Positions 1 to 64,000 of a DNA stretch of 64,000 nt are shown piece by piece. The notes below the pieces were generated by a model that made no database searches, was not told the origin of the DNA, and worked only from the letters and a program-made list of their open reading frames with translations. The stretch spans positions 1 through 64,000 of the forward strand of contig JAFGIP010000114.1 of assembly GCA_016929525.1 (NCBI GenBank), written 5' to 3'. A program made the translations under genes and the position numbers. Within the stretch, counting starts at the first letter, position 1. Every line of letters starts with the position of its first letter. Origin of the DNA: Bacteroidales bacterium. GTDB lineage: Bacteria; Bacteroidota; Bacteroidia; Bacteroidales; UBA10428.

Positions 1-91
1 AAATTTTGTATTTTCTTCTGTTTTCATAATGAGTCAAGTAAATCATTTATCTTTTATACTTGACACACTTTTTTGAACAGTCTCTTAAAAT

Positions 92-180
92 AATTCATCA
101 ATTCATCAACCGAGCGCAGCGAGCTCACCGACCTTGCCGGTTTATAAATAGGCAAGGGAGGTAATTCATCAATTTATCAC
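92..180. repeat. Short direct repeats flanking a GC-richer insert
   Basis: TAATTCATCAATTCATCA (from 92) and TAATTCATCAATTTATCA (from 162) are near-identical direct repeats. They bracket about 50 bases that are richer in G and C than the surroundings and contain a GAGCGCAGCGAGCTC stretch and an imperfect inverted repeat, CCTTGCC...GGCAAGG. The region lies just 3' of the SRPBCC gene. It looks like a small insertion or decayed repeat unit. No gene is visible in 1-180. Confidence 0.4.
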
Positions 181-582
181 TTAAAAACTGTATCGCTCCA
201 ACTGGTCAACAAGTTTATTCAGAAATTCCTGCAGTGGTTTTTTCGCCATCATTTGCAGCATAGGATTCAGATCGGCCTGCATGGTGATTTTAAGGCGTGT
301 GCCGTTTTCTTCAATGCTTTTTAACTGAACCCAGAAAATAAAGTTATACTGGCTTTGTTCCAGACTTGTTAATTTTATGAGTTTATAAGGTTCCTTTTCA
401 ACAATCTTCACACCTGTTTCTCCGATGGGATTCACTGTGAACCGGCATTCATTTTCATCCGAATACCAATTGCTGACTTTATCTTCCGGCACAAGATTCT
501 TAAAATTGTTAAAGTTGGTAAGAAACTCATAGATCTTCTTATCCGGTTTTTCTATTTTCCCTATTCTGCTTTCCAGTTTCAT
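181..582 (-). CDS. SRPBCC/START-like family protein
   Basis: A 133-residue soluble protein without a signal peptide or membrane segment. Its pattern, an N-terminal strand (KLESRIGKI), a helix with NFNNFKNLVP, alternating strands, and a long amphipathic C-terminal helix rich in Met and Leu, fits the helix-grip fold of the SRPBCC (Bet v 1/START) superfamily, which binds hydrophobic ligands. No catalytic residue can be named. It lies downstream of pyrE on the same strand. From memory, a small SRPBCC gene often follows pyrE in Bacteroidales, which supports a real gene, but its ligand is unknown. A GxxExxY gene now separates the two. Start at 582 is the only Met near the N-terminus. Confidence 0.75.
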   Translation of the reverse strand: MKLESRIGKIEKPDKKIYEFLTNFNNFKNLVPEDKVSNWYSDENECRFTVNPIGETGVKIVEKEPYKLIKLTSLEQSQYNFIFWVQLKSIEENGTRLKITMQADLNPMLQMMAKKPLQEFLNKLVDQLERYSF

Positions 583-693
583 TATTGTTATAATTGATTC
601 TTTTATTTAAACCTCAGAGTCCACAAAGGAACCATGAGAACCAAAGAGTTAATAACCGTTTATAACCCTTTTAATTCCATCTTTTATTCTGAG

Positions 694-1047
694 TTAATTG
701 AAATTCATTAATAAACCTATTCTTCTATTAGCCAGCTTTAAATAGGTTAAAGTCTGGGCTAAATGGATATCATGTAAAGCTTCTGTTGATTTAATTTCTA
801 TAATAATTTGGTTTTCAACAAAAAGGTCTGCTCTGTAACCACATTCCAGCTTAACTTCCTCATAAATAAGTGGTAATGGCTTTTCTTTCTCAACACTTAG
901 TTCATTTTTTATTAACTCATAATACAGGCATTCTTTATATGCACTCTCCAGAAATCCCGGGCCTAAAGCTTTATGCACTTTAATTGCACATCCAATAATT
1001 TTTTTAGTTAATATATTCTCTTCCGTAATTACTTTGTGGAACTTCAT
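694..1047 (-). CDS. GxxExxY family protein, C-terminally truncated by a nonsense codon
   Basis: The 117 residues contain the family signature GPGFLESAYKECL (G-x-x-E-x-x-Y) and the PD-(D/E)XK-like core strands YRADLFVENQIIIEIKS, with Asp, Glu and Lys in nuclease-like spacing. Function of the family is not established; members are small, sporadic and often next to repeats. The frame stops with TAA at 694-696 after LLMNFN, but the same frame continues LRIKDGIKRVINGY to a second TAA at 649-651. That continuation matches the usual family ending (KDGIKR), so the gene has probably lost its last 14 residues by a point mutation. It sits between pyrE and the SRPBCC gene, with degenerate CTCTGTG/ACAAAG repeats on both sides, as expected of a recent insertion. 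Confidence 0.75.
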   Translation of the reverse strand: MKFHKVITEENILTKKIIGCAIKVHKALGPGFLESAYKECLYYELIKNELSVEKEKPLPLIYEEVKLECGYRADLFVENQIIIEIKSTEALHDIHLAQTLTYLKLANRRIGLLMNFN

Positions 1048-1108
1048 TTAATCCTCTGTGAACTCGGTGTTTAACAGATTATGGATTTCATTAATCTGCT
1101 ATTTTAAC

Positions 1109-1741
1109 TTAAACATTCCATCTATCCGGGTCCTGGCGCCATTTCTTAAGTGTTTCCACGTCATTATCAGAAACATAACCTGTTATTACTGCCTGATCAA
1201 TCAGAGAATCGTAATTAGATAGTGTATCGAGGCCACACTTTGCCGTGAAAAAGTTATCAACAGCTTTTGGAAATCCATAAGTAAATATTGCAACCATGCC
1301 AAGTACTTTGCATCCCGCATTTCGTAAGGCTTCCACCGCCCTTAAGCTGCTTCCTCCCGTTGATATCAGATCTTCCACTACAACAAACTTCTGACCCGCG
1401 GAATATTCACCCTCTATCATGTTCTCCATGCCATGCGATTTTGCCGATGACCTGATATAAATAAACGGAAGATTTAAAATATCGGCAACCAGTATTCCGT
1501 GGGCGATAGCGCCGGTTGCAACACCTGCAATCCCTTCCGTTTCAGGGTATTTATTTTTAATGATCTCAGCAAAGGAATCACGGATCAGATTACGTACTTC
1601 AGGGTATGAAAGTGTCTTTCTGTTATCGCAATATATGGGTGATTTCCACCCCGAAGCCCATGTAAAAGGCTTTGCAGGATTTAATTTTATTGCATTAATT
1701 TGCAACAACTGCTGGGCAACAAGTTTATCATATTCTTTCAT
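1109..1741 (-). CDS. pyrE: Orotate phosphoribosyltransferase
   Basis: Catalyses orotate + PRPP to OMP in pyrimidine synthesis (cytosol). The 210-residue product has the type I PRTase fold: the PRPP-binding motif VVVEDLISTGGSS lies at 120-132 and the flexible-loop region RSSAKSHGMENMIEG at 97-111. Length is normal for the family. I chose the Met at 1741 (MKEYDKLVAQ) rather than an in-frame one at 1768, because bacterial PyrE proteins start close to this point and because TACATTTG, a perfect -7 box, ends only six bases before the ATG. With the 1741 start the gene overlaps the start codon of the divergent Nudix gene. If the -7 box is used, the mRNA would have almost no leader. Confidence 0.95.
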   Translation of the reverse strand: MKEYDKLVAQQLLQINAIKLNPAKPFTWASGWKSPIYCDNRKTLSYPEVRNLIRDSFAEIIKNKYPETEGIAGVATGAIAHGILVADILNLPFIYIRSSAKSHGMENMIEGEYSAGQKFVVVEDLISTGGSSLRAVEALRNAGCKVLGMVAIFTYGFPKAVDNFFTAKCGLDTLSNYDSLIDQAVITGYVSDNDVETLKKWRQDPDRWNV

Positions 1742-2357
1742 GGCGCAAATGTATAAAGTTTTTTTCAACGACCGGACGCTCTACCTGACAGATAATTTCG
1801 AGAAACATTTCCAGGTAAAATACGGACTATTCTATAAATATGATAGTCGTGATGGTTTACAAGAGCTCATAACTTTCTATCAGAAATTGAAACTGATAAA
1901 ATCGCTGTATGTTTTTCATTCCGATATCGAAGAGCTCAGGGACAGTTTCAGAACATGTTTTATACCGGTTCCTGCAGCAGGCGGGCTTATCAGCAATGAA
2001 AAAGGAGAATTCCTTATGATTTACAGACGCGGGAAATGGGACCTGCCAAAAGGAAAAATATCAAAAAAGGAAACAACCGAAGAAACAGCGATACGCGAAG
2101 TAGAAGAAGAATGCGGTATTACTGGTGTTGAAATTGTAAAGCCCCTGCTATCGACCTACCATACTTATCCGTTCAAAAATGGTACAGCCTTAAAGAAAAC
2201 CACCTGGTTTGAAATGCTGTATCGTGGAAGTGAACCGCCAGTGCCGGAAACCGAAGAAGATATCGAAGAGATAATCTGGGTAAAAAAGGAAGACCTGGCA
2301 CCTTATCTTGAAAAAAGCTTTCCTGCAATAAGGGATGTTTTTAAGTATTTTGGGTGA
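1740..2357 (+). CDS. Nudix hydrolase
   Basis: Hydrolyses a nucleoside diphosphate linked to some other moiety; the substrate cannot be told from sequence. The Nudix box is complete at 105-127: G-K-I-S-K-K-E, then seven residues, then REVEEECGI, matching G-x5-E-x7-REUxEExGU. The 205-residue product also has an N-terminal domain of about 70 residues before the Nudix fold. Reading could extend upstream to 1560, but that part is antisense to pyrE; the start is ATG at 1740 or ATG at 1749. It diverges from pyrE with overlapping or nearly overlapping starts, so each promoter must lie inside the other gene. The C-terminal part (EETEEDIEEIIWVKKEDL) is typical of the family. Confidence 0.9.
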   Translation: MAQMYKVFFNDRTLYLTDNFEKHFQVKYGLFYKYDSRDGLQELITFYQKLKLIKSLYVFHSDIEELRDSFRTCFIPVPAAGGLISNEKGEFLMIYRRGKWDLPKGKISKKETTEETAIREVEEECGITGVEIVKPLLSTYHTYPFKNGTALKKTTWFEMLYRGSEPPVPETEEDIEEIIWVKKEDLAPYLEKSFPAIRDVFKYFG

Positions 2358-2697
2358 AGAAAGCAGATATTGCTGTCAGGTAAATTTGTTTTTTTTAATA
2401 TCAATCTAAATTGTTTTAAAACGAGTTCTGACTTCCACTGATAAGCTGACAACTTTAAAAATTTGTTTTGGTTCATTAATTTTTTAAATTGCACAGGGAA
2501 AGGCATTTTTAAAAAGTTATGTGAAAGAAAGATATTAAGAATGACTTTGCTGCCAGCCTGTTATGCGAGATTGAAAAAAGTCATTTTATAGGTATTCATA
2601 TTTAAATGACGTTGTAATGATTAGGTCTCCGCCCTAAGTGTTATGTTATTATATTTCAGTTAAATTAATTTATAAAAAGTTAATATACCTTATAAAC
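2358..2697. other. Intergenic region without a recognised gene
   Basis: The 340 bases between the Nudix gene and the GH16-like gene are AT-rich. Short reading frames occur on both strands (for example 2303-2506 minus), but they overlap Nudix coding sequence or lack any protein-like pattern. I see no clear terminator, tRNA or promoter with both elements. The promoter for the following secreted-protein pair should lie here. Confidence 0.4.
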
Positions 2698-3777
2698 ATG
2701 AAAAAGCTAATTTTTATAATTAGCCTTGGTGTATTTGTAATTGCACTTAAGGTTCAAATTCCAGCTGGAAGTGATGCAAATTGGAGGTTAAATACATATT
2801 TAAGTAATGAGTTTAATGATGCAGGCGTGGATCCAAATTTATGGTATATTCCTGAAGGACGAGGCTGGGGGAGAGGACATCCATCTTGTCCAAGTTATGG
2901 TACATATACTAGTCGCGATCAGGTAACTTTCGATGGAAATAACATTACTTTCACAGCTGAACAAATTAATAGTGACCCAATTATTCAAATATTATATGAT
3001 ATGGTTACCGGTTTTATCATTTCAAATAATGATGAATACCTTTATGGATTCTATGAAATAAGAACGATATTGCCAGGATACTACGAGGGAGGGAACCCTT
3101 ATGGATATGGTTTCCAGCCAGAGTTCTGGTTATATTTCCAACCGCGTGATGCGAATAATTGCATTATTAATTATGATGAAATAGATATAGTTGAACCAAG
3201 CGGGAATCAATTTGCTCAAGCTAATCAAAACTGTGTAGGAATCCATGATTACATTGGAGGTTGTGATGACACACAAAAGTATGGACATCATTGCTTTACA
3301 AGCAGTACGCCTTTCTTTGAAGATTATCACACTTTTGGAGCAGAATTATTTCCTGATAGAGTAATTTTCTATTTTGATGATAATCCAATTTCATATTTAG
3401 AAGAATCTGACATTGAACATATTCCCGATTCTCCTATGAGATTAGTCATTGGGTTTCAAGTTGACTGGAGAATTAACAATGGGATATTACCTTCAAGTAC
3501 ATTATTACCTCAGACGATGATAGTTGATTATTTTCGATATTATGAACTCAATTTTGACAATTGTAATCTAGATGTTACAATATTAACTAACAGCCAGCTA
3601 AATAATTTTGAATTTGGTGTTAGAAAAAATATCAATATTGGAAACGGATCAAGTTCAATCTCACTTGATCAAGGTGATAATGTAACATTTCGGGCTACAG
3701 AATCTACTTTTATAGAGGGTGACTTTACTGTGCCACTTGGTTCCGAATTTAATGTTATTCCAACAATTTGTAATTAA
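2698..3777 (+). CDS. Secreted glycoside hydrolase family 16-like protein
   Basis: A 359-residue exported protein. The signal peptide MKKLIFIISLGVFVIALK sets the start at 2698; an upstream Met at 2638 would place 20 unlikely residues before it. The body fits the GH16 jelly roll: NEFNDAGVDPNLW near 37-49, YGFYEIRTILP near 116-126, FQPEFWLYF near 139-147, and the catalytic signature EIDIVE at 161-166 (E-x-D-x-x-E; nucleophile E161, acid/base E166). GH16 enzymes cut beta-1,3/1,4-glucans, agar or carrageenan; which one cannot be told. The last 70 residues (VTFRATESTFIEGDF..GSEF) resemble the beta-rich repeat found near the C-terminus of many Bacteroidota secreted proteins. A T9SS cargo gene follows after 21 bases, probably in the same transcript. 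Confidence 0.8.
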   Translation: MKKLIFIISLGVFVIALKVQIPAGSDANWRLNTYLSNEFNDAGVDPNLWYIPEGRGWGRGHPSCPSYGTYTSRDQVTFDGNNITFTAEQINSDPIIQILYDMVTGFIISNNDEYLYGFYEIRTILPGYYEGGNPYGYGFQPEFWLYFQPRDANNCIINYDEIDIVEPSGNQFAQANQNCVGIHDYIGGCDDTQKYGHHCFTSSTPFFEDYHTFGAELFPDRVIFYFDDNPISYLEESDIEHIPDSPMRLVIGFQVDWRINNGILPSSTLLPQTMIVDYFRYYELNFDNCNLDVTILTNSQLNNFEFGVRKNINIGNGSSSISLDQGDNVTFRATESTFIEGDFTVPLGSEFNVIPTICN

Positions 3778-3798
3778 TCAGTAGTTAAAAAGAGTAAA

Positions 3799-4965
3799 AT
3801 GAAAACAATAAGAATTATAATAGTCTCCCTAATTTTTGCTGTTGATGTATTTAACCTTTCAGCACAAATAAGGGTAGCAAATAATGGTAATGTATCAATA
3901 GGACACACAAATACACATCCTTCAGCAAATTTATATGTTCGAAAAAACGGTCTTACAGAAGCATGGATTTACTCATACACACAATCTGAACCCGCGCGTC
4001 TCTGGACTATAACACAACAGTACGCATATGGAATAGGTGCAGAAGGGTTAACAGGTTATATTTATCGAAATTTAAATAATCCTGTTAAAATTATGTCTTT
4101 TAATACTGAAGGTAGAATTGGTATAAACACAACTAGTCCAAATTCCAGACTCCATACAAATAGTGCTTCAGGAGAGGACGGCTTAAGGGTGCAAATATCA
4201 GGAGCAAGCAAACTAACTGTCGCCTCAAATGGTGGTGTTACAATTGGATGTTATAGGGATAACCCACCTGTGAATGGTCTTTGGGTATATGGGCAAATTT
4301 ATACACAAAACGGGACCTTAGTGATTTCGGATAGCCGATATAAAAGTGATATTAAAAGCTTAAATAATTCTTTAGAAAGAGTACTGAAATTAGAAGCCGT
4401 AAGTTATAGTTTGAAAAATAATCTTTATGTTGATAAACCTGATTCATTTAATTTAGGTTCTATTAGTGATGAGAATTATTGTAGTGTTCCAAGTCAAAAA
4501 AGAAAAATTGGATTTGTAGCTCAAGCGGTTGAAAATATTGTACCAGAAGTGGTGGAAACATTAGATGATGGTACAAAAGCAATTGCTTATTCCAATATGG
4601 TAGCCCTTTTAGTCGAAGCTATAAAGGAACAACAAGTACAATTGGAAATGATGAATCAGGAATTATCAACACTTAGGCTACAATTAAATGAGTTTACACA
4701 GAATGATTTAAATGATTTTGGTAATTACCCAAACCCCGTTGTTAATGAAACGCAAATTAGTTTAACTGTTCCGACAGAAACAATTGCAGCTAAATTAATT
4801 ATAATTAACTCAAATGGGAAACTGGTAAAAGAAATACAAATTGTTGACAGGGGTAATTCAGTTATTAAATTTGATGCAAATGACCTTATTTCCGGCACTT
4901 ACACTTACTCTCTAGTTGCCGATGGAGAAATTCTGGAAACCAAAAAAATGATTGTGACTAGGTAA
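3799..4965 (+). CDS. T9SS cargo protein with S74 intramolecular chaperone domain
   Basis: The 388-residue product has a signal peptide (1-23, ending SAQ), a beta-rich region resembling trimeric tail-fibre stalks (NGNVSIG, GRIGINTTSPNSRLH), an S74 endosialidase-type chaperone domain (about 176-285) and a type IX secretion sorting domain (about 308-388, starting NYPNPVVNETQI, ending KKMIVTR). In S74 proteins a Ser-Lys dyad cuts the chaperone from the mature trimer; SDSRYKSDIK at 178-187 supplies candidate S178 and K182, and GFVAQAVENIVPE and NMVALLVEAIKE are typical of the family. A helical segment (EQQVQLEMMNQELSTLRLQLNEF) follows. An unusual point is that the sorting signal lies after the self-removed domain, so cleavage would separate the cargo from its anchor unless it is slow or absent. 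Confidence 0.85.
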   Translation: MKTIRIIIVSLIFAVDVFNLSAQIRVANNGNVSIGHTNTHPSANLYVRKNGLTEAWIYSYTQSEPARLWTITQQYAYGIGAEGLTGYIYRNLNNPVKIMSFNTEGRIGINTTSPNSRLHTNSASGEDGLRVQISGASKLTVASNGGVTIGCYRDNPPVNGLWVYGQIYTQNGTLVISDSRYKSDIKSLNNSLERVLKLEAVSYSLKNNLYVDKPDSFNLGSISDENYCSVPSQKRKIGFVAQAVENIVPEVVETLDDGTKAIAYSNMVALLVEAIKEQQVQLEMMNQELSTLRLQLNEFTQNDLNDFGNYPNPVVNETQISLTVPTETIAAKLIIINSNGKLVKEIQIVDRGNSVIKFDANDLISGTYTYSLVADGEILETKKMIVTR

Positions 4966-4988
4966 GCATCATAATTATAAAATGATCT

Positions 4989-5031
4989 AAAGCAATCGGT
5001 TATTCATTTTAACTGGTTGCTTTATTATTTT
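4989..5031 (+). terminator. Rho-independent terminator after the S74/T9SS gene
   Basis: AAAGCAATCGGTT (4989-5001) can pair over 13 positions, two of them G-U, with AACTGGTTGCTTT (5011-5023). A T-rich tail, ATTATTTTC, follows. It would end the 2698-4965 transcript. Confidence 0.75.
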
Positions 5032-5101
5032 CAACAGTATTGGTTATCTTGTAATCTAATTAACCAGACTGTAATTTATATTTACTTCCAAATTTTGTTT
5101 C

Positions 5102-6598
5102 ATGAATTTACATTTTAATTCAAAAATAAATTTTTCCGATACTTCCAAAATAATTGCAGTAATAATTGTAATATTTCTATATGGGTATCTTCAACTTCAT
5201 AATCTCGGTAAAGAACAAATCAAGATATGGGATGAAGCATGGAAAGTTAACAATGCTTACGAGATGCTACATACCGGCAATATATTAAATTCCACTTATA
5301 ACTATGAACTTGATACCTGGAACACCAAACCGCCCCTGTTAATTTGGTGCATTGCTTTATCTTGGAAAATATCAGGTTATTCTGAATTAGCAATACGGTT
5401 ACCTGGTGCGATTGCTATATTTCTGTTACTACTGATTTTAATCTTATTTTATAAAAAGATCCTGAATGAAACTTTACCGGGAATGCTTACAATTATTATT
5501 TTATTGACTATACAAGGATTCAATCACTATCATGTAACCCGAATTGGTGATCCTGAACCATTGCTGATTCTATTTACAACAGCGTATCTGCTTTCCTTTT
5601 TAAGAATTTATTTTTCTGAAAGCAGGGGGACTAATAAAAACTGGCTGCATTTAACTTTTTTCATTATCTGTGCTTTCTTTACTAAAGGAATAGCGGGATT
5701 GATTCCTTTGTCTGGTATTTTGTTCTTTTTAAGTTTAAAACCACAAAGATTAGTTTCTTTTTTTAGCGATAAAAAATTATATATTGCTGGCATTTCAGTT
5801 CTGCTTTTTGTATCGATATATTATTTTATTAGCTATTTAAATAATCCACTTTATATTCAGGCCGTACTGAAAAATGAGGTTGGTCTTTACAAAGAAGGAA
5901 TGGAAGGGTGGATTAAACACCCAAGTCACTGGTATTATCTTAATTATATATATAAAGAAGGGGTTGCAGGTTATTTTTATATCTTCTTCATTTCACTGAT
6001 ATCTGGATTATTTTCAAAGAATTATCGACTGAGAATTACAACGCTTTATGCTTTTATAGTTTCCTTAGCATTAATTGTCATATATTCTTCCGGTACTGTT
6101 AAAAATCAATGGTATATTGCATCTATCTATCCATTAGTTGCTATTATTATCGCAAATGGGATTATTACAGTTGTTAAATGGGTAATAAGTAGGTTCAGTT
6201 GGTTAGAGAGGTTCGAGTTATTGATTACATTGTTGATAACTCTTGCAGTTGCCAAAAAATCTTTTGACAATATATCCGACAGACCAAATTCACATTTACA
6301 AAAAGTGTATTTACCTGAAAGAGAAGGTGCTGCCATGAGATATTACTGGCATAAAGTGGATACTTTGAATACCTATATTGTGGTTACTAATAAAAACAGT
6401 CAAAACTATTTTTATCAGCGATTTCTTAATGAGCAGAAAGGGAAGAATATTACTATGTATGAACATACAGATTCTTTAAAACCTAGGGATGTTGTGTTGC
6501 TGTGTCAGGAAGAATTGATAAAAGAATTACAATCAAAATGCTCATATGATACGATAGAAGTCGTACCTTCAGGAGGCATTCTGACCAGGATAAAATAG
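5102..6598 (+). CDS. GT39/ArnT-like membrane glycosyltransferase
   Basis: A 498-residue polytopic inner-membrane protein with about 11-12 hydrophobic segments and a short C-terminal soluble part. The first extracytoplasmic loop carries the Asp-Glu pair expected of GT-C enzymes (WDEAWKVNNAYEML, D44-E45) and, shortly after, NTKPPLLIW, the KPPL motif of the ArnT/PMT (GT39) family. Such enzymes move a sugar from a polyprenyl-phosphate donor to lipid A, protein or another glycan on the periplasmic side. The acceptor cannot be predicted. It opens the glycan block and is convergent with the next gene, with one base between stop codons. Confidence 0.85.
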   Translation: MNLHFNSKINFSDTSKIIAVIIVIFLYGYLQLHNLGKEQIKIWDEAWKVNNAYEMLHTGNILNSTYNYELDTWNTKPPLLIWCIALSWKISGYSELAIRLPGAIAIFLLLLILILFYKKILNETLPGMLTIIILLTIQGFNHYHVTRIGDPEPLLILFTTAYLLSFLRIYFSESRGTNKNWLHLTFFIICAFFTKGIAGLIPLSGILFFLSLKPQRLVSFFSDKKLYIAGISVLLFVSIYYFISYLNNPLYIQAVLKNEVGLYKEGMEGWIKHPSHWYYLNYIYKEGVAGYFYIFFISLISGLFSKNYRLRITTLYAFIVSLALIVIYSSGTVKNQWYIASIYPLVAIIIANGIITVVKWVISRFSWLERFELLITLLITLAVAKKSFDNISDRPNSHLQKVYLPEREGAAMRYYWHKVDTLNTYIVVTNKNSQNYFYQRFLNEQKGKNITMYEHTDSLKPRDVVLLCQEELIKELQSKCSYDTIEVVPSGGILTRIK

Positions 6599-6599
6599 A

Positions 6600-8087
6600 T
6601 TATTTAGTTATATAATGCATGGAAATATCCTGTATTTCTTTACATGGCTTTTCTTCTTTAGGCATATCTTTATACTTACCATACCTGGGGCAGCATATAT
6701 AAATTCCCTTTTTTGCCAGATCTGAATCCATCTGACACAGAAGTTCCTTGTATTCTGGTCCCACTTTCTTTTTCCACATCATATACCAGAATGCTTCTTT
6801 GGTCATATCAGACCAGTGTAATATGGTTTTTGCATATTGCCAATTGTAAAACTGGCCCTGTAACAGGGTTCCTGCAACCAGTAAGGAAAGGACAATGCGC
6901 ACTATACCTGATTTCTGATACCAAAGCCATGTCAGAAAAGCGGTCATTGGGAATGCGAGTATACCATATATATCAGCAAAAGTCCGTATGCTGAAACCTC
7001 CGCCATACCACCAGCTCCACCAGGAAAAAAGTATATAAATAAAAACACAAAGGAAAATGACAGAAGCATAAAAAAACTTTGAATTATATCTTTTCAACCA
7101 TATTAAACCTAAAAATGCAAACACTAAAACAGGGTTATACAAAAAAACACCTTTCCTGTAACCAAATAAGCCTTCAATAATATGCGGATGCCTGAAGAAA
7201 AAACTTCCTCCTGCAGAGCCATATGCATAGTATAAATAATGTCCGGTTGTATATTTCCAGTATAAAAACTGAGGTATCCAAATCAGGAAGACAATGGATA
7301 TAACAGTGATAATTTTTGGTGAATGTTGCAGAAATAATCTTGCTTTGTCGATAATGCCTCTAAAACTTGTTATTCCATAGAGTATAAACACAAGAACAAC
7401 GAGAATATTAAATGGCCTCACCAATGTAATTAAACCTGTAATAATGCCAATCATTACCGAGTTTTTCCATCCCGGATTTTTATGCCAGTTATCGGTATAT
7501 AATATAAATATACTTATCAGTGCAAAGTTATAGGCATGGGTCATGCAGGGTTCCTGAGTATAATAGGTGAATAAATTTGTACCCAGCGTTATTAAAATTA
7601 AAGTTATTCCAACAGGTATCTCTTCAAAGTATCTTAATAATACTTTTCGCAAAGCAAAAAGCCCCAGTATCAAGTAAATAAAACTACTTAATGCAAGAAA
7701 ATATTTGTAAGGTACTGTATAGCCGCTGGGATCATATCCTAATAGATGAGCAGCAGCATGTCCCATAAGAAAAAATGGAGATAACATCACTGCCTGTCCG
7801 ATTGTGTACCTTATCATTCTTTTTCCGGTTGGTGACGGATCCGACCAGATTTTCACTCTATGTTTGTTTTCATCCAACAACCTGAATTTCAGAGAAATAT
7901 CTTTGTATATAAACACAGCGGGAAGATACCCGTAATAACCAGTTACATCTGATTGAATAATAGCATTTTTACCAGTCCATCGATGACTGGAAAAAATATC
8001 AATACCACTATATATAAATACCAGTGCTATTGCAAAAACAGAGAAATTGCGAATAAGATACTTAAGGGACGAGATTAATACTTTCAT
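6600..8087 (-). CDS. Polytopic GT-C-like membrane protein
   Basis: A 495-residue protein with about 11 membrane segments and a short soluble tail. I do not recognise a named family with certainty. The first loop holds IQSDVTGYYGYLPAVF, an acidic residue followed by a Tyr-rich stretch, in the place where GT-C glycosyltransferases have their catalytic Asp. Tail residues include two Cys close together (ICCPRYGKY). It is followed on the same strand by no other gene and preceded by another GT39-like gene 19 bases upstream (8107-9693), so the two are probably cotranscribed. A role in adding a sugar from a polyprenyl carrier is inferred from topology and context only. Confidence 0.65.
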   Translation of the reverse strand: MKVLISSLKYLIRNFSVFAIALVFIYSGIDIFSSHRWTGKNAIIQSDVTGYYGYLPAVFIYKDISLKFRLLDENKHRVKIWSDPSPTGKRMIRYTIGQAVMLSPFFLMGHAAAHLLGYDPSGYTVPYKYFLALSSFIYLILGLFALRKVLLRYFEEIPVGITLILITLGTNLFTYYTQEPCMTHAYNFALISIFILYTDNWHKNPGWKNSVMIGIITGLITLVRPFNILVVLVFILYGITSFRGIIDKARLFLQHSPKIITVISIVFLIWIPQFLYWKYTTGHYLYYAYGSAGGSFFFRHPHIIEGLFGYRKGVFLYNPVLVFAFLGLIWLKRYNSKFFYASVIFLCVFIYILFSWWSWWYGGGFSIRTFADIYGILAFPMTAFLTWLWYQKSGIVRIVLSLLVAGTLLQGQFYNWQYAKTILHWSDMTKEAFWYMMWKKKVGPEYKELLCQMDSDLAKKGIYICCPRYGKYKDMPKEEKPCKEIQDISMHYITK

Positions 8088-8106
8088 TATTTATTGTTTA
8101 ATTATA

Positions 8107-9693
8107 TCAATTTTCACTACTGCTTTTTATCTGTTTATAGATTTCAATATTACCAAATTCCCCGATCTTATCCCCCAACAGGCTATCCGGATTTTCAACA
8201 TGCTGTAAGTGCGATCTGTCGCCTAATACAACATACTGCATTCCTTTTTCTTTAAATAATTCAAGCCAGTCTTTGAATTCAACTTTTTCCATAAAAAAGT
8301 CGGTAAAACCTTTCTGGTCCATTAAATAGAGGGTGATATTGATACTGCCGTCGGGTGTGCTGTAAACTTTATCGGTCCTTTTAATTCCCAGGCTTCTAAG
8401 GTACGGCGTAATTTTACCATAGCTGTTTACCCTTTGATTTGAAGAAAAAAACTGTCTGTCATCATTGCTGTAACGATAGTTCATTTCCTTCACACAGTGA
8501 AAGATCAGAAATACGAGGATTAAAACAAGTACTGATTTTGAAACCGCAGAATGATAGACCTTTGGTAAATGATCTTTTATCATTAGAAGGAAACTCAGAA
8601 AAATGACAGGAATAATAATCAGGTTACCTGTCTGATAATAATCATGCTGATACATAGAACGGAAAAAGAATACAGTAAAACCGGCAGCTCCAACGAAAAG
8701 CAGAATTGAAATGAGTGTAAATGTTCTTTTATAGAATTTGAACAGGACGATGTTACCGATAAACAATATGAATGATAAGTACAGGAACCACGTTGCACGG
8801 TATGCGCCGCCTTTAAACCATCGGTGAATAATCCTGTGCCAGATCTCAACAACCGAATCAACGGATAAAGCCCATACAGGTCTGATCTCAACTTCTGAAA
8901 CACTGCCTCCGTGATCTGCAGAGTATATTTTAGCAAAAGCATACCAACCAACAAGAACAACGATAACACCTAAGTATGATAGGATTACCTTCCAATTTAA
9001 ATCAATGGATTTTTCTTTATTTTTCTTAAAAAGAAGTTCAACGACAACTATTCCGCCAAGAGCGAAATAAAACAGCAACGATGGCGTTTTAATGAGTCCT
9101 GCCAGTAAAAAAAATAACATAGCGATATACCAGTTCTTTACTATTCGATCGTTATAATACTTAAAAAAGAAATAAACGCCTATAAATGATACCGACAGGG
9201 AAGTAGGATCCGGAATAAAATTATTGGTATAAAATGCATAAATGGTAGAAGTAAAAACTACCAAAGGCAGGACCAGAGCATAAATTCTGTCTTTTAGAAG
9301 GAGCAATCCTGTTTTAAAAAGATAGAATAATCCCAGATAACTTATCAGGATATTAACAAGTCGGAATAAAAATTCCTGGGGTCCAAAAATGCGGTAAAGT
9401 ATAGAAACAAAGTAATAAACAATAGGGAATTCTACCAGGGTAACATCTGAAGTACGGTCATCGGCAAGCAGTCCGTTTGTTTTACACTCAAGGAAATTTG
9501 CATTATGGTAGTAATTCAGAGCAAAAGCTGCGCAAATACAGTTGCGCCATTGGTGGATACTATCGGGTCGGTAAAATAGTATTTTATTGTAACTATATGA
9601 GAAGAAACATATAAGATAAACAACAAGGAACAGTTTATTGGCAGAAATTCTGAAGTTTTTTATTTTAAGGGACAGGGAATTCAATAATGGCAT
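8107..9693 (-). CDS. GT39-like membrane glycosyltransferase
   Basis: A 528-residue protein with about 11-12 membrane segments and a soluble C-terminal domain (about 420-528). The first periplasmic loop contains YRPDSIHQWRNCICAAFAL, where D44 is placed like the catalytic Asp of GT-C enzymes, followed by EFPIVYYFVSILYRIFG, which resembles the second conserved region of PMT-like proteins. It probably uses a polyprenyl-phosphate sugar; acceptor unknown. First gene of a two-gene minus-strand unit with 6600-8087. The start at 9693 is the first Met before a basic N-terminus; the GT2 gene 383 bases away diverges from it, with a dispersed repeat in between. Confidence 0.8.
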   Translation of the reverse strand: MPLLNSLSLKIKNFRISANKLFLVVYLICFFSYSYNKILFYRPDSIHQWRNCICAAFALNYYHNANFLECKTNGLLADDRTSDVTLVEFPIVYYFVSILYRIFGPQEFLFRLVNILISYLGLFYLFKTGLLLLKDRIYALVLPLVVFTSTIYAFYTNNFIPDPTSLSVSFIGVYFFFKYYNDRIVKNWYIAMLFFLLAGLIKTPSLLFYFALGGIVVVELLFKKNKEKSIDLNWKVILSYLGVIVVLVGWYAFAKIYSADHGGSVSEVEIRPVWALSVDSVVEIWHRIIHRWFKGGAYRATWFLYLSFILFIGNIVLFKFYKRTFTLISILLFVGAAGFTVFFFRSMYQHDYYQTGNLIIIPVIFLSFLLMIKDHLPKVYHSAVSKSVLVLILVFLIFHCVKEMNYRYSNDDRQFFSSNQRVNSYGKITPYLRSLGIKRTDKVYSTPDGSINITLYLMDQKGFTDFFMEKVEFKDWLELFKEKGMQYVVLGDRSHLQHVENPDSLLGDKIGEFGNIEIYKQIKSSSEN

Positions 9694-10076
9694 TTGTTAA
9701 TTATTTAGGCTTCAGACAAAAATAGGTTGCACAACTCATTTCTCAAACAAGGCAGTGACTTTTCTTTGAGAAGAATTATTTTTTATTTGCTATTTGCTAT
9801 AGCTGATGGCAAACATTAGCTAACAACAACAATAAATCAAAGAGATTTTCACACCTCGCAAATAATTATGTATTTTCGTTGCTTAAATTTATTATATAGC
9901 ATATTAATAACATTCCGGTCGAAACGTAGTGGAGAACCGGAATCCATTAACTTTATCTTATTTGGAAATATGGATTCCTGATCCCTGTCTGCATACCTTC
10001 GGTATGTAAACCGGCAGGCAGGTTCGTTTCACTACGTCAGGAATAGCAGATGTTTTTCAGTGAATAAATATTAATA
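9694..10076. other. Divergent intergenic region holding a dispersed repeat
   Basis: The 383 bases between the minus-strand GT39-like gene and the plus-strand GT2 gene contain no protein-like frame. The right half (9912-10048) is a composite repeat listed separately. Promoters for both neighbours must be in the remaining AT-rich DNA, but I cannot place them. Confidence 0.5.
9912..10048. repeat. Dispersed repeat with inner palindrome
   Basis: ATTCCGG...CCGGAATCC forms a first stem and GGATTCCTGA...TCAGGAAT a second. The same arrangement, with different loop sequence, recurs at 61460-61555. Inside the second loop sits a palindromic module (9986-10022: CATACC-TTC-GGTATG flanked by GCAGGCAGG) that also occurs alone, inverted, at 13641-13678. 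This is a nested, non-coding repeat family of miniature-transposon or REP type; no transposase is in the window. Confidence 0.75.
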
Positions 10077-11045
10077 ATGAAATTAATAATCCAAATACCA
10101 TGTTACAATGAGGGGAAAACCCTGGCCATCGCTTTATCCCATCTTCCCCGGGAAGTAGAAGGTTTTGATAAAGTAGAATGGCTTATAATTAACGATGGCA
10201 GCACCGATAATACTGTCGGGGAGGCAAAAAAGAACGGGGTGGACCACGTAGTAAGTTTTAAAGAGAACCAGGGTCTGGCCAAAGGTTTTATGGCTGGTCT
10301 GAGTGCCTGTGTCCGTTTGGGTGCCGATGTTATTGTCAATACAGATGCGGACAACCAGTATAATGCAGAAGATATCCCAAAACTCACGGCTCCTATTGTG
10401 CAGGGAAAGGCTGATATGGTTGTTGGTGCAAGACCTATTCTCGATATTGAGCATTTCTCAAAAAGAAAAAAAATGCTTCAGAAACTTGGATCGTGGACAG
10501 TTAAGTTAGCCAGTAAAACAGATATTCCCGATGCCCCCAGTGGCTTTCGTGCCTTTAGTCGCGAAGCCGCAATGAAATTAAATGTGTTCAATGAATACAC
10601 ATATACCCTCGAAACAATAATCCAGGCTGGCAGAACAGGAATTGCCATTACATCAGTCCCGGTGCGTACAAACGAAGATCTCAGACCATCGCGACTGGTA
10701 AAAAGTATTTTCAATTATGTAAAGTTATCGTTATACACCATTCTTCGGATATTCACCATTTATAAACCTTTCAGGACTTTCTTTACGATCGGGGCATTTT
10801 TCTTTCTGATAGGATTCGGGCTTGGTATCAGGTGGTTATATCTTTTTTTCATAGCCGGTACCGAAAGAACCCATGTTCCCAGTTTGATACTGGCCAGCAT
10901 TTGTATTATTCTGGGAGTTCTTGTTGGTGTTATTGCAATTATTGGCGACCTACTGGCTGTTAACAGGAAATTACTGGAGGATATTCAGTATCGTGTCAGA
11001 AAGCAGGAAGCAGAACTGGAAACCCTGAAGCATAATAATCAATGA
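10077..11045 (+). CDS. GT2 polyprenyl-phosphate glycosyltransferase (DPM-like)
   Basis: The 322-residue protein has a cytosolic GT-A domain (1-215) and two C-terminal membrane segments (about 235-255 and 268-292), the architecture of dolichyl-phosphate mannose/glucose synthase relatives. Visible motifs are IPCYNEGKTL at the N-terminus, NDGSTDN at 39-45, the metal-binding DAD at 90-92 (NTDADNQY), and VVGARP. It probably loads a sugar from a nucleotide donor onto undecaprenyl phosphate on the cytosolic face, giving the donor used by GT-C enzymes such as those at 5102 and 8107. Its last codons overlap the next gene by four bases (ATGA), which implies translational coupling to the FrhB-like protein. 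Confidence 0.88.
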   Translation: MKLIIQIPCYNEGKTLAIALSHLPREVEGFDKVEWLIINDGSTDNTVGEAKKNGVDHVVSFKENQGLAKGFMAGLSACVRLGADVIVNTDADNQYNAEDIPKLTAPIVQGKADMVVGARPILDIEHFSKRKKMLQKLGSWTVKLASKTDIPDAPSGFRAFSREAAMKLNVFNEYTYTLETIIQAGRTGIAITSVPVRTNEDLRPSRLVKSIFNYVKLSLYTILRIFTIYKPFRTFFTIGAFFFLIGFGLGIRWLYLFFIAGTERTHVPSLILASICIILGVLVGVIAIIGDLLAVNRKLLEDIQYRVRKQEAELETLKHNNQ

Positions 11046-12385
11046 AGTTTGAAACACTTAGAAAGAAGGTAATAAAACCCGGGTTATGTACGCATTGTGG
11101 AACCTGTGTCGGATTATCAAACGGGGTATTGCATTTTAATGAAACTTCAAAAGGACCTTTACCTGATGGAGACCTTTCATGTGATATTCCCGATGAAGCC
11201 TTTGATGCCTGTCCGGGTAAAGGATTACATTATGGCAACCTGAATAAAATTATTTTTAACACTTTGCCTGATAACTGGCTTATTGGTAACTATAAGAATC
11301 TGTATGTCGGTTACTCGGGGAATGATGATATTCGTCTGAAAGGAGCATCAGGGGGAGTTATAACCCAGATACTGATTTATCTGATGAAAACAAAACAGAT
11401 AGATGGGGCCGTAGTATTAAAGCATGGAATTCCAAAACCATGGCTGGCAGAACCGATAATTGCCACTTCCGAAAAGGAGATCATAGAGGCGAGTCAAAGT
11501 GTGTACGCACCCATTCCTGTGAATACCATCTTAGAGGAAGTAAAATCATTCACTGGTAAGGTAGCATTTGTAGGACTTCCCGATCAGGTTGCTTCAATAC
11601 GTTATCTTCAGTCTGTTCAGCATCCATCGGTTAAGAACATTGAATATGTGCTGGGTCCTTATGTCGGAATTAATATGTATGCCGGTTCGGTGTTACGCTT
11701 TGCCCGGTCAAATGGCATTAAAAACCCTGACTCAATAAAAGAAGTCAAATATCGTGATGGTGAATGGCCCGGATATTTAAGAATTACCACGCATGATAAT
11801 AAAACAGTAAAAGCGGAGAAATTTTATTACAACTATCTCCTTCCTTTTTATATAACCAGGAGTACACTTTATTCAATCGATTTCACCAATGATCTGACCG
11901 ATATTTCTGTCGGTGATGCCTGGAATCCGGTCTATGAGAAGGAGGGGAAAGGCTTTGCCGTGGTGATTGCCAGGAATGAAAAAGCTGCGAAATTACTGCA
12001 GCAAATGAAGAAGGAAAAGGCACTGATACTTGAAGAAAAACTTTTGAATGATATACTGAACATGCATGGACACATGCTTGATTTTAAGAAAAGGGGGGCA
12101 TTTGTAAGGATGTCATTCAGAAAAGCTCTTGGAAGAAGGATACCCGATTACGGTATATGGCCAAAGAAATTGGGACTATCGAGATACCTGGTAGAAGTTG
12201 TAATATTTGGAGTGATTGTTTTATGTTCAAATCGCTTTGCGAGGTTTATGCTGGGAATAATTCCCATTTCAGTGATTGGGAGATTTTTTAATTTTTCCAG
12301 AAAATCGTGGAAAAACATGTCAAAACCTACTAAGCGGAAAGGATTGTCGAACCAGGAATACATAATAAAAAGCACCACTCTGTGA
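11042..12385 (+). CDS. FrhB-like iron-sulfur protein (coenzyme F420 hydrogenase beta-subunit family)
   Basis: A 447-residue protein. Cys16, Cys19 and Cys22 (GLCTHCGTC) with a fourth Cys-Pro at 57 (DACPGKG) form a ferredoxin-like [4Fe-4S] site. The body has family patterns such as KGASGGVITQILIYLM near 99-115, FVGLPDQVASIRYLQ near 174-188, and DISVGDAWNP near 285-294. The family includes the FAD-binding beta subunit of F420-reducing hydrogenase and many homologues in polysaccharide clusters of organisms without F420, whose reaction is unknown. The C-terminus adds a hydrophobic helix or two (VVIFGVIVLCSNRFARFMLGI) and a basic tail, suggesting membrane attachment. It overlaps the GT2 gene by four bases. 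A reduction of a sugar or polyprenyl intermediate is an inference from context. Confidence 0.8.
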   Translation: MKFETLRKKVIKPGLCTHCGTCVGLSNGVLHFNETSKGPLPDGDLSCDIPDEAFDACPGKGLHYGNLNKIIFNTLPDNWLIGNYKNLYVGYSGNDDIRLKGASGGVITQILIYLMKTKQIDGAVVLKHGIPKPWLAEPIIATSEKEIIEASQSVYAPIPVNTILEEVKSFTGKVAFVGLPDQVASIRYLQSVQHPSVKNIEYVLGPYVGINMYAGSVLRFARSNGIKNPDSIKEVKYRDGEWPGYLRITTHDNKTVKAEKFYYNYLLPFYITRSTLYSIDFTNDLTDISVGDAWNPVYEKEGKGFAVVIARNEKAAKLLQQMKKEKALILEEKLLNDILNMHGHMLDFKKRGAFVRMSFRKALGRRIPDYGIWPKKLGLSRYLVEVVIFGVIVLCSNRFARFMLGIIPISVIGRFFNFSRKSWKNMSKPTKRKGLSNQEYIIKSTTL

Positions 12386-12640
12386 CCTCAGTGTCTCCTC
12401 CGTGTTCTTTGTAGTAAAATAATAAACCACAGAAGCACACAAAGTAAGCACAGAATACAAAGAGTATACGCCAAAAAATAAAATATAATAATATTATTCA
12501 AAGTTCATGCAAGTAAAAATTATTTTTAGTGGTCCTGATGCATATCGGGATTTGTGCTATAGCCACTTGGTGGCATTATTCGCCACTAATACACAAAATC
12601 ACAAAACATCACAAATTAAATCATCAGCAAATCATATAAA
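12386..12640. repeat. Cluster of degenerate palindromic and CACAGAG/ACAAAG repeats
   Basis: The gap holds CTCAGTGTCTCCTCCGTG and CCACAGAAGCACACAAAG (complementary-type blocks), an imperfect palindrome TCCTGATGCATATCGGGA (about 12533-12550), a small hairpin GCCAC-TTG-GTGGC (12557-12569), and CACTAATACACAAAATCAC. Related CACAGAG/ACAAAG blocks occur near 607-655, 1045-1075, 13580-13620 and 15335-15370. No gene is visible. Confidence 0.5.
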
Positions 12641-13567
12641 TTGAAAATCAACCGAAATATAAAATTTCTAGCATCAGTATTGGTTAGTGTACTGATTTTA
12701 TTGCTTATATACCGGAAAGTAGATTTTGGGCAGCTTAAGGATATTCTGACATCAGTTAGCGCATTGCATTTCAGCATATACATCCTTCTTTTTATTCCAC
12801 AGATTGCATTAGCGGCGTTTCGGTGGCGTTATATTCTCTCACGAATAAGTAATTATCCTGTAAGTTATTTGAAGTCTTTTCAGATGGTAGTTGGGAGTTA
12901 CAGTGCCAATCTTATCATTCCTGCAAAAATGGGAGAGGTTGTACGTGTCTTCTGGGTCGATAAGAGTAAGTCGAAATACAAGCCGTTTGCACTGGTAATA
13001 TTTGAAAAAATGTGGGATATTCTGGTTGTATACCTGATATTTTATATCGCATTTATTTTTGTTCAGTTTCATTCAGAAAAGTTCAGGGAAGCATTTTATA
13101 TATTTTCTGCAATAAATGCCGGTGCAGTGATGGCTATTATTCTTTTTGCACTGCTAAAGAAAAAGATACCACTGGCAGGTAATAATAAAATGTCTGAGAT
13201 ACTTAATTCAATAAGGGAATTCTGGCACGAAAGCAAGAGCGATTTTCCGGTAGTATTTATCTGGTCGATCGTTCTTTGGATTGTCCAGGTATCACAGTTC
13301 TATTTTATGTTCAGGGCATTTAATGTGATACTTCCGGTCGATCTGGTGTTTTCCGGCAGTGCATTATCAGTGTTGGCCGGTGCTGTTATTATATCGATCG
13401 GGGGGGTTGGACCACGCGATGCAACCATTATCTGGTTTTTTGCAAGTCTTGTTTCTAAAGAGATTTTAGTCTCGGTTGGAATTATATCAGTATTAAGAAT
13501 TGTAGTGCCGGCAATAGTCGGCTTACCGTTTTTTATTAAATTGTCCGTTCAAAAACAACAAAAATAA
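12641..13567 (+). CDS. UPF0104/LPG-synthase-type membrane protein, possible flippase
   Basis: A 308-residue protein with about 8 membrane segments, of the family that includes AglD and the flippase half of MprF (lysylphosphatidylglycerol synthase TM region). Typical features are the early FRWRYILSR stretch, GSYSANLIIPAKMGEVVRV near 85-103, and a Gly-rich late segment (GGVGPRDATIIWFF). The only sensible start is TTG at 12641, followed by AAAATCAACCG; the next Met is around residue 83 and would remove two segments. Members move or modify lipid-linked molecules. Placed between lipid-linked sugar genes, translocation of a glycolipid or polyprenyl intermediate is a reasonable inference. Confidence 0.82.
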   Translation: MKINRNIKFLASVLVSVLILLLIYRKVDFGQLKDILTSVSALHFSIYILLFIPQIALAAFRWRYILSRISNYPVSYLKSFQMVVGSYSANLIIPAKMGEVVRVFWVDKSKSKYKPFALVIFEKMWDILVVYLIFYIAFIFVQFHSEKFREAFYIFSAINAGAVMAIILFALLKKKIPLAGNNKMSEILNSIREFWHESKSDFPVVFIWSIVLWIVQVSQFYFMFRAFNVILPVDLVFSGSALSVLAGAVIISIGGVGPRDATIIWFFASLVSKEILVSVGIISVLRIVVPAIVGLPFFIKLSVQKQQK

Positions 13568-13640
13568 AAAAGATGATTTCTTCGTAAAACTCTGTGCCTT
13601 CTTTGTGAGTTTGTGGTATATTTTAAATTAAACCACTGAC

Positions 13641-13678
13641 TTGCCTGCCGGTTTACATACCGAAGGTATGCAGGCAGG
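13641..13678. repeat. Palindromic repeat module
   Basis: GCCTGC, a 7-base bulge CGGTTTA, then CATACC-GAA-GGTATG and GCAGGC: a stem with a bulge. It is the reverse complement of 9986-10022 with few differences. It lies in the short gap between the UPF0104 gene and the next gene and is flanked by CTCTGTG/TTTGTGAG fragments. Confidence 0.75.
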
Positions 13679-13725
13679 GTTTCACAGAGTGATAAAGAGA
13701 AAAGCAGAGTATATGTATATATAAT

Positions 13726-15249
13726 ATGAAACAACTCCTTTGGAACCAGATACAGAACCATGCCCAGCGATTATTGTCGCAGGCAGATCGTGACCCGGAT
13801 TCTCCTTCTTATGGCAGCTTCGACAGGAATTACTGGAATTATAAGATACGCGATTTTTCTTCTGTCATTCTGCAGCAGGGTATTTTATCGCTGGATGTTC
13901 TGTATTCATTTAATTCACCTGATAATATTTACTTTCAAAAACCAGTCATTAAAGATCTGATTAAGGCCGGCATCGGGTTCTGGTCAAAAAGCCAGTTGCG
14001 TTCCGGGGCTTTTAATGAATACTACCCCAATGAATCGGGTTTCCCTCCCACTGCGTTTAGTTTATATGCTATTGGTCTGATGTTGGAAAAGTATCCTGAA
14101 TTTATTGATAAAAATGTTATAATATCTATTAACAAAGCCATTCGATGGCTTTTAAAACATCCCGAAAAAGAAGCTCTGAATCAGGAAAGTGTTGCACTTT
14201 CTGGTATAATAATTTCAAAAAATATATCAGGAGTAAAAGTGAATGAAACTTTACTAAACAAAAGACTTGACCAATTTTACAATTCGCAGTATCCCGAAGG
14301 TTGGTTCAATGAATATGGTGGCCCGGATCTGGGCTATCTCTCGGTCACTATTGATAGTTTGTGGGATATTTATAGAATAACTGAAGACGCTCGGGCACTG
14401 AAAGCAATTGAAAAAGCAACGGAGTTTATCAGTTATTTTATTTCTGTTTCTTATGAACCCCCTGTAATGATCAATGCACGCAACACCGACTACCTGGTAC
14501 CATTCGGGTTATCGGGTTTCGGATCGATGAATCCTGTGGCAGCTGAATTATCAAGAGTCATCTTACAGAATATCAGCAGGCCCGGGAACATGTTCAGTAA
14601 AACAGACGACCGGTATCTGAGTCATTATATCGGGCAATCATATTTCAGATCATTGCTGAATATTGAAAAATTAAAGAGTGAACAGGTAGTATTACCATAT
14701 AAAAAAGATACGATAAAGTATTTTGACGGGTGTGATATTTTTGTAAAACATATAGCGGAACAGAAAAGTACTTTTATATCACTTCGAAAGGGGGGGATTT
14801 ACAGTGAATATGATGTTAACGGGATTAAATCGGCTGATTATGGCTGGCGCTATAAAACAGGAAAAAGTATTGCTGTTACCCACTGGCAAAATGCCGACTA
14901 TCGATGTTCTCACCAAATAAACGGAGGCAAAATTGAGCTTGTGGTGGAAGGTAATTTCACATTACACAGGTACATCAAACCTTCACCTCTGAAACATGTT
15001 GTTTTAAGGGTTTTATCTTTTATAGCAGGCAACAGGATTATGCCGTTCCTGAAATCATTGATTATTTTTAGTCAAAAGAACAGCAAGATCGGTTTTATGC
15101 GTAAGCTAAATATCAGTAATAACACGATTGAAGCAGTTGATTCATTCAGGAATCTTCCCGGCGAAAATATTCTTTATAAAGCACCGCATTATTCAATGAG
15201 GCATGTATCAAGTGCAGGGAGGTTTGTTGAGGAAGAGCTTTTAAAGTGA
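13726..15249 (+). CDS. Unrecognised protein, probable alpha/alpha toroid with C-terminal beta domain
   Basis: I cannot name this 507-residue protein. There is no signal peptide and no clear membrane segment, apart from one moderately hydrophobic stretch near 425-450 (HVVLRVLSFIAGNRIMPFL). The first 310 residues are a series of helix pairs with aromatic and Gly-Gly turns (WSKSQLRSGAFNEYYPNESG, WFNEYGGPDLGYLSVTIDSLWDIY, NTDYLVPFGLSGFGSMNP), a pattern of (alpha/alpha)n-toroid enzymes such as heparinase II/III-like lyases, GH88/GH105 hydrolases or C5-epimerases. The remaining part (FDGCDIFVKHIAEQKSTFISLRKGG, DYGWRYKTGKSIAVTHW) is beta-rich, as in the sandwich of heparinase-like proteins. Asp and Tyr in PDLGYLS could be catalytic. 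Its neighbours suggest action on a glycan or its lipid carrier. Start ATG at 13726. Confidence 0.6.
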   Translation: MKQLLWNQIQNHAQRLLSQADRDPDSPSYGSFDRNYWNYKIRDFSSVILQQGILSLDVLYSFNSPDNIYFQKPVIKDLIKAGIGFWSKSQLRSGAFNEYYPNESGFPPTAFSLYAIGLMLEKYPEFIDKNVIISINKAIRWLLKHPEKEALNQESVALSGIIISKNISGVKVNETLLNKRLDQFYNSQYPEGWFNEYGGPDLGYLSVTIDSLWDIYRITEDARALKAIEKATEFISYFISVSYEPPVMINARNTDYLVPFGLSGFGSMNPVAAELSRVILQNISRPGNMFSKTDDRYLSHYIGQSYFRSLLNIEKLKSEQVVLPYKKDTIKYFDGCDIFVKHIAEQKSTFISLRKGGIYSEYDVNGIKSADYGWRYKTGKSIAVTHWQNADYRCSHQINGGKIELVVEGNFTLHRYIKPSPLKHVVLRVLSFIAGNRIMPFLKSLIIFSQKNSKIGFMRKLNISNNTIEAVDSFRNLPGENILYKAPHYSMRHVSSAGRFVEEELLK

Positions 15250-15388
15250 GAATTTGATTATTTATTGATTTTAATATAGTAATATATTAGGATTAGTGTT
15301 TTTTATCATTTCATAAAGTATAAATATTTACAGTCACGAAAGCACCAAAACACGAATTAACACAAAAGATAAATTAACACATTATCAC

Positions 15389-16162
15389 GTGAGTTTTTTA
15401 AAATACAATTTCCCTGAAAATCTTGACTCTCCGGAGAGGACGTTAAAGCACAAAGAAATTATACGTAGCAAGGGTTTTTTAAGAAAGCTATATATCGACT
15501 GGTATAAAATATTTCAGAATGAGTTAAAGGAACTGCCACCGGGGAAAGTAATCGAGCTTGGTTCGGGAGGTGGGTTTTTAAAGGAAATTGAACCTTCTGT
15601 TATTGCAACAGATATATTACCATTGCCAACAAACGATCTTACATTCTCAGCTCTCGATATGCCTTTTGGTGATTCAGAACTCAGCGGGATTGTGATGCTT
15701 GACACTTTTCACCATATACCCGATACCGAAGGTTTTTTGAAAGAAGCATACAGAGTGTTAAAGATTAATGGTAAAATTGTAATGATCGAACCGGCGAACA
15801 GCTGGTGGGGAAGATTCATTTACATAAAATTGCATCATGAACCTTTTGATCCGGAAGGTGACTGGCAAATTCCTGCTCAGGGTCCAATGAGTGGTGCAAA
15901 TGGTGCTTTACCATGGATAGTTTTTGAAAGAGATACTAATAAATTCCACAAACTTTTCCCCGATTTTAAAATTGAAGAAATTAAATACCATACTCCATTT
16001 AGTTATTTGCTTAGCGGAGGTGTATCATATAAGTCTTTTCTGCCTGCATTTCTTTACAGGTTGGTCAGGATAATTGATTGGGTTTCATCGTTGGTCACCA
16101 GGCAACTTTCAATGTTTGTAACAATAATGATTTATAAAACAGCCAAAAGTGAGTTTAAATAG
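15389..16162 (+). CDS. Class I SAM-dependent methyltransferase
   Basis: A 257-residue Rossmann-fold methyltransferase. Motif I is VIELGSGGGFLKEI (55-68), the acidic end of strand 2 is ATDILPLP (73-80), motif post-II is DMPFGDSELSGIVMLDTFHHI (90-110), and motif III-like IVMIEPANSWWG follows. A Trp- and Pro-rich insertion (HHEPFDPEGDWQIPAQGPMSG) is present. The start is GTG at 15389, since no ATG precedes motif I at a suitable distance. A methyl acceptor within a glycan or lipid is suggested by the neighbours but not shown. It is convergent with the fusion protein at 16164, with one base between the stop codons. Confidence 0.82.
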   Translation: MSFLKYNFPENLDSPERTLKHKEIIRSKGFLRKLYIDWYKIFQNELKELPPGKVIELGSGGGFLKEIEPSVIATDILPLPTNDLTFSALDMPFGDSELSGIVMLDTFHHIPDTEGFLKEAYRVLKINGKIVMIEPANSWWGRFIYIKLHHEPFDPEGDWQIPAQGPMSGANGALPWIVFERDTNKFHKLFPDFKIEEIKYHTPFSYLLSGGVSYKSFLPAFLYRLVRIIDWVSSLVTRQLSMFVTIMIYKTAKSEFK

Positions 16163-16163
16163 A

Positions 16164-17573
16164 TCAGGATATAAATTTTATCTTTCTTGCTGCATAAAGT
16201 GACATCTTAACAAGCAGCCATCCATGTCTGAATCTTTTAATCTGGGTTGACCCGTATTCCCGGTCCCTGTAACGAACAATGACCTCCATAATTTTCAGGT
16301 TTAATTTTGCAGCACCAAATAGCAGGTCGAAATCGGCAAACGGATCGAAATCGCCAAAATACTTCCTGTTCTTTTTGATCAGTTCATAGTCTTTTTTAAA
16401 CAATACTTTTGTACCGCAAAGCGTATCTTTCAGACGCTGACCCAAAAGATATGAAAAGAACCAGCTAAAAAATTTGTTGCCCAGGTAGTTCAGATACCGC
16501 ATGGCCTGTTTTTCCATAGGATATACCAATCTGGAGCCATTGATGAATTCCCCGTGATTATCAGCGAGAGCATTGTAAAACTTCACCATATCTTCAGGGG
16601 GAGTAGTCAGATCGGCATCCAGAATCATTAATACTTCGCCGCCGGCAGCATCGAATGCTTCCCTTACCGCATTTCCTTTTCCTTTACCGGTTTGTTTCAT
16701 CACCTTAATGTCATGATCGGTGTATTTTTGCTGCACACGTATCATTTCATCGTAGGTATTATCATTTGAATTTCCCTCAACGAAAATGAATTCCTGATGT
16801 TTTCCGAATTCCGGTGTTCTTAAAATTGCGTTTTCTATATTTCCTGCTTCATTTCGTGCAGGCACTACGATTGATACAGAATATTCAATTCTGCTCTTCA
16901 CACAAGGTCTTGCCGTTATAATCTGGATCAGGTTTAACCTGTTGATCCCGGGCAGGTTAGCAATTAAACTATTGAAAATAAGATTAAGCAGAGGAATATA
17001 TTTTGGAAACAGAAGTTTCCGTTCAACTCTGATAAGCTCAAAATTCTCAAGTGTTAAAAGATTCCCGATATCTTTAATACTTAGCCAGTTTTGTAATGGT
17101 TGTCTGGCTTTTAATCTTAAAAACTCGGTAAAACGTAAAAATGGTTCCCAGACATAGTTGTAGTTTGAGATAATGATCTTTGTGTTTGGGTTTGTTACTT
17201 TTTTAAGATTATGAAATACGGCCTGAATATCCCAGGTTGAGCTAAGAAAGTCGGAAAGTATAATATAATCGAAAGTTTCTTCAAATGTGAAATCTGTTGC
17301 ATCAGCGCATATAAAAGTCAGATGAGGATATTTTTCTTTGGCGATTTCTATCATGCTACCGGCAAAATCAATCCCTACTCCCATAGATGACTTAACACTG
17401 TTCAGCAGATCACCGGTTCCACAACCAACCTCAAGAACTTTTGAATTTTCGGGTATAATGAATGAGAAGTGTTTTTCCAGTATTCTGTGATAGAAACGAT
17501 TTCTTCTTTTCCATTTGTCCCTTTTCCCGGCAAGATTATCGAAATATAGTTTTATCGCATTTTTATCAGACAT
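16164..17573 (-). CDS. Methyltransferase-GT2 glycosyltransferase fusion
   Basis: The 469-residue chain joins two enzymes. Residues 1-225 are a class I SAM methyltransferase: motif I is VLEVGCGTGDLL at 46-57, then GVGIDFAGSMIEIA, and FDYIILSDFLSS at 101-112. Residues 232-469 are a GT2 domain: VSIVVPARNEAGNIENAI at 233-250, EGNSNDNT at 266-273, GKGKGNAVREAF, and the metal site DAD at 319-321, like bacterial dolichol-phosphate-type transferases but without C-terminal membrane segments. Reading is continuous, with no internal stop. A chain that both methylates and glycosylates suggests consecutive steps on one substrate, which is inference. It is on the opposite strand to 10077-16162, with the GT-C gene 17714-19483 upstream. 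Confidence 0.87.
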   Translation of the reverse strand: MSDKNAIKLYFDNLAGKRDKWKRRNRFYHRILEKHFSFIIPENSKVLEVGCGTGDLLNSVKSSMGVGIDFAGSMIEIAKEKYPHLTFICADATDFTFEETFDYIILSDFLSSTWDIQAVFHNLKKVTNPNTKIIISNYNYVWEPFLRFTEFLRLKARQPLQNWLSIKDIGNLLTLENFELIRVERKLLFPKYIPLLNLIFNSLIANLPGINRLNLIQIITARPCVKSRIEYSVSIVVPARNEAGNIENAILRTPEFGKHQEFIFVEGNSNDNTYDEMIRVQQKYTDHDIKVMKQTGKGKGNAVREAFDAAGGEVLMILDADLTTPPEDMVKFYNALADNHGEFINGSRLVYPMEKQAMRYLNYLGNKFFSWFFSYLLGQRLKDTLCGTKVLFKKDYELIKKNRKYFGDFDPFADFDLLFGAAKLNLKIMEVIVRYRDREYGSTQIKRFRHGWLLVKMSLYAARKIKFIS

Positions 17574-17713
17574 GCAAAATAGGTTGATTTAAAAGACATA
17601 AATATAATAATCCTTTCTATTTAATTGTTTTTATAAATATTGTATTGAATAGACATAATATAAGATCTTATAAAATGTGGAATCAATTGAGGTCCTGTTT
17701 TGCAATAAATTAT

Positions 17714-19483
17714 TCAATACTGATCTTTACCGGAATTTATATGAAACTCAATTAGCATTTCATCTTCCGTAGTATTCTCATATAATACTTTAGTAGAAAC
17801 GATATCTTTGATTTCAGATTTCGATATTCTCTTTTCTATTTCTGCAAGATCTTTCTTTTTCCCTTTGCCTATATAAACATAAAAAGTATCTTCAGTCTTT
17901 TTAAGTATGTGATTAAAGTCGACATAATTATCCCAGAAATAAAATTTATCTGACCAGGCAACATATTGAAATGTTTTTGGAAATTTTTCCATAAGGTAGT
18001 CTTTAAAATAGCCTTTCAAATGATAGGTCATCATATAATCACTATGATGGGCAAATTCAATGAACGGTGTTCCGGAATATTTGCCTGAAATAATTATTGG
18101 CGAATCAGGTTTAATCAAAGATGTTATCATGCAAAGTTTTTGTTGTTGTAATTCTTTTCTCTCAATCAATCTTTCAATAGTACTCTTTGTTTTTTCAATT
18201 TGACCAAATGATATAGAAATTGCTAATATCGAGAAGAGAACAAATACTATTGTTTTGAACTGACATAGTTTAATAATTATTTGAAGACGGGCAATTAATA
18301 CTGCACTTAATATAATCAACAGGTATTTAAAAACATAGAATGGCATAAAATAATGCAAAGCAAATCGTTTTAGTATAAGAGCAATGCAAAGAATAATAGT
18401 TATGTTAACTGCAAAAATTGACCTGACAGTATTTGAATGATATAATCCCTTGTTTTTAAAAGTTCTGGTTGAAAACAGGAAATTTAATAAAAGGGAAAAT
18501 AGCATGATAAAAAAGAAGGTTTTATCGAAATTAAACAGTGTTTTAAAATTCTCCGGAATAAGTGAAAGATCAATAAAACTTCGATTTATATCATGTCTGC
18601 TGCTTTCACCAGCAACCTCTGAAATCCATTCCCAGAAAGTGCTAATATTAAAAACAATGGGATAAGCAAATAAAGCAGTAAACAGTATCGTGTATCCCAG
18701 AAATTTCAATTTCTTACCAAATGATGTTTTCAGTATTATCAATGGTATTAATATAACCGGGATGAAAGAAAGCTTGTATGCAATCCCGAATCCGATAATA
18801 AGACCGTATAGGACCATATCCGAAATATATCCTGACGTATTATTACTATCAACATTTTTAATAACCATCAGGCAAATCAAAAGAAGAGGCAAAATCATTA
18901 TTGTTTCGGGAATAAGCCGTCCTGTTAAAATTAACAGAGATGAATTACTAAAGAGTATTAGCTGAAAAAGAAGTCCGATTAGTATAGATTCTGAACGTTT
19001 CATTGAATAATAACCACCAAAGAAAAGTACAATTGATAAGATAATATTCATAAAAAGATTTGCTGAATGAATATACTTTTCCGGGTCATTAATAAAATCT
19101 TTTATATAATAATCATTTGGCTGGAATGGATGTATAATTCTTGCTGAGATAGCCATAAAAAATTCAAGCGTTGTGGCAGGATGTACAATATATTCCACAG
19201 CCAAATTACCTCCACCAATTGCGATTCCATTGTACATATGAAAATATTCCGGGTCTACAGTATCTTGATAAAAAACTCCATAATGATAATGCACTATAAC
19301 TGCATTAATTAGAAAGATTACCGGTATTATAACGAAGATTGCTGTTTTAAAATGAGTTTGTGAAATACTCCTGATAACTTGGATAACAGGGCTAAAAAAA
19401 TCTGATATATAGCTTAATATTCTTTGCTGAATAGATTGTTTCATTTTTATTCTTTTTAAGAATAGCTTTTTTAAATAGAACAA
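17714..19483 (-). CDS. Polytopic GT-C-like membrane protein
   Basis: A 589-residue protein with about 11-12 membrane segments and a soluble C-terminal domain of roughly 150 residues (from about 440, after a charged coiled helix KTKSTIERLIERKELQQQK). The first loop, YQDTVDPEYFHMYNGIAIGGG, places acidic residues where GT-C enzymes have their catalytic Asp. I do not recognise a precise family. The start is either 19483 or, more likely by position of the basic N-terminus, the Met at 19444 (MKQSIQQRILSY). It precedes the methyltransferase-GT2 gene on the same strand, 140 bases apart, and may supply or use the same lipid-linked sugar. Confidence 0.65.
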   Translation of the reverse strand: MFYLKKLFLKRIKMKQSIQQRILSYISDFFSPVIQVIRSISQTHFKTAIFVIIPVIFLINAVIVHYHYGVFYQDTVDPEYFHMYNGIAIGGGNLAVEYIVHPATTLEFFMAISARIIHPFQPNDYYIKDFINDPEKYIHSANLFMNIILSIVLFFGGYYSMKRSESILIGLLFQLILFSNSSLLILTGRLIPETIMILPLLLICLMVIKNVDSNNTSGYISDMVLYGLIIGFGIAYKLSFIPVILIPLIILKTSFGKKLKFLGYTILFTALFAYPIVFNISTFWEWISEVAGESSRHDINRSFIDLSLIPENFKTLFNFDKTFFFIMLFSLLLNFLFSTRTFKNKGLYHSNTVRSIFAVNITIILCIALILKRFALHYFMPFYVFKYLLIILSAVLIARLQIIIKLCQFKTIVFVLFSILAISISFGQIEKTKSTIERLIERKELQQQKLCMITSLIKPDSPIIISGKYSGTPFIEFAHHSDYMMTYHLKGYFKDYLMEKFPKTFQYVAWSDKFYFWDNYVDFNHILKKTEDTFYVYIGKGKKKDLAEIEKRISKSEIKDIVSTKVLYENTTEDEMLIEFHINSGKDQY

Positions 19484-19525
19484 CAGTAATTATATACAAT
19501 ATAAGTAAAACCTGGCGGGGTTTAA

Positions 19526-20692
19526 TTATTTCGATATCGGTGCGGCATAAGCACTAACGTCTTTTCCGGTAATTTCCTTATCGCAAAGAATTATTAATCT
19601 TTCCAATACATTTCGAAACTCACGGATATTGCCGGTCCATTGTATTTTTTGAAGTTCTTCAATAGCATCCTTTGTAATTGTTTTTTTAGGTTGCCCGTAT
19701 TCAGAGCATATCATTTCATTGAAATGTTCTGCAAGCATGGGGATATCTTCTATACGCTCGTTTAATGACGGCACCCTTATAAGAATTACACTTATCCTGT
19801 GGTAAAGGTCTTCCCTGAAATTCTTTACATCAATTTCTTCTTTCATGTTTTTATTCGTAGCAGCTATAACCCTGACATCGATATTAATATCCTTGTCGCT
19901 GCCAACGCGGGAGATCTTATTTTCCTGCAGTGCCCTGAGCACCTTTGCCTGGGCAGCAAGGCTCATATCACCAATTTCATCGAGAAATATGGTTCCTCCG
20001 TTGGCCTGCTCGAATTTACCACTTCGTTGTTTATGTGCTGATGTGAAAGCTCCTTTTTCATGACCAAAAAGTTCACTCTCGATCAGTTCGGAAGGTATTG
20101 CTGCACAGTTAACTTCAATAAACGGACCTGAAGCCCTGCTGCTTTTATCATGAAGCCAGCGTGCCACCAATTCTTTACCTGTTCCGTTCTCACCGGTGAT
20201 AAGCACGCGTGCATCGGTCGGGGCCACTTTCTCAATCATCTCTTTTACGCTGCTGATTGTTTTCGAATCTCCGACAATATCAAACCGTTTGCTTATTTTT
20301 TTCTTTAACCTGTTGGTTTCAACAACCAGGTCTTTTTTCTCAAGGGCATTTTTTATGGTTACCAAAAGCCGGTTCAGATCGAGAGGTTTTTCTATAAAAT
20401 CGTAGGCTCCTTTTTTAATGGCGTCAACAGCAGTATCAATATTGCCATGTCCGGAGATCATTATTACAGGAATTTCATGGTCATGTTCAACTATCTGCTG
20501 AAGTACTTCAATGCCATCCATGCCGGGCATCTTGATATCGCAAAGAACAACATCGAATTTATTTTGCTTAAATATCTCAAGACCACTTGGTCCGTCTTCT
20601 GCCAGGTCAACCTGGTGGTTCTCATATTCAAGGATTTCTTTTAATGTATTGCGTATGCTTTTTTCATCGTCGATTGCCAGTACATGTGCCAT
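19526..20692 (-). CDS. Sigma54-type response regulator lacking a DNA-binding domain
   Basis: The 388-residue NtrC-like protein has a receiver domain (1-120) with acidic pocket D8/D9, phosphoacceptor D52 and K102, a linker, and an AAA+ central domain (about 137-375). The AAA+ domain shows Walker A GENGTGKE (167-174), the sigma54-contact loop as GAFTSA (214-219, usual GAFTGA), Walker B GGTIFLDEI (232-240) and REDLYHR (293-299). It ends at AAPISK just after the AAA+ lid, so the Fis-type helix-turn-helix of most relatives is missing; either it is recruited by protein contacts or it acts from solution. No histidine kinase gene is nearby. It lies at the end of the grpE-dnaJ-ABC-ppx gene string, behind a broken ATPase gene. 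Confidence 0.9.
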   Translation of the reverse strand: MAHVLAIDDEKSIRNTLKEILEYENHQVDLAEDGPSGLEIFKQNKFDVVLCDIKMPGMDGIEVLQQIVEHDHEIPVIMISGHGNIDTAVDAIKKGAYDFIEKPLDLNRLLVTIKNALEKKDLVVETNRLKKKISKRFDIVGDSKTISSVKEMIEKVAPTDARVLITGENGTGKELVARWLHDKSSRASGPFIEVNCAAIPSELIESELFGHEKGAFTSAHKQRSGKFEQANGGTIFLDEIGDMSLAAQAKVLRALQENKISRVGSDKDINIDVRVIAATNKNMKEEIDVKNFREDLYHRISVILIRVPSLNERIEDIPMLAEHFNEMICSEYGQPKKTITKDAIEELQKIQWTGNIREFRNVLERLIILCDKEITGKDVSAYAAPISK

Positions 20693-20696
20693 GAAT

Positions 20697-21832
20697 TTAT
20701 ATTTTAAGCCAGTTTAAAAAATTGTCCATATTGATAACTTCAAATGAAGTCCGGGGATATGCTTTTACCCACTACGAGGGCACCTTCACTCTATATTCTT
20801 TTATTTTGAATTCATAAATATAAAGTTTTCCGTCGCGTTCCTCCACCCAGTCAATTCCCTGTTGATCATAAGTTCTCCAAAAATAATTATTGGATGCGAT
20901 ATTTTTGTTTTCCTGGAATTTTATTCTTTCGGATATCAGGTAATTTTCCCAAAGTTGTCCGACATCATCTCTTGATTCGATTGGATTAAAGTTAGCGATT
21001 ACTGTATTCATTATTCCATTATCAAGGAAGTACCATCGAGCATTTTTAGTGATCTCTTTTCTGAGATTTTTACTGAATCCTTCAAATTTTAAAAGAATAA
21101 ATACTTTACATAACAGGTTTAAATATTTATCCACTGTGTTTTTACTTATGGCCAGCTGTTTACCAAGCTCCTGCAGTGATACTTCATTTCCTATCTGAAA
21201 GGTAATTAATCTGAGCAGATTGAATATTTTCTGAGAATTCTTTATATTCTCATACGCCAAAATATCTTTTAACAGGTATGAACTTACCATTTCATTCAAA
21301 TAATCCTTTTTATCTGCATTGTCAGGTATATGAATAAGTTCGGGGTAATTACCATAAACAAGTCTGTGTTTAACTCCGTCGATTTTAGAAATTCTGTCTT
21401 CTATTTGCTCGAATTCGGATTCTGAAAATGCATATAACTTAAAAGTATATTTACGGCCTGTCAGAGGTTCGCCTGTGTCTTTACTAATACCTAATGCCGA
21501 TGATCCTGAGATTATTACTTTCAGGCCATCGATTTCATCAACCATTAACATTAAGATATGACCGATTTCAGGTATTTTTTGTGCTTCATCTATGAACAGT
21601 AATCTAAACGTACCTAATAACTGTCGGTAATTTTCAGCTGAACTGTGTGATAATCTGTCATGAACATTAATGTCTTCTCCATTCAGGTAAAGATAAGGTT
21701 CATTCAAACGCTTCAGGATTTCCCTTATCATAACAGTTTTCCCGACTCTTCTTGCACAAAGACAATTATAACTTCATTGACCAGGAGTTTTTCAATTATT
21801 CTGTCTGAGATATCTCTTAAAAGGATTTTCAT
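20697..21832 (-). pseudogene. DUF4143-type AAA ATPase, broken by a frameshift and a nonsense codon
   Basis: Members of this family are P-loop ATPases with a C-terminal DUF4143 winged-helix/nuclease-like part; their role is uncertain and they are often mobile. The natural start is ATG at 21830-21832 (MKILLRDISDRIIEKLLVNE). After EVIIV the frame is lost by one base near 21764: the expected ..ARRVGKTVMIREIL continues in the next frame, so the Walker A lysine is out of frame with the start. The long frame then runs to TAG at 20772, after which the same frame still encodes WVKAYPRTSFEVINMDNF and NWLKI, the family's usual C-terminus, to TAA at 20697. Two independent lesions make a sequencing error unlikely as the only cause. 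Reads from the Met at 21731 could still give a 319-residue protein without a P-loop. Confidence 0.85.
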
Positions 21833-21837
21833 AATAC

Positions 21838-21873
21838 CGTCACGTTCGTGACGCAATTTAGCTAAATTGCGTC
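21838..21873. repeat. Two overlapping perfect palindromes
   Basis: CGTCACG-TT-CGTGACG (21838-21853) overlaps a 24-base perfect palindrome (21850-21873) made of GACGCAATTTAG and its reverse complement. They fill the gap between the 3' end of the Ppx/GppA gene and the start of the broken ATPase gene. They could be a terminator-like double hairpin or the end of the unit that brought the ATPase gene. Confidence 0.85.
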
Positions 21874-21884
21874 AGTTAAACAAT

Positions 21885-22826
21885 TTATTCATCATACCCT
21901 GTCATCAACCGGTAAATAGCCCCTTCTTTTAGTGAAAAGTTCGATTGCATAATTGTTTTAATGCCAAGAGTCTCTTTAAGGTAATTAACAAGTACCGATG
22001 CAAGTACTATCATTTCAATACGCATGGGTTCCAGACCTTTCATTTGTTTCCGTTCCTCAATGGTGGAGTGGATTAATTTATTGTGCAGTTTTTCGAAATC
22101 TTGTATCTTTACCTTTACTGACCTGGCCACAAGACCGGTTTCTGTTTCTGCATTATTGTTTTCTGCCTCAATCATTGCAACAAATGTTTCAAACGATCCC
22201 GAAGCACCAATCAACAAATCGATATTGTATTTACCAGCCTGGTCTATCAAATCACCAGTTTCCGATCTGATAAAATCCCGGATTACTTTTACTTCGTTTT
22301 TTGTGATGGGATCTGACGGGCTGAATCTTTCCAATAAACGTGCTATACCCAGCTCATAACTTTTTTTCCAGTATATTTGTTGATTATCGGCAATGATCAG
22401 CTCATTGCTTCCACCGCCAATATCCAGAATCACATATTTTTTATTGATGGACGGTATTGTTTGTCTGACTCCGTAATAAATAAGTTCGGCTTCCAGATCA
22501 CCTGAAATGATCTCAATATCAATACCCGTTTTAGCTTTGATTGCTGAAATGAAATCAACTCCGTTACTTGCCGATCGTAATCCTGAAGTTCCGAATGACC
22601 TTATCCGGCTTACTTCAAACTGTTTTATTACTTTATAATGTTCCAGAACAGCTCCTATACCCCGGTCATATGACTGTTGCGTTATTTCACCTCTGTTAAT
22701 TCCCCCTTCTCCCAATTTTACGGGTAACTTGGAACTGTGAATTATCCTGAATTCTTTTTCATTTTGTTTCTCAGCGACAACAAGGTTGAAAGTGTTTGTA
22801 CCCAGATCTAAGATTGCAACTTTCAT
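21885..22826 (-). CDS. Ppx/GppA phosphatase family protein
   Basis: A 313-residue cytosolic protein of the ASKHA fold that hydrolyses polyphosphate or pppGpp. The phosphate-1 loop is AILDLGTNTFNLVVAE (3-18), and the second loop is YVILDIGGGSNELIIA near 131-146. The length matches the short Ppx/GppA class without the C-terminal HD domain. The choice between polyphosphate and pppGpp cannot be made. It lies 131 bases downstream of the ABC permease gene on the same strand and upstream of the ATPase remnant and the sigma54 activator. Confidence 0.9.
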   Translation of the reverse strand: MKVAILDLGTNTFNLVVAEKQNEKEFRIIHSSKLPVKLGEGGINRGEITQQSYDRGIGAVLEHYKVIKQFEVSRIRSFGTSGLRSASNGVDFISAIKAKTGIDIEIISGDLEAELIYYGVRQTIPSINKKYVILDIGGGSNELIIADNQQIYWKKSYELGIARLLERFSPSDPITKNEVKVIRDFIRSETGDLIDQAGKYNIDLLIGASGSFETFVAMIEAENNNAETETGLVARSVKVKIQDFEKLHNKLIHSTIEERKQMKGLEPMRIEMIVLASVLVNYLKETLGIKTIMQSNFSLKEGAIYRLMTGYDE

Positions 22827-22957
22827 ATGGATTTCTGAAAAGTCGGATAAAAGTACAAATCTTCGTTCAACAAAATGATATCGACAGAACGAAATGTTTA
22901 ATATGGGGAAGCGATTACTTAAGGAAGATTAGAAAAATATAATCAATGCTATTGTAA

Positions 22958-24331
22958 CTAATCCCTGTAAGTAATCCATTTGATCAGTTCCCGGTAACTT
23001 GTTTTCTTGCCATACATCAGTATGCCGACCCTGTAAATTTTTGCTGCCAGCCATGTCATAATTATAAATGTAATGATCAACAATGACATTGAAAGCAACA
23101 ATTCTTCAATTGGTGGTTTAAAAGGTATTCTGGCCATCATCACCACAGGTGAGGTAAAAGGGATCATTGAAAACCAGTATACAAGCTGACCTTCCGGATT
23201 TGTGATTGCATTGATCATGACCATAATACTAATGATCAACGGGATCGTAACGGGTAATATGAATTGCTGTGTGTCGGTTTCACTGTCTACAGCTGAACCA
23301 ACCGCAGCAAACATTGCAGCATACAGCAGATAACCGCCCATAAAATAAAAAAGGAAAGAGCCGATGATAAGAAGCATGTCATCAACATTGATTCTGCTGA
23401 ACACTTCAGAAAGTTGATCTGAGGCTGCATTCATCTGAACTGATTCAATCTCTGCAATTTCCTGTTCTTCTATATTTTGTGTTATTGATTGCTCGGTTGG
23501 GGTTGGAATTGTACGATCAAAAAACTGTGTTAATGCATACTGATAGATGCTAAGTGTGAGAACCACCCAGATAACAAACTGGGTTAAGGCAACAAGTGCA
23601 ATACCTGTAATTTTACCCATCATAAGCTGGAATGGTTTTACAGAAGTAATGATCACCTCTACAATCCTGTTGGTCTTTTCCTCAATTACACCACGCATAA
23701 CCTGTGCACCAAAGAAAAATATGAAAAAATAGATCAGGAATCCTGAAGCATACCCAATACCTCGTTTTATATTGACAAGGGTTTGTTCTTTAAACTCTCC
23801 CTTGTCGTATTTATTGGTCTGAAGCGTGACTGATACTTTAAGTGCATTGATTTTCTCCGGTGATAAATTTATACTTAGCAGGTTTCTGTCGTAGATATAA
23901 TCTTCAAGAGCTTTAACAATATGAGCTTCGATACCTATGCTTGGTTGTTTCCGGGTATAAAGCTTTACATTGCTTTGGCTGAGATACTGAATTTTCTGAT
24001 TGATAACAAGTATTCCGTAATAATCTGTGTTCTCGATCAGCATTTCAATATCACTGGTATCTATATTATTCAGATAAACAAGGTTCAGATTTTCATTGGA
24101 TGGTATAACATCCTTAAATATAAAATGATCTGTACTAAGTGCATTTCCGTTGCTGTCAATCTCAACAACTGCTATTGTTTTTACGCCGCTGTCTTCAAGT
24201 TGTGATAACCATATAGGTACGATCATAAAAGCCGCAAACAGAATGGGTCCCAGAATTGTCATTATAATAAACGATCTTTTCCTCACTCTGGTAATATATT
24301 CACGTTTTATTATTTTATTTATTTTGTTCAT
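22958..24331 (-). CDS. ABC transporter permease, NatB/ABC-2 type
   Basis: The 457-residue membrane protein has one N-terminal segment after a basic start (IIKREYITRVRKRSFIIMT), a large extracytoplasmic part (about 40-180) and five to six further segments, the layout of NatB-like ABC-2 permeases. The loop between the second and third of these is long and acidic (EQSITQNIEEQEIAEIESV). It is the partner of the ATPase encoded 8 bases upstream. Substrate is unknown: sodium, antibiotics or cell-envelope lipids are all possible for the family. Confidence 0.9.
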   Translation of the reverse strand: MNKINKIIKREYITRVRKRSFIIMTILGPILFAAFMIVPIWLSQLEDSGVKTIAVVEIDSNGNALSTDHFIFKDVIPSNENLNLVYLNNIDTSDIEMLIENTDYYGILVINQKIQYLSQSNVKLYTRKQPSIGIEAHIVKALEDYIYDRNLLSINLSPEKINALKVSVTLQTNKYDKGEFKEQTLVNIKRGIGYASGFLIYFFIFFFGAQVMRGVIEEKTNRIVEVIITSVKPFQLMMGKITGIALVALTQFVIWVVLTLSIYQYALTQFFDRTIPTPTEQSITQNIEEQEIAEIESVQMNAASDQLSEVFSRINVDDMLLIIGSFLFYFMGGYLLYAAMFAAVGSAVDSETDTQQFILPVTIPLIISIMVMINAITNPEGQLVYWFSMIPFTSPVVMMARIPFKPPIEELLLSMSLLIITFIIMTWLAAKIYRVGILMYGKKTSYRELIKWITYRD

Positions 24332-24339
24332 CGGCTGGG

Positions 24340-25257
24340 TTAGTTTTGACTCACTGCTTTTATGAAGATTTCATTCATCGTGGGCAGAAGTTCACGGAAA
24401 GAATGAATATTGACCGATTTCATGGCTTGTTTTAATAAATCGTTTCCTTTAATCGGGCTGTTAAGTTTAATCAGCGCAACATTTTCTTTACTGCCAAAAC
24501 CTGTTGTTATTAATACTTCAGCATTATTGTTGATGGTTTTCTTAAGATCTTCCTGATCACCGTCGAAGATCAGTTCAAAAGAATTTGATTTGAATTTTTC
24601 CCTGATATCATCAACACGCCCTTCAAGGATAGTTTTCGATTTATTGATAAGTGTAATGTGATCGCATAGCTCTTCAACAGATGCCATGTCATGCGTTGAA
24701 AATATAATGGTAATTCCTTTATCTCTCAGTTCTAGGACTTCTTTCTTTAACATGTTGGCATTTACAGGGTCGAATCCGCTGAAAGGTTCATCGAAAATAA
24801 GAAGTTTGGGGTCATGTAATACGGTGACAATAAACTGTACTTTTTGCGCCATTCCTTTTGAAAGTTGTTCAACCTTTTTATTCCACCAGTCGGTCATTTC
24901 GAAACGATTGAACCAATATTTTAATTTCGACATGGCTTCTCTCTTACCAAGCCCTTTTAGTTGCGCCAGGTAAAGAGCCTGCTCGCCAACTTTCATTTTT
25001 TTATACAGACCTCTTTCTTCAGGAAGATAACCGATATACTGAACATCTTCTCGTGTAAATTTTTCACCGCGAAAACGCAATTCACCGCTATCGGGTGCAG
25101 TTATTTTATTAATGATTCGGATCAATGTTGTTTTTCCTGCGCCATTAGGTCCTAAAAGGCCATAGATACTGCCTTGCGGAACATGAATACTAACCTTATC
25201 TAAAGCTTTGAATTGTCCGTATAGTTTATCGATCTCAAGTGCCTCAAAGAATGGCAT
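24340..25257 (-). CDS. ABC transporter ATP-binding protein, NatA-type
   Basis: A 305-residue ATPase with Walker A GPNGAGKTT (36-44), a Q-loop at GYLPEERGLY, the signature LSKGMAQKV (132-140), Walker B LLIFDEP (152-158) and an H-loop (STHDMASVE). The C-terminal 90 residues form the extra domain common in NatA/ABC-2 exporters. It follows dnaJ by 32 bases and precedes its permease by 8 bases, so the four genes grpE, dnaJ, ATPase and permease can be one transcript. Confidence 0.92.
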   Translation of the reverse strand: MPFFEALEIDKLYGQFKALDKVSIHVPQGSIYGLLGPNGAGKTTLIRIINKITAPDSGELRFRGEKFTREDVQYIGYLPEERGLYKKMKVGEQALYLAQLKGLGKREAMSKLKYWFNRFEMTDWWNKKVEQLSKGMAQKVQFIVTVLHDPKLLIFDEPFSGFDPVNANMLKKEVLELRDKGITIIFSTHDMASVEELCDHITLINKSKTILEGRVDDIREKFKSNSFELIFDGDQEDLKKTINNNAEVLITTGFGSKENVALIKLNSPIKGNDLLKQAMKSVNIHSFRELLPTMNEIFIKAVSQN

Positions 25258-25289
25258 AGTTAATTTGATATTTGATTTGGGCGGTGAAT

Positions 25290-26447
25290 TTACTCAAAAT
25301 AATTTCTTATTCTCTCAAAAAATCCTTTTTCAGCACTGGTCGGTTTTGGAGTAAAGCTGTCAGATTCATCGAATTTTTCAATCAGTTTTTGTTCTTCTTT
25401 TGCAAGTGTCTTGGGTATCCAGACGTTTATGCTGACAAGTAAATCGCCTTTACCATAACTATTAACTTCAGGAAGCCCTTTACCCCGTAACCGTAAAATT
25501 TTTCCTGGTTGAGTGCCGGATTCAATTTTAATTTTGACTTTACCTTCAACGGTAGGTATTTCTGCAGTTGTTCCTAATGCTGCTTGTGGGAAGCTCAGAT
25601 AAAGATAATATAGGAGGTCATTTCCGTCGCGGATAAGTTGCGGATGTTGTTGCTCTTCGATCAGTATCAGTAAGTCGCCATTAATTCCACCACGTCTTGC
25701 AGCATTGCCTTTTCCTGATACATTAAGCTGCATACCTTCTGCGACACCTGCCGGAATATTGACCTTGATAATTTCATTATCTTTTATTATTCCTTCTCCA
25801 TGACATGTTGTACAGCGGTCTTTAATAATTTTTCCTTCACCGTTACATGCCGGACAGGCCGATGTAGTTTGCATCTGACCTAAAAGCGTGTTGGTTACAC
25901 GTGTTATATGACCCGATCCATGACATGTACTGCAAGTAGTATAACCATCATTGCCGCGTGCGCCGGTACCGTTGCATGCTGAACAAGAAACATATTTATT
26001 TACTTTCAGTTTTTTCTCGGCACCTTTTGCAATTTCTTCCAAAGTCAGGGAGACTTTTACCCGCAGATTACTTCCTTTGTTAACCCTGCGTGAACTTCTG
26101 CTGCGGCTTCCTCCGAATCCGAATCCGCCAAATCCGCCAAAATCGCCGAATATATCTCCAAACTGGTTGAAAATATCTTCGATGGTCATTCCTGCACCAG
26201 AAAAACCACCTCCTGCTGCGCCCCGGACTCCGGCATGTCCAAACTGATCATATCGTTGTCTTTTTTGTGGGTCGCGCAGCACTTCGTAGGCTTCGGCAGC
26301 TTCTTTAAATTTTTCTTCAGCCTGCTTGTCTCCGGGGTTTTTATCAGGGTGATATTTTAAAGCCTGTTTGCGATAGGCTTTTTTTATTTCATCTTCCGAT
26401 GCACTTTTTGAAACTTCCAGTATTTCGTAATAGTCTCTTTTTGTCAT
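25290..26447 (-). CDS. dnaJ: Chaperone DnaJ
   Basis: A full-length type I DnaJ (385 residues) that stimulates DnaK. It has a J domain (1-70, HPD at 33-35), a Gly/Phe-rich linker ([16 protein letters not shown]), four CxxCxGxG zinc repeats ([32 protein letters not shown]) and the two substrate-binding beta domains. It lies 22 bases downstream of grpE. dnaK is not in the window, as is common in Bacteroidota where grpE-dnaJ form a pair. Confidence 0.98.
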
Positions 26448-26469
26448 CCCAATGATTTTGTTCTAAAAA

Positions 26470-27117
26470 TTATTCGCCAACAACAACTTTGGCATATCTT
26501 ATTACCTTTTCGTTAAGCAAGTAACCTTTTTCAACAACATCTACCACCTTCCCCTTCATATTCTCATCGGGAGTTGGGAATTTAGTCACGGCTTCATGAA
26601 AATCGAGATCAAACTCCTTTTCTCTGGCTTCGATTTCTTTAATTCCTTTCTGTTTCAGAAATTCAACGAATTTGCTGTAAATAAGATGAACACCTTTCCT
26701 CAGCGCATCGATATCTTCAGACTTATCTATATTGTCCATACCACGTTCAAAGTCGTCAATCACAGGAAGCATATCTTTTAAAACATCTTCACCGGCTGAC
26801 TTTAAGAGGTCTGCTTTTTCTTTAAGGGTTCTCTTGCGGTAATTATCGAATTCTGCTGATAATCTCAGATATTTATCATGCCATTCAGCAGCTTTTTTCT
26901 CCGCTTCATCTAATTTTTTAGACAGGTCCGCAGAAGACCTGGTTTTTTTCTTTTTATGTGCTGACTTATCTTCAGTTTTGTCCTCTTCAATCTCAATATT
27001 AACTGTCTTATTGTCTTCAGCTTTAACTTTATCTTTCTCTTCCACGTGTGATTTTTTATTTTGAATAACATCCTTTTTCTTTTTCTGCTCGGCAGTTTTT
27101 GTTGTTTTCTTTTCCAT
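26470..27117 (-). CDS. grpE: Nucleotide exchange factor GrpE
   Basis: ADP-ATP exchange factor for DnaK. The 215 residues include a long Lys/Glu-rich N-terminal extension (about 1-70), the dimeric coiled coil and four-helix region (EFDNYRKRTLKEKADLLK), and the beta-wing with the typical ending VVEKGYLLNEKVIRYAKVVVGE. The extension is longer than in E. coli and low in complexity. It is the first gene of the operon; its upstream region contains inverted repeats and a TGGCA element described separately. Confidence 0.97.
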   Translation of the reverse strand: MEKKTTKTAEQKKKKDVIQNKKSHVEEKDKVKAEDNKTVNIEIEEDKTEDKSAHKKKKTRSSADLSKKLDEAEKKAAEWHDKYLRLSAEFDNYRKRTLKEKADLLKSAGEDVLKDMLPVIDDFERGMDNIDKSEDIDALRKGVHLIYSKFVEFLKQKGIKEIEAREKEFDLDFHEAVTKFPTPDENMKGKVVDVVEKGYLLNEKVIRYAKVVVGE

Positions 27118-27164
27118 AGAATCAATCAGTTTATTAATTCATCAAATAACAACGGTTTAACCTT

Positions 27165-27180
27165 GTCAAATTACCTGCCA
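27165..27180 (-). promoter_or_regulatory. Sigma54-like element upstream of grpE
   Basis: The minus strand reads TGGCAGGTAATTTGAC, with GG and the next conserved G spaced as in -24/-12 promoters (GG-N10-G), but A instead of C at the last -12 position. The start codon is 47 bases away. Inverted repeats GTCAA-A-TTGAC (27194-27204) and CTGTCA-N8-TGACAG (27269-27288) lie upstream and could bind an activator. The lon upstream region has a similar set (56011-56036). Confidence 0.45.
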
Positions 27181-27193
27181 ACAGGGAATGGCG

Positions 27194-27288
27194 GTCAAAT
27201 TGACAGTATCTGTATACATAGTCAATATTATTTAAGTTTCGACTTAAGAAACTGGGGTAGACTATCATCTGTCAGGTTTTTTTGACAG
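27194..27288. promoter_or_regulatory. TGTCA/TGACA inverted repeats upstream of grpE
   Basis: Two inverted repeats: GTCAA-A-TTGAC at 27194-27204, and CTGTCA at 27269-27274 with TGACAG at 27283-27288 (8-base spacer). The second has a T-run on the plus strand and might instead form a hairpin in the murA transcript. Their shared TGTCA core, and its presence upstream of lon, suggests operator or enhancer sites. Confidence 0.4.
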
Positions 27289-27357
27289 ACTTTTTATCAG
27301 ATGAATTACTGTATGCAATTAAAGTGAGGACATTCAGCATACACAAGTTCATACTTC

Positions 27358-28680
27358 TCATACTATATCCTGATCTTTGATTCTTTTTATACTGGCTCCG
27401 ATATTATTAAGTCTTTTATCAATATTCTGATACCCCCTGTCTATCTGGTCAATATTATGAATAATACTGGTACCTTCTGCCGATAATGCTGCAATCAGAA
27501 GAGCAACGCCGGCTCTAATATCGGGAGAGGTCATTGTTGTAGCCCGGAGTTTAACCTGATTGTCCAGCCCTATTACAGTTGCCCGGTGCGGGTCGCAAAG
27601 AATAATTTGTGCACCCATATCTATAAGTTTGTCAACAAAGAAAAGTCTGCTTTCAAACATTTTCTGATGTATCAGAATGCTGCCTTTTGCCTGTGTTGCC
27701 AAAACCAGGATAACACTTAGAAGATCGGGGGTGAGCCCGGGCCATGGAGCATCGTCAATAGTCATAATTGAGCCATCGATAAAAGTGTCTATACAATATT
27801 GTGATTGCGCCGGGACAAAAATATCCCTTTTGGATTGTTCAAACCTGATACCCAGCTTTTCAAAAGCACGTGGGATCAATCCCAGTTCCTGGAGATTTAC
27901 ATTTTTAATGGTTATTTCAGAACCGGTCATTGCTGCCAGACCGATAAAACTCCCGACTTCTATCATGTCAGGTTGCAGTGTATGCTCACACCCGTATAGT
28001 TTATCGACACCGGTAACTGTAAGCATATTCGAACCAATACCTGATATTTTAGCGCCCATACGATTTAGCATATTACAAAGTTGTTGGACGTATGGTTCAC
28101 AGGCAGCGTGATAGATAGTTGTTATCCCTTTTGCTAATACAGCTGCCATTACAAGGTTTGCAGTTCCTGTAACAGAAGCTTCTTCAAGTAAAATATATTT
28201 TCCTTCCAGTTTATGTGCTTCGACTGTATAATATTCTTCCCGGGAGTTATATTTAAATTGTGCTCCAAGTCTAATAAGACCATTGAAATGTGTATCCAGT
28301 CTTCTTCTTCCTATCTTATCGCCGCCGGGCTTTGGAATATATCCTTTCCCGAATCTTGAAAGCAACGGACCTATTAACATTACCGAACCTCTTAAGCTGG
28401 AACTTTTCCTGCTATATTCATCCGAGTGAAGATATTCGAGATTTACATTTTCCGCTTTAAAGCTATATTTCAATGGAGATAATCTTTTTACTGTTACTCC
28501 AAGATTACTGATCAGGCCAATAAGATTATTGACATCAATAATATCGGGTATATTATCAATAATAACTTCTTCATGTGTGAGAAGTGCTGCGCAGATTACC
28601 TGGAGAGCTTCATTTTTTGCTCCCTGCGGCAAGATTTCGCCATAAAGTTTTCTGCTTCCTTCAATTTGAAAAGAACTCAT
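27358..28680 (-). CDS. murA: UDP-N-acetylglucosamine 1-carboxyvinyltransferase
   Basis: First committed step of peptidoglycan synthesis: transfers enolpyruvate from PEP to UDP-GlcNAc. The 440-residue product has the EPSP-synthase-like fold, the active-site Lys22-Asn23 (GAKNEALQ), and the catalytic loop near 119-130. The residue matching Cys115 of the E. coli enzyme is Asp121 (PGGDKIGRRRLD instead of PGGCxIG), the change that makes MurA insensitive to fosfomycin in mycobacteria and chlamydia. It starts 15 bases after DUF4290 and precedes grpE by 240 bases. Confidence 0.96.
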   Translation of the reverse strand: MSSFQIEGSRKLYGEILPQGAKNEALQVICAALLTHEEVIIDNIPDIIDVNNLIGLISNLGVTVKRLSPLKYSFKAENVNLEYLHSDEYSRKSSSLRGSVMLIGPLLSRFGKGYIPKPGGDKIGRRRLDTHFNGLIRLGAQFKYNSREEYYTVEAHKLEGKYILLEEASVTGTANLVMAAVLAKGITTIYHAACEPYVQQLCNMLNRMGAKISGIGSNMLTVTGVDKLYGCEHTLQPDMIEVGSFIGLAAMTGSEITIKNVNLQELGLIPRAFEKLGIRFEQSKRDIFVPAQSQYCIDTFIDGSIMTIDDAPWPGLTPDLLSVILVLATQAKGSILIHQKMFESRLFFVDKLIDMGAQIILCDPHRATVIGLDNQVKLRATTMTSPDIRAGVALLIAALSAEGTSIIHNIDQIDRGYQNIDKRLNNIGASIKRIKDQDIV

Positions 28681-28695
28681 TTGATACCCTGATGA

Positions 28696-29286
28696 TTATT
28701 TTTTTCGCATATTTCTCTTATTCCGTTTTCTACTCATAATTTCCCTAACCTCATTCAATTTAATATTTTCAACGTTTATTCGGTTTTTCGAAAGCCTTTT
28801 CAGGTCTTTTAGAACAACATCGTCGCTTACTGTATCCCGATTCCAGGTAAGGTAAGATTTTTTCATGTGGTTGGCAATAACGTTAACCAGTTTTTCTCTT
28901 TCCTCATTATCGGGCATTTCACATATTTCGTCGATCATAAGTTCTATTGCTTTACCATAATGGCGGTATACAATTTCATGAGTGCCATATTCAACTCTGC
29001 GTGGTGATTGCTGAAACATTTCCGGTTTTGGAATTTCATAGGGATATTCAATATCGAGTTCGAAATTTGAGATAATGGCAAGGTGATCCCATAATTTGTG
29101 TTTAAAATCGTTGATATCGCGAAGGTGCGGGTTTAAATTCCCCATGATCGCAATAATGGCATTGGCTAACCTGTTTCTCTCTTTTCTATCTTCGACGGTT
29201 TTAATGTAATCCACCATTTTCTGTATGTTCCTTCCATATTCCGGAAGAACAAGTTGCTTTCTGCTGGTGTTATAATCGAAATTCAT
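28696..29286 (-). CDS. DUF4290 family protein
   Basis: A 196-residue, mostly helical, charged protein without a signal peptide or membrane segment, with a strongly basic C-terminus (MSRKRNKRNMRKK). It matches the Bacteroidota-specific DUF4290 family (MVDYIKTVEDRKERNRLANAIIAIM and LWDHLAIISNFELDIEYPY are recognisable). Function is unknown. From memory it is commonly found just upstream of murA in this phylum, and here it is 15 bases away, so a role linked to the cell wall or cell division is possible. The basic tail could bind nucleic acid. Confidence 0.88.
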   Translation of the reverse strand: MNFDYNTSRKQLVLPEYGRNIQKMVDYIKTVEDRKERNRLANAIIAIMGNLNPHLRDINDFKHKLWDHLAIISNFELDIEYPYEIPKPEMFQQSPRRVEYGTHEIVYRHYGKAIELMIDEICEMPDNEEREKLVNVIANHMKKSYLTWNRDTVSDDVVLKDLKRLSKNRINVENIKLNEVREIMSRKRNKRNMRKK

Positions 29287-29522
29287 ATTAATAATTTTTT
29301 ATTTGCTGTTGTTACTTATTATTTTCCTGAATTTGGCTCTGATTTTAACGAATCAAATCTAATACTTTTGTGCATTTGTTACTGTGATCAATCAGAGAGT
29401 ATATTATCGGTCGGATTAACAGGTTTGTATTAAAGTATAATTTTATTATTCTTTATTTTCAAACCTCTTAATTTACAGCATACAAAACTACTTGAAATAT
29501 TTAAGCTGGCAAATAAGATTCG

Positions 29523-29558
29523 GTAAAAATAATATTGCATTAAGAAAATCAATGCAAT
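29523..29558 (-). terminator. Terminator after the uvrD-like gene
   Basis: On the minus strand ATTGCATT pairs with AATGCAAT across a 9-base loop (29534-29558) and is followed by ATTATTTTTA. The stem is short, 8 perfect pairs. It is 9 bases beyond the helicase stop codon. Confidence 0.65.
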
Positions 29559-29567
29559 CCAAAGTTT

Positions 29568-31895
29568 TTATAATTCTTTAACAATCCTGAGTTTGGCAAA
29601 CTTGAGTAATAGCTGCTTTTCCTGTTTAATTTGCTGAAAAAATACTGTAGCTTTTTTTTGAGGCATAACTCCTTCAATGTGAATAACCTTTCCTTTTCCG
29701 AAACGCTGATGTTCAACGGTCATTCCATTCTGAATAGATTCGGGATCGGATGGAATAAAATTCGGATTTGAGGGTTGGTTTGCCTGTGGCTTGGTAAATG
29801 TGGATTGTTGTATACGGGATATTTTTCGTGGTCTTGCACCAAATACCGGAATATGGTTGTTCGATTTTTCATTTCCGAACGGATCCCATATCGAATTATC
29901 TGTTTGCATTGCTGATTTTTGATATAACGGATTATCCGGCCAGTCGATATAATTTTCGTCAATATCGTTCAGAAAACGGCTGGGTTTGCTTTCATTTGGC
30001 ACGCCCCATTTATATCTCGACTGACAGTAACTTATAGTTACATTTTTCTTGGCTCTTGTAACAGCAACATAAAACAACCGTCGTTCTTCTTCCAGATCTT
30101 TCAGGTTTTCAAGTGAAAGGGCAGAAGGAAATAATTCTTCCTCGACTCCGGTAATAAATATATGATTAAACTCAAGTCCTTTTGCAGAGTGGATGGTCAT
30201 TATACTTACTTTGTTTCTGTCTTCTTCTTTTTCACTATCGGCATCGGTAAGCAATGCTACATTTTCTATATAATTTTGCAGACCTGTAGGTTCTCCTTCT
30301 TCACGCGCCGCAGTTACAAAATCCTTTATGCCATTAAGCAGTGCTTCAAGGTTTTCAAATTTGCTGCGTTCCTCAGGCGTATTGCCGCTGTGAAGTTCTT
30401 TCATGATCCCGCTATGGGTTACAACCTGCATCGCCAGTGTATAAGCATCGCTTTCGGTGAGTGCTTTTTGAAATCCACTTATAAATTCAGCAAACCATGA
30501 TAGTTTTGAAAGTGTACCACGGTTCATCCCAAGAGAATTCTCTTCTGTTTCTGATATCACTTTCCAAATACTTATATCTTTTGCATTAGCTTCTTCTTCC
30601 AGTTTTCCCAAAGTGGTTTTTCCTATGCCACGCACCGGATAGTTAATAATCCTCTTAAGCGATTCATCATCATTTTCATTCACTATCAGCCTGAAATATG
30701 CAATAATATCTTTTATCTCCTTTCGCTGATAAAATGATATACTGCCATATACCTTGTAAGGAATATTTCTTTTTCGCAGGGCTTCTTCAAAAATTCTTGA
30801 CTGTGCATTAGTACGATAAAGAATTGCAAAATCGCTGTACTGAAGTTGGCTTGAGAGCGATGTATCGAGAATGGCATTTGAGACCATAAATCCTTCTTCG
30901 ACATCGGTAAGAGTTCTGACAACCCTGATTTTATCTCCTTCAGAATTTTTTGAAAAGACGGTTTTTTTAATCTGATCCCGGTTTTTATCGATGATGCTGT
31001 TTGCTGCATTCACAATGTTCTGCGTTGAGCGATAATTCTGTTCAAGTTTATAAAGCGTATATCCCGGATAATCATTTTTAAAATTTAAGATATTTTCAAT
31101 TTTTGCTCCACGGAAAGAATATATGCTTTGTGCATCGTCGCCAACAACACAAACATTTTTATGTGTATCTCCCAGCCTTTTTACAATCAGGTATTGCGAG
31201 TAATTTGTATCCTGGTATTCATCAACAAGTATATAATGAAATTTCTCCTGATATTTTTTTAATATTTCCGGAAAATCACGAAACAAGATGTTTGTGTTCA
31301 ATAAAAGATCATCGAAGTCCATTGCTCCGGCCTTCTTACATCTTGATGCATATAATTTAAAGATTTCTCCTAACATTGGCCGTCTCGTAATCCTGTCTCT
31401 TTCTTTGATCTGGTTATTATTATAATATAACTGCGGAGTTATCAGGTTATTTTTTGCAGATGAAATCCTGCCGAAGACTTCACCTGTCTTATATATTTTA
31501 TCATCGAGTTGAAGTTCGCGAATGATCGACCTGACAAGACTTTTCGAATCGTCGGTGTCATATATTGTATAGGTGGATGGATAACCAAGCCTATAGCTTT
31601 CTTTTCTAAGGATCCGGGCAAACATGGAATGAAAAGTACCCATCCAGAGATACCGGACCACATCAGATCCGAGAATATTTTCTATTCTTGATTTCATTTC
31701 CGATGCGGCCTTATTTGTAAAAGTAAGTGCCAGAATACTCGACGCGGATATACCTTTCTCAAGAAGGTATGCTACCCTGTAGGTTAATACACGCGTCTTA
31801 CCCGAACCGGCTCCCGCAATAACCAACGAAGGTCCGTCGATGTTTTTTACAGCTCCTGCCTGTACCGGATTAAGGTCGTCAAAAATTCTGCTCAC
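29568..31895 (-). CDS. uvrD: UvrD/PcrA-type ATP-dependent DNA helicase
   Basis: A 775-residue superfamily 1A 3'-5' helicase for nucleotide excision and mismatch repair and for clearing replication or recombination intermediates. Walker A is AGAGSGKT (27-34), motif Ia is LALTFTNKAA, motif II is VDEYQDTNYSQY, motif III is DDAQSIYSFRGA, motif V is IHSAKGLEF and motif VI is VAVTRAKK. A linker and a C-terminal beta domain (EHQRFGKGKVIHIEGV..ATVFF) match the PcrA/UvrD tail that contacts RNA polymerase. It is divergent from the secreted-protein gene at 32119. Confidence 0.94.
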   Translation of the reverse strand: MSRIFDDLNPVQAGAVKNIDGPSLVIAGAGSGKTRVLTYRVAYLLEKGISASSILALTFTNKAASEMKSRIENILGSDVVRYLWMGTFHSMFARILRKESYRLGYPSTYTIYDTDDSKSLVRSIIRELQLDDKIYKTGEVFGRISSAKNNLITPQLYYNNNQIKERDRITRRPMLGEIFKLYASRCKKAGAMDFDDLLLNTNILFRDFPEILKKYQEKFHYILVDEYQDTNYSQYLIVKRLGDTHKNVCVVGDDAQSIYSFRGAKIENILNFKNDYPGYTLYKLEQNYRSTQNIVNAANSIIDKNRDQIKKTVFSKNSEGDKIRVVRTLTDVEEGFMVSNAILDTSLSSQLQYSDFAILYRTNAQSRIFEEALRKRNIPYKVYGSISFYQRKEIKDIIAYFRLIVNENDDESLKRIINYPVRGIGKTTLGKLEEEANAKDISIWKVISETEENSLGMNRGTLSKLSWFAEFISGFQKALTESDAYTLAMQVVTHSGIMKELHSGNTPEERSKFENLEALLNGIKDFVTAAREEGEPTGLQNYIENVALLTDADSEKEEDRNKVSIMTIHSAKGLEFNHIFITGVEEELFPSALSLENLKDLEEERRLFYVAVTRAKKNVTISYCQSRYKWGVPNESKPSRFLNDIDENYIDWPDNPLYQKSAMQTDNSIWDPFGNEKSNNHIPVFGARPRKISRIQQSTFTKPQANQPSNPNFIPSDPESIQNGMTVEHQRFGKGKVIHIEGVMPQKKATVFFQQIKQEKQLLLKFAKLRIVKEL

Positions 31896-32028
31896 TTGTC
31901 TTCTTATTATTAATAATTGGCTTTCAAAGTTAAAATTTGTAGCTGTGGCAATAATTTTAACTGCATACTTTTTTCAAATATCTATCAACAATTTGTAATG
32001 TATTGCAACAAACCGGGGTGAATATACA

Positions 32029-32060
32029 ACTTTGATACAATACGTTTATTTTATTATCAT
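32029..32060 (+). promoter_or_regulatory. Bacteroidota-type promoter for the gene at 32119
   Basis: TTTG at 32029-32032, a 20-base spacer, and TATCATTG at 32053-32060 (consensus TAnnTTTG, one mismatch). A ribosome-binding-like AGGAAGG lies 7 bases before the ATG at 32119, which is unusual for this phylum. Confidence 0.5.
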
Positions 32061-32118
32061 TGCATTCATTTAAATACTAAACACAAATTTTTTAAGTTTT
32101 TTTTAGGAAGGATATAAA

Positions 32119-33531
32119 ATGCTCAATCGAATAAAGTATATTCTTATTATTTTCATTTCACTGACTGTTAAATTTAATACTAACGGACAGTTATTCCATG
32201 GCTCAGCAGATTATGGCGAAGTATCAACGTATGTTTTCGAAGGAGTTACCGATTCTTTATTTATATTTTATTCCGACAATGATGATCCTTATATAACAGC
32301 AGCATCGCCAAATGGTAATGTGGCCAGTTTTGAATGGAGCATTTACGACAGGGATTCAGGTAATTTTCAGTTTTATGATTCGGATACTGGTATAAATTCA
32401 CATATAGAACTTAACCCGGAAACAGGCAGCATGTGTTTCCGGGTATCAATAACAGGAGGCGGAAACGATTCAACAGCGCGTTGTTGGGTTCTTTTTAATA
32501 ATTACCGTGTTACAATAACAACCAGGGATGGAGAAAATAAAATTCCTGATTCAGAAATAGCATGTGGCAGGATAAAGCAGATTCGCGCAGAAATAGACAG
32601 TGCACAAATGAGCTATATCAATCTGAATGATGATTCGGTTATTCCTTATGAAAATGATTATAGTGATGTTGTATGGTCGAACAGTGAAGGCGCATATGTA
32701 TCTCCATCAACTCAGCTGGTGCGTTCAATTCGCAATCCGTACTGGGAAGACAGTTACTATATTATTACGATTACCGATGGTACAGGATATGAAAGAAGCG
32801 ACTCTGTTTGGTACGAATCGATTGAACCATATGCAAATTTCAGCTATGAATATATACATCTTAATGATGAGGAATACTATCCTGACAGATCTGACCGGTA
32901 TTACGAAATTTATGACAGTACCTATGAGCATTACTCTGCTCCGGCAATGTATTTATTCGATAATGAATCTGAAAATGCAGATTCTGTTGTTTGGTTTTTT
33001 GGGGATAGTTTGTGGCAGGGTTCTAATGAAGATTCAGTAATGCATACATATCTTTTACCCGGAACTTATTATCCGTATCTGGTTGCATATAATAAACCTG
33101 ATTTTATTTATGATCCGTGTACCGACACTATTAAATTTGAAGAACTGGAAGGACCTCCGGAACCTGTTTATGTTGAAGAGCCATTTTTTCAGGACAACTC
33201 CGATCCAGAAAAACCAAGACTTCCAAATGTTTTTACACCACCCAGTGGCTCACAATATTTCAGATTTGAAGATGCATCCATAGGGATGTTTGAAATAGCC
33301 ATCTATAATCGTTATGGCAAGAAGGTACATTATTTTAAAGGGAATATCCGCGACTGGGAAGGATGGGACGGTACATACAAAGAATCGGATAAAACGGTGG
33401 CGACAGGTGTATATTTTTGGGTTATAAAAGTGATGGAGCGATTACCTAATTTCGATCCTGAATATACCAATGAGAACCAGTTTGGGGAAGGACATTACAG
33501 AGGTTTTGTACATGTGTATAATACGGAGTAA
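32119..33531 (+). CDS. Secreted protein with PKD-like domains and gliding-type C-terminal domain
   Basis: The 470-residue product has a signal peptide (about 1-24, ending NTNG), Ig/PKD-like beta domains (ESENADSVVWFFGDSLWQG and HTYLLPGTYYPYLVAYN near 285-325 resemble the PKD core), and a C-terminal CHU_C/gliding-motility-type sorting domain (from about 372: PNVFTPPSGSQYFRF, FEIAIYNRYGKKV, YFKGNIRDWEGWDGTY, ATGVYFWVIKV). These domains send proteins through T9SS with type B signals. It is very acidic and Tyr-rich, as surface adhesins are. Function beyond surface attachment is unknown. Confidence 0.88.
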   Translation: MLNRIKYILIIFISLTVKFNTNGQLFHGSADYGEVSTYVFEGVTDSLFIFYSDNDDPYITAASPNGNVASFEWSIYDRDSGNFQFYDSDTGINSHIELNPETGSMCFRVSITGGGNDSTARCWVLFNNYRVTITTRDGENKIPDSEIACGRIKQIRAEIDSAQMSYINLNDDSVIPYENDYSDVVWSNSEGAYVSPSTQLVRSIRNPYWEDSYYIITITDGTGYERSDSVWYESIEPYANFSYEYIHLNDEEYYPDRSDRYYEIYDSTYEHYSAPAMYLFDNESENADSVVWFFGDSLWQGSNEDSVMHTYLLPGTYYPYLVAYNKPDFIYDPCTDTIKFEELEGPPEPVYVEEPFFQDNSDPEKPRLPNVFTPPSGSQYFRFEDASIGMFEIAIYNRYGKKVHYFKGNIRDWEGWDGTYKESDKTVATGVYFWVIKVMERLPNFDPEYTNENQFGEGHYRGFVHVYNTE

Positions 33532-33680
33532 GGGTTTATTCAGTAAGAATTTTGCTAATTGTAAATACAATATTAAATGCAGCGTTCCAAATTTCCAACC
33601 TTCCAATATTTCGATTTTTGCCCTCTAGACTTTAAATTCTCTCAATATTTCTTTCCCTCTGGGACAAATTCTTAACTAAT

Positions 33681-33713
33681 AAAAAGAAAAACCCCGGTCA
33701 GCACAGACCAGGG
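33681..33713 (-). terminator. Strong terminator after the EF-G-like gene
   Basis: On the minus strand CCCTGGTC (33713-33706) pairs with GACCGGGG (33699-33692) over 8 positions, one G-T, with a 6-base loop, followed by TTTTTCTTTTT. It ends 28 bases after the stop codon. Confidence 0.88.
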
Positions 33714-33740
33714 CTAATTCAGTATTCAGTTTTACATTCT

Positions 33741-35888
33741 TTAGTCTTCTTTCTGTTCTGCTTCGTATGCTTTGAGTAATTCCTCCTGGATATCTCCCGG
33801 GACCTGTGAATACTCGGCAAATTTCATATTATACATAGCGCGGCCACCTGTAATTGAACTGAGCGATGTGGAGTATTTGTTCATTTCTGCAAGAGGAACT
33901 TTAGCAGAAATTTTTTCGAATCCGCTTTCGCTGGACATTCCCTGAACAATGGCACGACGTCCCTGGAGATCGCTCATTACATCACCCATACGGTCGGAAG
34001 GTACAAACACTTCAATGTCGTATACGGGTTCTAATATTTTTGGACCAGCTTTTTTAAATGCCATACTAAATGCATTACGACCGGCAAGTTTAAATGAAAT
34101 TTCATTAGAGTCTACGGGGTGCATTTTACCGTCGTAAACGTACACACAAATATCTCGGGCATAACTTCCGGTAAGCGGACCTTCTTCCATCTTTTCCATT
34201 ATTCCTTTCAATATAGCCGGCAGAAACCTTGCATCGATTGAGCCACCAACTATACAGTTATAGTACATTAGTTTACCTCCCCAAACCAATTTAACTTCAT
34301 CCTGATCGCGAATAGATAATTTTTGTTCTTTACCATCTATTTTAAACATGTCTTTCCCTGGTGCACCTTCTTTGTAAGGTTCAATGATCATATGTACTTC
34401 ACCGAACTGGCCGGCACCACCCGACTGTTTTTTATGACGATAATCTGCCTGTGCTGGTTTTGTAATAGTCTCGCGGTAAGGAATTTTAGGTGCAATAAAT
34501 TCGGTATCAATTTTAAACTGGTTATCAAGATGCCATTTTAAAATATTAAGGTGATATTCACCCTGGCCGGAAACGATTATTTGTTTCAGTTCTTTTGAAT
34601 ACTCAATTAAAATTGTAGGGTCTTCCTGGTGCATCCTGCCTAATGCTTCCCCCAGTTTTTCTTCGTCGCCTTCACTGAGTGGTTTTATCGCAGTACGGTA
34701 CTTAGGTTCCGGAATAGCGATATCCGGGAATGCAGTATCTTTAGCGCTGAGTGTATGATTGATTTTTGTTGCTTTAAGTTTAACAGTAACACCCAGATCT
34801 CCTGCTGACATTAATGCTGTTTTATTGCGGGTTTTACCTGCACTTGTATATATCTGTGAAATTCTTTCTTTATTCTGGGTAGTATTATTCGTTAAGTCAA
34901 CACTCTCTTTTAATGTCCCTGACATTACTTTAAAAAAGTTAACTTCTCCGATATGTTGTTCAACACTTGATTTAAAAATAAAAATTGTTGCAGGACCTGA
35001 AGAATCACAGACGACCTCATTACCTTTTTTATCTTTTGGTGCCGGAACCTGATTCGGAGCCGGAGCTACGTTTGTTATGAATTGCAACAAACGCCCGACA
35101 CCCATATCTTTTTTTGCAGATATACAAAAAACAGGAAACATACCTCGGTGTAATAGTCCGGCGGTGATACCAGATCTCATTTCTTCTTCTGTTAAACCAT
35201 CGTTTTCGAAGAAAAGCTCCATCAGTTTTTCGTCATTCTCAGCAGCTTTTTCAACAAGTTCATTTTGTAGTTCAGCTGCTCTGTCCGCTTCATTATCAGG
35301 TATATCAAGTGTTTCCATTTTGCCATTTTCACCAAGCTTATACATCTTCATGGTGAGCACATCAATGATTGAATCGAAACCTGTACCGGCATTTAAAGGG
35401 TACTGGATTATTGTTACTGCGCTTCCGAAACGTTCTTTTGCTGATTCAACTACTTTATCGAAGTTAGCTTTTTCGTGGTCTAACTGATTTACAGCAATAA
35501 TCATTGGTTTGCCTGCAGTACTGAGATGACGATTATGAATCTCTGCGCCTACTTCAATACCATTCTGAGAATTAAGAACCATAACTGCAGTATCGGCAAC
35601 AGACATAGATGTTATAAGTCCACCGACGAAATCATCTAAACCGGGAACATCAAGAATGTTTACTTTGTTATTATTGTATTCAGTATATAATAAGGAAGAA
35701 AATACAGAATTACCATTTTCATGCTCAATATCACGGTAATCCGACACCGTATTTTTATTGTCAACATCACCCCTGCGGTCAATTATTTTTCCCTCGAACA
35801 GCATTGATTCAGCCAATGTGGTTTTTCCTGAGCCGGAACTACCTACAAGAACAATGTTTTTAATCTGATCGGTTGCGTATGCTTTCAT
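33741..35888 (-). CDS. Elongation factor G paralogue
   Basis: The 715-residue protein has the five-domain layout of EF-G: GTPase G1 loop GSSGSGKT (16-23), G3 DVPGL (80-84), G4 AVNQLD, then domains II to V (RYETI-like 'KIPYRETITKPAQ', 'EPVYDIEVFVPSDRMGDVMSDLQGRRA'). Differences from the housekeeping EF-G mark it as a paralogue: GSSGSGKT instead of GHVDAGKT, NQLD instead of NKMD, and Leu84 where the catalytic His of DTPGH should be. Relatives (EF-G-like, FusA2-type) may have lost efficient ribosome-triggered hydrolysis and some act in stress or ribosome recycling. A standalone gene with its own terminator. Confidence 0.88.
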   Translation of the reverse strand: MKAYATDQIKNIVLVGSSGSGKTTLAESMLFEGKIIDRRGDVDNKNTVSDYRDIEHENGNSVFSSLLYTEYNNNKVNILDVPGLDDFVGGLITSMSVADTAVMVLNSQNGIEVGAEIHNRHLSTAGKPMIIAVNQLDHEKANFDKVVESAKERFGSAVTIIQYPLNAGTGFDSIIDVLTMKMYKLGENGKMETLDIPDNEADRAAELQNELVEKAAENDEKLMELFFENDGLTEEEMRSGITAGLLHRGMFPVFCISAKKDMGVGRLLQFITNVAPAPNQVPAPKDKKGNEVVCDSSGPATIFIFKSSVEQHIGEVNFFKVMSGTLKESVDLTNNTTQNKERISQIYTSAGKTRNKTALMSAGDLGVTVKLKATKINHTLSAKDTAFPDIAIPEPKYRTAIKPLSEGDEEKLGEALGRMHQEDPTILIEYSKELKQIIVSGQGEYHLNILKWHLDNQFKIDTEFIAPKIPYRETITKPAQADYRHKKQSGGAGQFGEVHMIIEPYKEGAPGKDMFKIDGKEQKLSIRDQDEVKLVWGGKLMYYNCIVGGSIDARFLPAILKGIMEKMEEGPLTGSYARDICVYVYDGKMHPVDSNEISFKLAGRNAFSMAFKKAGPKILEPVYDIEVFVPSDRMGDVMSDLQGRRAIVQGMSSESGFEKISAKVPLAEMNKYSTSLSSITGGRAMYNMKFAEYSQVPGDIQEELLKAYEAEQKED

Positions 35889-36080
35889 TTTAAATATGGT
35901 TAATGTTATTATTATTTAGCCTTATTATTTTGGAATTTTCCTGGCAGGTTGCAAAAGTAAAATAATTTTTGATTTACCTCGAAAGTTGACTTAGCTTTTT
36001 GGAAATATGTTGAATAAATTAGGATAATTATCTTTATTCACCCGGATAAGATTATAATGATATTATATAAAGATAGTTAT

Positions 36081-37061
36081 CTAACCGCCGATTGAAGTCA
36101 TTGATAGCGGAACTGAACATATATTTAACGGATAATTACAGGTAAGTTCTTTAATACCATGAGATCTTTTTTTTACTCGTAGAGCAGAACGGATTTTATT
36201 TTGAAATGACAATTCATCGTGCAATAATGGTTTGAGGTCAAATTCTTCAGGTCCTAACAGGCAGTTTTTTAATTTGCCGTCGGCAGTAATTCTTAACCTG
36301 TTACACTGCTCACAAAATGAATTCGAAACAGTACTGATAATTCCAAATTTTCCTGCAGCATTTTTTATACGATACATTGTTGCTGTTTTACCTTTTTCAC
36401 TCGTAAGAACTTCAATCGGATATTCCCTTTTAATGGTCTGTATGATTTCCTTTTTAAGGAAAAGTTTATCCGGAGACCATTCATTTCCTTTAAAAGGCAT
36501 GAACTCAATAAACCTGATTTCGACAGGTCTTTTAAGTGTAAGCTTTACAAAATCATTGATTTCGTCGTTATTAATCCCCCTTATTACAACCATATTAAGT
36601 TTGGTTTTAATACCTTCTGAAAAAGAAAGCTTAATATTGTTCAATGTCGTTTTAAAAGCATCTCTTTTAGTAATTTGCTTAAACCGGTCCTTCCTGAGTG
36701 TATCAAGACTAATATTTACTGATGAGAAATATTTTCTTATAACTTCAAGGTTCTGCTCGAGTAAGTATCCGTTAGTTGTTAAATGAATTGGCACGCCAAG
36801 TTTATAAAGTCTCTCTGCAATGTCAGGAAAATCTTTTCTTACCAAAGGCTCTCCTCCGGTAAGTCTGATTTTATTAATACCCATACCGACAAAATACTTC
36901 GTAAGGATCTCAATTTCCTTTGCATTCAATAATTTCTTATGTGGAAAATAAGCAGGATGTTCAGGTATACAATAATTACATCTCAAATTGCATCGATCAG
37001 TTAACGATATTCTCAGATAAGTGTGAACACGACCAAAAAGATCAATAAGCGAATTATTCAT
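36081..37061 (-). CDS. moaA: GTP 3',8-cyclase MoaA
   Basis: Radical SAM enzyme that starts molybdopterin synthesis from GTP. The N-terminal cluster motif is CNLRCNYC (23-30), followed by LTGGEPLVR and NISLDTL. The second [4Fe-4S] cluster is supplied by CEQCNRLRITADGKLKNC near the C-terminus (about 255-270), and the protein ends in the functional Gly-Gly (SIGG). Length 326 is normal. Its ATG overlaps the moaE stop by four bases. Confidence 0.96.
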   Translation of the reverse strand: MNNSLIDLFGRVHTYLRISLTDRCNLRCNYCIPEHPAYFPHKKLLNAKEIEILTKYFVGMGINKIRLTGGEPLVRKDFPDIAERLYKLGVPIHLTTNGYLLEQNLEVIRKYFSSVNISLDTLRKDRFKQITKRDAFKTTLNNIKLSFSEGIKTKLNMVVIRGINNDEINDFVKLTLKRPVEIRFIEFMPFKGNEWSPDKLFLKKEIIQTIKREYPIEVLTSEKGKTATMYRIKNAAGKFGIISTVSNSFCEQCNRLRITADGKLKNCLLGPEEFDLKPLLHDELSFQNKIRSALRVKKRSHGIKELTCNYPLNICSVPLSMTSIGG

Positions 37062-37504
37062 TTTAATGATGTATTTTCCTTCCAGACATACTCTCCGTTC
37101 TTCAATATTTCTTTACCGAAGATCGGACAACGTTTTTTTACTTCGTCAACAATATATTGTAAGCCTTTAAAACTTTCTTTTCTGTGTTGGCTTTCGACTT
37201 TTACAAAAAAACATGTTTCGCCTGCGCTTACTTTGCCTGTGCTATGCCAAACTCCGGCATTGATAATACCAAATTTTTTTTTGCATTCCGCTATAATGTT
37301 TTCAATTTCTTTTATAACTAATTTATAATGCACTTCGAATTCAATAGCGGTTACTTTTGAATCTGCTTTAATGTCTGGTCTTACCTTTCCTGTAAAAGTT
37401 ACTTCTGCACCGTAACAAAAACCATTATTAAGAGTGAGTAATTTCGTAACAGGTAAGGGCCCCTGAATAATTGGATTATATATTATTTCGGTTTTAGTCT
37501 GCAT
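37058..37504 (-). CDS. moaE: Molybdopterin synthase catalytic subunit MoaE
   Basis: With MoaD, converts precursor Z (cPMP) to molybdopterin. The 148-residue chain has the core motif YGAEVTFTGKVRP, FEVHYKLVIKEIENI and VAGETCFF-like 'VSAGETCFFVKVESQHRKESF' (SxHR..). The Met at 37504 is preferred; an upstream Met at 37549 would run back into moaD, which ends at 37518. Stop overlaps moaA by four bases, so moaE and moaA are coupled. Confidence 0.94.
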   Translation of the reverse strand: MQTKTEIIYNPIIQGPLPVTKLLTLNNGFCYGAEVTFTGKVRPDIKADSKVTAIEFEVHYKLVIKEIENIIAECKKKFGIINAGVWHSTGKVSAGETCFFVKVESQHRKESFKGLQYIVDEVKKRCPIFGKEILKNGEYVWKENTSLK

Positions 37505-37517
37505 ATAAGTTAAATAT

Positions 37518-37757
37518 TCATCCCCCTGCAAATGGAGGCATACAATCAATTTTACTGCCGGGAGTGATTAATGTGTCAGACTCGCAACGATTTTGGTTCG
37601 CGAAAATGATCAGTGTATGTTTGCCGAATTCAGGGTATAACGTTATCAGATGCTTTTTAAGCTCGAACGTTTTAAATGGTCGCTCGAAACATATTTCTTC
37701 TGAGACTCTCCCGGCAATTTCAGAAAGTACACCATAATACTCTATTCTACACTCCAT
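37518..37757 (-). CDS. moaD: Molybdopterin synthase sulfur carrier MoaD
   Basis: A 79-residue ubiquitin-like protein with the essential C-terminal Gly-Gly (IDCMPPFAGG). It receives the thiocarboxylate that MoaE transfers. It lies three bases after the ModE-like gene and 13 bases before moaE. Confidence 0.93.
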   Translation of the reverse strand: MECRIEYYGVLSEIAGRVSEEICFERPFKTFELKKHLITLYPEFGKHTLIIFANQNRCESDTLITPGSKIDCMPPFAGG

Positions 37758-37760
37758 GTA

Positions 37761-38099
37761 TTAAAAACAACATTTCTCCAATTCTCTCTTTAAGAGTTTA
37801 TCGCAGAGATTTTCAATCCTGTTGAATTCCTTAATTATTTTCTTTCCCCTGGTTGTAAGTAAACTGCCGCCGCCACCACTACCACCAATGCTGCGTTCAA
37901 CAATCGGTTCGTCTGACAGTTCGTTAATACTCTGAATTAACTGCCAGGCTCTTTTATATGACATGCCCGGTGATTTAGCTGCTTTGCTGATAGAGCCTGT
38001 TTTGCTTACCTCTTCTAAAAGTCTGATACGGCCATATCCGAGAAATGCCTTTCCGTCTTTGTCAACCCAGAAACGATTACTAATTTGAATTTCAGACAT
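37761..38099 (-). CDS. ModE N-terminal-like winged-helix regulator
   Basis: A 112-residue DNA-binding protein of the ModE N-terminal class: RIRLLEEVSKTGSISKAAKSPGMSYKRAWQLIQSINELS (about 24-63) is the LysR-like winged helix, followed by the wing with a Gly-rich stretch (GGSGGGGSLLTTRGKKIIKEF). The molybdate-binding domains of full ModE are missing, as in the short class. It probably controls molybdenum-related genes; its own promoter is just upstream and it heads moaD-moaE-moaA, so self-regulation is plausible. Two Cys end the protein (KCCF), which might let it sense metal or redox state. Confidence 0.88.
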   Translation of the reverse strand: MSEIQISNRFWVDKDGKAFLGYGRIRLLEEVSKTGSISKAAKSPGMSYKRAWQLIQSINELSDEPIVERSIGGSGGGGSLLTTRGKKIIKEFNRIENLCDKLLKRELEKCCF

Positions 38100-38122
38100 G
38101 CGTTATGTATTACTGGAAATAG

Positions 38123-38156
38123 CGAAGGTAAATTTTATTTTCGAACCTGCAAAAAA
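38123..38156 (-). promoter_or_regulatory. Promoter of the modE-like/moa operon
   Basis: On the minus strand TTTTTTG, a 19-base spacer, then TACCTTCG (one mismatch to TAnnTTTG). The start codon at 38099 follows 23 bases later. It separates the moa genes from the UbiA-like gene and the ACIII operon. Confidence 0.6.
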
Positions 38157-38190
38157 GTATAACTTAATGTTTAATCGGAGTTTATAGGAT

Positions 38191-39033
38191 TCATTTTAAG
38201 ATCAAAATGCTGAATGGCAGAAAGAAGCTTGCATCTGCAATTATTCCATATAGTTCGTTCTTTCGAAACAGGTGCGGAAATAGCAGGATAACTGTAAGTA
38301 TGATCGCTATCAGGACTCCCGGAAATATATAGAACCACTCGATACCGGTATAAATAATATATAAATAAGCATACAAAACAATTGATAAGATTACCATACA
38401 CAGTGCAAACATTCTTACAGCAGATTTACCAAATTTAACTGCTAACGTCAGAATGACATTTTGCTCATCCTTTTCATAATCGAAATATGAAAATATAAGT
38501 ACATTAGTCAGTACCAGAAGAAAATAAGAAATTATCAGCAGTGTTTTTAACAGATCAACAGAATGGTCAGACATCAGCACAGGTACTCCCCACGTACCAT
38601 AAATGTAAATAACGCTTATTAATATTTCTTTTGGGATGATAAAAATATTCTTCCTGTTCTGGACCTGGTTTATAACAAGATATATTATGATAAAAACACC
38701 ACCGGTAACACCAAAATAAAGAATATTCAGCGGAAGACGTTGAATAAAAATGACCGATACAATAAAGAGCACAGAAATAAACTTCCAGAAAAACTGGCGG
38801 TTTGAATGAAAGAAATCTGACCGGACATCATTATTAATCAGCGACTGATAGCTGTCAATAAGGTGATCAGTAAGATAAATGATCCAAACCACAAGGAACA
38901 GAGAAATCCAGTATGCTGTCGGGGGAGTGACATCAAATAATATTGATGCCAGAAGGGAACTTGCCAGGGTGCCTCCGACAATATCCAGGCTAAGTAGTCT
39001 TATCCGTTGGTAGAATTTGAAGATTATTTTCAA
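38191..39033 (-). CDS. UbiA-like membrane prenyltransferase
   Basis: A 280-residue protein with about 8-9 membrane segments. Two acidic motifs fit the UbiA superfamily: D56-x3-D60 (LTDHLIDSY) and D185-x3-D189 (FDYEKDEQN), positions that bind magnesium-prenyl diphosphate; both are less conserved than in typical members (the first lacks the Asn of NDxxD). Candidates are quinone, heme or chlorophyll-type tail transfer. Its ATG overlaps the actE stop by four bases, so it is translated with ACIII. A quinone- or heme-related role is therefore attractive but inferred. Confidence 0.72.
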   Translation of the reverse strand: MKIIFKFYQRIRLLSLDIVGGTLASSLLASILFDVTPPTAYWISLFLVVWIIYLTDHLIDSYQSLINNDVRSDFFHSNRQFFWKFISVLFIVSVIFIQRLPLNILYFGVTGGVFIIIYLVINQVQNRKNIFIIPKEILISVIYIYGTWGVPVLMSDHSVDLLKTLLIISYFLLVLTNVLIFSYFDYEKDEQNVILTLAVKFGKSAVRMFALCMVILSIVLYAYLYIIYTGIEWFYIFPGVLIAIILTVILLFPHLFRKNELYGIIADASFFLPFSILILK

Positions 39034-39617
39034 TTCTGTTCTGCAACTGCAGTTTGAAGTTCGTTACGAATGTACAAAATAATTTTCCATCGATCTTCCG
39101 GGGCAACAATTGTTGCGTGCTCACTCATCACCCCGTACCCGTAGGTTATTGTATGAAAAATTTCACCATCGGGAATATTTTTTACTTTTTCATTTACTAA
39201 CGATGCCGGTGGGAAGGGGTATAATTTAGTTGTATATAAAAGTCCATGTCCATCGCCAATTACACCGTGACACTGTTCACAAATACGTATGAACATTATT
39301 TTACCGCGTTCCAGGTTATCGGGGGTGTTATAGAAAGGATTTTTCAGGTCGATACCTGCCCGCGTTCTGTCCTCCAGGTCCTTCGTATATGGTAAAGGTG
39401 TATATCCTCTGGGTATAGTTCCTTCAACCGGTTCGCGCATTGTCATGCCATTATCAAAATTCGGATTATCGCTATACGATTCATATGCCCGGGAATAAGT
39501 CATATCGGGAAAATAATTATATCCAGGACTGTTATTGTCTCTGTCGCAGGATGAAAACAATATAAAAATACCAACTATACCTGTTATTATAATTTTTAAT
39601 TTTCTTGTTCTTTCCAT
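39030..39617 (-). CDS. actE: ACIII subunit ActE, monoheme cytochrome c lipoprotein
   Basis: Peripheral cytochrome c of alternative complex III. The Met at 39617 gives a lipoprotein signal (MERTRKLKIIITG..FSSC, lipid Cys24); an upstream Met at 39650 lies inside actF. The heme motif is CEQCH (RICEQCHGVIGDGHG), and the sequence NYFPDMTYSRAYESY and GTIPRGYTPLPY is typical of ActE. In this operon actE follows actF, the reverse of the order usually described (actE before actF). Confidence 0.92.
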   Translation of the reverse strand: MERTRKLKIIITGIVGIFILFSSCDRDNNSPGYNYFPDMTYSRAYESYSDNPNFDNGMTMREPVEGTIPRGYTPLPYTKDLEDRTRAGIDLKNPFYNTPDNLERGKIMFIRICEQCHGVIGDGHGLLYTTKLYPFPPASLVNEKVKNIPDGEIFHTITYGYGVMSEHATIVAPEDRWKIILYIRNELQTAVAEQN

Positions 39618-39627
39618 TTCTGCATTG

Positions 39628-40806
39628 TTAATATTGGGTATGGTATTCAAGGCTTTCTTTCAGATAAGGATGATTCACAGGTATCAGGTTTGCATGGCTT
39701 AAGGCAGTAAATACAATGAATAAGAAAAAACCCATAAAGCCAAGTGTCATGCCAATCTCAACAAAACCAATCTGTGCATTTTCTCCTAAAGTTCCCGGCA
39801 TTACAAGAAGATAGAAATCTAACCAGTGACCAATCAGCACTACTATAGAAACCAATGCCAGTATAATAGGCACTCGTTTTGAATTTCTTGTCATGAGTGC
39901 AAGAAAGGGGAAACCAAAATTTATAAACAGATTTATGAAAAATAGTGTATTAAATCCTTTCAGGCGTTCAATAAAATATACTGTTTCTTCAGGAATATTT
40001 CCATACCAGATCAGCATGTACTGAGAAAACCAAAGATATGCCCAAAGAATGCTAAACGCAAACAAGTATTTACCTAGATCGTGAAGATGTTCTTTACTTA
40101 CCTGAGGCATATAACCTGTCTTCTTTAATAATACTGTTATAAGTGTAATTACAGCGACTCCGCTTACCAATAAACCTGAAAATACATACCAGCCAAACAA
40201 TGTGCTAAACCAATGCGGCTCGAGTGACATGATCCAGTCCCATGCTGCCATAGAACTTGTAATAGCAAAGAATACAATGAATATAGCGGAGATTGTAATT
40301 GATTTCCTGTAATATTTAATATCATTGTCTCTGTCATTTTTTAATGAGACTTTCCTTAGCCAAATTGCCATGAATGTCCAACCAGCAAGGTAGATCAAAG
40401 TACGAATGCTAAAAAAAGGCACATTTAGGTATCCCTTCTTCATTTCAAGGATTACGTCACCTTCAGGATGAACCCAATGATAAAGATGATTTGCATCAAA
40501 GCACATACTGATAACTATGATAAACATAAGTATGCTACCAAACGGAAGATACATTGAGACAGCTTCAGGTATACGTTGAATGGCAACCTGCCATCCGGAA
40601 TTTCCAAGGTTATGAATGGCAATGAATACTAAACCACAAAGCGAAATAACAATCGCAAAAACGTTATTTAGTAAAAAGTTAGCCCAGAAGCGTTCACCAT
40701 GATCGTGCAGCACGAATATGGAATAACCAATGGTTGCCATTCCTGTCAGGATCAGAATAAATACCGGTATTTTAAATTTCGATGTAAAAGAAAAACTGAT
40801 TTCCAT
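39628..40806 (-). CDS. actF: ACIII subunit ActF, NrfD-like membrane protein
   Basis: A 392-residue polytopic subunit with about 10 membrane segments, homologous to ActC and the second large membrane subunit of ACIII. Recognisable parts are FLLNNVFAIVISLCGLVFIAIH, FDANHLYHWVHPEG, and FINLFINFGFPFLALMTRNSKR. The first residues follow the actD stop with a one-base overlap. It provides proton-path or structural functions in the complex, with ActC. Confidence 0.92.
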   Translation of the reverse strand: MEISFSFTSKFKIPVFILILTGMATIGYSIFVLHDHGERFWANFLLNNVFAIVISLCGLVFIAIHNLGNSGWQVAIQRIPEAVSMYLPFGSILMFIIVISMCFDANHLYHWVHPEGDVILEMKKGYLNVPFFSIRTLIYLAGWTFMAIWLRKVSLKNDRDNDIKYYRKSITISAIFIVFFAITSSMAAWDWIMSLEPHWFSTLFGWYVFSGLLVSGVAVITLITVLLKKTGYMPQVSKEHLHDLGKYLFAFSILWAYLWFSQYMLIWYGNIPEETVYFIERLKGFNTLFFINLFINFGFPFLALMTRNSKRVPIILALVSIVVLIGHWLDFYLLVMPGTLGENAQIGFVEIGMTLGFMGFFLFIVFTALSHANLIPVNHPYLKESLEYHTQY

Positions 40807-41354
40807 TAGTAATTTTTTGATAGTTCAACATCATCTTTTAAAACAATACCCTGAGCGCCGGTGTTACTGATTTTATTTTTAAGTTCCGAAACAGTTTCCT
40901 CTGTGGCATTTTTACCAACACCGACAAGTATCAGGAATCTGTCATCAGTTGATCTTTCATCATGGATAAACGGTTCTGCTCCCGGACCGATCTTTGAACG
41001 GATAAGGAAAGCAAATACCATAGCGAAAGCTGCACATAGAACTGTCATTTCAAAGGTAACAGGAATAAATGACGGTACTGCAAGAAATGGTTTACCACCA
41101 ATGTTCAGCGGGTAATCTACCGTAAATACCCAGACCTGGAAACCAAACCCGATAACAGCACCAACGGCACCACCAATAAATCCGACCCTGGCAATCCAGG
41201 AACGACGATATCCCAATATCTTATCGATATCATGAACGGGGAAAGGGGTAAGCACATCCAAAATTTCGACACCTTCTTTTTTAAGGGATTTCAGCCCTTT
41301 TATCAGAAGACCATCATCATCGTAATATGCTTTCAGATATTTATTTTTATTCAT
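40806..41354 (-). CDS. actD: ACIII subunit ActD
   Basis: A 182-residue subunit with two central membrane segments ([21 protein letters not shown] and [21 protein letters not shown]), a DUF3341-type protein. Its cytosolic N-terminal part starts [20 protein letters not shown], and [16 protein letters not shown] is typical of the family. Overlaps actC by 8 bases and actF by one base. Confidence 0.93.
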
Positions 41355-42732
41355 TTTCCAGTAGATTTTGAGTTATGTTTACCTGTTTCTCACCGGAACT
41401 TTTTAATATACTTTTTACCTCGGCAATGGCAATCACCGGAAAGAACCTTATAAAAAGTAAAAAGAGTGTAAAGAATATCCCCAGGGAACCTGCAAAAATG
41501 GCAATTTCAGTAAGGGTTGGCTTATACATTTGCCAGCTTGAAGGCAGGTAATCACGATGCAGCGATGTAACAACAATTACGAATCTTTCGAACCACATCC
41601 CAATGTTAATAAAGATGGAAAGAATAAAAGTAAACAGTATACTCCTTCGCAGCTTTCTTATCCATAACAACTGGGGCGATATTACATTGCAAGTCATCAT
41701 GATCCAGTAAGCCCATGCGTATGGTCCCAGTGCGCGATTATAAAAAGTAAACCTTTCGTAAATTACACCTGAATACCACGCCATAAAAAGTTCGGTTATG
41801 TATGCAATTCCTACTATTGAACCTGTTGTAATGATGATCTTATTCATAGACTCTATATGTCCGACTGTGATGTATTCGGTCAGATTCATTGTTTTACGGG
41901 CAACTATCATAAGTGTAAGAACCATAGCAAACCCTGAGAATATTGCTCCGGATACAAAATATGGAGGAAATATTGTTGTATGCCAGCCCGGAATTATCGA
42001 TGTAGCAAAGTCGAAACTTACAATAGAATGTACAGAAAGCACCAGTGGAGCAGCCAGACCTGCAAGGATCAGGCTCATTGATTCATGCCGTGACCAATGT
42101 CTTACGCTTCCGGTCCAGCCAAAACTCAGAAACTTATATACTGGTTTTAATATTTTATTTTTTACATTATCACGCAATGTTGCTATATCCGGCAATAAAC
42201 CCATATACCAGAATAAGAGTGAAACCAGGAAATAGGTTGATATGGCAAATACATCCCAGAGAAGTGGTGAGTTGAAATTTACCCAGAGTTGACGAGTACT
42301 GGGATAGGGTAAAATGAAATAACCCAGTGGTAACCGGCCCATGTGGATAAGAGGAAAAATTCCTGCACACATCACTGCAAATATAGTCATTGCTTCTGCA
42401 GAGCGGTTGATGCTGGTGCGCCATTTCTGACGAAAAAGAAGCAGAATAGCTGAAATGAAAGTACCTGCATGGCCAATTCCGATCCACCATACCAGGTTAG
42501 TAATGGACCATCCCCAGCCAACTGTTTTATTTACTCCCCACATTCCGATTCCGTCACGTACGGTAATAAACATTGCAAAAAGTCCGATAATTGCCGCAAG
42601 TGATGTAACGGAAACACCTAAAAACCAAAGTTTTCCCGGTTTATTCACAATTGGCTTTGTGATATCATTGGTGACCTTTTTGTAGTTCTTATCACCCTTT
42701 ATCAAAAGTTCTCTTACGGGAGATACGTACAT
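41347..42732 (-). CDS. actC: ACIII subunit ActC, NrfD-like quinone-binding subunit
   Basis: A 461-residue membrane protein with about 10 segments of the NrfD/PsrC family, thought to hold the quinol site of ACIII. Motifs include [29 protein letters not shown] near 74-102 and [22 protein letters not shown]. It follows actB by 20 bases. Confidence 0.94.
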
Positions 42733-42752
42733 GTTTTCTTCTCTTCTGTATG

Positions 42753-45734
42753 TTAAGTTTCTTTTTTACGATTTGATATCCTGGTTAAATAGCCTACCGA
42801 GGGCAATGTATGTAATTCTTCCAGTAAATGATAATTTCTCGGGTCCTTCAGATGCTTGCTTACTTTGCTTTCAGGATCGTTCATATCTCCGAATACTATT
42901 GCTTCTGCCGGACATGCCTGCTGACATGCAGTTTCTATATCACCATCGTTAAGTTGTCTGTTTTCGAGTTTGGCAGTTAGTTTCTTTTCCTGTATTCGTT
43001 GCACGCAGAATGAGCATTTTTCAATTACACCTTTTGCCCGTACCGTTACATCAGGATTCAGCACCATGCGTTTCAGATCGAGTGTCATTCCGGCAGGATC
43101 CACAGTGTTATTTTCTATAGCATCGGCTTTTGTATAGTCGAACCAGTTGAAGCGACGCACCTTATACGGACAGTTATTGTTGCAATACCTGGTACCGATA
43201 CACCTGTTGTAAGCCATTTGGTTAATACCCTCATTGCTGTGATTTGTTGCCGCAACGGGACAAACATTTTCACAGGGCGCATCATCGCAATGCTGACACA
43301 TTACAGGTTGCCGCACGGTTTGTGGATTTTCTTCATTACCCTTATAATACCTGTCAATACGTATCCAGTGCATTTCATGTGCCCTGAGCACTTCATTTTT
43401 TCCTACAACAGGAATATTATTTTCCGACATGCAGGCTACTACGCAAGCGCTGCATCCTGTACATTTGTTCAGGTCAATTGTCATTCCCCAGTGATGCCCG
43501 GAGAATTCATGTTCTTTGTATAATGACCGATGGTGTTTTTCAATTTCCTTGTGAATTTCGTTACCGGCATTATTATTTTTAAGGTATTCTTCGATGGTTG
43601 CCTCCCGAATAATGGCACGACCTTCCATTGAATGATGTAACTGTGTTTTGGCAATCTGATAACCGGTTCCGGCTTTCTCGAGTGAAGAAATTGTATCGTA
43701 AGCAAACCTGACGCCATTTCTCATTTGATAAAAGCTTACTATATTTTGTCCGACTCCTTCAGCTACTTTACCTGAACTTTTCCTTCCGTAACCAAGCGCT
43801 ACAGCAATTGTTCCATATGCCTGTCCGGGCTGAATTAAAACCGGAATAGTAATTCTATTATTTATTATTGCCAGGTCACCGGTCTTTAGGTTTTTCTCTT
43901 TTGCCTGACGTGGTGAGATACAAATATAATTGTCCCATACAGCTGTAGTAACCGGATCCGGCATTTCCTGCAACCAGGGATTATTAGCATTTTTACCTGA
44001 ACCAATACTCATTTTCTCATAGAGTACAATTTCAATATTATCTGAGCTTTTCTCGAAAAAATTAAAAGCTGACTCCAGGATATTTACAGGCACTGATGTA
44101 ACTACTGATTTATTTATTGATTTTAATTCGAAAATCCCATCGTGTAAACTGTTATTCCAGAATGTAAAAAAATCTGAGGCTCTGCTTTCAGGATATATAT
44201 TTTTCTGCCAGTTTGCCTTTATAAAATCGATATACTCTTTTTTTTCACCCGACCACTTCAATAAACTATCCTGTGCCTGGCGTGTATTAAAAATGGACCT
44301 GATAGCCGGTTGACAAAGTGAGTACTTACCCGGTTTAATTTCGAAATCGTTCCACGACTCAAGGTAGTGTGAATCCGGGCAATTTATAATGCATGCTTCT
44401 GAAGTTTCATTTTTTTCAGTACTGACAGATACTAAAAGATCGCAATTCTTTAGATTCTCTTCTATTATCTCGGATTTCGGATAATCATATACCGGGTTTG
44501 TACCATAGAATATAACTCCTCCAATATTACCGTTTTCGAGAGACTCAATAAAATTATGCATATCGGTATCATTGCCTTTTTTATGCTGCAAAGGATTGTC
44601 GAGATCGATGGTACTGCCATAACTTCCCAGAAGCTCGTTAATGGCATTAACAATTATTTGTACCTGAACATCATTTGATCCCGATATAACGAGCGCTTTA
44701 GCATGATGCCGGATAAGTTCTCTTGTAATAACTTCTGTGTTGTAATTACATTCAGGGCTTTTAAAAGTCTTGGCTCCGAAAGCAGGCGCGATATTATTGT
44801 ACAGATTTGCTAAAATGGTTTTTTCTTCTGAAGGTTTTATGGGAATTCTTTCATCGGCATTACTTCCGGTAAGCGATAAATTAGTTTCGAACTGAATATG
44901 TTTCGATATTCTTTTTTGTCCCTCTGTTAAGCTTCTTGTTTGCGCATATTGTTTAGTAAATTCAACCGGTGACAGCCATGTGCCAAGGAAATCGGCGCCG
45001 AAACTTACAATTATTTCTGCATTATCGAAAAAATAAGAAGGAACCACTTCCTTGCTGAATGTTGCTTTATTTGCCTCAAGTATTCCTGATGCTGAAATAG
45101 CATCATATTGAATATGTTTTGCTGTTTGGTATTTTTTCAGAAAAAGGTCAATAGCTGCTTTAGTAGAAGGACTAATAACAGTATTACTCAGAAGAATGAT
45201 CTCCTTTCCTGAATCAGATATAATATTTAATCTATTAATAATCTCTTTGTCGGCTTCTTCCCAGCTTACTATTTCACCATTAATGGTTGGAGATTTATAA
45301 CGTGATTCATCGTATAAAGATAAAACCGAAGCCTGTACCCGTGCGTTTGTTCCTCCGCCTGTAACAGAAGAAAGTTTATTGCCTTCTATTTTAATTGGCC
45401 TTCCGTCGCGTACTTTAACCAATACACTGCAATAATCATTTCCGTCGTAATAGCTTGAAGCATAGTAATTAGCTTTACCTGGAGTGATCTCTTCAGGTTT
45501 TATTAAGTATGGAATTGCTTTGCGGACCGGTTGCTCACAACTTGCCGCAATTGCAGCCGATGCAATGCTAAATCCGAATAATTTCAGGAAATCACGTCTG
45601 GTAGCACCGGAACTGATGATAGAGTCGCTAAATAACATCTCCAGGCTACTATCTTCTTTGTCTCTGTTTGCTTGTGAACCAGGGACCCGGGTTTCAGTTT
45701 GTTTTTCTTCTTTGCTTTTCCAGTATTTATTCAT
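42753..45734 (-). CDS. actB: ACIII subunit ActB, fused molybdopterin-like and iron-sulfur subunit
   Basis: The 993-residue ActB joins an N-terminal molybdopterin-oxidoreductase-like domain (about 70-700; in known ACIII structures it lacks the molybdenum cofactor) and a C-terminal ferredoxin domain with four Cys motifs: [37 protein letters not shown], and CSFCVQR..CQQACP. The N-terminus has a Tat signal, TRRDFLK at 45-51, with a lipobox-like Cys66 (IAASC), so export and lipid anchoring are likely. Electrons pass from quinol through its clusters to the c hemes. Position: between actA (24 bases) and actC. Confidence 0.95.
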
Positions 45735-45758
45735 GCAGAAATAATTGACTTCGGTTAA

Positions 45759-46943
45759 TTAATAATGGCATTTCATACAGTCAGTTCCCCCGATATCTTC
45801 AATCATTACCGAATCTATTTCTCCTACTTTTATTTTATCATGATATTTTTCGAAAAGAGCATAATATTCATTGTTTTTAAAATCTACCTTACGCGTTCGG
45901 TGACAGTCCAGACACCATCCCATTGACAGGTCATTCTCCTGTCTTAGCAGGTCCATTGATTCAACAACACCATGGCATTCTGCACAATCGAGTTTGCCTG
46001 CTCCGACATGTTGTGCATGGCTGAAAAAAACATGATCGGGCAGGTTGTGAACTTTAACCCATTCAATGGGATCGTTATTCAATTGAGCCTCGGTGATTTT
46101 ATTAATTTCAAATTTACCCGATTTAGTTCCTTCAACTATTAATATATGGCAGTTTAGACATACATTACTCGAAGGAATTCCTGCGCTTTTGCTGGTTTCT
46201 GCAGTATGATGGCAGTACTGACAGTCAATTTTATTGTCACCGGCATGAATTTTATGAGAGAATTTTATGGGCTGGGTTGGTGCATAATCCTGTTGACGAC
46301 CAATTTTTATTGATTCTATGACCATTGTTCGTGTTATAAATATAGCTGCACCTATAATAAGTATGAGATGAACAATTTTAAATTTTATCTTACGGGTAAA
46401 TAACAGGTCAATTGTTGCTGCAAATCCGATGATATTTACCAGAATAAAAAGAATCAGATTATTAATTACTGGTTTCTTCTGCGGTTCACCTGAATCATAT
46501 CTTTTATCAATATACGCCTGTAATAAAACTGCTTGTTCTTCAGATATTTCATATCCTGCATGCACCTCGTTAAGTATTTTGCCCCGAGGTGTGTTAATCA
46601 CATCTAAGAGTATTTTAGCGTCTCCCTTATAGTACTTTAATGCAATTTCATATGTAGAAGGATTCCAATTAATAGTATCTATATAATTCATGTAATGGCA
46701 ATCGGCACATGCGGGGGCTTCCTCACTTAAAGAAATAAGCCCGTAATACATGCGTTCAGCTTTTTTAAGGTCGAAATCTGGAATTTGATAGACCGTATCA
46801 GAGAATTGCACTAAACCATTGTTATTATCGTTAATTTCTGCATGAATTAACTGGGAAAATGCAAATAATAATGAAAAAAGGATATAAGCCAATCGAAAGT
46901 GTTTAAAAATAAGTTCAACGATGCGTTTGGTCATACAAAACAA
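45759..46943 (-). CDS. actA: ACIII subunit ActA, multiheme cytochrome c
   Basis: The 394-residue protein anchors the heme chain of ACIII. I count six CxxCH motifs: CADCH (in SEEAPACADCHYM), CQYCH, CLNCH, CAECH, CLDCH and CMKCH, the last in the final residues (MKCHY). A membrane segment (LILFILVNIIGFAATIDLLF and a second near 190-205) separates the first motif from the rest. Well-studied ActA proteins are described as pentaheme, so the additional motif is notable. Start at 46943 or at the Met 3 codons later. Confidence 0.94.
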   Translation of the reverse strand: MFCMTKRIVELIFKHFRLAYILFSLLFAFSQLIHAEINDNNNGLVQFSDTVYQIPDFDLKKAERMYYGLISLSEEAPACADCHYMNYIDTINWNPSTYEIALKYYKGDAKILLDVINTPRGKILNEVHAGYEISEEQAVLLQAYIDKRYDSGEPQKKPVINNLILFILVNIIGFAATIDLLFTRKIKFKIVHLILIIGAAIFITRTMVIESIKIGRQQDYAPTQPIKFSHKIHAGDNKIDCQYCHHTAETSKSAGIPSSNVCLNCHILIVEGTKSGKFEINKITEAQLNNDPIEWVKVHNLPDHVFFSHAQHVGAGKLDCAECHGVVESMDLLRQENDLSMGWCLDCHRTRKVDFKNNEYYALFEKYHDKIKVGEIDSVMIEDIGGTDCMKCHY

Positions 46944-46998
46944 ATTATTCCTTTTAACTTTTAAAAAGGGTTGTTTTAGCTTTAATGTACGAACATAG

Positions 46999-47031
46999 CA
47001 AAGATATACTTTTACCAGTCTGTCGTGAAAA
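46999..47031 (-). promoter_or_regulatory. Promoter of the ACIII operon
   Basis: On the minus strand TATCTTTG, a perfect -7 box (+ strand 46999-47006), with TTTTC 20 bases upstream as a weak -33 element. The transcript would start near 46992, about 50 bases before the ATG. Confidence 0.55.
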
Positions 47032-47159
47032 TATAAGTCTAAAATAAAAGTAATTTAAAAATTGTTCAAAATCCAGAATATATCCGGCAATATTATCTAT
47101 CCTATATATTGAAGGATGGGTGAAAGTATTTGAAATGATCAGACAGGCTTATTTAGAAC

Positions 47160-48053
47160 TTATTTATTACGGTACAGATGAATAAAACCATTCTGTATGT
47201 ATTTCTCAGCCGGATCACCTACAGTAGATTCCAGTATATAGAAGAAAACACCTGTATTCAGGTCAATTCCCCGGTTAGTTCTTCCATCCCACTGAATGAC
47301 AGGGGCTATTTGTTCAAATACAACTAAACCATTACGGTTAAAAACCTGGAATTTAAGAATGGTATTAATATTTTGAGGGTTAATTTCAAATAATCCGTCA
47401 TATTCAGGCATAAAAAGGTTTGGAACAATAAGTTCGTTAAACACTTTCACCGTACTGCCGCTTGTTGAGGAGCACCCGTATGAATCCGATATATTTAATG
47501 AAACACGATAAATTCCGGTGTCAAGGGTAATGGTATCAATAGCTATTTCCTGGTTCTCGATATTGACAGTATAACTGTTATCGCGGTTATCAGTACCTGT
47601 TGTTTTTTGATATCTCCACAAATACAGATAAGTTGCTGCCGTATCGGTTATTTCGTCCATGGGAATAAACCTGAAATTATTACCTGGTGCGTATTCTTCA
47701 TATCTGAAAACCGATCGTAGAGTTCTGTGTACTATGATATATCTTTCTTTAACAACTGCATTGTCCCTGTCGCCATTTATCATCATGGTAACTGTATATT
47801 CACCATCACGTAAATAAGTAACAGTATCCGGGTCGAGTGAGTTGATGGTATCACCTATGCCGAAATTCCATGTGATATAACTTACGGTATCAACGTTGAT
47901 AGTTGCAGGATCAACAGAAAATTTTACACTTAAGGGGGTGCATCCTTCTGTAACACTGGCAGTAAAATCAGCCTGTGCCTTCAAACCAGAGAGCAGCAGA
48001 GTCTGCAGGATAATCAGATTTAATACCCCAAAAAGTCGCATAGCCACATTCAT
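47160..48053 (-). CDS. PKD-domain protein with gliding-type T9SS signal
   Basis: The 297-residue secreted protein has a signal peptide (about 1-27), one PKD domain (ADFTASVTEGCTPLSVKF..WNFGIGDTI..TYLRDGEYTVTMMING), a second beta domain, and a CHU_C-type sorting domain (about 208-297: VPNLFMPEYDGLFEIN, FQVFNRNGLVVFE, IQWDGRTNRGIDLNTGVFFYIL). It is probably a T9SS type B surface protein. It follows the AI-2E transporter gene by 30 bases on the same strand. Confidence 0.88.
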   Translation of the reverse strand: MNVAMRLFGVLNLIILQTLLLSGLKAQADFTASVTEGCTPLSVKFSVDPATINVDTVSYITWNFGIGDTINSLDPDTVTYLRDGEYTVTMMINGDRDNAVVKERYIIVHRTLRSVFRYEEYAPGNNFRFIPMDEITDTAATYLYLWRYQKTTGTDNRDNSYTVNIENQEIAIDTITLDTGIYRVSLNISDSYGCSSTSGSTVKVFNELIVPNLFMPEYDGLFEINPQNINTILKFQVFNRNGLVVFEQIAPVIQWDGRTNRGIDLNTGVFFYILESTVGDPAEKYIQNGFIHLYRNK

Positions 48054-48083
48054 TCACGTAAATATATCACTATCCCTCGCTTA

Positions 48084-49190
48084 CTAGTGAATATTTTTTG
48101 TCAATTTTTTAACAACTTTGAAATTGTTGAAGAATTCCTTAGCAAACACCCTTACCACTGTGTATGTCGGGATTGCCAGTATCATTCCGGTTATTCCTGC
48201 AAGTGATCCGGCAACCAGTATTACAATAAAAATCTCAAGAGGATGGGCATTTACACTGCTTGAAAAAATAAGAGGTTGAAAAAGGACATTGTCTATGGTT
48301 TGGACAATAATAAATATAAGTATCATAAAACCTATTAAAGGAAGCAATTCGGCATAAAATTCCAAATCAAGATGTGTGGCAATACCAATCAGAACACCTA
48401 AAGCGCTTCCGATAAGTGGCCCGATATATGGAATTACGTTTAACAGTCCCGCAATTAAACCTATCAGGATACTATGATTAAAACCAACTCCGACAATAGT
48501 GAGGCCGGTAGTTACCAGAGTGAATATACCTGTTATCTGCCCTAAAATTCCAACAAAGTAACGTCTTAGTAAATATCTCGTCGAATTCATTGCATGTTTA
48601 AAAGCTTCTACATGCTTATCAGGTACCATTGCTAAGATACCTTCCGCGAAGAGCCTTTCATCCCTTAAAAAGAAAAAGGTCATAAAAGATATTGCAAAAA
48701 ATGCAATGAATATATTTCCCATAATTCCGGCTATTGAGCTTAAGAAGTTTTTAAGGAAAGATACATTCAGAAACGATGTTGCCTTGTTCGCAATGAAATC
48801 TTCAAGCACAAACTTACCTTCACCGGCAATCTGATATTTATCAATTACGCTCTCCAGTTTCTCAATTGGTTCTTCCAGTGAAGCTAAAAGTTTTTCAGGG
48901 TTTATTGATGATAAACTGTCTATTTCATTTGCTATTAATGGAATAAAAATCCGGAAAAAAGCAAAGCACAGGAGCCAGATTAGCATAAGGGTTAAAAATG
49001 CCCTCAGTGGTTTAGGTAGTTTTATTTTTCCTATGTGAATTTTACCCAGCAGATCAACAATAGGTTTCCCTACAAGCGCAAGTACCACTGATACCAGTAT
49101 ATAGGCAACTATATTGATAAAATACCAGATACATAAAATAGCCAGGATTATTCCCAGCCCTATAAGAATATAGCGTAGGGATGAATTCAT
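48084..49190 (-). CDS. AI-2E transporter family (UPF0118) membrane protein
   Basis: A 368-residue protein with about 8 membrane segments and a long extracytoplasmic loop between the early segments (residues about 90-150). It has family features such as the late GLLNVIPYIGPLIGSALGVLIG near 248-269 and a cluster of segments at the end. Members include TqsA (AI-2 exporter) and Na+/H+ antiporters; which one applies is unknown. A perfect inverted repeat precedes it. Confidence 0.88.
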   Translation of the reverse strand: MNSSLRYILIGLGIILAILCIWYFINIVAYILVSVVLALVGKPIVDLLGKIHIGKIKLPKPLRAFLTLMLIWLLCFAFFRIFIPLIANEIDSLSSINPEKLLASLEEPIEKLESVIDKYQIAGEGKFVLEDFIANKATSFLNVSFLKNFLSSIAGIMGNIFIAFFAISFMTFFFLRDERLFAEGILAMVPDKHVEAFKHAMNSTRYLLRRYFVGILGQITGIFTLVTTGLTIVGVGFNHSILIGLIAGLLNVIPYIGPLIGSALGVLIGIATHLDLEFYAELLPLIGFMILIFIIVQTIDNVLFQPLIFSSSVNAHPLEIFIVILVAGSLAGITGMILAIPTYTVVRVFAKEFFNNFKVVKKLTKNIH

Positions 49191-49200
49191 GATCTAAGTT

Positions 49201-49218
49201 TACATTTTTACAAATGTA
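49201..49218. promoter_or_regulatory. Inverted repeat with -7 box upstream of the AI-2E family gene
   Basis: TACATTT-TTAC-AAATGTA is a perfect inverted repeat (7-base arms, 4-base spacer). Its right arm, read on the minus strand, is TACATTTG, a perfect -7 box, 20 bases upstream of the ATG at 49190. A regulator bound here would block that promoter. Confidence 0.45.
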
Positions 49219-49380
49219 TGCATTCTGTTTCTATAAGGAATGTTACTGGTTAACATTTGCATTAAAACGTTTATTTGAGGCTGTTTCAGGGCATTGTTAA
49301 CATCATCTTAATTAATAATGATTATAAAATGGCATCAACCTTTATGAGTATACTAAATTTGTGTTGAAATGAAGTAAAGT

Positions 49381-50175
49381 ATGAAACAATATCTCGATTT
49401 ACTCCGGCATGTTATGGAACAGGGTGAAGATAGTGAGGATCGAACAGGAACAGGAACACACAGCGTGTTTGGCTGCCAGATGCGTTTTAAACTCTCAGAT
49501 GGTTTTCCTTTACTAACTACAAAGAAACTTCACCTTAGATCTATAATACATGAATTGTTATGGTTTTTAAAGGGAGATACCAATGTAAAATATCTTCAGG
49601 ATAATGGAGTAAGAATCTGGAATGAATGGGCTGATGAAGGTGGAAATCTGGGGCCGGTATACGGGTATCAGTGGAGGTCATGGACAGCCGGACAGGGAAG
49701 GACGATAGATCAGATTACCAATGTTGTGGAATCTATCAGGAATAAACCAGGTTCACGCAGACATATAGTCAGTGCCTGGAATGTTGGTGATCTTGATCGA
49801 ATGGCTTTACCACCCTGTCATATCCTTTTTCAATTTTATGTGGCAAACGGGAAATTATCATGTCAGTTATATCAGAGAAGTGCCGATTTATTTTTAGGAG
49901 TGCCATTTAATATTGCTTCATATTCTATTTTACTGATGATGATGGCACAGGTAACAGATTTACAGCCATACGAGTTTATTCATACTTTGGGTGATGTACA
50001 TATTTATAAGAACCATTTTGAACAGGTAAACCTGCAGCTGACAAGAGAAACAAGGGCATTACCTCAGCTAAATATAAATCCGGGAGTAAGAGATATATTT
50101 AATTTTCAATCTGATGATTTTGAACTGTTAAATTACGATCCACACCCTCATATTAAAGGAGAAATCTCTGTTTAG
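49381..50175 (+). CDS. thyA: Thymidylate synthase
   Basis: dUMP + methylene-THF to dTMP + DHF. The 264-residue enzyme has the catalytic Cys in [13 protein letters not shown] near 139-151, the Arg set in [14 protein letters not shown] (120-133) and the folate-contact end. Full length, E. coli-type ThyA. Four bases separate it from folA, which recycles the DHF it makes. A -7-like TAAATTTG at 49354-49361 precedes it. Confidence 0.98.
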
Positions 50176-50178
50176 TAT

Positions 50179-50670
50179 ATGAAGAATATCTCTATAATAG
50201 CCGCCGTTGGAGCGAATTACGAAATAGGTAAGAACAACGATCTTCTCTGGCATATTCCTGCCGATTTAAAACGTTTCATGCAAATTACATCGGGTCATAC
50301 AGTTATAATGGGGCGTAGTACATTCGAATCTATCAATAAAAGGCCACTTAAAAACAGGCGAAACATTATTATAACTTCTCAGATATCTTTTAATACCGAA
50401 GGAATAGAAGTTGCCCACTCTGTTGAAGAAGTAATGAAGATGATCGATAATAATGAAGAAAACTTTATACTTGGCGGCTCATTGGTTTATAGACAGTTTC
50501 TTCCGTTTGCTGATAAGATGTACCTTACCCATGTCCATAAATCATTTGACGCAGACACATATTTTCCGGAATTCGATCTGAAAAACTGGAAAATTGAAAG
50601 CAGAGAAGATATAACTAATGATGCAGTAGCCGGAACTGACTATTCGTTTGTTAATTATATCAGAAAATAG
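50179..50670 (+). CDS. folA: Dihydrofolate reductase
   Basis: A 163-residue DHFR: NADPH + DHF to THF. Active-site Trp-Asp region LLWHIPADLKRFMQ, then GHTVIMGRSTFESI, and the C-terminal EDITNDAVAGTDYSFVNY. It directly follows thyA, forming the classic pair. Confidence 0.97.
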   Translation: MKNISIIAAVGANYEIGKNNDLLWHIPADLKRFMQITSGHTVIMGRSTFESINKRPLKNRRNIIITSQISFNTEGIEVAHSVEEVMKMIDNNEENFILGGSLVYRQFLPFADKMYLTHVHKSFDADTYFPEFDLKNWKIESREDITNDAVAGTDYSFVNYIRK

Positions 50671-51143
50671 CCTGCACTGGAAATAAATTAACCAGATCAA
50701 TAAGCAAATGAATAAAAAATAGCTTCTACATATTATGGTAAAACTTAATAACCTAAAACAGATACCTATCGGATTGATATAAATAATCCTTATAAAGACA
50801 AATAGAAAAAGTTCTAGTTAGTTCATGTACTGAAGGGATTCACATATGATGGTGATAAATTAAGGTGGTCAGAGGGACAATAGATAATCCGGAGAATGAA
50901 AAAACATATTACTGTATTATTTGGTTTGGTGCAATAATTAACACCTTTTATATAAAAGAATATGTACTCGGAATGATATTTATTGGCAGAGAAACGATTT
51001 GGACAAGAGTGAAATAAAGGAATTTTTTGCCACTCAAAAAGAGAAATTCATACTATTATTTTAACTATTAATCAATATAAGCCAACCATAGCGGGGAATC
51101 AGCGTAAAGTATGGCGAATAATCCTACAGAACAATTAATTAAA
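50671..51143. other. Unexplained intergenic region
   Basis: The 473 bases between folA and the MORN gene have no recognised gene. An open frame without a start codon (50859-51017, plus) encodes about 52 residues with a protein-like composition (RGTIDNPENEKTYYC, FYIKEYVLGMIF, RETIWTRVK); another short frame at about 50899 starts MKKHITVLFG. They could be the remains of a gene. No hairpin or tRNA is visible. Confidence 0.35.
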
Positions 51144-51623
51144 ATGAAAAATCTATTATTCCTCGTAATTAGCCTCTTTTTAATGCCTTCGTGCATGCAA
51201 TCAAGAATTGTGGTAGAAGAGGGCAATCTGCCTGAGGATGTATTTTATTTACCCAATCAGTTAAAACCTTATACAGGTAAGTGTGTTGTTTATTATTCCG
51301 GCACACAGTTATTTAAGGAGGAGATGACTTTCCGCGAGGGTATTCTAAACGGAATATATATAAGCTATTATAAGAACGGCAACATTAAAAGAAAAGGCGA
51401 ATATAAAGATGGTAAACTGAATGGTTCATGGCAAAGCTGGACCTCAGATGGCGATAAGATATACGAAGTACATTATCAGAACGATACGCTAAGCGGAAAT
51501 TATATATCGTGGTATGAAACCGGAGTTATCAAGGAAAGAGGGGAATATGCAGAAAACAGGAAAAAAGGAGTATGGGTTGAATACGATGAAGCCGGAATGA
51601 TAATTCGTAAGAAGAATTTTTAA
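51144..51623 (+). CDS. MORN-repeat lipoprotein
   Basis: A 159-residue lipoprotein. The Met at 51144 gives a lipid-type signal MKNLLFLVISLFLMPSC (Cys17); an in-frame Met at 51111 adds 11 implausible residues. The body has three or more MORN-like repeats (GKCVVYYSGTQLFKEEM, GIYISYYKNGNIKRKGEY, GSWQSWTSDGDKIYEV, GNYISWYETGVIKERGEY, GVWVEYDEAGMIIRKK), which form a beta-hairpin ladder. Some annotations call such proteins YwqK-type antitoxins; nothing here supports a toxin partner. The stop is immediately adjacent to the convergent PHP gene. Confidence 0.82.
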   Translation: MKNLLFLVISLFLMPSCMQSRIVVEEGNLPEDVFYLPNQLKPYTGKCVVYYSGTQLFKEEMTFREGILNGIYISYYKNGNIKRKGEYKDGKLNGSWQSWTSDGDKIYEVHYQNDTLSGNYISWYETGVIKERGEYAENRKKGVWVEYDEAGMIIRKKNF

Positions 51624-52493
51624 TCACGGGAATATCAGTCCGTTTTCATTAAAGAGAAATTCCTTCCATTTATTGTTATACAAGGCAAAGATCTTTTCCA
51701 CCGGCAGTTTCTTAAGCTTTTTAGCGCAGTATGTCATCCCTGCAACTATTTCATTCGGCTTGTGTGAGTCTGAATTAATCATAAGCGGTATTCCTGCCTT
51801 ATTCAGCAAATTAACAATCCAAAGGCTTGGGTAGAGTTCAGGCTGATTATATCGATAATATCCCCTGGTATTGATTTCCACAATCCCTCCTGATTTTTTA
51901 ATACACTGAATAGTAAGATTAACCTGATCGCGATACCACTTGTCTGTTTCATCGAATAAATTAAGTTTTGTATTAAACATTTTAATTTTGTCCATATGAC
52001 CTATTATATCAGGTTGATCTTCTTCAATCATTTGCCTTGTAAGCTCGAAGTATCTGGTAGCAGCCTTCCTGATATTGTTATCAAAAATTGAGATGAGCCC
52101 TTTCTTAAATAATTCCAACGATGTATCAATATTCCAGTGATCATCATTCTGAAACCGGTCGACAAAATGTATGGATCCTATGAAGTAGTCAAGTTCTGTA
52201 TCTTTAAGGATATTTGAATTTTTGCCTGCTATATCCGGTATATAATCGATCTCAAGGCCTTGGTAGATCTGTAGTTTGTTTCCATATTCATCCTTAATCT
52301 TCTTAATGGCGTCTTTATATTGATTGAATTTCTCTTGAGGGACACACCAGTCGGTATTAAAGTTTACCGGTGCATGTGCTGAATATCCGTAAGCAGGCAT
52401 GCCTATTTCAATTGCTTTCTTAATGTATTCAATTGGTTCCGCATTCCCGTCGTCATAACGGGTATGACTGTGATAATTTACCCACGACTGCAT
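51624..52493 (-). CDS. PHP-domain phosphatase, histidinol-phosphatase-like
   Basis: A 289-residue PHP-family metal-dependent phosphoesterase: HSHTRYDDG at 8-16 (His8, His10), DIIGHMDKIKMF and INSDSHKPNEI supply further metal ligands. Histidinol phosphatase (HisK type) is the best guess; other PHP phosphatases are possible. The start is the Met at 52493 (MQSWVNYH); a longer frame to 52673 translates the tRNA-His gene ([17 protein letters not shown]) and is an artefact. Confidence 0.88.
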   Translation of the reverse strand: MQSWVNYHSHTRYDDGNAEPIEYIKKAIEIGMPAYGYSAHAPVNFNTDWCVPQEKFNQYKDAIKKIKDEYGNKLQIYQGLEIDYIPDIAGKNSNILKDTELDYFIGSIHFVDRFQNDDHWNIDTSLELFKKGLISIFDNNIRKAATRYFELTRQMIEEDQPDIIGHMDKIKMFNTKLNLFDETDKWYRDQVNLTIQCIKKSGGIVEINTRGYYRYNQPELYPSLWIVNLLNKAGIPLMINSDSHKPNEIVAGMTYCAKKLKKLPVEKIFALYNNKWKEFLFNENGLIFP

Positions 52494-52581
52494 ATAAATG
52501 ATTTTCTGTTTACGAAAATATGGTAAATGATACGGGAATAAAAAAGGGAAGCAATAAATATTGTTTCCCTCATGAATCTTG

Positions 52582-52656
52582 GGTGGAAGATGGGGTTCGA
52601 ACCCACGACTTCCAGAACCACAATCTGGCGCTCTAACCAACTGAGCTACATCCACC
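52582..52656 (-). tRNA. tRNA-His (GTG)
   Basis: The minus strand folds into a cloverleaf: acceptor GTGGATG with CTTCCAC (one T-T mismatch at position 6-67), extra 5' G-1 opposite C73, D-arm TAGCTCAGTTGGTTAGAG, anticodon arm CCAGA-TTGTGGT-TCTGG (anticodon GTG), T-arm GTGGG-TTCGAAC-CCCAT. G-1 is the His identity element. The genome does not encode the full CCA end here (C73 is followed by C-A). Confidence 0.96.
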
Positions 52657-52847
52657 ATTTTAAAGGTTTGCAAAGATAAATATCTTTTTTATAACTGATA
52701 TATTGATCGTGCATTTTTTAGGGAACTTTTCGAACTAAAATTAAGCATTAAGAAACTGAACTTTGAGGTTATTACCTGTTATTAATTAATTATTAGTTGA
52801 TATTCGATTAATAATTACTTTTATAGTTCTCAAATAAAGAATGATTG

Positions 52848-54026
52848 ATGAATATTATTGAGATTACAGATAAAAAAACGGAGAAGGATTTTCTTAAGGT
52901 TCCAAAGCTTCTTTATAAAAAGGATAAAAACTGGATATGTCCTCTCGATATTGAGATTGAGAACATTTTCGATCCTGCTTTAAACGACTGTTTCAATCAT
53001 GGAGAGGCTAAAAGATGGATACTGAAAGATGAGAATGGAGATCTCATTGGTCGGATTGCAGCCTTTTATGACAACAGGAAAAAAGATTTATATGATTATT
53101 CTACCGGTGGTGCAGGTTTTTTCGAATGTATAAACGACCAGGAAGCAGCAAATAAGCTTTTTGATACCGCCATAGATTGGCTTAATAAAAAAGGTTTAAA
53201 GGCTATGCAGGCACCGGTAAACTTTGGCGAAAACTATATGTACTGGGGATTACTTGTTGAAGGATTCAAACAACAGGGATATGGAATGCCTTATAACTTC
53301 CCTTACTATCAGGCATTGTTTGAAAACTATGGGTTTAAAAATTATTTCGAACAATTTTCTTTTCATAAGGACACCAGAACTCCATGGCCACCAAGAATGA
53401 TCCAATATGCACAACATGTGGAGAGTAACCCTGATTTTACCTTCGAGCATTTTAGGTTTAAAAATCCAGATAAATATGTAGATGATTTTGTTTACGCTTT
53501 CAACACTATCTGGTCAGGTTTTCATGATGGTTACACCCCCCTACAGCACAGCGAAATAAAAAAAATGATCGACGAAGCCCGCTTTGTGCTCGATGAAGAA
53601 TTTATCTGGTTTGCATACGATAAGGGTAAACCTGCAGGTCTGGTAGTTGCTTTCCCGGATATTAACCAGATTTTAAAAAAAATAAAAAACGGTAAACTAA
53701 ATATTCTGAATAAACTAAAATTATTCTATTACCGCAGAAGAGCGATTACGCGCATCAGAGCATTCATTGCTGGTATTCTGCCCGAGTATCAACAGTCGGG
53801 TCTGATAACTGCCCTTTTTTATCAGCTGGTAAAAGTTCTGGAAAAAAGAAAAAGGATGAATGAAGTTGAGTTTTCATGGGTGGGTGACTACAATCCGAAA
53901 ATGATCAAGATATACGGAATGTCTGGTTTTAGTCGACACAAAAGACATGTTACATATCTCAAAATTTTTGATCCTAATGCTCCATTCAGAAGATTCACCA
54001 ATGAATTTGAAGGAAAGTTGTACTGA
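52848..54026 (+). CDS. GNAT-like acyltransferase-fold protein
   Basis: A soluble protein of 392 residues with motifs of acyl-CoA N-acyltransferases (LIGRIAAFYDN near 64-74; LVVAFPDINQILK; AGILPEYQQSGLITALFYQLV near 307-327, a probable CoA-binding P-loop equivalent). It is about twice the length of a single GNAT domain, so it may contain two. A conserved hypothetical family in Bacteroidota; substrate unknown. Start ATG at 52848, with a TTG one codon before it. Confidence 0.7.
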   Translation: MNIIEITDKKTEKDFLKVPKLLYKKDKNWICPLDIEIENIFDPALNDCFNHGEAKRWILKDENGDLIGRIAAFYDNRKKDLYDYSTGGAGFFECINDQEAANKLFDTAIDWLNKKGLKAMQAPVNFGENYMYWGLLVEGFKQQGYGMPYNFPYYQALFENYGFKNYFEQFSFHKDTRTPWPPRMIQYAQHVESNPDFTFEHFRFKNPDKYVDDFVYAFNTIWSGFHDGYTPLQHSEIKKMIDEARFVLDEEFIWFAYDKGKPAGLVVAFPDINQILKKIKNGKLNILNKLKLFYYRRRAITRIRAFIAGILPEYQQSGLITALFYQLVKVLEKRKRMNEVEFSWVGDYNPKMIKIYGMSGFSRHKRHVTYLKIFDPNAPFRRFTNEFEGKLY

Positions 54027-54205
54027 TGTGGAAGAGAATATAAGTCATGCCGGTGCTGATCATGTTATAAAATGATTGGGATATTGGGGCGGTAACACTC
54101 GATCTTTTCATCTGTTCAATATTCTAATACTATAACAAATCTTAACTGAGTTTATCTTTGCAGGAATAGGGAACTTAATTTATCCAAAATATATCTTCCT
54201 CCATT

Positions 54206-54234
54206 TTTGTATAAAAAACTTTTTTCTATCTTTG
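54206..54234 (+). promoter_or_regulatory. Promoter of the L31 gene
   Basis: TATCTTTG at 54227-54234 is a perfect -7 box, with TTTG 17 bases upstream (54206-54209). A second perfect TATCTTTG at 54153-54160 may be an additional, upstream promoter. The L31 start codon is at 54281. Confidence 0.6.
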
Positions 54235-54280
54235 CAAGCCGATAAAAATCAGACGGGAGCAAGGGAATAAATTAAAAGAA

Positions 54281-54550
54281 ATGAAAAAAGATATTCATCC
54301 TAAGAATTACAGATTGGTCGCATTCAGAGATATGTCGAATGGTGTTACATTTGTTACACGCTCTACTGCTTCCACAAAAGAAACGGTAAAACTTGACGAT
54401 GGTAAGGAATATCCACTGGTAAAAATTGAAATTTCAAATACATCACATCCTTTTTATACTGGTAAGATGAAATTTGTTGATACAGCAGGAAGGGTAGACA
54501 AGTATTACAGTAAGTACAAAAAACACTTAGACGACAAGAAAGCTAAATAG
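54281..54550 (+). CDS. rpmE2: 50S ribosomal protein L31 type B
   Basis: An 89-residue ribosomal protein of the type B class, which lacks the zinc-binding Cys residues of RpmE. Recognisable parts are [20 protein letters not shown] and [20 protein letters not shown]. Lysine-rich C-terminus. Monocistronic, between its own promoter and terminator. Confidence 0.97.
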
Positions 54551-54575
54551 TTTATAACTATCTTTTGAAGAAACC

Positions 54576-54613
54576 AAAAGCTCCGTTAATTTCATTGAAA
54601 ATTCGGAGCTTTT
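54576..54613 (+). terminator. Terminator after L31
   Basis: AAAAGCTCCG (54576-54585) pairs with CGGAGCTTTT (54604-54613); the inner AATTT/AAATT extends the stem. A T-rich tail (TTTATTTT) follows. It is 26 bases after the stop. Confidence 0.9.
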
Positions 54614-54808
54614 TTATTTTAACAGCCTTATAATAAGCACAAGATACAATCTGTGAAAATACAGGTTAGCCTTTGCTTTGACATAGAGGCTGCACAAAGG
54701 TGATAATGATTATGTTACTACTTGGTTTATATAAAATAATTGGTGTAATTTAATCGAAAACACTTCAATAAATGTGATTTATAAATTATCACGCTAATTA
54801 GAAATGAT

Positions 54809-56005
54809 ATGAAACCAACAGCCAACATGATTCTCTTCGACGATATTGGCCATGAAAGTTTATTACCGCTTACCTTTACGCGGCCGGTTGCCGAAATTCG
54901 AATTGGTATAACTACGATTAAAGAAAAATGGGAGTCATTAGCCCATTTAGAGTGTTCATATTTTACTAAAGAATACCTCTCGAAGAAATTTCCCGCCAAA
55001 TTTGAAGACGACAATCTGTTTATTAATGCTTCCGTTATTCCGAACGAGAACCTGGTCGATGCAGTATCAAAGTTAAAAAAGGGGGAACTGCTTGTCGGGG
55101 ATGAAACTGTCATTGCTTATCGTTCATCAGAACATGTTGATACAGAAGAAAAAGATGGTTTAAAAGCATTTAAAGCCTGGCAGTATTCACCTAATTTTAT
55201 TTGTATAAAAAACATCTGGGATATTTTTGAATTTAACGAAATCCTTATTATTGAAGATTTTAAAAGGCTTACAAAAGGAAGAAAAACTCAAAAACTTAGC
55301 GAGACCAATAAGTTATTTAATAAGAATAACATCTTCGTAGAAGAAGGTGCAAAAGTAGAATGTTCTATCTTAAATGCGGATACAGGACCAATTTATATAG
55401 GTCGTGATACAGAAATAATGGAAGGAGCAGTTGTAAGGGGGCCCCATGCATTGTGTGAGCATTCAACAATAAAAATAGGTGCAAAAATCTATACCGGAAC
55501 AACCATCGGACCGCATTCAAAGGTTGGAGGTGAAGTTCATAGTAGTGTATTTACAGGCTATTCTAACAAAGCTCATGATGGGTTTTTAGGTAATGCTGTT
55601 TTGGGAGAATGGTGCAATCTCGGGGCAGACAGCAACAATTCCAATCTGAAGAACAATTATGCGAAAGTCAAAATGTGGAGTTATATTAAAGAACGGTTCA
55701 TTGACACAGGTTTGCAATTCTGTGGTCTGGTGATGGGCGATCATTCAAAGTGCGGTATTAACACCATGTTCAACACCGGGACTGTTATTGGTGTTAGTGC
55801 CAATATATATGGCAGTGGGTTTCCAAGGAATTTTATTCCTTCATTTTCCTGGGGCGGAGCAGGCGGATTCATCTTATACAAACCTGAAAAAGCATTTGAA
55901 ACGGCTGAGATAGCAATGGCAAGGCGAGGGCACTCATTAAGTAATGATGACATGGCAATTCTTCAGCATATATTTAATATCACGGAAAAATACAGGAAGT
56001 TTTAG
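54809..56005 (+). CDS. GlmU-like sugar nucleotidyltransferase/acetyltransferase
   Basis: A 398-residue protein with an N-terminal part of uncertain nucleotidyltransferase type (MILFDDIGHESLLPLTFTRPVAEIRIG) and a C-terminal left-handed beta helix of hexapeptide repeats (IYIGRDTEIMEGAVVRGPHA..IKIGAKIYTGTTIGPHSKVGG; residues about 190-370). Bacteroidota have such proteins beside full-length GlmU; a sugar-phosphate acyltransferase or nucleotidyltransferase role in envelope synthesis is likely but unproven. No G-x-G-T-R-M motif is seen in the N-terminal domain, so it may not be a true uridylyltransferase. Confidence 0.82.
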   Translation: MKPTANMILFDDIGHESLLPLTFTRPVAEIRIGITTIKEKWESLAHLECSYFTKEYLSKKFPAKFEDDNLFINASVIPNENLVDAVSKLKKGELLVGDETVIAYRSSEHVDTEEKDGLKAFKAWQYSPNFICIKNIWDIFEFNEILIIEDFKRLTKGRKTQKLSETNKLFNKNNIFVEEGAKVECSILNADTGPIYIGRDTEIMEGAVVRGPHALCEHSTIKIGAKIYTGTTIGPHSKVGGEVHSSVFTGYSNKAHDGFLGNAVLGEWCNLGADSNNSNLKNNYAKVKMWSYIKERFIDTGLQFCGLVMGDHSKCGINTMFNTGTVIGVSANIYGSGFPRNFIPSFSWGGAGGFILYKPEKAFETAEIAMARRGHSLSNDDMAILQHIFNITEKYRKF

Positions 56006-56010
56006 CAGGG

Positions 56011-56083
56011 TTGACATTTGTGGCATATCAATTGTCATAATGAGATTCTCAAAAATATTGATAATAATACTGACAGCTTGTCG
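56011..56083 (+). promoter_or_regulatory. TGGCA element and TGACA/TGTCA repeats upstream of lon
   Basis: TTGACA (56011-56016) and TTGTCA (56032-56037) form an inverted repeat around TGGCATATCAATTGTC (56021-56036), and a second pair, TGACA and TTGTCG, lies at 56071-56083. The TGGCA element has GG-N10-G spacing like a -24/-12 promoter but T instead of C at the end. A ribosome-binding-like GAGGAGA precedes the lon ATG. Confidence 0.4.
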
Positions 56084-56111
56084 TAAAATATTTTACTGAG
56101 GAGAAAATCGA

Positions 56112-58571
56112 ATGGCCAAGAGAATCGAGAAGAGTTTACAGAATTATTTTATTGCAAGTTCATCGAATGATGAACCTGACTTTATTCCATTGATCACCGA
56201 TGAAGATGAGGATAGTTTATTAAAAACTGAAGTTCCTGAAACATTACCAATATTACCTTTAAGAAATACAGTTCTGTTTCCAGGGGTTATCATTCCAATT
56301 TCGGTTGGACGTAAACAATCTATGAAGCTTATTCGTGATATATATAAAAAATCAAAGATTATAGGAACGGTAGGTCAACGCGATCCAAATATCGAATCAC
56401 CTGTTATTAGTGATCTTTATAATATTGGAACAGCAGCACAGATTATCCGGATTCTTGAAATGCCCGATGGTACCACTTCGGTAATTATTCAGGGGAAACG
56501 CAGGATATTTCTTGAAGAACAGGTTCAGGAGGAACCATACCTTATTGCTAAGGTAAAAAAGCTAAAGGATAGCATTCCCGTTAAAAAAGATCCTGAGTTT
56601 GAGGCGATAGTTGGCTCATTGAAAGATCTTTCATTGAGAATAATTAAACTCTCCACAAACATACCTCCGGAGGCTTCATTTGCTGTAAAGAATATTGAGA
56701 GTTCAACTTTCCTGATCAATTTCATTAGTTCAAACAGCGATATAAAACTTGAAAACAAGCAGACACTGCTGGAAAAAAATGATTTAAAGCAGCGTGGAAT
56801 AGCTTTGTTGGAATACCTGGTGCGCGAAGTGCAAATGCTGGAGCTAAAGAATGATATTCAATCAAAGGTAAAACTCGATATCGACCAGCAGCAGAGAGAG
56901 TTTATGCTTCATCAGCAAATGAAGACAATCCAGGATGAGCTTGGAGGTAACCCTGTTGAACAAGAAATAGAAGAACTTAAAAAGAAAGGGGCCAAGAAAA
57001 AATGGAATAAAGATGTCGCGGATGTTTTCAAAAAAGAACTTGATAAATTACACAGGCTAAATCCTGTTACCGGTGAGTATTCAGTGCATATCAATTACCT
57101 TCAAACATTACTCGATTTACCCTGGAATGAATTTACCAAAGACAATTTTAACCTGAAAAGGGCTAAGAACATACTTGAAAAGGATCACTACGGTCTTGAG
57201 AAGGTTAAAGACAGAATACTTGAACACCTTGCCGTTTTGAAGCTGAAAGGGGATTTAAAATCACCGATCCTTTGTCTGTATGGTCCTCCCGGAGTTGGAA
57301 AAACATCACTTGGTAAATCGGTTGCCAGAGCACTGAACAAAAAATATATCAGGATGTCACTGGGAGGGTTACATGACGAAGCTGAAATCAGGGGACATCG
57401 TAAAACATATATCGGTGCAATGCCGGGGCGTATAGTTCAGAGTCTGAAAAAAGTTAAATCTGCTAATCCGGTATTTGTACTTGATGAGATCGATAAAGTG
57501 AGTCGTGATATTCATGGTGATCCTGCATCGGCATTATTGGAAGTTCTCGATCCGGAACAGAACAGTGCATTCTACGATAATTATCTCGAGATGGAATATG
57601 ACCTTTCGAAGGTTATGTTTATTGCTACAGCTAATACTACAAGTACAATTCATCCGGCGCTGCTCGACCGGATGGAACTGATCGATATTAGTGGTTACAT
57701 TGTTGAAGAGAAGGTAGAAATTGCACGCAGGCATCTTATTCCTCGCAACCTTGCCAATCACGGACTTAGGAAAGAAGATTTAAATATTCACAGAAAGACT
57801 ATTGAATATATCATTGAAAATTATACCAGGGAATCCGGGGTCCGGTTGCTGGATAAAACACTGGCTAAAATTTCCAGGGTAATAGCCAGAAAGGTAGCCA
57901 TGGAGGAAAAATACAATAAGAATTTACCAATATCGCTTGCTCGTGAAATACTTGGCCATCCTATTTATCAGAAAGAGAAATACGAGGGTAATGAGTATGC
58001 TGGTGTTGTTACAGGATTGGCATGGACACGTGTCGGAGGGGAAATCCTTTTTGTAGAAACAAGCCTGAGCAAAGGAAAAGGTAAACTGACCCTTACCGGT
58101 AATTTGGGAGACGTAATGAAAGAATCTGCTGTTATTGCCTTAGAGTATCTTAAGTCGCACAGTGGTAAATTCAACATCAATCCTGATATATTTGAAAACT
58201 GGAATTTTCATGTTCACGTTCCCGAAGGTGCAATACCAAAGGATGGACCATCGGCGGGAGTAACTATGGCAACATCAATAGCTTCTGCTATAACCCAGCG
58301 AAAGGTTAAAAATAAAATAGCCATGACCGGCGAAATAACCCTTCGTGGTAAAGTTCTGCCGGTTGGAGGAATAAAAGAAAAGATACTTGCTGCAAAAAGG
58401 GCCAGTATCAATGAAATAATCCTCTCATCCGATAATAAAAAAGATATCGAAGAAATTAATCAGATCTACCTGGAAGGACTTAAATTCCATTTTGTCGATG
58501 ACATCCTTGCTGTATTGAGTATATCTTTACTCAAGGACAAAGTTAAAAATGCTCTTAACTTTGATATTTAA
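56112..58571 (+). CDS. lon: ATP-dependent protease Lon (LonA)
   Basis: Degrades damaged and regulatory proteins (cytosol). The 819-residue LonA has the N-terminal substrate domain (about 45-240), a coiled helical region, an AAA+ domain with Walker A GPPGVGKT (391-398), Walker B and [10 protein letters not shown], and the protease domain with catalytic Ser714 (DGPSAGV) and Lys757 (GIKEKIL), spacing as in E. coli (43 residues). Upstream sequence shows paired repeats similar to those of grpE. Confidence 0.98.
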
Positions 58572-58637
58572 ATCTGTGCATACCCGGAAATGTTAATTTA
58601 TCAAATTGTGAAACACTTAGATTATAAATAAAAACTT

Positions 58638-59165
58638 ATGAAAATGGGAGTTGGTCTTTTTTGGGGCATCATTCTTATCGTAATTGGTTTAAGTATTATT
58701 TTCAAGGTACTCTTCGATATACATATATTCCGTATTGTTGTTGCTGTGGTATTCATCCTGATAGGGATTAAAATATTAATTGGCAAGTCCTCTTTTTCTT
58801 CGAATAACGATGAGAATAATGTATTTTTTATAGAAAGAACAGAACGATCGGCGCCTGTAAATAACGGTGAGTATAACACTATTTTTGGGAGAACCATATA
58901 TGATTTCAGGAAAATAGACAGTTTACCACAGATAAAAACAAAGGTGAAATTTAATACCATATTTGGCAAAACCGAAATATTGTTACCAACTCATATGGCA
59001 GTACGCATAAAAGCCGATGCGGTATTTTCTGCCGTAAGCTTACCGAATGGAAACACGGTTGCTTTCGGAACAGCAAATTATGATTCAGAAGAAACCGATT
59101 CAACAAAGCAAGTGATAATTATAGAAGCCAATGCTGTATTTGGAGGATTGGAGATCAGACAGTGA
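58638..59165 (+). CDS. LiaF-like membrane protein
   Basis: A 175-residue protein with two N-terminal membrane segments (GLFWGIILIVIGLSIIFKVLF and IFRIVVAVVFILIGIKILI), then a C-terminal beta domain with repeated Gly-Ile/Phe patterns (YNTIFGRTIYDFR, VKFNTIFGKTEILLP, ADAVFSAVSLPNG, EANAVFGGLEIRQ) as in LiaF/YvqF cell-envelope stress regulators. It probably senses or transmits envelope stress; no liaRS-like partner is here. 66 bases after lon. Confidence 0.8.
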   Translation: MKMGVGLFWGIILIVIGLSIIFKVLFDIHIFRIVVAVVFILIGIKILIGKSSFSSNNDENNVFFIERTERSAPVNNGEYNTIFGRTIYDFRKIDSLPQIKTKVKFNTIFGKTEILLPTHMAVRIKADAVFSAVSLPNGNTVAFGTANYDSEETDSTKQVIIIEANAVFGGLEIRQ

Positions 59166-59185
59166 ATAATTTGGCACTTAATTAT

Positions 59186-59197
59186 TGATAATTATCA
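59186..59197. promoter_or_regulatory. Perfect palindrome upstream of the photolyase gene
   Basis: TGATAATTATCA, a 12-base perfect palindrome, lies 77 bases before the ATG of the photolyase gene, in AT-rich DNA. It may be an operator; an AT-rich chance match is possible. Confidence 0.3.
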
Positions 59198-59273
59198 TAT
59201 CCTGTATTTTAATATAATAGAACTTCATACAAAAAAAGAATGTTTTTTTGTCATATAATAATTATGTTTAAAA

Positions 59274-60569
59274 ATGAAGATTTCCGTTTATTGGTTCAGA
59301 AGGGATTTAAGGCTGGAAGATAATGCCGCATTACTGCATGCTCTTGAATCTGGCTATCCGGTATTGCCAATCTTTATTTTTGACAAGAACATTCTACAGG
59401 ATCTGCCTAAAGAGGATCAGAGGCTCACATTTATTTATTCAACATTAAAATCGATTCACACTAAATTAAAGAATTGGGGAAGCTCATTGCTATGCCTGAT
59501 TGGCGATCCGCGAGAAATATGGGAAGAGCTTACCGAGCAATACGAAATATCGGGAGTCTATATAAACAAAGATTACGAACCCTATGCTATAGAAAGAGAT
59601 AATAAAGTGAAGCAATTACTCTTAAAAAGGGGAATAATGCTGTTTGCATACAAAGACCAAGTAATTTTCGAAGAAAGTGAAGTCATAAAACATGATGGCA
59701 ATCCTTACACAGTTTTTACACCATATAAGAATAAATGGCTTAGTATGATCAGGGAAGAGCACTATCGGCCTTCATATAAAATAAAATTCAATAATTTTAT
59801 TAAGCATGTCTTTACATTTCCAGTGTTGTCAGTAACTGGCTTTACTGAATCGGGAAAACCTGTAAAAGACTTCAATTTATCAGATTTGCATAAATATGGA
59901 ATTACCCGCGATTATCCTTCTGAAGAAACAACAAACCTTGGTCCTCATCTCAGGTTCGGAACAGTTAGTATACGAAAGGTCATATCAAGGGCAGTTGCTG
60001 ATTCACCTCTTTTTTTAAGTGAACTTATCTGGAGAGAATTCTTTATGCAGATTCTTTTTCATTTTCCACAAGTTGTAACACAAAATTTCAAACCGAAATA
60101 TAATGGTATCCGGTGGAGAAATTGTAAACAGGAATTTGAACTCTGGTGCAAGGGTAATACTGGCTACACATTTGTCGATGCGGGCATGCGGCAACTGAAT
60201 GCAACTGGTTATATGCATAACAGGGTACGAATGATAGCTGCCAGCTTTCTTTGCAAACACTTACTCATCGACTGGCGATGGGGAGAAGCTTACTTTGCAC
60301 GTAAATTAATAGATTATGAGTTATCGTCAAATAATGGGAACTGGCAGTGGGCAGCAGGCACCGGATGTGATGCTGCTCCTTATTTCAGAATATTTAATCC
60401 TGTTCAGCAACAAAAAAAATTTGATAAAGACTTAAAATATGTAAAGCGATGGGTACCTGAATTAAAAAGTCGGGGATATGTAAAACCTGTGGTTGAACTT
60501 GAATTTGCAAGAGCGAGAACTTTAAATACATACAAGGATGGGATCAACAAAATGATTAAAAGCATTTAA
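59274..60569 (+). CDS. phrB: Deoxyribodipyrimidine photolyase
   Basis: A 431-residue class I photolyase/cryptochrome-fold enzyme that repairs cyclobutane dimers with light. The N-terminal antenna domain begins ISVYWFRRDLRLEDNAAL; the FAD domain has HNRVRMIAASFLCKHLLIDWRWGE near 319-342, and the C-terminal NNGNWQWAAGTGCDAAPYFRIFNP near 353-376, which includes the electron-transfer Trp residues. Function as a cryptochrome cannot be excluded. Confidence 0.94.
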   Translation: MKISVYWFRRDLRLEDNAALLHALESGYPVLPIFIFDKNILQDLPKEDQRLTFIYSTLKSIHTKLKNWGSSLLCLIGDPREIWEELTEQYEISGVYINKDYEPYAIERDNKVKQLLLKRGIMLFAYKDQVIFEESEVIKHDGNPYTVFTPYKNKWLSMIREEHYRPSYKIKFNNFIKHVFTFPVLSVTGFTESGKPVKDFNLSDLHKYGITRDYPSEETTNLGPHLRFGTVSIRKVISRAVADSPLFLSELIWREFFMQILFHFPQVVTQNFKPKYNGIRWRNCKQEFELWCKGNTGYTFVDAGMRQLNATGYMHNRVRMIAASFLCKHLLIDWRWGEAYFARKLIDYELSSNNGNWQWAAGTGCDAAPYFRIFNPVQQQKKFDKDLKYVKRWVPELKSRGYVKPVVELEFARARTLNTYKDGINKMIKSI

Positions 60570-60667
60570 TAATTGGCAATTTGTGATTTCAATGTATTAT
60601 TTCAAAACAGAATAGCTGTGCTCGTGATTTTGATTTTGAAAAGATATTCTTTCAATTTCTTACAATC

Positions 60668-60701
60668 CACCCTGTCAGGGTCCCATCACCCTGACAGGGT
60701 G
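60668..60701. repeat. Perfect hairpin repeat
   Basis: CACCCTGTCAGGGT (60668-60681), spacer CCCATC, then ACCCTGACAGGGTG (60688-60701): a 14-base perfect inverted repeat with a 6-base loop. GC-rich, in AT-rich surroundings, between two genes on the same strand. No T-run follows, so it is not a typical terminator; it may be a REP-like element. Confidence 0.85.
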
Positions 60702-60756
60702 TTTCAATTCTATGCATTTCCTTGCACCTCATGTCCATTTCACCTATCTTGCCGAT

Positions 60757-61413
60757 ATGCAAATTAATGTACAGTATATCTTCTGGGACTGGAACGGAAC
60801 ACTGCTTGATGACGCAGAGATATGCATGCATACCATGAACAGCATGTTACAGAAAAGGCAGATGCCTTTGCTGCACCTTGAATATTACAAAAGTATATTC
60901 GGCTTCCCGGTCATTGACTATTACCAGAAAATCGGTTTTGATTTTAAGATCGAAAGTTTCGAAGACCTATCTGTCGAATTTATCGAGATGTACAACAACG
61001 AACTGGAATTTGCACCCCTTATTGAAGGAGCAAAAGAGGTATTACATCATTTTAAAAATACAGAGCATAAAAACATTATCATCTCAGCCATGAAGCAGGA
61101 TATGTTGTTAAAATCGGTCAGGGATAAGAAGGTAGAAGATTATTTTTCTGATATTCTTGGTATTAGTAATATTTATGCCGATAGCAAAAGTAAAATAGCT
61201 CTTGATTTTGTTCAGAAAAACCTGATTAATAAGAATGATATTGTACTTATAGGTGACACAGCGCACGATTATGAGGTTGCCGAAGCTATTGGATGTCGGT
61301 GCATTCTTATAGCAGATGGTCATCAGTCGGAGGAAAGACTAAAGGAAACCGGTGCAGAAGTAATTTCTACTTTATCCAACCTGTTAACTACCATTGTTCC
61401 GAAAAGTTCTTAA
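60757..61413 (+). CDS. HAD-superfamily phosphatase
   Basis: A 218-residue HAD hydrolase of the phosphoglycolate phosphatase group: motif I DWNGTLLDD (nucleophile Asp), motif II around IIISAMKQ, motif III Lys, and motif IV VLIGDTAHDYEVAEA. Start at 60757 (MQINVQYIFWDWNG) rather than the Met at 60712, which would place 15 odd residues ahead of the fold. Likely removes 2-phosphoglycolate formed by DNA repair, but the substrate is unproven. Confidence 0.88.
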   Translation: MQINVQYIFWDWNGTLLDDAEICMHTMNSMLQKRQMPLLHLEYYKSIFGFPVIDYYQKIGFDFKIESFEDLSVEFIEMYNNELEFAPLIEGAKEVLHHFKNTEHKNIIISAMKQDMLLKSVRDKKVEDYFSDILGISNIYADSKSKIALDFVQKNLINKNDIVLIGDTAHDYEVAEAIGCRCILIADGHQSEERLKETGAEVISTLSNLLTTIVPKSS

Positions 61414-61459
61414 ATTTGATTTGGCAGAGACTAGCAAAGTCTTTAATATTATAAATTTT

Positions 61460-61555
61460 ATTCCGGCCGTAATGGAATGAAGAGCCGGAATCCAGAAAAT
61501 ACTTTATTTTAAGTCCGTGGATTCCTGAGCTTTGCTTCGCTTCGTCAGGAATGAC
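61460..61555. repeat. Second copy of the dispersed repeat
   Basis: ATTCCGG...GCCGGAATCC followed by GGATTCCTGA...TCAGGAATGAC, as at 9912-10048 but with a shorter second loop and no inner palindromic module. It separates the HAD gene from the transporter gene; the start of the transporter should not be read into it. Confidence 0.75.
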
Positions 61556-61585
61556 TTGCAGTTTTCAAAAAATCTCAATGTTTTA

Positions 61586-63817
61586 ATGTCAAAACACCTG
61601 GTTAACAGAAAAACCAATTTCGGAAGCTTTGAAGTCTTTGTAACTTCAATCTCAACAATACTCGGAGCAATTCTGTTTTTAAAATTCGGTTGGGCAGTTG
61701 GTAACCTTGGATTTATATCAGTTGTTGGTATTATTGTTATAGGGCATTTGGTCACTATTCCTACTGCTTTTGCAGTTGCCGAAATTGCTACCAATCAAAA
61801 AGTACTGGGTGGAGGGGCATATTATATTATTTCGCGGTCGTTCGGGCTGAATATCGGGGCTACCGTTGGAATATCTCTGTACCTCTCTCAGGCTGTGAGT
61901 ATTGCATTTTATATAATCGCATTCGCCGAAGCATCACAACCGATTCTTGAATATTTTAATCAGAACTACGGGATACCGATATTCGATAAAAGACTGATCA
62001 GTCTGCCGGTAATGGCTATTATTTCTGTAATTGTCATTTATCGTGGTGCAAATATGGGTATGAAGGCCCTTTATATTGTTGCTGCTATTCTGGGAGTATC
62101 ACTGGTGATGTTTTTTGCAGGAAATGTTGAAACACTACCTGTTAAAAATGCTTTTTATACAGGGATTCAGAATCCGAGTAATTTATTTTTTGTATTTACC
62201 ATAATCTTTCCGGCATTTACGGGTCTTGCGGCAGGACTCGGCTTGTCGGGCGATCTTAAAGACCCCAAAACAGCTATTCCGCGGGGAACACTACTTGCCA
62301 CCTTTGTGGGTCTGGTTGTTTATATTGCCGTGGCGTATAAGCTGGCAATTTCTTTTACTCCGACAGAACTAGCCGATCCGGCAAACAGCCTTATTATGCA
62401 GAGAGTGGCAAAATGGGGCCCTATTATACCTATTGGTCTGGCTGCAGCTTCTCTTTCATCGGCCCTTGGTTCCATACTTGTGGTACCACGCACATTACAG
62501 GCAATCGGTGCTGATGATGTACTGCCAAACCGTTTCATTAGTAAGATATTTGCAAAAGGAAAACCTGTTTCTAACGAACCTGTCAATGCCAACATTATCA
62601 GTATAATAATAGCGTTTATTTTCATTTCAATAGGTACTCTTGAATTTGTTGCACAGATTATCTCGATGTTTTTTATGGTTACCTATGGTGCTATCTGTCT
62701 GGTATCCTTACTGGAAAATTTTGCAGCTGATCCGTCATATCGCCCGACATTCAGATCCAGATGGTACATATCGCTCATTGGGACAATTCTTTCATTCTGG
62801 CTTATGTTTAAAATGAACTCACCCTATGCAGTTACTTCGCTTATTATTATGGGCATGATATATTATGCCATAACAGTAAACAAAAAAGAGAAAAGAGGAT
62901 TTGAGAAGTTATTTCGCGGTGTTATATTCCAGTTAAGCCGGTGGCTGCAAATATTAGCCCAGCGTGCCGACAAGGAGGACGTGGATACAAACTGGAGACC
63001 GTTTGTAATATGTATTTCACAGGATACTTTCAAGCGCAGAAGTGCTTATGATCTGCTTCGCTGGATCGCTTATAAATATGGTTTTGGAACTTACATTCAT
63101 TATATAGAAGGATACCTTTCAAAGAAAACGGAAAGAGAATCCAAAGTAGTGCTGGAACGTTTGATTAATCTAGCCTCAGGAAATAGGAGCAGAGTGTATC
63201 TCGATACACTGATCAGTCCGTCCTATACCTCAGCTATTGCACAGGTGGTACAATTATCAGGTATTTCCGGGAAAGGAAATAATACAATACTTTTTGAATT
63301 TAGCAGGACCGACCCTGATACTTTTAAACGTAGTCTGGAAAATTACTCACTTATTTATGCAGCCGGCTTCGATGTATGTGTGCTAAATACTTCGTATAAA
63401 GGTTTTGGCGATCGCAGGGTAATTAATATCTGGATTACTTCTTACGATTATGAAAATGCTAACCTGATGATTTTGCTGGCTTACATTATTCTTGGACATC
63501 CCGACTGGAATAAGGGGCATATTAAGATATTTACCATACTTAAGGAGTCGGAATTGAATGAGCGTAAAGAAAAATTAATGGCACTTATTAAATCGGGACG
63601 ACTGCCGATATCTCCCGGGAATATCAGATTGATACCATCAGATGATAAGCGCATAACAAAGGACCTTATTGCCGAAAAATCAGTAGATGCGGACCTTACT
63701 ATTGTCGGATTCCGGCATGAACTGGTTAAAGCCAAGGGAATAGATGTATTTACCGGATTCGGGGATATTGGTAATATATTGTTTGTAAGCTCGCAAAAAG
63801 AAAAGGAAATTACATAG
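61586..63817 (+). CDS. APC/SLC12-like cation-chloride or amino-acid transporter
   Basis: A 743-residue transporter with about 12 membrane segments (residues about 10-460) of the APC superfamily and a C-terminal cytosolic domain of some 280 residues. The sequence ISTILGAILFLKFGWAVGNLG and the large cytosolic tail are characteristic of the SLC12-like bacterial transporters. The Met at 61586 (MSKHLVNRKTNFGSFE) is the preferred start; the upstream Met at 61532 is in the repeat. The tail contains two nucleotide-sensor-like (USP-like) stretches (TLIVGFRHELV-type 'LTIVGFRHEL'). Confidence 0.85.
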   Translation: MSKHLVNRKTNFGSFEVFVTSISTILGAILFLKFGWAVGNLGFISVVGIIVIGHLVTIPTAFAVAEIATNQKVLGGGAYYIISRSFGLNIGATVGISLYLSQAVSIAFYIIAFAEASQPILEYFNQNYGIPIFDKRLISLPVMAIISVIVIYRGANMGMKALYIVAAILGVSLVMFFAGNVETLPVKNAFYTGIQNPSNLFFVFTIIFPAFTGLAAGLGLSGDLKDPKTAIPRGTLLATFVGLVVYIAVAYKLAISFTPTELADPANSLIMQRVAKWGPIIPIGLAAASLSSALGSILVVPRTLQAIGADDVLPNRFISKIFAKGKPVSNEPVNANIISIIIAFIFISIGTLEFVAQIISMFFMVTYGAICLVSLLENFAADPSYRPTFRSRWYISLIGTILSFWLMFKMNSPYAVTSLIIMGMIYYAITVNKKEKRGFEKLFRGVIFQLSRWLQILAQRADKEDVDTNWRPFVICISQDTFKRRSAYDLLRWIAYKYGFGTYIHYIEGYLSKKTERESKVVLERLINLASGNRSRVYLDTLISPSYTSAIAQVVQLSGISGKGNNTILFEFSRTDPDTFKRSLENYSLIYAAGFDVCVLNTSYKGFGDRRVINIWITSYDYENANLMILLAYIILGHPDWNKGHIKIFTILKESELNERKEKLMALIKSGRLPISPGNIRLIPSDDKRITKDLIAEKSVDADLTIVGFRHELVKAKGIDVFTGFGDIGNILFVSSQKEKEIT

Positions 63818-63857
63818 ATGGGCTTATCTTCGCATTATAAAAATAAACTCAGTTAAA

Positions 63858-64000
63858 ATGAAAAATGCACTTTTCCCTGGTTCTTTCGATCCGTTTACCA
63901 TTGGACATGAATCGGTTGTTCGAAGGGCATTATCGCTTTTTGATAATATAATAATTGCCGTCGGACATAATACTGTCAAAGGCAGTTATTTTTCACTGGA
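63858..64000 (+). CDS. coaD: Phosphopantetheine adenylyltransferase, partial
   Basis: The first 47 codons of CoaD (PPAT), coenzyme A synthesis. The N-terminus ALFPGSFDPFTIGHESVV has the nucleotidyltransferase TxGH motif and the substrate loop. The window ends inside the gene. It begins 40 bases after the transporter stop. Confidence 0.95.
   Translation, partial: MKNALFPGSFDPFTIGHESVVRRALSLFDNIIIAVGHNTVKGSYFSL

Follow-up and report, generated by a model that had tools for sequence, protein, structure and literature searches.

The DNA analysed here (a stretch of 64,000 nucleotides, hereafter the window) carries a run of genes that raises two questions: which of them form a recurrent unit, and what such a unit might do to a lipid-linked sugar. 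A sequence-only reading had proposed a six-gene module that builds, moves and trims a lipid-linked glycan. All six ORFs that it named are present where it placed them (Table 1), and the four-base overlap between the GT2 and FrhB genes is borne out by an ATGA at 11042-11045 that is common to both.

Table 1. Coordinates and family assignments of genes in and around the module
Feature	Position	Strand	Basis of assignment
DPM/GtrB/ArnC-like GT2 (DPMA)	10077..11045	+	PF00535 2.5e-22
FrhB-like flavin/[4Fe-4S] oxidoreductase	11042..12385	+	PF04422 7e-21, PF04432 2.9e-23
UPF0104/LPG_synthase_TM membrane protein	12641..13567	+	PF03706 7.2e-38; TIGR00374
TOR, predicted (alpha/alpha) toroid + beta-sandwich protein	13726..15249	+	predicted model
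Class I methyltransferase, local passenger	15389..16162	+	PF08241 2e-8
Methyltransferase-GT2 fusion, common gene, loosely associated	16164..17573	-	
PMT_2-type (GT-C) glycosyltransferase, divergent from module	8107..9693	-	PF13231 4.1e-11

A conserved unit of four genes

The conserved unit consists of four genes, not six: the GT2 gene, the FrhB gene, the UPF0104 gene and TOR. Close homologues of TOR were detected in 10 genomes among 393 of the same order. FrhB is found in nine of these 10 genomes versus 28 of the 393 overall (Fisher 1e-10), and the GT2 subfamily DPMA in eight versus 14 overall (Fisher 1e-11); wherever a close-TOR genome has FrhB, the two genes are adjacent (9/9). When the 38 FrhB loci are compared, a DPM-type GT2 lies within three genes of FrhB on the same strand in 33, and a UPF0104 or GtrA gene within four genes on the same strand in 34, the loci not being independent of one another and GT2 and UPF0104 genes being common in glycan loci anyway. 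No GT2 was seen in range at the other five (L018, L023, L025, L033 and L107). Loci L023, L033 and L107 are situated at contig ends.

Besides Bacteroidota, the module occurs in one MAG contig each from Chloroflexota, Pseudomonadota, Peregrinibacteriota and a nano-archaeon, and the Pseudomonadota contig (L021) has all four core genes together. There are exceptions. One close TOR (L055) has no FrhB nearby, distant TOR sequences (L056-L060) neighbour a different GT2, no FrhB being present in the stretch read, and six genomes (L092-L097) carry the GT2 subfamily but neither FrhB nor TOR. Searched against 395 genomes sampled across the phylum, TOR matched only its own genome, and no relatives were found in viral contigs.

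Two positions in the unit are exchangeable. In a sister arrangement, form B, a methyltransferase occupies the place of TOR beside FrhB; this form accounts for 21 of the 38 loci and TOR for 11, and the two never occur beside the same FrhB (0/38). Genes for an SDR (5/38) or an AKR (4/38), each named by Pfam in one example, are present at some FrhB loci. UPF0104 is replaced by a GtrA protein at L053 (PF04138 4.4e-12) and at L052, the two GtrA sequences being 59% identical over 113 residues. The FrhB sequences of the window, L013, L017 and L048-L051 are rejected as a single clade (p-AU 3.6e-6), and FrhB therefore seems to have been recruited to the GT2-TOR core on more than one occasion, leaving separate FrhB lineages beside one core. 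The TOR sequences of the window, L013 and L048-L051 cluster together (84/91). Correlations among GT2, TOR and FrhB identities were set aside because they are confounded by shared ancestry.

The six-gene proposal thus holds for four genes, which are associated far beyond chance, and the two genes at 15389 and 16164 fall outside the conserved unit. A single-sequence model of the 15389 methyltransferase found no relative at E 1e-8 in other loci, only weak partial matches to other methyltransferases (45-107 residues, E about 1e-5); it was rejected as a member, being unconserved and distinct from the form B methyltransferase. The 16164 fusion was likewise rejected, being widespread (20 of 109 genomes of the order); it does lie within four genes of FrhB at four of the 38 loci (the window, L013, L102 and L104).

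GT-C enzymes had been proposed to flank both ends. The products of 5102 and 8107 do match PMT_2 over the cut-off, and neither Pfam nor NCBIfam gives a match for those of 6600 and 17714. The 6600-type membrane protein is common (38/109 genomes) and lies within three genes of FrhB on the same strand at six of the 38 loci. A divergent PMT_2 gene stands beside the GT2 in the window, in L013 (53% identical to 8107 and in the same divergent place) and in L021 (2.8e-7), with no single family constant as a dedicated GT-C; 8107 is a candidate end-user of a lipid-linked donor. The counts of promoter-like sites (32; shuffled sequence 28.2) and of terminator-like sites (3; shuffled sequence 5.4) are at shuffle level.

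The idea of a recurrent module around the GT2-FrhB pair, probably handling a lipid-linked sugar, is supported, and no description of it was found in the open-access literature searched. That literature also yielded nothing joining FrhB or F420 hydrogenase with polyprenyl phosphate, undecaprenyl, exopolysaccharide or pyruvyl transferase, and nothing joining LPG synthase, flippase and undecaprenyl phosphate.

Predicted properties of the core proteins

The closest PDB relatives of the GT2 are DPM synthase (5mlz, 1.7e-11) and ArnC, and the protein has two hydrophobic stretches towards its C-terminus (hydropathy maxima at residues 241 and 271). It is predicted from its family to be a polyprenyl-phosphate sugar synthase. 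The UPF0104 protein scores 58.7 bits against the NCBIfam "flippase-like" model TIGR00374 (cut-off 43.2), and is a putative flippase of the lipid-linked sugar.

Structure prediction, suggested earlier as a check on FrhB and TOR, gives an FrhB/HCAR-type fold for the former and a toroid plus beta-sandwich for the latter. The FrhB model (pTM 0.81) has the family fold with both Pfam domains, and Foldseek matches it to 8riu_B (1.1e-17) and to HCAR (5dqr_B, 4.6e-13). A [4Fe-4S] motif, CxxCxxC plus a distal cysteine (Cys16/19/22/57), is complete in 37 of the 38 homologues. The two Pfam domains, this one motif and the overall fold are shared with BciB, HCAR, FrhB and Fsr, from which the present protein differs in its hydrophobic C-terminal extension (hydropathy peak at 377) and its glycan gene context. 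The sequence-only reading was mistaken in holding that the family has no defined role where F420 is absent. An excerpt of PMC4836224 describes its relative BciB as an 8-vinyl reductase that contains FAD and Fe-S and takes its electrons from reduced ferredoxin, and plant HCAR is a relative by both sequence and fold; those relatives whose function is known catalyse redox reactions, some of them independently of F420. F420 dependence of the module was rejected, as the F420 ligase PF01996 is unmatched in the window genome (97.7% complete) and was present in three of 14 genomes in a control; this would also set the protein apart from the F420-using members of the family.

TOR has no match in Pfam, NCBIfam or PHROGs, apart from a weak match to Pfam Pec_lyase in seven of 15 members (best 6.8e-4) that was not relied on. 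As a single sequence it matches no PDB chain, and as a profile it gives chance-level matches only (best 0.24). The predicted model is weak (pTM 0.72, pLDDT 63.6, from three sequences). Foldseek relates it to the PL33 structure 8r72_B (1.4e-7), and it aligns with the human dermatan sulfate epimerase DSE1 (6hzn) at Z 17.0 over 393 residues; toroid-only folds, among them 7tem, cellobiose 2-epimerase and the unsaturated glucuronyl hydrolases, score at least as well. TOR is accordingly modelled, with some reserve, as a toroid joined to a beta-sandwich, the fold seen in glycosaminoglycan lyases and C5-epimerases, and the model resembles both these lyases and dermatan sulfate epimerase. The model has the two-domain fold of PL33/heparinase-type lyases and DSE1, but the protein lacks a sequence match to such PDB chains.

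Two residues of TOR, N152 and Y204, are preserved in all 17 rows of the alignment (16 of them different), 51-53 residues apart. This pair is spaced similarly to the published pairs N238-Y291 in BtPL33HA and H205-Y261 in DSE1, which it fits by order and spacing only. In the beta domain, from which lyases and epimerases of this type would contribute a His and a Tyr, H386 is histidine in 11 of 12 close TOR sequences, asparagine in one and glutamine in the five distant rows, and no tyrosine is invariant. Since H386 is not always histidine, it is uncertain that TOR has all the catalytic residues. Unlike PL33 and DSE1, TOR lacks a hydrophobic stretch close to the N-terminus and has one in its beta domain (by hydropathy scan only). 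Because of the missing N-terminal stretch TOR is probably cytosolic, which makes the trimming step that had been proposed doubtful.

Possible remodelling of a sugar on its lipid carrier

The module itself is observed in genomes; its chemistry we infer from the families involved. We put a probability of about 0.5 on the core being a three-component (GtrB/flippase/GT-C) system in which the donor is remodelled on its lipid by FrhB together with TOR or the methyltransferase. The GT2 would load a sugar onto polyprenyl phosphate at the cytosolic face, and FrhB, tethered to the membrane through its C-terminal segment, would carry out a two-electron redox step on the lipid-linked sugar, for which ferredoxin or some comparable carrier would serve, and not F420. 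TOR would abstract a proton on the same intermediate, leading to epimerisation or elimination; in the sister form the methyltransferase would take its place, at some loci with an adjoining SDR or aldo-keto reductase gene. UPF0104 (GtrA in two loci) would then flip the finished donor, which a GT-C enzyme would use outside. For epimerases that act on the lipid, a precedent is provided by the three-component systems for pentofuranoses described in an excerpt of PMC11127046. In a more specific and tentative version, FrhB may make a keto/enol intermediate on the polyprenyl-phosphate sugar, after which TOR would epimerise or eliminate, or the methyltransferase would methylate the activated carbon, with reduction sometimes by the SDR or AKR. 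On this keto/enol reading the module might, just as tentatively, be an undescribed modular route of on-lipid sugar editing to unusual surface sugars, made of known parts.

The redox step could have a different substrate. FrhB may act on a larger lipid-pyrophosphate oligosaccharide or a nucleotide sugar, with the GT2 and UPF0104 merely in the same glycan locus and TOR epimerising or cleaving an internal uronate as DSE1 does. PL33 and DSE1 do act on polymers, some modules lie close to PMT_2, AlgX-like or MBOAT genes, which suggests larger loci, and one "coenzyme F420 hydrogenase" gene appears among Klebsiella capsule loci in an excerpt of PMC4616057. The core nevertheless recurs compactly in differing surroundings, for example beside greA and HIT genes at L029 and beside uridine-kinase-type and prismane genes at L048. 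When 34 stretches were clustered all-against-all, no family beyond FrhB, UPF0104, TOR, the GT2s, the methyltransferases and the 6600-type protein (13/34) occurred in more than six, and we consider this explanation rather unlikely.

It is distinctly improbable that FrhB instead turns the polyprenyl carrier into a dedicated, dolichol-like one by saturating one of its isoprene units, while TOR handles the sugar. Such a role would suit the reduction of a vinyl C=C bond by BciB (excerpt of PMC4836224) and the fact that FrhB accompanies either GT2 subfamily, TOR and the methyltransferase replacing one another, but there is no obvious reason for either of these beside a carrier reductase, the SDR and AKR neighbours suit sugar chemistry at least as well, and the open-access searches on FrhB with polyprenyl phosphate or undecaprenyl were empty. 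The lyase-like, two-domain model of TOR and its probable cytosolic location would also be consistent with a housekeeping lyase or hydrolase that clears stalled lipid-linked sugars, FrhB processing the unsaturated product; given that the same FrhB family stands beside the methyltransferase, without TOR, in 21 of 38 loci, this seems very unlikely.

Relation to known systems and implications

On-lipid remodelling would place the module alongside GtrABC and the polyprenyl-phosphoribose synthase/flippase/GT136 system (the latter as described in an excerpt of PMC11127046), with which it would share a lipid-phosphate-sugar synthase, a flippase and perhaps a GT-C enzyme. Both the GT136-type system and the present one would further employ a cytosolic enzyme that acts on the sugar after its attachment to the lipid. 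In the former, according to the same excerpt (PMC11127046), this enzyme is an SDR or DprE1/E2; in the present module an Fe-S flavoprotein of the FrhB type would fill the role together with TOR or a methyltransferase. The decaprenyl-phosphate-ribose epimerase DprE1/DprE2 likewise applies two redox enzymes to a lipid-phosphate sugar, and FrhB is accompanied by an SDR at five of the 38 loci. DprE1 itself comes from an unrelated family of flavin oxidases, which is not known to carry an Fe-S domain.

If the proposal is true, an Fe-S flavoenzyme would diversify cell-surface sugars after they are loaded on a lipid, and the F420-independent branch of the FrhB family would gain a role. A fold known mainly from glycan breakdown would be found in a cytosolic, biosynthetic setting, and the gene set would provide a genetic signature for spotting unknown sugars.

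The core genes and their predicted folds

The six genes that the sequence-only reading had placed in a glycan module are all present as it described them, and the GT2 gene does overlap the FrhB-like gene by four bases. The GT2 carries a PF00535 domain and two hydrophobic stretches at its C-terminus, and its solved relatives are DPM synthase and ArnC. In the FrhB-like protein, the two FrhB/FdhB Pfam domains are accompanied by a single CxxCxxC...C motif and a C-terminal segment that is hydrophobic; the protein's model (pTM 0.81, pLDDT 72.3) matches subunits of F420-reducing enzymes and HCAR. A search of the window's own genome, which is 97.7% complete, gave no F420 ligase. The earlier statement that this family has no defined role without F420 fails, because F420-independent members are known, such as BciB, described in PMC4836224 as using FAD, Fe-S and reduced ferredoxin. 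An FrhB homologue in locus L020 (9995-11320) has E, C, A and C at the four cluster places, two of the four cysteines being lost.

The protein encoded from 13726 (TOR), a predicted (alpha/alpha)-toroid and beta-sandwich protein, has no match in Pfam, NCBIfam or PHROGs. Its model, based on three sequences (pTM 0.72, pLDDT 63.6), resembles PL33 enzymes, lyases acting on hyaluronate, xanthan or alginate, and an exo-heparinase, with 8r72_B as the top match (E 1.4e-7). Both domains align with chondroitinase 9o3q (Z 17.8, rmsd 6.5, 389 residues), GAGase VII 8khw (Z 17.5, rmsd 5.5, 395 residues) and human dermatan sulfate epimerase 1 (DSE1), 6hzn (Z 17.0, rmsd 5.2, 393 residues). It is the two-domain match that counts, since toroid-only proteins reach equal or better scores (Z 20.4 for 7tem, 18.9 for unsaturated glucuronyl hydrolase 2fv0 and 18.0 for cellobiose 2-epimerase 3wkf). 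N152 and Y204 occur in all 17 TOR sequences (16 different) at a spacing of 51-53. They are like the published N238/Y291/H444 of PL33 and H205/Y261/Y473 of DSE1 in their order and spacing along the chain, not in superposed structures. At H386, 11 of the 12 close TOR sequences have His and one has Asn, while five distant ones have Gln.

Co-occurrence and two forms of the module

Among 393 genomes of the window's order, TOR was detected in 14 (ten close at E 1e-80 or better, four distant at about 1e-44), FrhB of the window's clade in 28, and the window's GT2 subfamily (DPMA, one of two DPM-like subfamilies) in 14. FrhB is present in nine of the ten close-TOR genomes (Fisher p 1e-10), in all nine adjoining TOR or one gene apart, and the GT2 subfamily in eight (Fisher p 1e-11). 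At L055, a locus with close TOR, FrhB is absent from the stretch read and from its genome. The 38 neighbourhoods compared comprise all 28 FrhB genomes, one distant FrhB (L033) and nine loci, two of them Bacteroidales, through which phyla beyond the window's own are represented. As raw counts over loci that are not independent samples, a DPM-type GT2 lies within three genes of FrhB on the same strand in 33 of 38 (not in range at L018, L023, L025, L033 and L107), and UPF0104 or GtrA within four genes, same strand, in 34 (not at L017, L023, L033 and L103); a contig end truncates L023.

Form A combines a DPMA-type GT2, TOR, FrhB and UPF0104, and is found in the window, L013 (Bacteroidales), L021 (Pseudomonadota), L048-L051 and L052-L054, with GtrA instead of UPF0104 in L052 and L053. 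Form B consists of a GT2 of the other subfamily (DPMB), a methyltransferase, FrhB and UPF0104. Of the 19 loci with this form in the window's order, 15 have the parts arranged as listed; in L025 a GT2 and in L099 a methyltransferase was not found, L103 is without UPF0104, and L107 lies at a contig end. Chloroflexota loci L014-L016 contain the form-B parts in a different gene order. TOR and the form-B methyltransferase stand beside one FrhB in none of the 38 loci. An SDR follows in five of the 38 and an aldo-keto reductase in four. FrhB lies in looser surroundings in L018 (nano-archaeal), L019 (Peregrinibacteriota) and L020; the non-Bacteroidota loci are single MAG contigs, with misbinning possible. 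In L029 (6948-7815), greA- and HIT-type genes are immediately upstream of the form-B module.

The set is accessory, since two genomes of the window's own genus lack TOR, one (G712) carrying the methyltransferase form (L105) and the other (G042) the GT2 alone (L093). In L056-L060 a distant TOR, 27-29% identical, adjoins a DPMB-type GT2 with FrhB absent, and the two may also form an independent pair. Six genomes (L092-L097) carry the window's GT2 subfamily but neither FrhB nor TOR, and these GT2s form one well separated clade (100/100).

Neighbouring genes

For the 15389 methyltransferase, a relative at E 1e-8 is absent from the other loci, and there are weak partial matches only, to other methyltransferases (E about 1e-5). 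The methyltransferase-GT2 fusion at 16164 was found in 20 of 109 genomes and, at four of the 38 loci, no more than four genes away from FrhB; the 6600-type membrane protein was found in 38 of the 109. The GT-C partner varies among loci, none being constant, and the best candidate is the PMT_2 gene divergent beside GT2 in the window, L013 and L021.

Further features of the window
Feature	Coordinates	Strand	Remark
GH16 glycoside hydrolase	2638-3777	+	Upstream of the glycan genes
Peptidase_S74 self-chaperone domain, then Por_Secre_tail sorting domain	3799-4965	+	Single protein
Intergenic repeat (129 bases)	9920-10048		Eight whole or partial matches in own genome, itself included
Match to the 129-base repeat	13639-13679		Between UPF0104 and TOR
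AAA_14/DUF4143 ATPase	20772-21731	-	P-loop end may be missing, by truncation or a misplaced start, because the AAA_14 match begins with residue 2 aligned to profile position 19

History of the gene set and a proposed mechanism

The form-A rows are scattered in the FrhB tree, with L048-L051 standing apart and the window, L013 and L017 neighbouring form-B rows from Chloroflexota. Constraining the window, L013, L017 and L048-L051 as one group was rejected (p-AU 3.6e-6), as was constraining all form-A rows together (p-AU 2.7e-53), values that are indicative because the constrained sets were chosen after the tree was seen. The window, L013 and L048-L051 form one group in the TOR tree (84/91, below the star threshold), with which the weakly resolved GT2 tree does not conflict. 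Identities between the window and L048-L051 are 64-67% for GT2, 44-49% for TOR and 38-40% for FrhB, and the position of the FrhB gene differs between them. Most simply, FrhB would have joined one GT2-TOR core, or been replaced next to it, on separate occasions, a pattern that speaks for a functional need.

The module's constant parts, namely a GT2 of DPM type and a flippase-type protein exchangeable with GtrA, appear to be those of three-component systems, and by analogy a polyprenyl-P-sugar would be made, flipped and then used outside. In such systems, according to PMC11127046, a cytosolic epimerase is expected to act once the sugar is on the lipid, the mycobacterial analogue being DprE1/E2; FrhB together with the SDR of some form-B loci resembles this logic. 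A keto or enol intermediate would allow either TOR-type proton abstraction or methylation at the same carbon, and sharing it would explain the alternation of TOR and the methyltransferase.
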